A stretch of DNA of 26,466 bases, taken from positions 1 to 26,466 of the IMG/VR virus record IMGVR_UViG_3300005549_000098; one strand, 5' to 3'. The translations under genes were made by a program, and so were the position numbers. Shown piece by piece: positions 1 to 26,466 of this stretch. Every line of letters begins with the position of its first letter. Positions within the stretch are counted from its first letter, which is position 1. Under the pieces are notes generated by a model. The model made no database searches and was not told where the DNA came from. It was given only the letters and a program-made list of their open reading frames with translations. Origin of the DNA: a virus.

Positions 1-416
1 CTAGTATCCTGGGACTTAGTAGCTATCAGCGCCAGACTAGTCGGGATAGTATACTTGCCAGGAAGACCCCGTTGGCTAGGGCTAGCCCAATCACCGCTAA
101 TATGTAGATCCAGTGACGCATCTATACACCATTCTAGTAATACTGTTAAATCGAAGATTCCGTTATGCCATACGATAGTATTAGCACGTTCTAGTATATT
201 TAGTAGTAGTGGTAGGTGAGGACTAGGATCAGGGTAGACTCTCGCATAGACGGACTCGGTGCAACTAAGAGCTACCCCGATACCTAGTAACCAGCGATCC
301 TTGACTGAAACTGTTTCAACATCGCAACTCACCGTGTCACAAGGTTCCTGTAGCTTGGCTAGGAGCTGTTCCTCAGTGTACTCCTCTGGCCCCCAGTAGG
401 CTAGGCTACCTTCCAC
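1..416 (-). CDS. DNA polymerase I-type 3'-5' exonuclease region (partial)
   Basis: Not closed in the window: the frame runs off the left edge, so only the first 138 codons are seen. Start is GTG at 416, directly after an in-frame TAA, so no earlier start is possible; it overlaps the end of the upstream gene by 11 bases. The translation shows a DnaQ/PolA-type exonuclease fold: Exo I motif D32-V-E34-T, followed by a hydrophobic strand, and Exo II motif H84-N85-G-I-F-D89-L (NxxxD). These acidic residues bind the two catalytic metals. In phages such a domain normally begins a family A replicative polymerase, which would continue to the left, but a free-standing exonuclease cannot be excluded. Placement at the end of a replication and recombination cluster fits either reading. 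Confidence 0.75.
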   Translation of the reverse strand, partial: MEGSLAYWGPEEYTEEQLLAKLQEPCDTVSCDVETVSVKDRWLLGIGVALSCTESVYARVYPDPSPHLPLLLNILERANTIVWHNGIFDLTVLLEWCIDASLDLHISGDWASPSQRGLPGKYTIPTSLALIATKSQDT

Positions 417-594
417 TTAAGTTTCTCAGTATCATTTGCCGCTGCCATCTAAGTCTAGCCGCAGCAGCTCTCTTCTCGCTGATTTCTATTGACTTAACCT
501 TGCCCAGTTTTCTGTTCAAGTGTGGTAGACATAGACCATGACTATGTTGGAATCTGATACAGCCTTCTACAGGGCAACGCTTTACTCTAGACAT
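406..594 (-). CDS. Small Cys/His-rich basic protein (62 aa)
   Basis: Residues 7-25 carry a C-x4-C-x9-C-x2-H pattern (CPVEGC ... GLCLPH), a compact zinc-binding motif often found at the start of small phage DNA-binding proteins. The remaining half is rich in Arg and Lys with a helix-forming RAAAARLRWQRQ stretch, suggesting nucleic-acid contact. Start ATG at 594 touches the stop of the upstream gene (TAATG-type one-base overlap), so translation is probably coupled. Function unknown; the zinc reading is inferred from residue spacing only. Confidence 0.7.
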   Translation of the reverse strand: MSRVKRCPVEGCIRFQHSHGLCLPHLNRKLGKVKSIEISEKRAAAARLRWQRQMILRNLSGR

Positions 595-818
595 TACCCA
601 CGCTTGGCTCTGGCTACTGTTCTCAGACTAACTCTATACTTCTTGGCTATCTCAGGCCAGGTAAGGTAGTCTGCCTTGATAGCTTCATTGCGCTTCTTTA
701 TACCAAAGGTAAAGGAGTCATAGATACATACTTCCAGTGGGCAGGTTAGACAACAGTTGTGGGCATAGCAGCCACACCTAGTATGACAGTCAGAACCCTT
801 AAGGAAGCTGTCTGCCAT
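594..818 (-). CDS. Cys-rich HTH protein (74 aa)
   Basis: The first 31 residues hold eight closely spaced Cys and His positions (C11, H12, C15, C17, H20, C22, C23, C26, C31), likely a metal site. The C-terminus, TWPEIAKKYRVSLRTVARAKRG, reads as a helix-turn-helix of the homeodomain-like/resolvase type. A metal knuckle joined to an HTH suggests a small DNA-binding regulator. It overlaps the next upstream gene by 20 bases and the downstream gene by one base, within a tightly packed operon. Target unknown. Confidence 0.7.
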   Translation of the reverse strand: MADSFLKGSDCHTRCGCYAHNCCLTCPLEVCIYDSFTFGIKKRNEAIKADYLTWPEIAKKYRVSLRTVARAKRG

Positions 819-1002
819 CTAGTCTCTCCAGTTCCCTAGCTATCTCTACCAAACAGTCTGCGCAGTAGTAAAACTCACTGGCACGGATATAGCTCCTGAA
901 CCTCATTACATAGCCTAGTTTCCTACAGCCGTCACAACTGTTAGTGCCAAAGGATAGTAGCTGCCACCTGATACCGCTGGGAGGTTTAGGAAACTTTAAC
1001 AT
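799..1002 (-). CDS. Small zinc-finger-like protein (67 aa)
   Basis: Read from ATG at 1002 the product has two CxxC pairs, C-D-G-C about residue 24 and C-A-D-C about residue 49, separated by about 20 residues, as expected for a treble-clef or zinc ribbon. No good Shine-Dalgarno precedes the ATG; the upstream gene ends at 996, so the two overlap and translation may be coupled. The frame stays open upstream to 1089, but the extension would lie over another gene and has no ribosome site, so the shorter form is preferred. Function unknown. Confidence 0.65.
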   Translation of the reverse strand: MLKFPKPPSGIRWQLLSFGTNSCDGCRKLGYVMRFRSYIRASEFYYCADCLVEIARELERLDGRQLP

Positions 1003-1211
1003 ATCTGTGTATGTGCATATACCAAAGTGCAATTGCCCTGTTGCCCGAGAAATCCGTCCCAATCGATCGGTGGACGCAGGGACGGCCACGGATTTATAAT
1101 CCGTTTCTCGTCAATCGTGGGGGCAGAGGATCGATTCACATATGAGCCGCGAACCCCGATTTTGGGGGCCAGGGGCTGGTTATGTATATACAAATTAACA
1201 GATTCAATCAT
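996..1211 (-). CDS. Hypothetical protein (71 aa) in a structured segment
   Basis: ATG at 1211 lies one base after the stop of the upstream gene (TAA-G-ATG) and the stop (TAA 998-996) overlaps the start of the next gene, which is how genes in this operon are normally joined, so coding is plausible. The protein resembles nothing I recognise; it is rich in Pro, Ile and Trp with a single internal Cys. Composition differs from its neighbours: it is richer in GC and has no CTAG tetramer, which is very common around it. The same DNA can fold into a multi-helix RNA (see the separate entry), so it may be a structured RNA, a gene, or both. Confidence 0.45.
   Translation of the reverse strand: MIESVNLYIHNQPLAPKIGVRGSYVNRSSAPTIDEKRIINPWPSLRPPIDWDGFLGQQGNCTLVYAHTQIC
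1011..1195 (-). other. Inverted-repeat-rich segment, possible structured RNA
   Basis: A 7-bp stem (1046-1052 with 1104-1110) encloses a 7-bp stem (1054-1060 with 1079-1085, 18-nt loop) and a 5-bp stem (1089-1093 with 1099-1103), giving a nearly linker-free three-way junction. Short hairpins lie at 1154-1167 and 1169-1179. An outer 8-bp stem pairs 1184-1191 with 1015-1022 completely only as minus-strand RNA, where it needs one G-U pair; that is the strand transcribed here. A competing stem (1116-1120 with 1086-1090) would break the junction. Pairings were found by eye, with no energy or covariation test. Confidence 0.4.
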
Positions 1212-1212
1212 C

Positions 1213-1383
1213 TTACTGCCCAGGGCCATAGTGCTTCATGTATATTTCTAGCTGACACTTATCACAGAGGACGAGTTGTATTATCCTACCCTGCTTCTTT
1301 GAGGTGTCTCTTCTAGTAGTTGTCCAGCTCTTTCTACAGATTGAACAGATATGGATCACAAATCTTAACCTAGACTTTGCCAC
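1213..1383 (-). CDS. Small zinc-ribbon protein (56 aa)
   Basis: Starts with GTG at 1383, three bases after the upstream stop (TAA-CCA-GTG). It shows two CxxC knuckles, CSIC at residues 13-16 and CDKC at 40-43, with a very basic strand between them (TTTRRDTSKKQ), as in zinc ribbons that touch nucleic acid. Neighbours on both sides are also tiny genes with CxxC pairs, so this is one of a series. It is short, but the motif and gene packing support it. Role unknown. Confidence 0.65.
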   Translation of the reverse strand: MAKSRLRFVIHICSICRKSWTTTRRDTSKKQGRIIQLVLCDKCQLEIYMKHYGPGQ

Positions 1384-1386
1384 TGG

Positions 1387-1563
1387 TTACTTCTTCCGCA
1401 CATTGTCATACCCCAATAGGATGAAGCTTCCAGATGCTCCTATCTCTTCCCACATAGCTCTACAGTCTCTACAAGGATAGAAGGTGGTGCGATCCTTAGT
1501 CACTATCTCAGGGGATAGTTTGGTTCCGTCATAAGGGCAGTAGCCTTCTGTTAGAATACTCAT
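1387..1563 (-). CDS. Small zinc-ribbon protein (58 aa)
   Basis: ATG at 1563 overlaps the methyltransferase stop as ATGA. The product has a CPYDGTKL knuckle near residue 9 and CRDC near residue 31, a common zinc-ribbon layout in which the first knuckle carries one Cys plus another ligand. The C-terminus ends DNVRKK. Directly behind a DNA methyltransferase, it could be an accessory factor, but the position is the only hint. No enzymatic motif is visible. Confidence 0.7.
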   Translation of the reverse strand: MSILTEGYCPYDGTKLSPEIVTKDRTTFYPCRDCRAMWEEIGASGSFILLGYDNVRKK

Positions 1564-2396
1564 AGTGGTTTGCGATAGATAAGCAAGTCTTCGTCCTCGA
1601 TTGGCTCTACTATCTTACCGTGCTTTCTAAGTGCGATGGTAGCAGAGGCTTTGGCAATAGTACTGGGAGGCTTGTGCTTGATCCACTCATCCAGCTTAAA
1701 TCCGTTTCTGTGTGCTCTGTTGTTGGCCGTATCTGAGAATAGTATTCTATTATCTCCCTCTCGTCTATCCTTGCTGATAACACAGACTCTACCTCCTGGC
1801 TTTATCACCTTAAACAGTCCCTTCATTACTGCGTCCATAGCAGTACCGTAGTAGAAGGGGTTTAGCCGTGAGAGGTTAAGGGCTGAGCGAGTATACTCCT
1901 GAGTTTTATACCTGCCAGTTCCACTATCAGTCTCCGCATCAGTGTCTCTAATTCCTGTGCTTGCCATTGTGGTAGAGTATGGCGGACTGAATATTGCAGC
2001 ATCAACCAGATAAGGTAATCGTTGTAGAACCTGTCTACAGTCTCCCTGGTAGACAAACACATCAGCTACTTCCTTCCCCTGGGACTTCCAGTTATCTACA
2101 GTCTGGTTGATTATATCTAGGAAATAAGGCTCTAGTTCTATCAGCACCAGCCTACGATTATCTAGTGCGGAGATCAGCTGACTACCTGTACCCGCAAAGG
2201 GATCTAACACTACCTCTCCAGGCTCTGTTAGGTACTTAGCCATCTCCCTAACCATAGGCAATAGCGCCTTAGCTGGGTGCTCAAAAGCCTCTGGTGGGAA
2301 TAGAGACTTCCTAAGCTCTACGTCCCGCCCAAAGTCTACCCAGCCTTCTGGAGTTCTAGGATAGTCTGGAGCGAACTGCTTATCTGTAGTTACCAT
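1560..2396 (-). CDS. DNA methyltransferase, N6-adenine/N4-cytosine type
   Basis: A 278-residue S-adenosylmethionine-dependent DNA methyltransferase. Motif I, LDPFAGTGS (residues 64-72), binds the cofactor; E88 in IELEP is the motif II acidic residue; GDC (118-120) matches motif III; and SPPYS (137-141) is the catalytic motif IV. The serine form of motif IV leans toward N4-cytosine, but N6-adenine is possible. The order X-I-IV is gamma-like rather than the beta order common in small phage enzymes. No restriction endonuclease is adjacent, so it probably protects phage DNA or marks it for regulation. It overlaps both neighbours by a few bases, inside the replication/recombination operon. Recognition site cannot be read from sequence. 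Confidence 0.9.
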   Translation of the reverse strand: MVTTDKQFAPDYPRTPEGWVDFGRDVELRKSLFPPEAFEHPAKALLPMVREMAKYLTEPGEVVLDPFAGTGSQLISALDNRRLVLIELEPYFLDIINQTVDNWKSQGKEVADVFVYQGDCRQVLQRLPYLVDAAIFSPPYSTTMASTGIRDTDAETDSGTGRYKTQEYTRSALNLSRLNPFYYGTAMDAVMKGLFKVIKPGGRVCVISKDRREGDNRILFSDTANNRAHRNGFKLDEWIKHKPPSTIAKASATIALRKHGKIVEPIEDEDLLIYRKPL

Positions 2397-2599
2397 ACCT
2401 TATCACTATCCTCAAGCTCTGCGGTAGCTTGTTCCTGCTCCAGCTCTCTCTCAAAGCGCTCTTGCTCCAACTGCTTAGATACAACATAGTCTAGAAACTC
2501 TAGTACAAGCTTCTCAGTTATATCGTTTGTGACTACTCCAAAGCCTCTAGCTAGTTCGTCTAGTTCCTTAATAGTATATCCCCTAGTCTGGTCATACAT
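2390..2599 (-). CDS. Hypothetical acidic helical protein (69 aa)
   Basis: No family recognised. The first 30 residues look globular (GYTIKELDELARGFGV); the second half is highly charged with many Glu and Gln (KQLEQERFERELEQEQATAELED) and should form a helix or short coiled coil. It overlaps the nuclease gene by 8 bases and the methyltransferase by 7, so it is expressed with them and could be a partner of either. No catalytic motif. Confidence 0.65.
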   Translation of the reverse strand: MYDQTRGYTIKELDELARGFGVVTNDITEKLVLEFLDYVVSKQLEQERFERELEQEQATAELEDSDKVW

Positions 2600-3305
2600 C
2601 TGTTCTGCCTGCCTTTCGTAATAGCCTTAAAGCATTAACTTTACCTATGCCAGCTACAGCTTGCAACTGATTGGGATCTGCGTTTAGCACATTCCATAGT
2701 GTACCGAAGCGCTTGATCAGTGCCTCTGCCTTAGTAGGGCCGATACCTATACCTCTACCTATCCCCATCAGACTTTCCACTTGAGGGTTAGGGTTCCAAT
2801 CCATGACACGTAGGTATCTCTTAAAGGTATCATGGCCCTCTTTCTGATCCCCATAGTAGAAAGCTACCAGCGCACTACAGGTACCCTTCAGTGTGGCTGT
2901 ATGATAGACTTCGATAAACTTCTCTACCTGATACAGCCAAGCCATAACCTTACTGTATCTAGCAGCTGTTTCGTTACTAGCATAGAACACGTTGCGCTTA
3001 GTACCTTTGGTAGGATGATAGAGAACAGTTCCCAGTGGGCCAGGGTCTGCTACTCCTTCTATTAGCAGTATCGTCCTGGCTTCCTTATGTGCTTTCACCT
3101 CCTGTCTAATCTGGTATTCGATACTGTCTAGATCCCCAGTTAAGTCCTTCCAGGTCTTGCGCTCTGCTTGTACTGGTTGTCCTAGTAGATCTAACCACTT
3201 GTAGTCAGCCCAGCCAGCATCATTGAGTGGAACTAGCTTAGCCTCTACAGCCTGGCCTATATAGCTAAAGGCTAGAGTAGGCTCGTGGGTATCTACCTCT
3301 ATCAT
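2592..3305 (-). CDS. ERCC4/XPF-type structure-specific nuclease with HhH domains
   Basis: The 237-residue protein opens with VDTHEP (residues 4-9), continues with ADYKWLD (33-39) and the diagnostic ERK (48-50) followed by D54, the active site of ERCC4-family nucleases. Two helix-hairpin-helix units follow at about 186-201 (IGIGPTKAEALIKRFG) and 217-233 (VAGIGKVNALRLLRKAG), as in XPF, Mus81 and archaeal Hef, which cut branched DNA such as flaps, forks and nicked junctions. There is no helicase domain, so it is a compact nuclease-only form. With the Sak4-like ATPase and Cas4-like nuclease in the same operon it probably resolves recombination or replication intermediates before packaging. Start ATG at 3305 overlaps the preceding tiny gene (ATGA). 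Confidence 0.9.
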   Translation of the reverse strand: MIEVDTHEPTLAFSYIGQAVEAKLVPLNDAGWADYKWLDLLGQPVQAERKTWKDLTGDLDSIEYQIRQEVKAHKEARTILLIEGVADPGPLGTVLYHPTKGTKRNVFYASNETAARYSKVMAWLYQVEKFIEVYHTATLKGTCSALVAFYYGDQKEGHDTFKRYLRVMDWNPNPQVESLMGIGRGIGIGPTKAEALIKRFGTLWNVLNADPNQLQAVAGIGKVNALRLLRKAGRTDV

Positions 3306-3379
3306 CGACCGAAGAAGAACAACACTACCATAGCGCCTATTATTCCACCTAGGGCACCAAACAGGATTATCTCAAGCAT
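3302..3379 (-). CDS. 25-residue single-span membrane peptide
   Basis: ATG at 3379 lies inside the end of the ATPase gene and the stop overlaps the nuclease start as ATGA, so it fills the gap between two firm genes exactly. The product is almost entirely one hydrophobic span with glycines spaced as in helix-packing motifs (FGALGGIIGAMVVLFFF), ending in Gly-Arg. Such peptides are often missed. It could act at the inner membrane, for example as a regulator or small holin-like factor, but nothing shows which. The coupling at both ends is the main support. Confidence 0.55.
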   Translation of the reverse strand: MLEIILFGALGGIIGAMVVLFFFGR

Positions 3380-4193
3380 TGGTAGGTACTCTATGCTCTA
3401 GTCTCATCCTATCCCCAGCTACCATTTCCACCTGCTGTACTAGTAGATCCCAAGTGGGGTTGTTAACACTAGTACCCTCATAACTCAGGTTATAGCCGCA
3501 CTTTACCCAGGTAGCCTTTATATTACTCTTGTCCTTCTCCATTCTAATATGACAGTCCACCAGTCTATCTGTATTAGCCAGCCCGTCCAACCTTCTTCTA
3601 CCAGTTACAATCTTTTCTATATCACCTCTACTAGTTATGTGATCTTTGTATTCGTCTGTCAAGTGGTGAACTGCTACAAGGTTCTTTCTAGTACCCTGAG
3701 CCATATTATAGACATCTCTAATAGCTTCGTTTGGTCGTGACCACTCTATTTGTATGAGTTGCTGTCTGACAGGCTGCCCTGCCTTAACGTTATCGTCCTG
3801 TAACTGTTCTAGATGAGCGTCTGCCTTAACCTTTCTAGCTACCGTAGCAGTATCTATGACGACTGTCCTTATCCTAGTATCTGTTAACGCATTCGCCAGC
3901 CTGATTAGAAAGTAGTCCCATAGTTTCCTAACTCCACCTACCTTAAATGTATCTAGTTGCAGTGGTAGAGGTAGCTCGTAGACTCTAATGTCAGCGTTGA
4001 CTTTAGTAGGCTCTGTATCTGGCTTGTACTCTTCAACTACTATATCTAGTCCTTTAAACAGCTCCTCATGTTTACCACCATATATAGCCCGCTCAAATCC
4101 AAGATCAAACTGAAATCCTACAATTGGTAATGGTGCGGAATAGGCTAGAGTCGTCTTGCCTGTTCCGGCTTCTCCTTCTAATCCTAATAACAT
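3372..4193 (-). CDS. Sak4-like RecA-fold ATPase
   Basis: A 273-residue P-loop protein. Walker A is GEAGTGKTT (residues 7-15) right at the N-terminus, and a Walker B-like strand RTVVID occurs at about 109-114, with a later VHH-containing strand. A P-loop this close to the start and this length match the phage nucleotide-binding family that includes Sak4, single-strand annealing/recombination ATPases of the RecA superfamily that work with an SSB-type protein. The operon also has a candidate ssDNA-binding protein and two nucleases, which supports the role. It overlaps the upstream zinc-ribbon gene by one base. A generic AAA recombination ATPase is the alternative. Confidence 0.85.
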   Translation of the reverse strand: MLLGLEGEAGTGKTTLAYSAPLPIVGFQFDLGFERAIYGGKHEELFKGLDIVVEEYKPDTEPTKVNADIRVYELPLPLQLDTFKVGGVRKLWDYFLIRLANALTDTRIRTVVIDTATVARKVKADAHLEQLQDDNVKAGQPVRQQLIQIEWSRPNEAIRDVYNMAQGTRKNLVAVHHLTDEYKDHITSRGDIEKIVTGRRRLDGLANTDRLVDCHIRMEKDKSNIKATWVKCGYNLSYEGTSVNNPTWDLLVQQVEMVAGDRMRLEHRVPTNA

Positions 4194-4414
4194 TATGCAG
4201 GCGCTCCTCTTGTTACACAGTGGCTACAGTACGCTATCCCCTCAGGAATCCAATTTCTACAGTCTGGACTATCACACAGCTTTAGATCAGGGCCACCACC
4301 ATCTAACCAGTCCTCTAGACATAGGGTACAGTGGTATCTGATCTTGCCCTCCTCTATGCCTATGACTGAGGCATCACCACTACCGCAGCTAGGACAAGCT
4401 GGTTCCTGCAGCAT
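4193..4414 (-). CDS. Double zinc-ribbon protein (73 aa)
   Basis: Four CxxC-type pairs are visible in order: CPSC (7-10), CTLC (29-32), C47 with C52 in CDSPDC, and CSHC (63-66). This is enough for two zinc ribbons in tandem. An acidic, glycine-rich linker joins them. GAGG lies about six bases before the ATG at 4414 and supports the start. The gene overlaps the ATPase by one base and the upstream gene by 26. Likely a small adapter or regulator; no specific partner can be named. Confidence 0.75.
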   Translation of the reverse strand: MLQEPACPSCGSGDASVIGIEEGKIRYHCTLCLEDWLDGGGPDLKLCDSPDCRNWIPEGIAYCSHCVTRGAPA

Positions 4415-4580
4415 CCTTTACCTCGTTCTCCCTCATGAAGTCCTCATACTCCTCTTGTAGACTCTCATACAGGATCTTAACCAGTTGTCTCTCCTTGTTA
4501 TAATCTACCTCTCCAAGCAGTCCGTCTTGTACTGCTGCCCTAACTAAGTCCTCTGCCATGTTCCAGATCTGGTTACTCAT
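4389..4580 (-). CDS. Hypothetical acidic helical protein (63 aa)
   Basis: Unrecognised. It is nearly all helix-forming, with many Glu and Leu (for example LVKILYESLQEEYEDFMRENEV), and has no cysteines, unlike its neighbours. ATG at 4580 follows the upstream TAG directly with no gap, so translation is probably coupled. Perhaps a small protein-protein interaction module. Confidence 0.65.
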   Translation of the reverse strand: MSNQIWNMAEDLVRAAVQDGLLGEVDYNKERQLVKILYESLQEEYEDFMRENEVKDAAGTSLS

Positions 4581-4760
4581 CTAACTCACCTCCTCTATTG
4601 TTAGTTTAATCTTACCCCAGGCCTTGTGATCCATATATACTTTACTAACATAGATAGAACTCACTGCACCCTCTGACTTGTCAGGCTGTGGGTAAGTTGC
4701 CTTGTACTTGAAGCTATGCTTCTTATGCTCATCTAGCTCCATGTATACTTCTATTGCCAT
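4581..4760 (-). CDS. Hypothetical beta-rich protein (59 aa)
   Basis: ATG at 4760 overlaps the upstream stop (TAATG) and its own TAG at 4583-4581 abuts the next ATG. The product alternates hydrophobic and polar residues (SSIYVSKVYMDHKAWGKIKLTIEE), which suggests a small all-beta or beta-alpha fold. No cysteine, signal or catalytic motif. It resembles small phage early proteins of unknown role; the ordered gene packing is the main support. Confidence 0.65.
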   Translation of the reverse strand: MAIEVYMELDEHKKHSFKYKATYPQPDKSEGAVSSIYVSKVYMDHKAWGKIKLTIEEVS

Positions 4761-4939
4761 TATCTAATCCTCCTTCGTCCTACATGAAAGTGACTACAGT
4801 ATTTACAACGGTAGGAATGTACCGATATAGTTGTTCCTTTCAGTGCTAATGCTCTAGCTGCTGACCTGGCTGACTCCTGATCAACGTACTGAATCTTTCC
4901 TATGCACTGGCGCTTCTTAGCCTGCCTCTTACTTGCCAT
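4760..4939 (-). CDS. Small zinc-knuckle protein (59 aa)
   Basis: The C-terminal part YRCKYCSHFHVGRRR (about residues 43-57) is a C-x2-C-x2-H-x-H knuckle followed by GR, a pattern seen in many short phage proteins. The N-terminal half is basic and helical (MASKRQAKKR, then an Ala-rich helix). Its shape suggests RNA or DNA contact. Start ATG at 4939 overlaps the upstream gene by 11 bases, and the stop overlaps the next start by one base. Confidence 0.75.
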   Translation of the reverse strand: MASKRQAKKRQCIGKIQYVDQESARSAARALALKGTTISVHSYRCKYCSHFHVGRRRIR

Positions 4940-5057
4940 ACTTCTTATTAGCCCAGGCTAGTAGCTTATCGTAGCACTTACTGTGATAGACCTGAGTAAA
5001 CAAAGCAACTCTTTCTTGGCCCTCTTTAAACAGGTTGCCACAGCCATTACAGCTCAT
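4929..5057 (-). CDS. 42-residue zinc-binding protein
   Basis: C3 and C6 in MSCNGCG pair with H29 and C32 in VYHSKC, a C2HC site that resembles half of a LIM or treble-clef finger. ATG at 5057 overlaps the Cas4-like gene stop as ATGA. At 42 codons it would be missed by length cut-offs, but the spacing, coupling and metal ligands support it. Role unknown. Confidence 0.65.
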   Translation of the reverse strand: MSCNGCGNLFKEGQERVALFTQVYHSKCYDKLLAWANKKYGK

Positions 5058-5758
5058 GTACTCACCTCCTTCTTCTCCTTGATTAGTCTAATAGATTCTT
5101 TAGCTTGGCATACAATAAGGTAGCGACAATTCTGGCATTCCCAGTCCTCGTTCCATTGGAATTGTTGAGGTGGCTCCCTCTTCTCAATATGCTCTAGATA
5201 TATTTCTTTTCTAGCCTGTAGCCAATTCCAGTTGGCTTGTATCTCTACATCATTAGCTTTTCCCTTGTAGACTCGAAGCGTAGGAAAGGGTGGGCCATAG
5301 TTCCCCATCAAGAATAAGATAGCTAGACTTATTTCTCTGTGTCCAGTAGCTTTGAGGTAAGCTAGGATCTGCTTGATCCAAGTCTGGGGCAACTCATCAG
5401 GCCCCTTCTTGGCTGACAGTCGAGTCGTCTTTAGCTCAGTTAGCCCCTCATTATAGTCTAACCAGTCTGCGCTCCAATGTATGCCATCTAACTCTCCGGA
5501 GGCAGGCTTCTTGTGGGGCCGTAGCAGTACCTGCTCTAAGCCTATACCAACAGCAAACAACATGGTCTCTTGAGGATTCGGCGGCAAGGGATCGTAGCGA
5601 TTATAAAAGGAGCGAGTCAAGCAATACACCAGTTCAGAAACATGGACTAACTTGGCCAGATATGCTTCTTGTCCTAGCTCTAGCTCCTTGCCAATGTCCT
5701 CTAGTATCCTTGTTGCAAGGCTGCTATCCTCAGTCCAGTCCATAGATCCTTCCATCAT
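5054..5758 (-). CDS. Cas4/RecB-like PD-(D/E)XK nuclease with Fe-S cluster
   Basis: A 234-residue nuclease. The active-site core is GELDGIHW (D91) followed by ELKTT (E108, K110) and a helix with PQTWIKQ, the usual PD-(D/E)XK layout with its QxxxY-like helix. C46 in YCLTRSFYNRY near the N-terminus and C208, C211 and C217 near the C-terminus are placed as in Cas4 and AddB, where four cysteines hold a 4Fe-4S cluster. Such phage enzymes process DNA ends for recombination; no CRISPR genes or repeats are present. An inner start at the sixth codon (ATG after GGAAGGATCT) is as good as the first. It overlaps the HNH gene by 29 bases. Confidence 0.87.
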   Translation of the reverse strand: MMEGSMDWTEDSSLATRILEDIGKELELGQEAYLAKLVHVSELVYCLTRSFYNRYDPLPPNPQETMLFAVGIGLEQVLLRPHKKPASGELDGIHWSADWLDYNEGLTELKTTRLSAKKGPDELPQTWIKQILAYLKATGHREISLAILFLMGNYGPPFPTLRVYKGKANDVEIQANWNWLQARKEIYLEHIEKREPPQQFQWNEDWECQNCRYLIVCQAKESIRLIKEKKEVST

Positions 5759-6212
5759 CAGCCATGTAACCTCTAGTTAATCCTGCTCGCCTCGCTCTTA
5801 TCCACTCACGCTTACAGGTTCTACGCTGTTGAAATATCCTGTCCGAATAGGATTGTTTAGCAAAGCGTGTGTTCTCTTGTGTCATAGCATGTCCATGTTT
5901 ACAATGTGTTGAGAAGCTACCAGCACGGTAACAGTTCTCTGCATGTGTGACAGCCTCAAGGTGGGAAGGATTCCAGCACCACTTGTTTAGGCAGGTATGG
6001 TCTAACTCTAGTCCAATTGGAACATTGCCAAGCCTTAGTTCATAGGCAACTTGGTGAGCGTACCGTACCTTACCCTGTACACCTATAGCACTGTAACCCT
6101 TCCTCGGGCCTTGAGATATATGTCCAGGCCAAGACCAGCATAAATCGTTATGTACAGTACTAACTATTCTAGTTAGGTACTCATATAGTGTCTCGCCTGG
6201 TTGCTTATCCAT
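5730..6212 (-). CDS. HNH homing-type endonuclease
   Basis: The 160-residue protein has the HNH_3 layout: an N-terminal CWSWPG start, a strand/helix with YAHQVAYEL, the core LELDHTCLNKWCWNPSHLE (D-H, then the Asn/His of the second half), and a trailing THCKHGHAMTQENT zinc region. These enzymes nick or cut DNA and spread as free-standing mobile genes. It lies between recombination genes without interrupting one, and overlaps the Cas4-like gene by 29 bases. A paralogue is at 19456-19878; here one of the later Cys positions (RRTCKRE against CRTCHAE) is Arg, so this copy may bind zinc less well. The Shine-Dalgarno is weak. Confidence 0.87.
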   Translation of the reverse strand: MDKQPGETLYEYLTRIVSTVHNDLCWSWPGHISQGPRKGYSAIGVQGKVRYAHQVAYELRLGNVPIGLELDHTCLNKWCWNPSHLEAVTHAENCYRAGSFSTHCKHGHAMTQENTRFAKQSYSDRIFQQRRTCKREWIRARRAGLTRGYMADDGRIYGLD

Positions 6213-6219
6213 ATTCTAT

Positions 6220-6528
6220 TTACTCGGTGTCGTCCCCCTCGTCACCGTCAGGCTCTCCATCATCTGGCTCACCATCAGGCTTAGGTGTATACTCATTCAC
6301 CAAGACTTTTACCTCCTTTCCCTCAGGATTATTGAACCATATAGGCAGATAGTGTTTACAGCCAGCAGCTGTACATAACAGATAGTCAGCACCAGGGTCA
6401 GGCGTGATTACCCTGCGAGCCTTCTTGCCGCACATAGTTACTTTGCGAGTAACTTCAACAGCATGAAGCCTATCACCGGCCTTAGTGTAGCCCAGCCTAG
6501 GCCTATACCTTGTGGAGGACGCCTTCAC
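6220..6528 (-). CDS. Hypothetical protein with acidic tail (102 aa)
   Basis: GTG start at 6528. The first 75 residues are basic with three Cys (CGKKARRV ... LLCTAAGCKHYLP), possibly a small metal-binding domain; the last 20 are an Asp/Glu/Gly/Pro repeat (GEPDDGEPDGDEGDDTE). Acidic C-terminal tails of this kind are typical of ssDNA-binding proteins, where they recruit partners, though I see no OB-fold signature here. It overlaps the next upstream gene, a possible ssDNA-binding protein, by 26 bases, so the two may act together. Confidence 0.65.
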   Translation of the reverse strand: MKASSTRYRPRLGYTKAGDRLHAVEVTRKVTMCGKKARRVITPDPGADYLLCTAAGCKHYLPIWFNNPEGKEVKVLVNEYTPKPDGEPDDGEPDGDEGDDTE

Positions 6529-7192
6529 TATCCCGACTAAGCTTGTTGCTCATCAGCAGAGTATTCAGAATCTCACGGTTAGTGATGGCTGTTACTATAT
6601 CAGTCCGGCTAGTAACCTTCTGATCTCCTAGTGCGGCCTGATAGAAGGCTCCCTCCTGCTTACCATCAGCTAGGCCTACCAGATAGTCGAGCATATCATC
6701 AGAACCACCAGTGGCTCCATTGATACTGACTACCTGCCAAGCCTGACCCTCACCGTTCTCCCAGACTTGCCGGCCATTAGGTGCCATGACAGGTTGGCCG
6801 TCCTCGTCTACCTTAGGCATACGGATAGTAGCTGGGCCGAAGTGCATCTCAATAGACTGCCCAACCATCTTGTCTAGGCGATCCTCAGGTGCTACCTCTG
6901 GCAGCAGGTTTCTAAGGCTCTTAGCAAAGGCATCCCATCTAGTGTTGCCAAAGCTAGTACTTGGTGGCTGGTAGTTAATACTGATAGTAGTAATCGGAAA
7001 TGGGTAAGGCTCGGTAGCCTCTAGCACTTCCAGCTGGCTACACTTCAGGTCACAGTAGATAGACTTCCGGCTGGTACCATCAGGGTTATCCCGCTGTGCC
7101 TCTCTTCTATTGTACTCATCAAGCACTCCTCTGAATCGGATCAGTGGGGACTGACCCTGAGGAGCTGCCGTTGAGAATTTTTCTTGTGTCAT
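6503..7192 (-). CDS. Probable ssDNA-binding/recombination-associated protein
   Basis: 229 residues; GGAGGTAAC precedes the ATG at 7192, so the start is firm. The N-terminal 160 residues alternate beta strands and loops (IRFRGVLDEY ... SIYCDLKCSQLEVLE ... ITTISINYQ ... SIEMHFGPATIRM ... WQVVSI), as in OB-fold proteins, with a conserved-looking aromatic set. The rest is helical. Phage Sak4-type operons usually encode an SSB-like protein, and no other candidate is present, so I infer that role. No motif is decisive; a structural protein is unlikely given its place among replication genes. Confidence 0.5.
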   Translation of the reverse strand: MTQEKFSTAAPQGQSPLIRFRGVLDEYNRREAQRDNPDGTSRKSIYCDLKCSQLEVLEATEPYPFPITTISINYQPPSTSFGNTRWDAFAKSLRNLLPEVAPEDRLDKMVGQSIEMHFGPATIRMPKVDEDGQPVMAPNGRQVWENGEGQAWQVVSINGATGGSDDMLDYLVGLADGKQEGAFYQAALGDQKVTSRTDIVTAITNREILNTLLMSNKLSRDSEGVLHKV

Positions 7193-7214
7193 GTTACCTC
7201 CTGCTTGTAGGGTG

Positions 7215-7592
7215 TTAATCTGCGTCTATTTCTACTGCTAGTTTTCTTAGCGCTATTACCTCCTTCCAGTTTACTGCTCTGTCTATATAATGTCCACCAG
7301 GACAGACTCGACCTTGTAGTCTATACCCTAGGATTCTATCAAGAGCACTGATAAAGTCATAGATTACCTGTGGTGTAGCCCAAGTCTTATGAGACAACTG
7401 GACAATCCAGTCAAGAATCTGCGCTGCATTATTACATCTCTCTAGATCAATCTCGTAGATCTGTCTGCCCTTTACAGAGTAGTCGAGTACTAGTCTGTCT
7501 GTATCCAACTTCCACAGTCCGTAAGTGTTGTTCTTTCTTTCCTCCTGTCTAATCTTATTCTGCTCTTCTGCGATCTCCCTAGCACTTCTCAT
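7215..7592 (-). CDS. Conserved hypothetical protein (125 aa)
   Basis: AGGAGG lies ten bases before the ATG at 7592. The middle section, YEIDLERCNNAAQILDWIVQ followed by KTWATPQVIYDFISALDRILG, resembles a small family I have seen in bacterial and phage genomes with no known function; it looks like two strands and three helices. A charged N-terminal helix (REIAEEQNKIRQEERKN) precedes it. It stands first after a 115-bp AT-rich spacer with a repeated element, so its expression may be controlled there. Confidence 0.7.
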   Translation of the reverse strand: MRSAREIAEEQNKIRQEERKNNTYGLWKLDTDRLVLDYSVKGRQIYEIDLERCNNAAQILDWIVQLSHKTWATPQVIYDFISALDRILGYRLQGRVCPGGHYIDRAVNWKEVIALRKLAVEIDAD

Positions 7593-7617
7593 ATAGGTTT
7601 CACCTCCTCTCTGTGAT

Positions 7618-7667
7618 AAATGTTAATTCTACTTATCATATTTATAACAATTTGTAATATATATATA
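7618..7667. repeat. Bipartite AT-rich element, copy 1
   Basis: Contains AAATGTTAAT (7618-7627), 13 unconserved bases, then TTTATAAC, two bases and TTTGTAATATATATAT (7651-7666). The same two blocks with identical 13- and 2-base spacing recur at 14476-14524, in the same orientation. Here the element fills the gap upstream of the 7215-7592 gene. A clear promoter consensus is not shared by both copies, so a protein-binding or DNA-unwinding role is as likely as promoter function. Confidence 0.6.
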
Positions 7668-7707
7668 CTTTTGTATGGAAATATATACACCAGCTTTAAC
7701 AATTAAC

Positions 7708-7905
7708 TTAAAACCAAGTCTCTCTAGCTAATCTCCAGATCTGCATTTCGCTCATCTGAAACAGCTCTGCTAGTTCCTTGTAACTTATATTCCTCTCTTC
7801 CCTCAGTCTCCATATCGCTAGTAAGACTGCTCTCCGGTACATCTGACAGTTTCTTTTTCTACATCTCCTAGATACTCCAGGTGCATTGGCAATCTTCCTC
7901 TTCAC
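7708..7905 (-). CDS. Small HTH DNA-binding protein (65 aa)
   Basis: GTG at 7905 overlaps the stop of the AAA ATPase gene (GTGA). The C-terminal half, NISYKELAELFQMSEMQIWRLARETW, is a clear helix-turn-helix; the N-terminus is very basic with two Cys (SRRCRKRNCQMYRR). It sits between an ATPase gene and a repeated AT-rich element (7618-7667), so it may bind that element or work as a helicase accessory; this is inference from position. Confidence 0.75.
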   Translation of the reverse strand: MKRKIANAPGVSRRCRKRNCQMYRRAVLLAIWRLREERNISYKELAELFQMSEMQIWRLARETWF

Positions 7906-8654
7906 AGCTCTAGTTCCTCGTCTGCTATTAGCCTACCAGTGCGCTTATTGTAGTCAGCATAGAACGGAGAGACTCTCTCTCTATTACGTGTACGCATCGT
8001 GATTCTAACTCTGTCTAGTAGTATTCCATCGTCATCTGTTAGACGGTCTAGAAATATCCTTACATCAGGCTTATATAGTAAGTCAGATGCTCCTCTGGCC
8101 CTTACAGGTGCCTGCCCATCTCCCCTCTCTTTTGCGTCTCCGTGGACTAGCAGCATTGAGGTGCCGGTCTGTCTAATTCCTAGCAGTGGCTTAAGAATAC
8201 TAGTTACCCAAGCATTACTGTTCTCCTCCATCCCTGGAGGCCAAAAATTACTCAGTGGATCAAATGTGACAAGCCGAGGGTGTAAGTCTGAGATCATCTT
8301 TACTAGTGGTAGCTCAAATCCATGTCCTTTAAAGGAGAAGCTATCATAGTCTACCCAGAAATTGTCTTGGTGGGTGCTGTTAACGTTGAGCTTATTGATT
8401 CTATCGTCAAACTCCCCAGGATGAATCTCCTGTTGATACAGATATGTAGCACCAGGATTAACTACCTTGAACCTTCCTAAGAATAACTCACCAGTTACTA
8501 TTGCATAGGCTAGTTCTATAGCAAAGGTTGACTTGAAGGAGTCAAAGGAGCCTGATAAAAGTGCTAGCTCTCCCTGGTTGAGTACTCGCTCTATAACAGG
8601 CTTTGGAAGTGGGAAAGGATCTTCTCTAATTTGTCGAGCGTTACGAGCTGGCAA
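7902..8654 (-). CDS. RepA/AAA_25-like replication ATPase
   Basis: A 250-residue RecA-fold ATPase. Walker A is GSFDSFKST (35-43), where the usual glycine before Lys is replaced by Phe, a variant common in this family; VTFDP (129-133) is the Walker B strand and LLVHGDAK a later conserved strand. RepA-type hexameric helicases of plasmids and phages have this core, and these often take the place of DnaB. No primase domain is fused. TTG at 8654 is chosen as start because GGGGAG lies six bases upstream and the zinc-ribbon gene overlaps it. It is probably the main replicative helicase or a DNA-damage/recombination ATPase. Confidence 0.8.
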   Translation of the reverse strand: MPARNARQIREDPFPLPKPVIERVLNQGELALLSGSFDSFKSTFAIELAYAIVTGELFLGRFKVVNPGATYLYQQEIHPGEFDDRINKLNVNSTHQDNFWVDYDSFSFKGHGFELPLVKMISDLHPRLVTFDPLSNFWPPGMEENSNAWVTSILKPLLGIRQTGTSMLLVHGDAKERGDGQAPVRARGASDLLYKPDVRIFLDRLTDDDGILLDRVRITMRTRNRERVSPFYADYNKRTGRLIADEELEL

Positions 8655-8799
8655 CTGCTTCTCCCCTATCCTTCTCCTTCGACTCGTTCCAGCGATGGCT
8701 TTGACACCTAGGGCAGCGTTCCCTTGTTTCCTTCCTGGGAACCCAGGTATGTCCGCATTGCTTACATGTCAAAACAGGGACTTCAATCTTCTCTAGCAT
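8641..8799 (-). CDS. Zinc-ribbon protein (52 aa), apparently leaderless
   Basis: Two clean CxxC pairs, CKQC (12-15) and CPRC (29-32), with HTWVPR between them, form a rubredoxin/TFIIS-like zinc ribbon; the tail is charged. No ribosome site precedes the ATG at 8799. Instead, an extended -10 promoter (8806-8811) puts the transcription start on or next to the A of the ATG. It is the first gene of the segment running into the RepA-like ATPase, whose start it overlaps. Possibly an accessory to that ATPase or a transcription regulator. Confidence 0.75.
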   Translation of the reverse strand: MLEKIEVPVLTCKQCGHTWVPRKETRERCPRCQSHRWNESKEKDRGEAVASS

Positions 8800-8805
8800 G
8801 ATAAC

Positions 8806-8834
8806 ATTATACCATATACGGACACATAGTGCAA
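8806..8834 (-). promoter_or_regulatory. Minus-strand sigma-70-type promoter, extended -10
   Basis: Reading leftward: TTGCAC (8834-8829), 17-base spacer, TATAAT (8811-8806) preceded by TGG, an extended -10. The -10 ends seven bases before the ATG at 8799, so the transcript should start at the initiation codon. It would drive the zinc ribbon, RepA-like ATPase and HTH genes. A further TATAAT occurs at 8846-8841 without a convincing -35. Confidence 0.6.
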
Positions 8835-8877
8835 TGGAGTATTATACAGGATCAATAGGCAATATGTTGATAACTAT

Positions 8878-9087
8878 TTATTGACCATTAAGGTACTGCC
8901 TACACTCTGCATCTGTCAGTTGGCGCTCATCTAGCTGCCCCAGGTTCTCTGCACCTAGACAATAGGTAGGTGTACCTGAGGGAATAACTAGATCTGGATG
9001 CTCATCCTTACTATTACTAGCGGCTATCATCCCAACACCTGCTAGCACTCCCAGGCTTGCAACTACTACTATAACTAGCTTTCTCAT
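8878..9087 (-). CDS. Small secreted or membrane-anchored protein (69 aa)
   Basis: AGGAGGAGAA precedes ATG at 9087, making this start better than one 12 codons upstream. The product begins MRKLVIVVVASLGVLAGVGMIAA, a signal peptide or uncleaved anchor, then a short exported part with two Cys (C43 and C62) that could form a disulfide. It follows the secreted dockerin-like gene by eight bases and ends the segment before the promoter at 8806-8834. It resembles the 57-residue product at 12200-12373 in layout. Likely acts at the cell envelope; exact role unknown. Confidence 0.7.
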   Translation of the reverse strand: MRKLVIVVVASLGVLAGVGMIAASNSKDEHPDLVIPSGTPTYCLGAENLGQLDERQLTDAECRQYLNGQ

Positions 9088-9095
9088 TTCTCCTC

Positions 9096-9836
9096 CTAAC
9101 AAGGCGGTATAGAGATACCCCAACCTGAGTCGCCAACTATCCAGTGGCCTTCCAGAGGGTGTACCTCATCCATGCTAATAGCTTCCCAGATTCTGTGCTC
9201 TACATACCCAACTAGCACTGTTCCACAAGGTGCATAGCCTGCGCCTATACCATTGGCAGCACAGTACAGTCCTGCTGTTGCTCCTCCTGTCCAGGTTACA
9301 ATAGGTGTAACTGCAACTGTCTGCCAGGGGTCTCCGTTAGGTGGGCGGGACTGTAGTGCAAAGGTACACTGAGTCCTAAACGTATAGTTATTACCAGCAC
9401 AAGCAGTCTCTCCGTACCAGCCAGTGCCAAACTCAACATGATGGTTGTACCAAACCCCAGACGACCAGACACCAATGGTAGCATTACAGCCCCAGATATA
9501 GGGATCTTCAGGCACGCCATCTATAGTAAACCCCTCTGGTAGTGGCTCCTGTAGGGTAAGTACTCCCAGACAGTGCTGTCCAAAGATGCCTGCTATGTGA
9601 GTTATATCTGTGCCGTCTACCCAACCATCCCCAGGCCTGGGCCAGAGGTCGTAGCCTGCTGGTGCTATAGATGCAGGCTTACCGAAGTATCCTGCTAGTA
9701 GGGTAATGTCTGAGCCGTCTGCATAGCTGTCTGCGTTCAGATCCTCGTGACAGGTCTGTGCTGATTGACTATACACTGGTGCAGTCCTAACTCCTACTAG
9801 CATACATAGTACTAAGGCGAACAGGATATATCTCAT
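9096..9836 (-). CDS. Secreted protein with dockerin-like calcium-binding repeats
   Basis: Start ATG at 9836 has AAAGGAG four bases upstream. Residues 1-25 (MRYILFALVLCMLVGV ... VYSQSA) are a signal peptide. Residues 32-52, DLNADSYADGSDITLLAGYFG, match a type I dockerin repeat with calcium ligands D32, N34, D36, D40 and D43. A second repeat at about 66-86 (GDGWVDGTDITHIAGIFG) has lost the first two ligands to proline. The remaining 160 residues are a Cys-, Trp- and Gly-rich beta domain I cannot name. Dockerins bind cohesins in cellulosomes, but similar repeats also occur in many non-cellulosomal surface proteins. A phage gene of this kind suggests export by the infected cell. The ATG overlaps the upstream gene stop (ATGA). 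Confidence 0.8.
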   Translation of the reverse strand: MRYILFALVLCMLVGVRTAPVYSQSAQTCHEDLNADSYADGSDITLLAGYFGKPASIAPAGYDLWPRPGDGWVDGTDITHIAGIFGQHCLGVLTLQEPLPEGFTIDGVPEDPYIWGCNATIGVWSSGVWYNHHVEFGTGWYGETACAGNNYTFRTQCTFALQSRPPNGDPWQTVAVTPIVTWTGGATAGLYCAANGIGAGYAPCGTVLVGYVEHRIWEAISMDEVHPLEGHWIVGDSGWGISIPPC

Positions 9837-10444
9837 GTTGCTCCTTTCTCTTGTTTTGTGGACAACTCGCCGGACAGGACAGCGCGACGTAACTGAAGCC
9901 AAGCATCCTCGACCACTGCCGGAACCCCCTCCTCAAACTCGCTCTTAAACAATGCGTCTACTCCCTCCACTGCCTCGCGCACCGCCTCCAGGCGACGCTC
10001 AGCCTGCTGCAAGTCGTGCTGGAGCTTCGCTGTATTCGGAAATGCCTCATTCCAGCGGGCCTCTTCCCGCGCCCAGAGTCGCTTGTACTCATCACGCTTC
10101 CTCTCAGCCGCCTCTACCCTGAGAAAAGCCAGGAACCATTGGTCAGGACTGGTCTGACTAAATAGATCACTTACTTGCGCCGCCTTCTCAGGGCCAAGCT
10201 CCTGCTCGACGTACTGCCAAACGTTGAGGGTGACGCGCTCAGCCGCCTCACGCGCCGCTTCCGCTTGCCGCTGTCCTGAACGTAGATATGCAACCGTGTT
10301 CTCGCACGTCTCGCAGACTGGCTCCTCGTTGCCCTTCCTGACTACCCGATGATTTCTGTGCGCCTCACGCTCTGCGGCTAGCTGGGCCGTCAAGCGTGAA
10401 CACGCTTCCATGTAGTGCGTGAGGTCGTCAGGCTGCTCGCTCAT
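9833..10444 (-). CDS. Coiled-coil protein with divergent base composition (203 aa)
   Basis: A charged, Ala- and Glu-rich protein with long helices (residues 11-30, 55-75 and 110-165) and one CETC pair (44-47). It has no membrane or enzyme motif; the helices suggest an oligomeric scaffold or DNA- or protein-binding rod. It uses more GC-rich codons (CGC, GCC, CTC) than its neighbours and has one CTAG in 612 bases, where adjacent genes have many, so it was probably gained separately. Stop overlaps the dockerin-like gene start, and start ATG (10444) overlaps the HTH gene stop. A weak resemblance to small phage coiled-coil proteins is all I can offer. Confidence 0.7.
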   Translation of the reverse strand: MSEQPDDLTHYMEACSRLTAQLAAEREAHRNHRVVRKGNEEPVCETCENTVAYLRSGQRQAEAAREAAERVTLNVWQYVEQELGPEKAAQVSDLFSQTSPDQWFLAFLRVEAAERKRDEYKRLWAREEARWNEAFPNTAKLQHDLQQAERRLEAVREAVEGVDALFKSEFEEGVPAVVEDAWLQLRRAVLSGELSTKQEKGAT

Positions 10445-10689
10445 CTCGCTTCTCCTAGCTCCACCCTATCGAACGCCAGATACTCGGGCATTACCGTTTC
10501 TGTCTGACTCTGAGTCTGTTCTCTCAACTTCTTCCTCCATTTGGAGATAGTTGTATGATCTAAGTCCAGCACCTGGGCCAGCTGTCTATTGCCAGTAGGT
10601 AGACGCAGTATCTGTTCTATACTGGTCTTATACTGGCGTTCTATTCTCCTCATCATGGGAGTCTTAGTCAGCTTGACTGTCTCTAGCAC
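10441..10689 (-). CDS. HTH DNA-binding protein (82 aa)
   Basis: Residues 30-60, LPTGNRQLAQVLDLDHTTISKWRKKLRE, form a homeodomain-like helix-turn-helix similar to Trp-repressor or transposase-type HTHs. The N-terminus is basic. ATG at 10689 directly follows the upstream stop (10690). Probably a transcription regulator or small accessory DNA-binding protein for the leftward operon; its binding sites are unknown, but the repeats at 12836-14330 are candidates. Confidence 0.75.
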   Translation of the reverse strand: MLETVKLTKTPMMRRIERQYKTSIEQILRLPTGNRQLAQVLDLDHTTISKWRKKLREQTQSQTETVMPEYLAFDRVELGEAR

Positions 10690-10896
10690 CTAGCCTATCT
10701 TCTCCAGTTCTTCTCTAGTATTATACATTAGGTCATATAGTTCTTCCCAGTGCTGAGCTGAGTTCTCATCCTGCCAGTTACTTCTAAGATGCTCTGCCTT
10801 GTCCTGACAGATCTGTTGTAGCCAGTACAGTACCTCAGCTAGTCCGTACTGGTCTACTACATCTTCCATCTTATCCTGCATAGTCTTTATCATCAT
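10690..10896 (-). CDS. Conserved small phage protein (68 aa)
   Basis: AGGAGGTGATAGCG precedes ATG at 10896, so this start is preferred to a longer frame. The helix LAEVLYWLQQICQDKAEHLRSNWQD resembles a phage family of unknown function with the same KAEH-x-NWQD core. It is mostly alpha-helical and acidic, without Cys clusters, and overlaps the zinc-ribbon gene upstream by 26 bases. Confidence 0.75.
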   Translation of the reverse strand: MMIKTMQDKMEDVVDQYGLAEVLYWLQQICQDKAEHLRSNWQDENSAQHWEELYDLMYNTREELEKIG

Positions 10897-11065
10897 CGCT
10901 ATCACCTCCTTTACTCCACTTATAGTTTCTATTATAATTACCCTTCCTATGTGCGTTAGCAAACTCCTTCCTAGCCCCACATAGCTTACATACCCCAGTG
11001 CTAGTCTCCCCATCAGGAGGAGCTATTACCCAGTGGTGAGTGCAAGCCTGTACCTTAGTTGCCAT
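10871..11065 (-). CDS. Zinc-ribbon phage protein (64 aa)
   Basis: CTHHWVIAPPDG followed by GVCKLCGARKEF (residues 8-32) is a familiar compact zinc ribbon of phage and bacterial small proteins: Cys/His pair, PxG turn, then CxxCG and a basic, aromatic end. The tail (NRNYKWSKGGDSDDDKDYAG) is charged. It overlaps both neighbours by 11 and 26 bases. Function is not known; zinc ribbons of this type often bind nucleic acid. Confidence 0.8.
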   Translation of the reverse strand: MATKVQACTHHWVIAPPDGETSTGVCKLCGARKEFANAHRKGNYNRNYKWSKGGDSDDDKDYAG

Positions 11066-11363
11066 GCCACTTAGCCAGTACCTTAGCGTTGTGTGTCCTC
11101 TGAGACGGAGACTTATATCCAGTCCTGATCTGATGTAGCCTCTGCCTAGATATACCCAGCTTTCTAGCTACCTCTGATGGGTGGTCAGTTATAAGCATTG
11201 CAGCTATGAGTGCCCGCTTAGTAAGTAGGGGATGATACCTCGCACAGAATCTTTTACCACGATTAGCACCCCTGCCACAGGGACACAGGGTTCTAACCTT
11301 AATGTACTTGTAGTACTTACTGTGCTGGCTGGTACTTGGGGCACTCACAGCCAGGTTCTCCAT
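11055..11363 (-). CDS. HTH protein with Cys-rich N-terminal part (102 aa)
   Basis: LCPCGRGANRGKRFCARYH (26-44) offers three Cys and one His for a metal site, and HPSEVARKLGISRQRLHQIRTG (60-81) is a sound helix-turn-helix. The combination suggests a DNA-binding regulator. The first 22 residues are Ser/Tyr rich and lie over the gene at 11317-11493 in another frame, so a later start (GTG codon 6) is possible; there is no good ribosome site for either. Overlap with the next gene is 11 bases. Confidence 0.7.
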   Translation of the reverse strand: MENLAVSAPSTSQHSKYYKYIKVRTLCPCGRGANRGKRFCARYHPLLTKRALIAAMLITDHPSEVARKLGISRQRLHQIRTGYKSPSQRTHNAKVLAKWHGN

Positions 11364-11493
11364 AACATATATCAGTAATCATACTATGCACATTCTTAGA
11401 GCACAGACAGTTATGGCAGTCAGGCTCATCCTCAAACTGCCCAGGGTTGTTCTCTTCTAAGAACACTTGATCTGCCTTAGTGTGGTGACTCAT
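11317..11493 (-). CDS. Cys-rich acidic protein (58 aa)
   Basis: ATG at 11493 overlaps the upstream stop (TGATG). Six Cys: three in CHNCLC (26-31) and three near the C-terminus (C43, C49, C51). This could form one zinc site or disulfides, but there is no export signal, so zinc is more likely. The N-terminus is acidic (FLEENNPGQFEDEPD). It overlaps the HTH gene by 47 bases in another frame, the longest overlap in this region, yet both show plausible protein patterns. Confidence 0.55.
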   Translation of the reverse strand: MSHHTKADQVFLEENNPGQFEDEPDCHNCLCSKNVHSMITDICYGEPGCECPKYQPAQ

Positions 11494-11627
11494 CACTGGG
11501 CCTTGGGAGGTCTACAGCCACAAGTCAAGCCTGGACAGTTATCTTTGCAGTCACCTAGTGATCGGCAGTGGTAGCATCGAATACTATACCACATACCAAT
11601 GCATAGTTTTCTTCCTATTGATTGCAT
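11493..11627 (-). CDS. 44-residue Cys-rich peptide
   Basis: AGGAGGAGAA leads directly to ATG at 11627. Seven Cys in 44 residues: C9, C18, C21, C27, C31, C36 and C38, with little else; the middle is CYHCRSLGDCKDNCPG. No signal peptide, so a zinc-binding role is more likely than an exported disulfide peptide. Strong ribosome site and TGATG coupling to the next gene make it real despite its size. Confidence 0.6.
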   Translation of the reverse strand: MQSIGRKLCIGMWYSIRCYHCRSLGDCKDNCPGLTCGCRPPKAQ

Positions 11628-11635
11628 TTCTCCTC

Positions 11636-12181
11636 CTATCTATACCTACAGATCGGCCAAGGCTGCATGCCATTATCTAGATATAGCTCATAGGCAACCA
11701 CACTATTCTTATACACATCAGGGCCGTCAGTGTAGATATTCCAGCCATGCTTTAGGAATCTCCATCCGTGTAGGTTGGGATCGAGCTGGAATGTACCAAT
11801 GTAGTACCCTGTGCTCCAGTCATCGTAATAGTCGGCCCCACTTTCACACTGTGCCACAGCAAGTACATACCCACAGGGGAGGGACTGCCAGATGGAGCAT
11901 ATTGTCCCTTCTGCACTGCTAGCTTCAGCCTTGGGGGTGGCCTCCAGATATGTCGGCTCAGGTTCTGGAGTTGTAGTTGGCTGCGGCTCTTGAGGTTGAG
12001 GCTCATCTACAGGCTCCTCGGGTTGCCGCACCATAGGCAGGGTCTGCCCCATGATACTGAGTTCATTGTCCCACACTTCTGACACTTCCACCATTCTACT
12101 CTGTTTCTGCTCATATACTGCTCCTCCGTCTGCTAGAGACGCTGCACCTATGACGACCATTACAGCCGCCATAAGGAGCAT
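11636..12181 (-). CDS. Membrane-anchored lysozyme-like transglycosylase
   Basis: Residues 1-19 are a signal anchor, 50-77 a Pro/Glu/Gln linker, and 95-181 a lysozyme-fold domain of the transglycosylase/resuscitation-promoting type. Key residues are E113 in VAQCESG, the expected catalytic acid, and the GTFQ turn (129-132); VVAYELYLDNGMQPWPIC matches the end of such domains. It should cleave peptidoglycan from the outer face of the membrane. It lies in the leftward block with other exported proteins, not with the packaging genes, so it may remodel the wall early, serve as an anchored endolysin, or alter superinfection. No clear Shine-Dalgarno; the start follows the upstream stop by 18 bases. 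Confidence 0.8.
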   Translation of the reverse strand: MLLMAAVMVVIGAASLADGGAVYEQKQSRMVEVSEVWDNELSIMGQTLPMVRQPEEPVDEPQPQEPQPTTTPEPEPTYLEATPKAEASSAEGTICSIWQSLPCGYVLAVAQCESGADYYDDWSTGYYIGTFQLDPNLHGWRFLKHGWNIYTDGPDVYKNSVVAYELYLDNGMQPWPICRYR

Positions 12182-12199
12182 CGTCAGGAACTTTATAGG

Positions 12200-12373
12200 C
12201 TACTCACTTAGACAGATGTACTCACTCCAGTAGCCATGACTGAAGTCTCCCTCACCATCTACCCACTCATCCTCCTGACACTTAGGGACTCTAGGTGTAT
12301 CGTCCTTGGTTGCTGTCATTATACCAAAGACTATCATAGCACCTACAGCCAGACCTATCAGGCCTGTCTTCAT
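12200..12373 (-). CDS. Small secreted or membrane protein (57 aa)
   Basis: GGGGAGGTGAGATAG leads to ATG at 12373. The first 20 residues (MKTGLIGLAVGAMIVFGIMT) form a signal peptide or anchor; the rest is acidic with two Cys (C32, C54), likely a disulfide outside the membrane. Its layout matches the 69-residue protein at 8878-9087. Immediately upstream of the lysozyme-like gene, it could be a partner or inhibitor; this is inference from position. Confidence 0.65.
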   Translation of the reverse strand: MKTGLIGLAVGAMIVFGIMTATKDDTPRVPKCQEDEWVDGEGDFSHGYWSEYICLSE

Positions 12374-12378
12374 CTATC

Positions 12379-12531
12379 TCACCTCCCCTCTATACAGGCT
12401 TGTCCACACTTATAACTCATCTGATGTTCAGGCCAAACACTATTATACCACTTAAGTGTTCTCAAGTGAGTCAGTGGCCTCGGGCAGCCAGTTGCTGCTA
12501 TTGCCTTGAGTAGACTAAGATGATTGAACAT
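12379..12531 (-). CDS. Hypothetical 50-residue protein
   Basis: AGGAG sits six bases before the ATG at 12531, and the last codons contain the ribosome site of the next gene. The product has an amphipathic N-terminus (FNHLSLLKAIAA) and three Cys (C16, C42, C46). No family recognised. Spacing and ribosome sites support coding. Confidence 0.6.
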   Translation of the reverse strand: MFNHLSLLKAIAATGCPRPLTHLRTLKWYNSVWPEHQMSYKCGQACIEGR

Positions 12532-12540
12532 TAGGCTCTC

Positions 12541-12774
12541 CTATGACTTGAGGCTTACCCAAGCACCTCGCTGCCAGACTGTCGTGATCAGGCTTGGCTT
12601 GGTAACGACAATGTGCAGTGGGACGCTGCCATAGTCACGCTCCAGCTCATATACCCTGAGCAGATGTCTGCGACAATAGCCCATTGTATGCTTGCTACTA
12701 CTTAGCCTGACTCCAACAGCCCTGCCAAGGCATCCCTTACTATCGGGATACGAACATTTAGGATTGTAGTACAT
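12541..12774 (-). CDS. Small Cys-rich protein (77 aa), first gene of its operon
   Basis: AAGGAGGTGACT precedes ATG at 12774, so this start is better than one 18 codons upstream, which would overlap the promoter. Cys at 7, 15 and 34 with His 37 (CSYPDSKGC ... GYCRRH) may bind zinc; the second half is beta-rich and basic. It is the first gene behind the promoter at 12799-12828, so it is likely expressed early and strongly. Function unknown. Confidence 0.75.
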   Translation of the reverse strand: MYYNPKCSYPDSKGCLGRAVGVRLSSSKHTMGYCRRHLLRVYELERDYGSVPLHIVVTKPSLITTVWQRGAWVSLKS

Positions 12775-12798
12775 AGTCACCTCCTTCCATTCATCACG

Positions 12799-12828
12799 AG
12801 TATAACATACCATCCTGGGATTTGTCAA
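12799..12828 (-). promoter_or_regulatory. Leftward promoter of the accessory operon
   Basis: Reading leftward: TTGACA (12828-12823), 18-base spacer, TATACT (12804-12799) preceded by TGT (extended -10). The spacer begins AATCCC, a block also seen behind the -35 of two rightward promoters (14595 and 26356). A transcript starting near 12792 would reach the AAGGAGG of the 12541-12774 gene within about ten bases. Confidence 0.75.
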
Positions 12829-13003
12829 CCCTTTTGTTGACCAATTATGGCCGAACTAATGTTCGATTTCATTTGACATAACACCATGCCCATACTTGAC
12901 CGTTATAGCCTTATGTCAACTAGACAGGTTATGTAAAAGTGCTAATGCTGATTAACAGATACAGAGATAGAACCGAAGCATAGGCGCCTCGGCTCTATCC
13001 TGT
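12829..13003. other. Gap with repeats and a hairpin, no gene
   Basis: This 175-base gap holds a GTTGACCAATTATGG repeat (12836-12850), two weaker relatives (about 12872 and 12895), a reversed TTGACATAA at 12911-12919, and the hairpin at 12961-13003. No protein frame is convincing. It separates two leftward transcription units and probably acts in regulation. Confidence 0.6.
12961..13003 (-). terminator. Hairpin after the 13004-13186 gene, terminator-like
   Basis: As minus-strand RNA, GATAGAGCCGA (12999-12989) pairs along its full length with TCGGTTCTATC (12976-12966), including one G-U pair that would be a mismatch on the other strand, and ACAG/CTGT extends it past a single bulge. The loop of 12 contains GGCGCC. 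It follows the stop codon at once but lacks a good U-run, so it may be a factor-dependent terminator or an RNA end stabiliser. Confidence 0.55.
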
Positions 13004-13186
13004 TTACTTTGCTGCTCGTCTGACATTGACTATGAAGTAACTGCCGTCCTCGTGCAGAAACTGGAAGTCTACTCCATCCTCACGGCCTATTAAAGCCAGC
13101 AAGTCCTGTAATCCCCAAGTACTAGGAACTCCTGGAACATTGTAGTAACCAGCATTGCTAACCTTAACACTATATATAGGTATCAT
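13004..13186 (-). CDS. Hypothetical beta-rich protein (60 aa)
   Basis: AGGAGG lies eight bases before ATG at 13186, preferred over a GTG three codons upstream that would sit on the ribosome site. The product alternates strands (MIPIYSVKVSNAGYY ... FQFLHEDGSYFIVNVRR) and one helix (LQDLLALIG), a compact alpha-beta fold. No cysteine. It is bracketed by a hairpin on one side and the inverted-repeat arm (13207-13231) on the other. Confidence 0.7.
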   Translation of the reverse strand: MIPIYSVKVSNAGYYNVPGVPSTWGLQDLLALIGREDGVDFQFLHEDGSYFIVNVRRAAK

Positions 13187-13206
13187 CAGTATCACCTCCT
13201 TTCCTT

Positions 13207-13231
13207 CACAACTGGATAGGTGAGCGCTCGG
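13207..13231 (-). repeat. Inverted repeat, left arm
   Basis: Reads leftward as CCGAGCGCTCACCTATCCAG and continues TTGTG. It matches the right arm (13947-13971) at 22 of 25 positions, all three differences being transitions. It lies just outside the stop codon of the 13241-13903 gene. Confidence 0.65.
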
Positions 13232-13240
13232 CTGGTTATT

Positions 13241-13903
13241 CTACCCTTGGTTTATGTAGACGAAGGGCTCGTCTGTGTCGAAGTGCTTCCTCAACCAGCG
13301 CGATGCTGATTCTGTGTTTGCTGGCGTAATGTCTGACTCTTCGACTCCATCCGCGGCAGCACGCAGCTCCATGTAGGCTCTGTTGACTGACTTGTACTGC
13401 GCACCGTCTACGGTCTGGATAGCTCCGCGCGACTGAAAGCCTCCGTTACCTCCATTGCTGGACTTGCGAGGGCCTGCGGTTGCTGTCCTGATCCCTGGGC
13501 CTGACGGCTTGGGACTCACTGTCCGCTCGGATATGTCGACTGTGAAGGTAATCTTCTCGACTCCGACTGCGGCGTAGTGATCCCAGTTGATCAGGCCGTC
13601 TCGAATACTGGCTACGTCACCAGAAATCAGGGCATTCCGCTCGTCGCGCTTCAACTCCATCTCGAAGCCATCTACGCGCTCCTGTGCCTTCTTGGCCAGT
13701 TTGGCAGTGTACTCGGCATCACTCTTCGCCTTGTCAACCTTTCGGCCGAGATCCAGCAACTCCTCCATTGAGACCTTGCCAGTCGCGTCCGAGAAAGCCT
13801 TCATCGCGTTAGCGTGAGCCTTGTCTGCGGTCTTAACCTCGTTAGCCTTGGTCACGGCTTCGGCTTCAAGCTGTTCGCGCGTCACTGGTGTTTCAGTTAC
13901 CAT
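13241..13903 (-). CDS. Coiled-coil protein (220 aa) in an inverted-repeat-flanked cassette
   Basis: Residues 8-90 are a charged, Ala-rich coiled coil (EQLEAEAVTKANEVKTADKAH ...). A beta stretch follows (VEKITFTVDIS), then a flexible Ser/Gly/Pro linker (KPSGPGIRTATAGPRKSSNGGNGG) and a C-terminal helical domain (SVNRAYMELRAAADGVE ... SASRWLRKHF) that could bind DNA or protein. Family unknown. The gene uses TCG, GCG and CGC more than its neighbours and I see no CTAG in 663 bases, while the phage average is high, pointing to a separate origin. Both flanks carry a 25-base inverted repeat. It is the first leftward gene after the control region, so it may be expressed early. Confidence 0.7.
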   Translation of the reverse strand: MVTETPVTREQLEAEAVTKANEVKTADKAHANAMKAFSDATGKVSMEELLDLGRKVDKAKSDAEYTAKLAKKAQERVDGFEMELKRDERNALISGDVASIRDGLINWDHYAAVGVEKITFTVDISERTVSPKPSGPGIRTATAGPRKSSNGGNGGFQSRGAIQTVDGAQYKSVNRAYMELRAAADGVEESDITPANTESASRWLRKHFDTDEPFVYINQG

Positions 13904-13946
13904 CGATAATCAGTCCTTCCTTCTTGATAGAATCGGTTGATGATAA

Positions 13947-13971
13947 CCGAGCGCCCACCTATTCAATTGTG
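13947..13971 (+). repeat. Inverted repeat, right arm
   Basis: Reads CCGAGCGCCCACCTATTCAA and continues TTGTG; partner of 13207-13231 in opposite orientation (22 of 25 identical). It stands upstream of the 13241-13903 gene start. No flanking target duplication is visible. Confidence 0.65.
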
Positions 13972-14060
13972 GTCAATTCAGAACAAGGGGACGGCTGATC
14001 TGTTGGGGAAGGCTCTGGGCCATTTGGCTGCGCCACAACCCTTATTCGATTGACAATGGT

Positions 14061-14089
14061 AGTATCCCATATCCCACAATCGTTGTCAA
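14061..14089 (-). promoter_or_regulatory. Candidate leftward promoter
   Basis: Reading leftward: TTGACA (14089-14084), 17-base spacer, GATACT (14066-14061) preceded by TGG. It would drive the coiled-coil gene at 13903 with a leader of about 150 bases containing the right inverted-repeat arm. A second TTGACA facing the other way at 14050-14055 makes this a symmetric site, so it could also be an operator. Confidence 0.45.
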
Positions 14090-14090
14090 C

Positions 14091-14330
14091 CCATAATAGG
14101 TAAACTAACTGACCAATCGAGCCTTTCCTTACCCCAAAAATGGTTGACCTGTTATTAATGATAAGGTAGGTAAACATATATAACCCGTCAAGCCCCAGTT
14201 GACCAGTTACGGCGCCCAGAGTTGACTGTTATGCAGGGTTATGGTAAGGGCGCCTACGTATTACTGGGGTTATGTCGCCAACAGTTTACTTATTATATGT
14301 ATTATGTAGTATACAGTTGACTGATTACTC
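14091..14330. repeat. Array of 15-bp operator-like repeats
   Basis: Copies: GTTTACCTATTATGG (14105-14091, minus), GTTGACCTGTTATTA (14143-14157), GTTGACCAGTTACGG (14198-14212), GTTGACTGTTATGC (14221-14234, one base shorter), GTTTACTTATTATAT (14284-14298) and GTTGACTGATTACTC (14316-14330). A further copy lies at 12836-12850. Consensus GTTKACYNRTTAY. Two pairs start 23 and 32 bases apart, near whole helical turns. Candidate binding sites for a phage regulator or replication protein. Confidence 0.6.
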
Positions 14331-14475
14331 ACGTTATGTAGCATATACAGGTCAGACCCCGCTTCGGCTGTTTCTCCCCACACGGCAAATAGCAGCTTAC
14401 GAGATTTTAGAAATTTTAGAAGTCCTCACTATAAACAACAGGTAGGAGGTATGCTTAATTTATTTATAAGTAGTT

Positions 14476-14525
14476 AAATGTTAATCTTCCCCAACAATTT
14501 TATAACTTTTTGTAATATATATATG
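14476..14525. repeat. Bipartite AT-rich element, copy 2
   Basis: AAATGTTAAT (14476-14485), 13 bases, TTTATAAC, two bases, TTTGTAATATATATAT (14509-14524). Block order, spacing and orientation equal those at 7618-7667, while the spacer sequence differs. Its right end overlaps the candidate promoter at 14510-14539. Confidence 0.6.
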
Positions 14526-14539
14526 TTTGTTGTTATAAT
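14510..14539 (+). promoter_or_regulatory. Candidate rightward promoter in AT-rich element
   Basis: TTGTAA (14510-14515), 18-base spacer, TATAAT (14534-14539) preceded by TGT. The -10 is perfect and extended, the -35 matches at four positions. It would add to the stronger promoter at 14595 in driving the packaging genes. Confidence 0.45.
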
Positions 14540-14594
14540 ATATGGTTCTGTACGATCTTTCTTAATTTATTATTCCCCAGGTTTTTATTCTATA

Positions 14595-14623
14595 TTGACA
14601 CAATCCCCGAATTGTGATATGAT
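14595..14623 (+). promoter_or_regulatory. Promoter of the packaging operon
   Basis: TTGACA (14595-14600), exactly 17 bases, TATGAT (14618-14623) preceded by TGA (extended -10). The expected start falls at the AGGAGG (14630-14635), leaving almost no leader. Arrangement and spacer blocks AATCCCC and TTGTG are shared with 26356-26384. Confidence 0.8.
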
Positions 14624-14645
14624 CTAACCAGGAGGATAAGAGCTG

Positions 14646-15233
14646 GTGGAGAACGGCGCCGAGGAGTACACTACTAAGTATATCCCCCAGCAAAGGGCTA
14701 CTGAGAAAGAACTCAACGAGCCTATGTTCAAGTACTACAGGGCGCTGCTAGCTATGGGCCTACCCCAGGCTAAGGCACAGGGACTGGCTGGCATATCAGG
14801 CAACGCACTTAGGTACTACCGAGACAATGATCCAGACTTTAGGAAGGCAGAGGCTGCTGTCCTACCTCATGCCCAGCTACTAACCTTCGCCCAGGAACAG
14901 GAGCTAACTAACCGCATCCTAGCTGGGTTTGTAGACAAGGAGATAATCCTAGCCGCCCTAGAGGAAGATGGCATTGAGGGACTGACAGACAAGCAACTTT
15001 CTTATCTTAGACTAATCCGTAGCAAACAGACCCCACTTCATGCCCCAGTAACAGAACAGACTGGTGTAGGTGGAGTCAACCTGACTATTAACCTAGGTGA
15101 ACAAGAAGTCCAAAGTATAGAAGCTAGGCGCGCTGTAGCCAAACAACTTCTCCAGGACTTTGATGCTAGTAAGAAGTACAGTAACCCCGACGAGCAGCTA
15201 GCTATTGAGGGTGAAATACTTGCTGAAGATTAG
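14646..15233 (+). CDS. Probable terminase small subunit
   Basis: 195 residues, GTG start with AGGAGG ten bases upstream. An N-terminal helical region contains an HTH-like segment (LPQAKAQGLAGISGNALRYYRDNDPDFRKA, about residues 39-68), as in small terminases that recognise the packaging site; a helical middle follows and a beta strand (GVNLTINLGE) precedes the C-terminal helix, which often contacts the large subunit. It is the first gene after the late promoter and lies two genes before the large terminase, the standard place. Sequence similarity alone is weak, so the call leans on order and layout. Confidence 0.7.
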   Translation: MENGAEEYTTKYIPQQRATEKELNEPMFKYYRALLAMGLPQAKAQGLAGISGNALRYYRDNDPDFRKAEAAVLPHAQLLTFAQEQELTNRILAGFVDKEIILAALEEDGIEGLTDKQLSYLRLIRSKQTPLHAPVTEQTGVGGVNLTINLGEQEVQSIEARRAVAKQLLQDFDASKKYSNPDEQLAIEGEILAED

Positions 15234-15390
15234 ATCCTGGTTTGAAGTAGGAGTCCAGCCAGATGCTGCTCCCTGGGTAATCTCTGGGCCTGTTATGTGC
15301 TGGAACTGTGGCTGGATGGGAAACATGACTAGGCCGGCCACTATGTTCCTTCTACCTTGTCCACTATGCTATCACCTGCGAGTTAACTAG
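15205..15390 (+). CDS. Small zinc-ribbon protein between terminase genes
   Basis: Up to 61 residues; start uncertain between TTG 15205, GTG 15211 and TTG 15220 (the last has GAGG nine bases upstream). CWNC and CPLC pairs, 18 residues apart, make a zinc ribbon with a hydrophobic strand between them. It overlaps the small terminase end and shares TAGTG with the large terminase start, so it is translated with both. A packaging accessory role is possible; some phages have small zinc HNH proteins here, but no HNH motif is present. Confidence 0.65.
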   Translation: MRVKYLLKIRSWFEVGVQPDAAPWVISGPVMCWNCGWMGNMTRPATMFLLPCPLCYHLRVN

Positions 15391-16835
15391 TGGTTCAGCA
15401 GGCTCTAGTCCGGCCCCAGGAAACCTCTGTTAACGAGCACCAGGCTCGTGTCTTAGCTGCCAAGTACGGCGGCTTGAGAGAGTACGCCAAGGCAGTACAT
15501 AATATAGAGATAGAAGAGTACCAGGAGTCCTGGGAAGAGGCTCTCAACACTCTAGACCGCACTATCATAGTCTGCCCCCCAGACACTTATAAGACCACTA
15601 CAGTCCGCTGCTGGTGTGAGCAGATGATAGGCCGCAACCCTAATATCCGTATCCTGTGGCTCCAGAATGCTGGAGACCAGGCTCAGAAACAGGTAATGGC
15701 TGTTAAGCGCACTCTAGAGTCCAATAACATCTATAAGGCAGCCTTCGGTATAGAAGAGGACGAAGATGCCCAGTGGACTAAGTCAGTACTCTTTGTACGC
15801 CGTGACTACACAGGAGCTGAGCCAACTCTCATGGGTTGTGGTCTTAACGGCCCGTATCAGGGGCTGCACTTCGACATTATCATTATTGACGATCCGACGA
15901 ACCAGGAAGACGTTAGATCCCCTACAACTATGGAGCTGCAGGTCAATAAGGTTCGGGGAGTTATTGTCGATAGACTTGTGGAAGGCGGTAGAATTGTAGG
16001 GATTTTAACTAGATGGGGAGAGCAGGATCTAGTCCCAACTTTTGGCTCAATGGGCTTCAAGGTAATAGAGATGCCTATTGCTGGTGAGTACCCCTGGGGG
16101 CCGACACTGTCTCCCAAGCGCTTCCCTCTAGAACGAATCGAGGCAATACGTAGAGATAAGGGCGATATGCTATTCTCTCTTACCTTTATGTGCAGCACCT
16201 CGGCTGCTGATGGTAACATTATTAAGCGCGATCACATACAGTACTGGGATGCCTCCACTATACCACCTAACCCGCTACAGATCTATATGGCAGTAGACCC
16301 AGCCGCCTCTACTAAGACTAGTGCAGACTACAGTGCAATAGCAGTAGTAGGCACCGATCTACGCTCTAAGAAGCTTTACTGCCTAGACGTATGGGCTAAG
16401 CGCCTCGAAACCCCTGATTTGGAGTTTGAGATAAGCCGCCGAGCTAAACGAACTAACGGCCTTCGAGCATTAGGGCTGGAGACAGCAGGGTTCCAGCTAA
16501 GCTTGATGCAGTCTCTGAAGCGTAAGTATCACCTACCTTACGTGGAGATACCATATAGGACTAAAGCCTCCGCAGCAACTAGGGTAGTAGCCCTGGACAG
16601 AGACAAAGTTGGCAGAGCGGCTTATCTTGACTCTCTGTTTGCCAGTGGTAGACTCCTCCTGCCCAGAGGACTACCACTGGTGGATGGAGTTAGTCTAGAA
16701 ACAGAGCTATGCCTAGTACCCTATGGAAAGCACGACGATAGGATGGACGCCCTGAGTATGGCTTGTGTCTTGGCTGATGGAGCTAGAAAGAGACTCAGTA
16801 GGCACCCTAGATTCCTCTTCGACCGGAGTTACTAA
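15390..16835 (+). CDS. Terminase large subunit
   Basis: A 481-residue packaging motor and nuclease. The ATPase part shows a P-loop PPDTYKTT (63-70), where Tyr replaces the usual Gly before the catalytic Lys; Walker B FDIIIIDDP (161-169) with the acidic pair; and a coupling motif TRWGEQD (207-213). The RNase H-like nuclease has D303 (AVDPAA), E364 (LETAG) and D449/D450/D453 (KHDDRMDAL), all metal ligands present. It pumps DNA into the prohead through the portal and cuts the concatemer. GTG start overlaps the upstream TAG. Both active sites look intact apart from the odd P-loop. Confidence 0.95.
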   Translation: MVQQALVRPQETSVNEHQARVLAAKYGGLREYAKAVHNIEIEEYQESWEEALNTLDRTIIVCPPDTYKTTTVRCWCEQMIGRNPNIRILWLQNAGDQAQKQVMAVKRTLESNNIYKAAFGIEEDEDAQWTKSVLFVRRDYTGAEPTLMGCGLNGPYQGLHFDIIIIDDPTNQEDVRSPTTMELQVNKVRGVIVDRLVEGGRIVGILTRWGEQDLVPTFGSMGFKVIEMPIAGEYPWGPTLSPKRFPLERIEAIRRDKGDMLFSLTFMCSTSAADGNIIKRDHIQYWDASTIPPNPLQIYMAVDPAASTKTSADYSAIAVVGTDLRSKKLYCLDVWAKRLETPDLEFEISRRAKRTNGLRALGLETAGFQLSLMQSLKRKYHLPYVEIPYRTKASAATRVVALDRDKVGRAAYLDSLFASGRLLLPRGLPLVDGVSLETELCLVPYGKHDDRMDALSMACVLADGARKRLSRHPRFLFDRSY

Positions 16836-16996
16836 TGGATGCCAGAGGTAATAACTTAATAGGAGAGAAGAACTCGGGGTCATTACCTTGCGACGTGCTT
16901 CAACCTCTGGCATCAATAAGACAACTTCTCCGCGCATCCTCCTTCTATGGCAGATCAGCTATCATGGGCGGCTGGTCTGCCAAGGTGATGCTATGA
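16835..16996 (+). CDS. 53-residue protein in an inverted-repeat-rich gene
   Basis: ATG at 16835 overlaps the terminase stop (TAATG) and its TGA overlaps the portal start (ATGA), a perfect fit between two certain genes. The protein (MDARGNNLIGEKN ... IRQLLRASSFYGR) is basic in the second half with no known motif. The DNA has no CTAG and contains two strong inverted repeats, so it might instead be an untranslated structured spacer. Coding is slightly favoured because the frame is open end to end. Confidence 0.5.
   Translation: MDARGNNLIGEKNSGSLPCDVLQPLASIRQLLRASSFYGRSAIMGGWSAKVML
16838..16981 (+). other. Two inverted repeats before the portal gene
   Basis: GATGCCAGAGGT (16838-16849) and ACCTCTGGCATC (16903-16914) are a perfect 12-bp inverted repeat around 53 bases. 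GGCAGATCAGC (16949-16959) pairs with GCTGGTCTGCC (16971-16981), 11 bp with one pair that is G-U only in plus-strand RNA. GAGAAG in the first loop (16865-16870) can pair with CTTCTC (16925-16930), allowing a pseudoknot. No U-run follows, so not a terminator; the second hairpin ends next to the portal ribosome site. Confidence 0.5.
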
Positions 16997-18921
16997 TATC
17001 AGACACTAAGTCAGAACCAAGAATAGAGTATATTAGAGAAGCCCTGGAGCATATCCAGAGTAACGGCTTAGGCGGCTCAGTCCAGAGAGACTTTGACCAG
17101 CTCAGGATCTCAATGTACTGGGATGATGATGCTGTCCCACAAGAAGACACTATGGCTCAGGGCCGGCGTAGAAGAATCCAGCCTGAGCGTATGACTGCCA
17201 ATGAGTTGAGAAGAGAAGTAGACCTCATTAGCGCTCTCTACCCCTACCCTGCTGAGATTGGTGTCCAGTATGTAGGTGAAGGTAGCCGCTCAGAGAAGCG
17301 TGCTGAGATGATAGAGCGTGGACTTAACGAAGCCATAGATCAGCTAAACCCAGGTATAGATGCACCGATTCTCAGAGAGCGTTGGTCTATGTGTCTCTTA
17401 GGCAGGGCAGCTCGCCTTATCTGTCCTGGGGATATGTACTGGTGGAACTTCCCAGACTTGACTGATGATGAATCCTTAGACGAGTGGGATAGGCGCCATA
17501 ACCAGTGGGTGGCCCAGGCTCCTATACCTATCTGTTGGACTGATCTCCCTGCTGAGTCTACCTTCCCTACCAGCTTTGGCCGGATGAGTGAAGAGGTAGT
17601 TAGCTGGCAGAAGGTTACTAACTACGACCTTCACATTATGTTCAGCCCAGAGGAGCTAGCTAGAGCTAATATAACTAAGGATATAGGTCTAGATGAAGAG
17701 TATACTCTAGTAATCTTCTCCAACCTAGCGTGGTTAGCCTACGGTATCCTACAGGGCGACGTACAGCAGCCTTACATAGATGGCATAGTCCGCTCTATAG
17801 AACACAAGCTAGGCGTGCCTGCTATCCAGATCATCCCAGGCAATACCTCAGGACGTAAGGAAGTCGGTAAATTCTGGCAGGGAGTTAGTGATGCCTCGAT
17901 TAGTCTTATTAAAGCCGCTAACCGGCGCCTTAGTGAGGCCGCTACAGCTTCTAAGTTTGACGCGCTGCCTATCTTCAAGTCCTGGATGCAGGAGGATACA
18001 GAGCTAGGCGAGGGCGCCCAGTCAGATAACCTACTCCTCCCTAATGGAGACATTATCCCTCTTAGAACTGGAGGCGAAGGGCTAGAGAAAGAGGACATAG
18101 AGCCCCTCTTCAACCCTAGATATGGTGAGAAAACCCTGGCTATGGCTCAGTTTGCACTACAGCGTGCTGAGCGCAACTCTGGCGCAGTAGAAGCCCTAGA
18201 GGGTGCTACAGGCCCCAGTGGAGAGCCTGCCTGGTCTCGCAACTCTGTGATTGAGCAGTCTAAGATGAAGCACAGTCGCCTTAGTCAGGCAGTAGCCGCC
18301 TCAGATCTAATGGCTGCGGAGATGATCAGCCGCTCTGTCATTAGCTTCAATGAGGACGTACCTATTAGCCGCCCCAATAGCAAAGGCCCTAAGATCATTC
18401 TCAAGCCAACTGACTTGAAGGACTTCAGGGTAGTGCTCAAGTCTGAGTACAAGATGAAGCTCCCAGTCTCTAGGCGTGCTGATATACAACTGGGCGTTTC
18501 TATCATGGCCCAAGCTAAGGAAGCTGGCCTGCCAGTATCCCCTGCCTGGGTCATGGAGAACGTTATGGACATACAGCAGCCGCTGGAGGAGTTCAAGAGA
18601 TCTCTAACCTGGGAGCTGCTCATGAGTGACGAGTCTAAAGCGTTCTACAAGCAGCTCCTAGTCAAGGAGTCAGAGCTAGACCTAGCCCAAGAGGAAGGTA
18701 TGAGCCTAGGCGACCTACAGCCGCTAGTTGATAGTGGTCAGCTGCCTCCCCAGATAGCTCAGCAACTATTAGAGCTAGCCGGAGGGAATGGTCAGAAGCC
18801 TCCTAGTGGTGGTAGTAACCAAGCACGTAAGTTTGCTAGAGCAGGCATCCCATTCAGTACGAACCCAACAGGGCCACAACCTAGCCAAGAGATCCCACCA
18901 GCAGCAGTATCACCATACTAA
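16993..18921 (+). CDS. Portal protein
   Basis: 642 residues from ATG 16993, which has AAGGTG just upstream; a longer frame exists but would run through the small upstream gene. Size, place right after the large terminase, and layout suit a portal: an acidic helical N-terminus, a mixed alpha-beta body with strands such as TLVIFSNLAWLAYG and PAIQIIPGN, a long helical part (AMAQFALQRAERNSGAVEALEG, then KMKHSRLSQAVAASDLMAAEMISR) expected for the stem and crown, and a Gln/Pro/Gly-rich tail. Portals form the dodecameric vertex ring for DNA entry. No specific motif proves it, so the call rests on context and shape. Confidence 0.78.
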   Translation: MISDTKSEPRIEYIREALEHIQSNGLGGSVQRDFDQLRISMYWDDDAVPQEDTMAQGRRRRIQPERMTANELRREVDLISALYPYPAEIGVQYVGEGSRSEKRAEMIERGLNEAIDQLNPGIDAPILRERWSMCLLGRAARLICPGDMYWWNFPDLTDDESLDEWDRRHNQWVAQAPIPICWTDLPAESTFPTSFGRMSEEVVSWQKVTNYDLHIMFSPEELARANITKDIGLDEEYTLVIFSNLAWLAYGILQGDVQQPYIDGIVRSIEHKLGVPAIQIIPGNTSGRKEVGKFWQGVSDASISLIKAANRRLSEAATASKFDALPIFKSWMQEDTELGEGAQSDNLLLPNGDIIPLRTGGEGLEKEDIEPLFNPRYGEKTLAMAQFALQRAERNSGAVEALEGATGPSGEPAWSRNSVIEQSKMKHSRLSQAVAASDLMAAEMISRSVISFNEDVPISRPNSKGPKIILKPTDLKDFRVVLKSEYKMKLPVSRRADIQLGVSIMAQAKEAGLPVSPAWVMENVMDIQQPLEEFKRSLTWELLMSDESKAFYKQLLVKESELDLAQEEGMSLGDLQPLVDSGQLPPQIAQQLLELAGGNGQKPPSGGSNQARKFARAGIPFSTNPTGPQPSQEIPPAAVSPY

Positions 18922-18930
18922 GGAGGAGCC

Positions 18931-19161
18931 ATGCAAGAGCTAAACCCAGGAGAGAAGATCGAGCCTATGCCGGAGCTTATTCTAGTTATCAAGCAACTAC
19001 CATCTGGGCAGATTCAGGTTACTGGCCCTATTAATAACCCTATTCTCTGTTATGGTCTATTAGAGCTAGCTAAAGACGTTATCCGGCAGACTAACCAGGG
19101 TCAAGTCCAGAATACTCCTCCTGGCATCGTCCCAGTTAGAAATATCCCCAGGATGAACTAA
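18931..19161 (+). CDS. Hypothetical structural-operon protein (76 aa)
   Basis: AGGAGGAGCC directly precedes ATG at 18931. Strands ELILVIKQLPSGQIQVTG and a helix LLELAKDVIRQTNQGQ suggest a small alpha-beta fold; a Pro-rich end follows. Similar short proteins occur next to portal genes in other phages without known role. Stop overlaps the next start as TAATG. Confidence 0.7.
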   Translation: MQELNPGEKIEPMPELILVIKQLPSGQIQVTGPINNPILCYGLLELAKDVIRQTNQGQVQNTPPGIVPVRNIPRMN

Positions 19162-19469
19162 TGCCAGACAGTCCTTTTGATACTTTGGTTGAGGCTTTCC
19201 GTGACGCTAAGGCTGAGATGGTTGGCTCTGCTCGTGCTATCAAAGCCGATATAGTTAGCCCAGCTGATCCCAACGCTGCTAAGTTTACAGCACAGGAACG
19301 TAGGGCTGATTTTGAGGATCTGATTAGTAACCCTGCCAGATTCGAGAGTGAGTTCCTTAGGCTGAAGGATAGGTACAAGCTGCCCGACGACCGTCCTATC
19401 CCACGAAGATTAGTAGATCGAATACTTCTTGGGTTGAGGGAGGCTAAGCAAGCTGATGCTGAGCGCTGA
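19161..19469 (+). CDS. Hypothetical helical protein (102 aa)
   Basis: Highly charged and helical, with Ala- and Asp-rich beginnings (FDTLVEAFRDAKAEM) and a C-terminal part (LKDRYKLPDDRPIPRRLVDRILLGLREAKQ). No family recognised. Scaffolding or portal-accessory proteins of this size occur in this place, but nothing proves it. It overlaps the HNH gene by 14 bases. Confidence 0.65.
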   Translation: MPDSPFDTLVEAFRDAKAEMVGSARAIKADIVSPADPNAAKFTAQERRADFEDLISNPARFESEFLRLKDRYKLPDDRPIPRRLVDRILLGLREAKQADAER

Positions 19470-19878
19470 GAACAGGCTAATAGCTAAGATCGAAGTCAGG
19501 GGTGGCTGTTGGTTGTGGACAGCTGCTCTTAATGCCTGCGGTTATGGTACCCTTCATTGGAACGGGCCATTCTTAGCTCATCGAGCTTCCTATATAATGT
19601 TCAGGGACGAGATTCCCGACGACCTCACCTTAGATCATATCTGTCGAAATCGTGCCTGTGTTAATCCTTGGCACTTGGAGCCTGTGCCTCATTCTGAGAA
19701 TATAATTCGCGGTGAACGAGCGACAGCTACACACTGTAAAAGAGGCCATCCATACAGCGGTTATAACCTAGTGTGGTGGAAAGGTACAAGAAACTGTCGT
19801 ACGTGCCATGCTGAGAGAAGTAGGGAGGCAAAGAGGAGATGGAGGCAAAGACAGAGAGAGGCTAAGAGAGCAGCCTGA
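19456..19878 (+). CDS. HNH homing-type endonuclease
   Basis: 140 residues with the HNH_3 layout: CWLWTAALNACGYG, FLAHRASYIM, the core LTLDHICRNRACVNPWHLEPV, then THCKRGHPYSG and a second CRTC pair, ending in a very basic helix (REAKRRWRQRQREAKR). It is the paralogue of 5730-6212 but keeps both C-terminal Cys. CTAG is rarer here than in neighbours and the codon choice (more CGA, AGA, AGG) fits a mobile gene. It sits between structural genes without breaking one; overlaps by 14 bases and one base with its neighbours. Confidence 0.88.
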   Translation: MLSAENRLIAKIEVRGGCWLWTAALNACGYGTLHWNGPFLAHRASYIMFRDEIPDDLTLDHICRNRACVNPWHLEPVPHSENIIRGERATATHCKRGHPYSGYNLVWWKGTRNCRTCHAERSREAKRRWRQRQREAKRAA

Positions 19879-22800
19879 TGTCTATACCCCTAGGTAGTTA
19901 CCAGTCTGTAGGCCTCCAGCGTAGCCGTATGACCTTTGAGAAGGCTAGATCAGTAGCCCAAGGTATTGCTGGTGGTGTTATAGGTGCTGGGCTTAGTAAC
20001 CGTGCCAGCCAGCTTAGTAGTATCTCTCAGAGACTAGTTAGATCTAAGCCTAAGATCCAGGGAGTGCCTAACATACCTCCTAGCGGTCAAGAGGGAGATA
20101 TAATAGGCCAGCGACCAGCTGGGCCTACTGGTGGCTACGTCCCACCCAGGTCAACTATGGGCCGTATACCTGCTGCCCAGATGTTAGGCACCCTACCTCC
20201 AGATACGACCTATAACCAGCCTGAAGAAGGTGCTAATCCTGTTGATCAGGTTAGATCTAGGTATAGTGCCAGACTCCAGTTCCTGGACGAGAACGGTCTA
20301 GATCTTAGTACACTAGACCCAGTACAGAGCCGGAACCTACTATATGGTCCTGACGACTTGGTTATGAATGCTGTCAGGGAGAAGAACCTAGGTGTCCTAG
20401 GTGAGCAAGGTGCTCCTCATGTAGGAGGGGCTGGTGTACCCCTACCTGGAGTAGCTGGCTTATTGTTGGGTGATCCTGCAACTGCTGCAGCTACAATAGG
20501 CACCTTAGGCACCAGTGGCATCCTTAAGCCTGCCCTAGCTGCTGCTGTAGTGCGTGGTGCTGAGACTAAATCTCCAAAGGAAGCTGCTATAGCTGGAGCT
20601 ACAACAGCTGGTCTGGGATTTGGCCTTAATGCTCTAATCAAGGTAGCTGGTAAGCCGTTAACTACCCTTGCTAGGAAGCAAGCCAGTAACATACTTGACA
20701 ACCAAGAGCTAGTAACTGTCTACCGTGGTGGTAGTAGAGACACTGCTGCTGCAATCAAAGCCGGAGGTACTCGTGAGGGTACTGCCTTTACTACTAACCG
20801 CCAGATAGCTGAACTGTTTGCCAAGAACCGCTATGGCACTGAGGGTGAGGTACTGGAGTTCCGTGTGCCTAGATCTCAGCTTCACAACCCCAGACCTAAT
20901 GAGACTTGGTATGTAGTTAGTGATACTCCCCAGCAGCCTGTTACTGGTGTTGGTAGATTAGCTACTGAGATAGGCGGGACTAGATATACTCCCCAGGAAC
21001 CAGGCGGCCCTACACCAGGAGACTTAGGCCCAGGCACCTACCCTGGCGAAGAGTATCCTTCCACTTTTGAAGGCCCATACCCAGAGGAAGTTCCCCCGAT
21101 AGAGGAGATAGATGCCCAGGGTAATCCTGTTACCTCTGTAGACCGCCCAGCAGAGATCTATGGCGCTACGAGGCAGGCACTAATGGTTGATGCTGAGTCT
21201 CAGGGTGTATATACTGGACGTGGAAGGGCTCCTAAGTATAGAGCTGGATCTAAGAAAGCTCAATTAGCTTCTGAGATAGCCCAGCATCGAGCTATGGCTG
21301 GGGATCTTAGTGTTAAGCGAGCTGTAGAGTCTGGTATTACTACTGAGGAAGAGTTAAGACAACTAGCTCGTGAGGGACAGATAGTACTCAGTCCTGACAG
21401 GCAGAGGCGACTTAGTACATTCAGACTTAAGCAGCAGAGACCCAGTGGTATAGATGTAGGCCCAGGCAACTTGGAAGAGCCTAGCATGGAGCAGCGTATC
21501 CGTGATGCTCTAGCCAGAAACAAGCCCTTGTCTGGTCAGCTGACTGATGATAAGGTAGTTGCTGCTATTGACAAGGCTGGTGCAACTGATGTAGCGAATC
21601 TGCTCTACCAGTATCATGCCTCTGTGGACAGTGCTGAGCGTAGATCCTTATTAACACAAATTGCTAATCATCCGCAGATTGAGAATATGCGCTCAGTAAC
21701 TCGGCAGGTACTAGATAATTTATATCCTAACAAGAAGTCTATAAGGCTCTATAGAGCTGGTGAGGGTATGGGGGTGTCCTGGTCTGTTAGTAGAGAAGGC
21801 GCCTTGGACGCTGCTAATGCTAAGATGGGCACTGCGTCAAAGCCATTCGAAGGTAAAGTCATTTCTAGGATGGTTCCTAAGGACTCGGTATTAGCATCGT
21901 GGGAGTATAATCCTTATCTTAAAAGATATGCTTATGAGGGTGAGTACATAGTCCTCCCTAAACAGCAGACTACTTTTCAGGGAGTTACTGATGTGGATCT
22001 AGAAGCTCCCTTTAACCAGTACCTTACTAAGCGTGGTCAGTACCTAGGCCCTGCACTACGCCGCACTTACAAGGCTGCTGGATTCACCAAGGCTGAGATA
22101 GACCAGATTGCCTCTGGAGACTTCCCTGAGCTACTCCCCAGAGTCAGTGGTGCAGGTGGCCTAGCTGAGAACACCACAGAGCTTAGAAAGCGCCTTCTAG
22201 CTGAGCGTGGCCAGGGGTTCTTTGGCCGACCACCTGAGAGATCTAATGTAGTTGAGCGTATTGTAGTAGGATCTGATGGATCTATAACTTCTGGCGTCTC
22301 CCATGATGCAGCAGGGAGAGTCCTGACAGGCGGTACTCCTACCAATGAGCCACTAGCAAACGGTGGGCTGTATTTTCTAACTGCTGATTATGAAGCTCCT
22401 GGTAGGCTATTAGTACAAGGTAATCCTGGTGCCCTGAGTCGTAAGGCTGCTAATCGTATTGTTGACTACGCTAAGGGATCTGGACAACATGAGATACAGT
22501 TTAGAGAGCCCTATGCTCCAGTAAGTAAAGTACCTATTCAAACTCCTAAGACTGGTTTAGAATTAGCTGGTTTGTTGAAACAGGCTGAGGAGGTACCTTC
22601 TTACTATCCTGGGCAGGCTGGAGGGGGACGTAAGCCTCCAGGCCCTCCTGCTCCTCCTGGTGGTGGCCCTCAGCCTTTTGGTATGTTTGAAGAACCTAGT
22701 GGTGCCCAAGGCAGACTATTTGGTCAGTCCTTTGAGCCAGGGCCTGCAGGTACAGCTGAGACTGCCGAACAGTTTAGATTAAGGACAGCCCAACAGCCTA

Positions 22801-24542
22801 TAGGTGCTCCTGGCCCAGAAGTACCAACAACTAGAGGAGTTGAGCAGCCTGAGTTCTCTGATCTACCAGCTCCCCAGTATCCTCCTCTTAGGTTTAACTT
22901 ACTGAGAGAGCTACAAGGACTAATTGGCTCAACTATGGCTAGTAAAGCGTCTCTAGACATAGGTGCCCTGGGTCGTCAAGCCCAAGTCCTAGGCTGGGCT
23001 AATCCTAAGAAGTGGGCAGGACTATTCATCCCTAGCATCCGTGCTGGCTTCAGTGAGCAGGCTGCCCAAGCTATTATGAAAGATGTAAGGAGTCTCCCCT
23101 GGTCGGCTGAGATAGATTCTGGCCCTAAGGCTGGCCTAGGTTTCCACAATAGGCTTCCAGGTCGTAATGCTGGCCATGAGTACGAATACGGAATAGGAGT
23201 ATCCCCAGTAGAGCGTGCTGGCGGCTTTGTTGGACTCAATGATAGCTATATATCTCGTCTAGTACAGCGCCTTCCCTGGATTAGGGGATCTGAGCGCACC
23301 TATGCTGTAACCCTCAATAAGCAGGGCTATGAGACCTTTAACGACGTAGCCGAGAATATGTGGAATAGTGGCTGGAGTAATGTTACCACTGAGAAGCAAG
23401 TAGCCGATCGTGCTAAGCTCTGGCAGGCGCTACGTGATGTAACTAATCATGGTAGGGGCTATGGTGACTTCAATGCTGGTGTTCTAGGTAAGTCAGTCTC
23501 CACTTTCTTCTCTGGCCGAAACCTAGTTAGCCGCTTTCAGGTTATGCTAGACCCCTTCCTACAGCCAGGCGCCCTATGGAAAGCCAGTCCAAGGCAACTA
23601 GCTGCCAAGAACCTAGTTAGTATGGTAGCTGGTGACTTAGCACTCCTAGGCTTCCTCAGTGGTGTTGGCGCCTTAACTGGACTTGGCAAGGTAGAGTGGA
23701 ACCCAACTAAGCCTGGGGCTGATTGGCTCAAGTACAGAGTGGGTAACACTCGCCTAGATCCCTGGGGAGGCTTCAATCCCATAGGCCGCCTCATAGTTAA
23801 GATGAACCAGGCTGCACTAACAGAGTCCGGCATCAAGAAGACTCAGTGGGACATACAGGATGCTAAGGACGCCCTAGTAACCTTCTTCTCCAACAAGGAG
23901 TCTCCAGTTGTAAGGCTCTTTACTGATGCTACTCAAATAACTCAACCCTTAGAGAAGGGTAAGAAGTTCCTATCTCCCCAGACTCTAGCAGACCTCTGGG
24001 CGCCCTTTGTAGTTGATGATGTATGGAAAGCGGTTAAGGAGCATGGTGTCTATGGTGCCTCAGTGCTACCATTCTCTGAGGCTGGTGTGGGCGTCCAGAC
24101 CTATAAGGCCTATCAAGACACTGCTGCTGGTCTACTCCAGAACATTCCCCAGTATCGAGGCCTTGACCCTAATACCAGACTTAAGATCTATGGTAAGGGT
24201 ACTCCAGGTCAAGATAACTATGAGCCTGGATTCCTGGATCGTGTTCAAGATGCTCGACGTGAGCTAATAGACCAAGGCGTACCCCAAGACCAGGTAACAG
24301 CAGTGCCTGTAGAGAACTTTATAAAGGTAATGGGAGCCAAGGAAGGATTAACTCCCGAGGAGCAAGCCTGGGCTGTTATCCTGTCTAAGCCTTCCGTAGC
24401 CGACAAGTACCTCAACCCCGACTGGATTAACTTTATTATACAGCACGAAGATGAGCTTAGACAACAGCGTCCTCTAATGTTTGATCAGCAGTTGCGAGAG
24501 ATACTCCGAGTTGCTCATGGTGGAAAGGTAGCTACTCAATGA
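19878..24542 (+). CDS. Giant polyvalent-type protein with two ADP-ribosyltransferase-like domains
   Basis: 1554 residues. The N-terminal 250 are flexible, Gly/Pro/Ala rich, with hydrophobic stretches near 30 and 185-250. About 278-345 shows an ART-like R-S-E pattern: VYRGG (R283), AFTT (303-306), EGE (322-324). A second at 620-695: LYRAG (R626), SWS (634-636), EGE (687-689). Residues 795-890 form another unknown unit (GGLYFLTADY ... LLVQGNP). A Pro/Gly linker (905-1000) leads to a C-terminal region (about 1005-1540) with FFSGRNLVSRFQVML and VGNTRLDPWGG, resembling the large-polyvalent-protein-associated domains of phages. Such proteins are thought to be carried in the virion and injected to act on host targets. 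Family assignment is by pattern, not by search. Confidence 0.72.
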   Translation: MSIPLGSYQSVGLQRSRMTFEKARSVAQGIAGGVIGAGLSNRASQLSSISQRLVRSKPKIQGVPNIPPSGQEGDIIGQRPAGPTGGYVPPRSTMGRIPAAQMLGTLPPDTTYNQPEEGANPVDQVRSRYSARLQFLDENGLDLSTLDPVQSRNLLYGPDDLVMNAVREKNLGVLGEQGAPHVGGAGVPLPGVAGLLLGDPATAAATIGTLGTSGILKPALAAAVVRGAETKSPKEAAIAGATTAGLGFGLNALIKVAGKPLTTLARKQASNILDNQELVTVYRGGSRDTAAAIKAGGTREGTAFTTNRQIAELFAKNRYGTEGEVLEFRVPRSQLHNPRPNETWYVVSDTPQQPVTGVGRLATEIGGTRYTPQEPGGPTPGDLGPGTYPGEEYPSTFEGPYPEEVPPIEEIDAQGNPVTSVDRPAEIYGATRQALMVDAESQGVYTGRGRAPKYRAGSKKAQLASEIAQHRAMAGDLSVKRAVESGITTEEELRQLAREGQIVLSPDRQRRLSTFRLKQQRPSGIDVGPGNLEEPSMEQRIRDALARNKPLSGQLTDDKVVAAIDKAGATDVANLLYQYHASVDSAERRSLLTQIANHPQIENMRSVTRQVLDNLYPNKKSIRLYRAGEGMGVSWSVSREGALDAANAKMGTASKPFEGKVISRMVPKDSVLASWEYNPYLKRYAYEGEYIVLPKQQTTFQGVTDVDLEAPFNQYLTKRGQYLGPALRRTYKAAGFTKAEIDQIASGDFPELLPRVSGAGGLAENTTELRKRLLAERGQGFFGRPPERSNVVERIVVGSDGSITSGVSHDAAGRVLTGGTPTNEPLANGGLYFLTADYEAPGRLLVQGNPGALSRKAANRIVDYAKGSGQHEIQFREPYAPVSKVPIQTPKTGLELAGLLKQAEEVPSYYPGQAGGGRKPPGPPAPPGGGPQPFGMFEEPSGAQGRLFGQSFEPGPAGTAETAEQFRLRTAQQPIGAPGPEVPTTRGVEQPEFSDLPAPQYPPLRFNLLRELQGLIGSTMASKASLDIGALGRQAQVLGWANPKKWAGLFIPSIRAGFSEQAAQAIMKDVRSLPWSAEIDSGPKAGLGFHNRLPGRNAGHEYEYGIGVSPVERAGGFVGLNDSYISRLVQRLPWIRGSERTYAVTLNKQGYETFNDVAENMWNSGWSNVTTEKQVADRAKLWQALRDVTNHGRGYGDFNAGVLGKSVSTFFSGRNLVSRFQVMLDPFLQPGALWKASPRQLAAKNLVSMVAGDLALLGFLSGVGALTGLGKVEWNPTKPGADWLKYRVGNTRLDPWGGFNPIGRLIVKMNQAALTESGIKKTQWDIQDAKDALVTFFSNKESPVVRLFTDATQITQPLEKGKKFLSPQTLADLWAPFVVDDVWKAVKEHGVYGASVLPFSEAGVGVQTYKAYQDTAAGLLQNIPQYRGLDPNTRLKIYGKGTPGQDNYEPGFLDRVQDARRELIDQGVPQDQVTAVPVENFIKVMGAKEGLTPEEQAWAVILSKPSVADKYLNPDWINFIIQHEDELRQQRPLMFDQQLREILRVAHGGKVATQ

Positions 24543-26350
24543 ACGTCTGGCCAGATAGTCCTCCTCCATATATAGCTGGTGGAGATCTAACTCCTGAGGA
24601 GATTGATGCTATCCTTGGAGGTACTGCACCTACATCTCGGCCACCTACAACTGGCCCTCAGTATCTTAGTCAACTAGTAAATCAACTAGTCTTAGATGAG
24701 CAAGGTAATATAGGCTATCTTCAGACTACACTACGCAGTCATGGCAGACGTTACTATTCCCTAATTAGTCCTGATGGCCAGCACATACGGAACATAGACC
24801 AGGGCGCCCAGATCTATGAGCCTAATGCTAATATCCTGTTTACTGTTCGTGGTAGGCGGGTTGATAATAAAGGTAATATCCTACCAGAGCGTGACTACTT
24901 CATTGCTGGAACCAACCTGACTGAGAAAGAACGTTCCAGATACTTAGGTCAGTTTGGCGAAGGTGGGGGAGCTGGAGGTGGTCAGTCTGCTGATGCAGCA
25001 GCTCAGAATGCCAGTCAAGAGCGTATTAATGCTGCCAGGATAGCTGCTGACCAAGAGCTAGAGCGTCTTAGAGAAGCCCATGCAATAGAGCTAGAGCGTA
25101 TGCAGGAAGAGAATGCTCTTAAGCGTGCTAAGCTTAGCGAAGCCGGAGGACTAGCTCGTCAGGTCTATGACGTTCAACAGCGTACTCGTAACCTAATAGC
25201 CCAGTTAACTGGCGTTGATCCTGTAGCTGCCACAATAGCTGGCCAGGGTGGTATGACTAAGGGAGTTACCCCTGCCCAGGGCTTTATGAACGCTAACCAA
25301 GCCTTCGTCAATACTCCTATCCCCCAGATTAGTGAGAATACTTCTATCCCTGACCTAGACACTATCATAGCTAACCTTAACAAGCAGACTCAGGCACCTA
25401 TGGCTCCAACTGGTATTGGCTTTGCTGAGGGTGGTACAATAGATATGACCCAAGGCTCAGATGGAGTCTTTAGTATGGCTCCTCAGCAGCCACAGCAACA
25501 GTTACCTCAGCCTATGGTAGGTGCTCCTGCTGGTCAGTCTCTAGTCGGGCCTCAGCCTGGGGTGCAGGAAGGAACTACTAAGCGCGCTGTCTTAGTTGGT
25601 GAGAAAGGCTCCCCTCCTGTAGCCCCAGGTACTGAGGTTATGATTCTAGATACTGCTAACCCTGGCCGTACCGAGGTTATCCCCCTAGTCTCTGGTGCCC
25701 AGGAAGGTGGCACTTACGACTTCGGCCCTATTATGCAGGCCCTAGCTCCACTCTATGCTAAGCTAGGCCTGGGTGGGGTTCCCCAGAGAGTAGACCTTGG
25801 TGGTGCTGGCTTTGGCTTCAGTCCAGGTACTACCTATGGTGGTCAGCAATTTGGAGGCTCTCAGATACTAAAGCGTCTTGGCTATTCTCCTCAGCTGATT
25901 CGTGATATTAACTCTGGCACTACCTACTACAGGAACCGAGCAGGACAACTAATGAATATCCCTGGTGAGGAGGCCTTTCAGAAGGCTGGTTTCAAGTGGT
26001 CTAATGTGCTAAATGTAGCACCTAATGAGATCAACGAATTTGGCCCCTGGGGAGGAACATTTACTGGAGAAGATCAGATACAGCCTTCTCGCCAATATCC
26101 TCAACGTGTCCAGCCACTCTTCTCCCCTCCAGCCTGGGGGAACATTCCTCTCCCTGATCCAAGGGAGCTGGCTGGTATCTACCGCTTCCTAGACCCTAGT
26201 ACTAAGACGCTTCTATTCTCTCTATATACTCATGCTTCCCCTGCTGGTCTAGGTGTAGATCCCCAGGCTACCCAGGCAGCCTTAGAACAACAGATTGGCT
26301 TTTACACTCCTAAGGGTACAGCCTCACAAGCTGGTGCCCGTTTTGGATAA
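24539..26350 (+). CDS. Probable virion-associated protein (603 aa)
   Basis: ATG overlaps the giant gene stop (ATGA). The first 140 residues are a beta-rich domain (YYSLISPDGQHIRN, ILFTVRGRRVDNKGN). Residues 150-205 are a charged coiled coil (ASQERINAARIAADQELERL, then an Ile/Glu/Arg run). A Gln/Pro/Gly-rich middle follows, with FAEGGTIDM and KRAVLVGEKG ... GTEVMIL at about 295-370. These resemble segments common in the C-terminal parts of phage tail or injected proteins (VGE-x-G-P-E type). The end is helical. No enzyme motif. Likely a structural or ejected protein paired with the giant protein. Confidence 0.65.
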   Translation: MNVWPDSPPPYIAGGDLTPEEIDAILGGTAPTSRPPTTGPQYLSQLVNQLVLDEQGNIGYLQTTLRSHGRRYYSLISPDGQHIRNIDQGAQIYEPNANILFTVRGRRVDNKGNILPERDYFIAGTNLTEKERSRYLGQFGEGGGAGGGQSADAAAQNASQERINAARIAADQELERLREAHAIELERMQEENALKRAKLSEAGGLARQVYDVQQRTRNLIAQLTGVDPVAATIAGQGGMTKGVTPAQGFMNANQAFVNTPIPQISENTSIPDLDTIIANLNKQTQAPMAPTGIGFAEGGTIDMTQGSDGVFSMAPQQPQQQLPQPMVGAPAGQSLVGPQPGVQEGTTKRAVLVGEKGSPPVAPGTEVMILDTANPGRTEVIPLVSGAQEGGTYDFGPIMQALAPLYAKLGLGGVPQRVDLGGAGFGFSPGTTYGGQQFGGSQILKRLGYSPQLIRDINSGTTYYRNRAGQLMNIPGEEAFQKAGFKWSNVLNVAPNEINEFGPWGGTFTGEDQIQPSRQYPQRVQPLFSPPAWGNIPLPDPRELAGIYRFLDPSTKTLLFSLYTHASPAGLGVDPQATQAALEQQIGFYTPKGTASQAGARFG

Positions 26351-26355
26351 GCCAC

Positions 26356-26384
26356 TTGACAATAATCCCCAGTTGTGTTATGAT
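26356..26384 (+). promoter_or_regulatory. Promoter of the next operon, twin of 14595
   Basis: TTGACA (26356-26361), 17 bases, TATGAT (26379-26384) with TGT in front. Spacer blocks AATCCCC and TTGTG recur from the 14595 promoter (the first shifted by one base). AGGAGG (26391-26396) follows at the expected start, seven bases from ATG. Confidence 0.8.
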
Positions 26385-26402
26385 TAGTCCAGGAGGGAAA
26401 GA

Positions 26403-26466
26403 ATGAACCTAGCTATATTAGCAGCAGTAGTGGGCTTCCTACTAGGCGGCTTACTAGCTGTTATAG
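26403..26466 (+). CDS. Small membrane protein, start only (partial)
   Basis: Twenty-one codons before the window ends. The visible part, MNLAILAAVVGFLLGGLLAV, is one hydrophobic glycine-containing span, much like the 25-residue peptide at 3302-3379. It has its own strong promoter and ribosome site. A holin, a membrane-bound structural protein or a signal peptide are all possible; the rest is needed to tell. Confidence 0.6.
   Translation, partial: MNLAILAAVVGFLLGGLLAVI

Follow-up and report, generated by a model that had tools for sequence, protein, structure and literature searches.

A phage-encoded dockerin-like protein with a signal-peptide-like N-terminus in an uncultivated tailed-phage lineage

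The window analysed here, the 26,466-base IMG/VR virus record IMGVR_UViG_3300005549_000098 (positions 1 to 26,466), contains a gene for a protein with a signal-peptide-like N-terminus, a dockerin-like module and a Cys/Trp-rich C-terminal domain. Its assignment as dockerin-like and phage-encoded has good support from sequence comparison. The N-terminus and the module are conserved in a second phage, G002 (IMGVR_UViG_3300005471_000009; 43,381 bases), whose terminase is 75% identical to that of the window phage, and the occurrence of the gene among related phages is patchy. Dockerins are calcium-binding plugs that bacteria use for fixing proteins onto surface scaffolds, and they are known from cellular organisms; a limited literature search yielded no phage-encoded dockerin. 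The explanation that we favour, tentatively, is that of a predicted exported accessory protein, of which the calcium-loaded plug would attach to the host envelope and display the Cys/Trp-rich domain, altering the surface or the envelope for the phage.

Gene, neighbourhood and N-terminus

The features of the gene, its neighbours and its homologue are as follows.

9096..9836, minus strand: gene of the 246-residue predicted exported dockerin-like protein (open reading frame and translation; stop codon included)
9759..9836, minus strand: putative signal peptide region, residues 1-26; hydrophobic stretch; MR[Y]IL.AL and V-[YF]-S-Q-S-A are shared with G002
9570..9752, minus strand: dockerin-like module, residues 29-89; two repeats, with Cys29 and Cys89 at its borders
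9705..9743, minus strand: calcium loop of repeat 1, residues 32-44 (DLNADSYADGSDI); complete D-x-N-x-D-x3-D-x2-D, all conserved in G002
9606..9650, minus strand: calcium loop of repeat 2 with insertion, residues 63-77 (DLWPRPGDGWVDGTD); D63, D70, D74 and D77 conserved in G002
9099..9569, minus strand: C-terminal Cys/Trp-rich domain, residues 90-246; six Cys; beta strands predicted with low confidence
9833..10444, minus strand: upstream gene of a 203-residue coiled-coil-like protein in the same transcription unit; its stop overlaps the dockerin-like ATG
8878..9087, minus strand: next gene, for a small protein of 69 residues, exported or membrane-bound, with a ribosome-binding site that overlaps the dockerin-like stop
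L003:1305-1676, plus strand: gene of the dockerin-like protein of G002

The open reading frame, strand and coordinates of the preliminary description agree with the open reading frame list and the translation. The ATG at position 9836 is directly preceded by AGAAAGGAG, a ribosome-binding site, and shares the sequence ATGA with the stop of the upstream gene. Because of the overlaps with both neighbouring genes, the dockerin-like gene is placed in the middle of a tightly packed unit. It is intact and has the layout of a translationally coupled gene. The junction at its end (9101, minus strand) is identical to that in G002 (L003:1670, plus strand): TGTTAGGAGGA, comprising the final Cys codon, the stop and the ribosome-binding site of the next gene, is common to both dockerin-like genes although their last domains and the next genes differ.

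The N-terminus of the window protein, MRYILFALVLCMLVGVRTAPVYSQSAQ, is a plausible type-I-like signal peptide, with a likely cleavage site between VYS and QSA, after residue 23. In G002 the corresponding cleavage region has VFS before Q where the window has VYS, giving V-[YF]-S-Q-S-A in both proteins. No lipobox is seen at the N-terminus of the window protein. The signal peptide proposed in the preliminary description is thus borne out at the sequence level by a hydrophobic stretch and a conserved cleavage region, from which we infer export. The term 'Cys/Trp-rich' is likewise appropriate, with 8 Cys and 11 Trp among the 222 mature residues.

The dockerin-like gene shares the minus strand of the window with replication and recombination genes (AAA/helicase, Sak4-like and RecB/Cas4-like nuclease), and in the window its earlier placement in an early operon is correct. 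The placement does not extend to G002, where the gene lies on the opposite (late) strand, after the gene of a PF00486 DNA-binding protein and before that of a 62-residue holin-like membrane protein, with a GH25 lysin gene 1 kb beyond, in a lysis-type gene cluster. The early-operon position is not a property common to the two phages. The neighbourhood in G002, directly before the holin-like protein and near the lysin, would suit a lysis or late-envelope helper acting in the cell wall space at lysis, for which the placement on the replication strand of the window would be incidental. Such a role is unlikely, given that the window gene shares its strand with replication genes and that any lysis gene seen is far away; the region in which lysis genes would be expected lies beyond the end of the window.

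Several envelope-directed proteins are encoded on the minus strand of the window, including the 69-residue protein (8878-9087), a 57-residue protein (12200-12373) and an Rpf-like transglycosylase (11636-12181). The 57-residue exported or membrane protein (MKTGLIGLAVGAMIVFGIMTATKDD...) is clearly related to one at L001:1425-1598, minus strand. The exported transglycosylase, of the resuscitation-promoting-factor type (NCBIfam RpfC, E=6.5e-4; Pfam Transglycosylas, E=0.0044), is encoded on the replication-gene strand and is present in three relatives (G001, G002 and G009). An envelope enzyme outside a lysis cluster is unusual, and its presence hints that the host has peptidoglycan. Two HNH-endonuclease-like genes (5730-6212, minus strand; 19456-19878, plus strand) are both ~40% identical to one in G002 at ~9100-9480 on the minus strand, which suggests that these genes are mobile within the lineage of the window phage.

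The dockerin-like module and its relatives

The first loop, DLNADSYADGSD, reads D32-L-N34-A-D36-S-Y-A-D40-G-S-D43 and contains the full set of calcium-type ligands of dockerins. The ligands D32, N34, D36, D40 and D43 occupy positions 1, 3, 5, 9 and 12, as in dockerin type I, in agreement with the one intact dockerin repeat of the preliminary description, and the set is conserved in G002. The second loop, D63-LWPRPG-D70-G-W-V-D74-GT-D77, is acidic at both ends and has extra residues in the middle; it departs from the 12-residue dockerin type I loop, being larger by 3 residues in the window and by 4 in G002. This repeat had been called degenerate. Its loop is indeed altered, but since the unusual form, with the insertion of 3-4 residues, is conserved between two diverged phages, it represents a variant rather than decay. 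Among 100,000 shuffles of the mature window protein, the loop-1 motif appeared once (1e-5) and the loop-2 motif never; these frequencies, together with the homologue in G002, rule out a chance motif.

A search with the window protein identified the G002 homologue, a predicted secreted protein of 123 residues (E=8e-9). Identity between the two modules is 49%, and the two proteins align with a score of 117, against 25.8 on average for shuffled sequences (sd 5.0, maximum 57). Common to both are all calcium-type Asp residues of the two loops, the YDLxPxP-GDGxVD of the enlarged loop 2 and the FGQHC end. The preliminary description had named lack of conservation of the calcium-loop residues in homologues as evidence against its reading; in the one homologue found they are conserved, and the conservation of the module is thus judged from a single pair, the two homologues known. 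The mature G002 protein has exactly two Cys, one on either side of the module; the window module is flanked in the same way, and the arrangement points to a disulfide clasp between Cys29 and Cys89 of the window protein. Ahead of its module the G002 protein has a TSP3-like segment, DTDQDGWSDGYEFHLGTSP, which is absent from the window protein.

A profile of the two modules was compared with all PDB sequences, and all 10 distinct matches at E<=10 are dockerins. The best match is 2y3n (E=1.8e-6), and the Ruminococcus flavefaciens dockerins 5m2o and 5n5p were also matched; 5n5p is a 'putative cellulosomal scaffoldin protein', which we take to be the ScaA dockerin complex of PMC5934362. Against Pfam Dockerin_1 (PF00404) the isolated window module scores 15.6 bits (E=0.019), below the cut-off of 22.9, and the whole window protein gives no match to PF00404. 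Because homology to dockerins is combined with a score under the Pfam cut-off, the module is described as dockerin-like and not as a member of PF00404. Helices are predicted directly after each loop, at residues 41-50 and 75-88, in models of low confidence (mean pLDDT 32.5 and 44.3). A Foldseek search with the low-confidence model gave nothing significant (best E=1.8), and its hits combine various EF-hand proteins with a single dockerin.

The window module thus resembles dockerin type I and the R. flavefaciens dockerins 5M2O and 5N5P in having two loop-helix repeats, the helices being low-confidence predictions, and it resembles cellulosomal dockerins in the full n, n+2, n+4, n+8, n+11 ligand set of loop 1. 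The insertion in the second calcium loop is a further likeness to R. flavefaciens dockerins, for which published structures show two bound calcium ions and cohesin binding even where the second loop has an insertion or an atypical form (PMC5429695, PMC5934362). In the group 1 dockerins (5m2o) the second calcium is coordinated in an n, n+6, n+12 pattern (PMC5429695), and the ScaA dockerin, with a 12-residue insert in its second loop, binds two calcium ions and its cohesin (PMC5934362). Unlike cellulosomal dockerins, the phage module has a short insert of 3-4 residues containing PxP, and a flanking Cys pair. It is moreover phage-encoded and N-terminal in the window protein, with no recognisable enzyme attached and no known cohesin.

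The G002 protein, which ends in a dockerin-like module with a C-terminal Cys, resembles two domains of bacterial surface proteins in the NCBIfam collection, aligning over nearly the full model length with NF041520 flexitail (whole protein, 14.9 bits; cut-off 40) and NF041540 GC-type dockerin (module, 13.9 bits; cut-off 29); both scores are far under the curated cut-offs, and the window protein matches neither model. These weak alignments bear on the main rival explanation, in which the module, stiffened by calcium and clasped by a disulfide, would serve as a spacer or envelope anchor independently of any cohesin, in the manner of the non-cellulosomal dockerin-type or 'flexitail'-type tails of bacterial surface proteins. 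The G002 protein would be almost wholly such a tail, consisting of the TSP3-like DTDQDGWSDG segment and the module, and giant Omnitrophota ORFs have been noted to contain non-cellulosomal dockerin domains that may be adhesins (PMC10066038). In keeping with such a spacer, none of the 11 phage records has a detectable cohesin. Against it stand the missing NCBIfam matches of the window protein and the position of its module, which is N-terminal and not a C-terminal tail. On balance, we consider the spacer or anchor explanation rather unlikely.

Distribution and the C-terminal domain

Besides the window, 11 terminase-related viral loci were compared, one of which (L017) is only 23% identical. Among these a dockerin-like protein is present in G002 only; the short records are fragments and say little. 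The gene is absent from the three relatives of 43-45 kb (G006, G009 and G010), and for this reason it is regarded as an accessory of the lineage. No match to the window or the G002 protein occurs in 50,697 deposited phage records, and a stringent signature for Cys-ended dockerins finds only G002 in the viral contigs. A looser version of this signature adds three loci and one improbable reading frame, all rejected; the three loci carry the same unrelated peptidase-type protein, which looks bacterial. Relatives of the window protein were not found in the genome-collection contigs. A strict host-dockerin pattern requiring FGQ[HQR]C has no match in the genome contigs, which does not show that hosts lack relatives, and a search for tRNAs as a clue to the host gave none.

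Residues 90-246 carry six Cys and most of the Trp of the window protein. The structure prediction places strands at 118-185 with low confidence, and the domain is probably beta-rich. No relatives of it were found in viral contigs, genome contigs, Pfam, PHROGs, PADLOC or the six-frame ORFs of the relatives. A single match of 40 residues (E=0.004) to a WD40 or PkwA-like fragment was not accepted, because in the same single-sequence search the G002 protein matches a cytochrome c, to which it is plainly not related, at E=0.007; the reversed C-terminal domain, used as a control query, gives E=0.43 at best.

The patchy occurrence, with absence from the three 43-45 kb relatives, and the C-terminal domain without phage relatives are also what a captured host surface gene would show, carried as a passenger without a selected function for the phage. 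This origin is very unlikely: the genome-collection scans revealed no host source, and the intact reading frame and signal peptide in two diverged phages suggest upkeep. In addition, the codon usage of the gene is phage-typical (-0.018 log-likelihood per codon compared with the rest), so that a very recent capture from a host is mildly disfavoured. The upstream gene (9833-10444) is atypical in this respect (-0.228 log-likelihood per codon; GC 0.59). It shares atypical codon usage and a GC content markedly above that of the rest of the window with the gene at 13241-13903, minus strand (GC 0.56).

A possible role at the host envelope

In the explanation that we favour, the gene would be an accessory of a virulent-looking, uncultivated tailed-phage lineage, and its product would be exported by the Sec system of the host. 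Once across the membrane, the N-terminal module would fold around calcium into a dockerin-like plug of two loops, the second of them enlarged, and the disulfide between its flanking Cys residues would act as a clasp. The plug would then attach the protein to the host envelope through a partner located on or within it, which may be a cohesin-like module or some other surface protein. The Cys/Trp-rich C-terminal domain would thereby be presented at the envelope. The most likely pay-off would be a changed surface or envelope of the infected cell, by which, for example, competing phages may be excluded or lysis may be helped. No cohesin is detected in any of the 11 phage records, and the attachment partner at the envelope is therefore hypothetical. 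The gene positions differ between the two phages, on the replication-gene strand in one and in a lysis-type cluster in the other, and therefore a single common pay-off is not certain.

The partner of the module may be a true cohesin. The specific proposal that the phage dockerin docks onto surface complexes of an uncultivated bacterium that carry cohesins, such that the surface of the infected cell is remodelled against rival phages or the phage protein competes with dockerin proteins of the host, is quite unlikely. Exported accessory proteins by which phages change the surface of their hosts are known, such as superinfection-exclusion lipoproteins. The window protein resembles these in being a small predicted exported protein of an otherwise lytic-looking phage with a patchy distribution, but it has no sequence relation to them and no lipobox.

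If a phage does export a dockerin, this would suggest that a plug-and-socket system of high affinity, known from bacteria, is in use by phages at the surface of the host; were the plug to dock onto host cohesins, cohesin-dockerin docking would be a tool of phages. The docking partner would also give a handle for finding the host of this uncultivated phage lineage.
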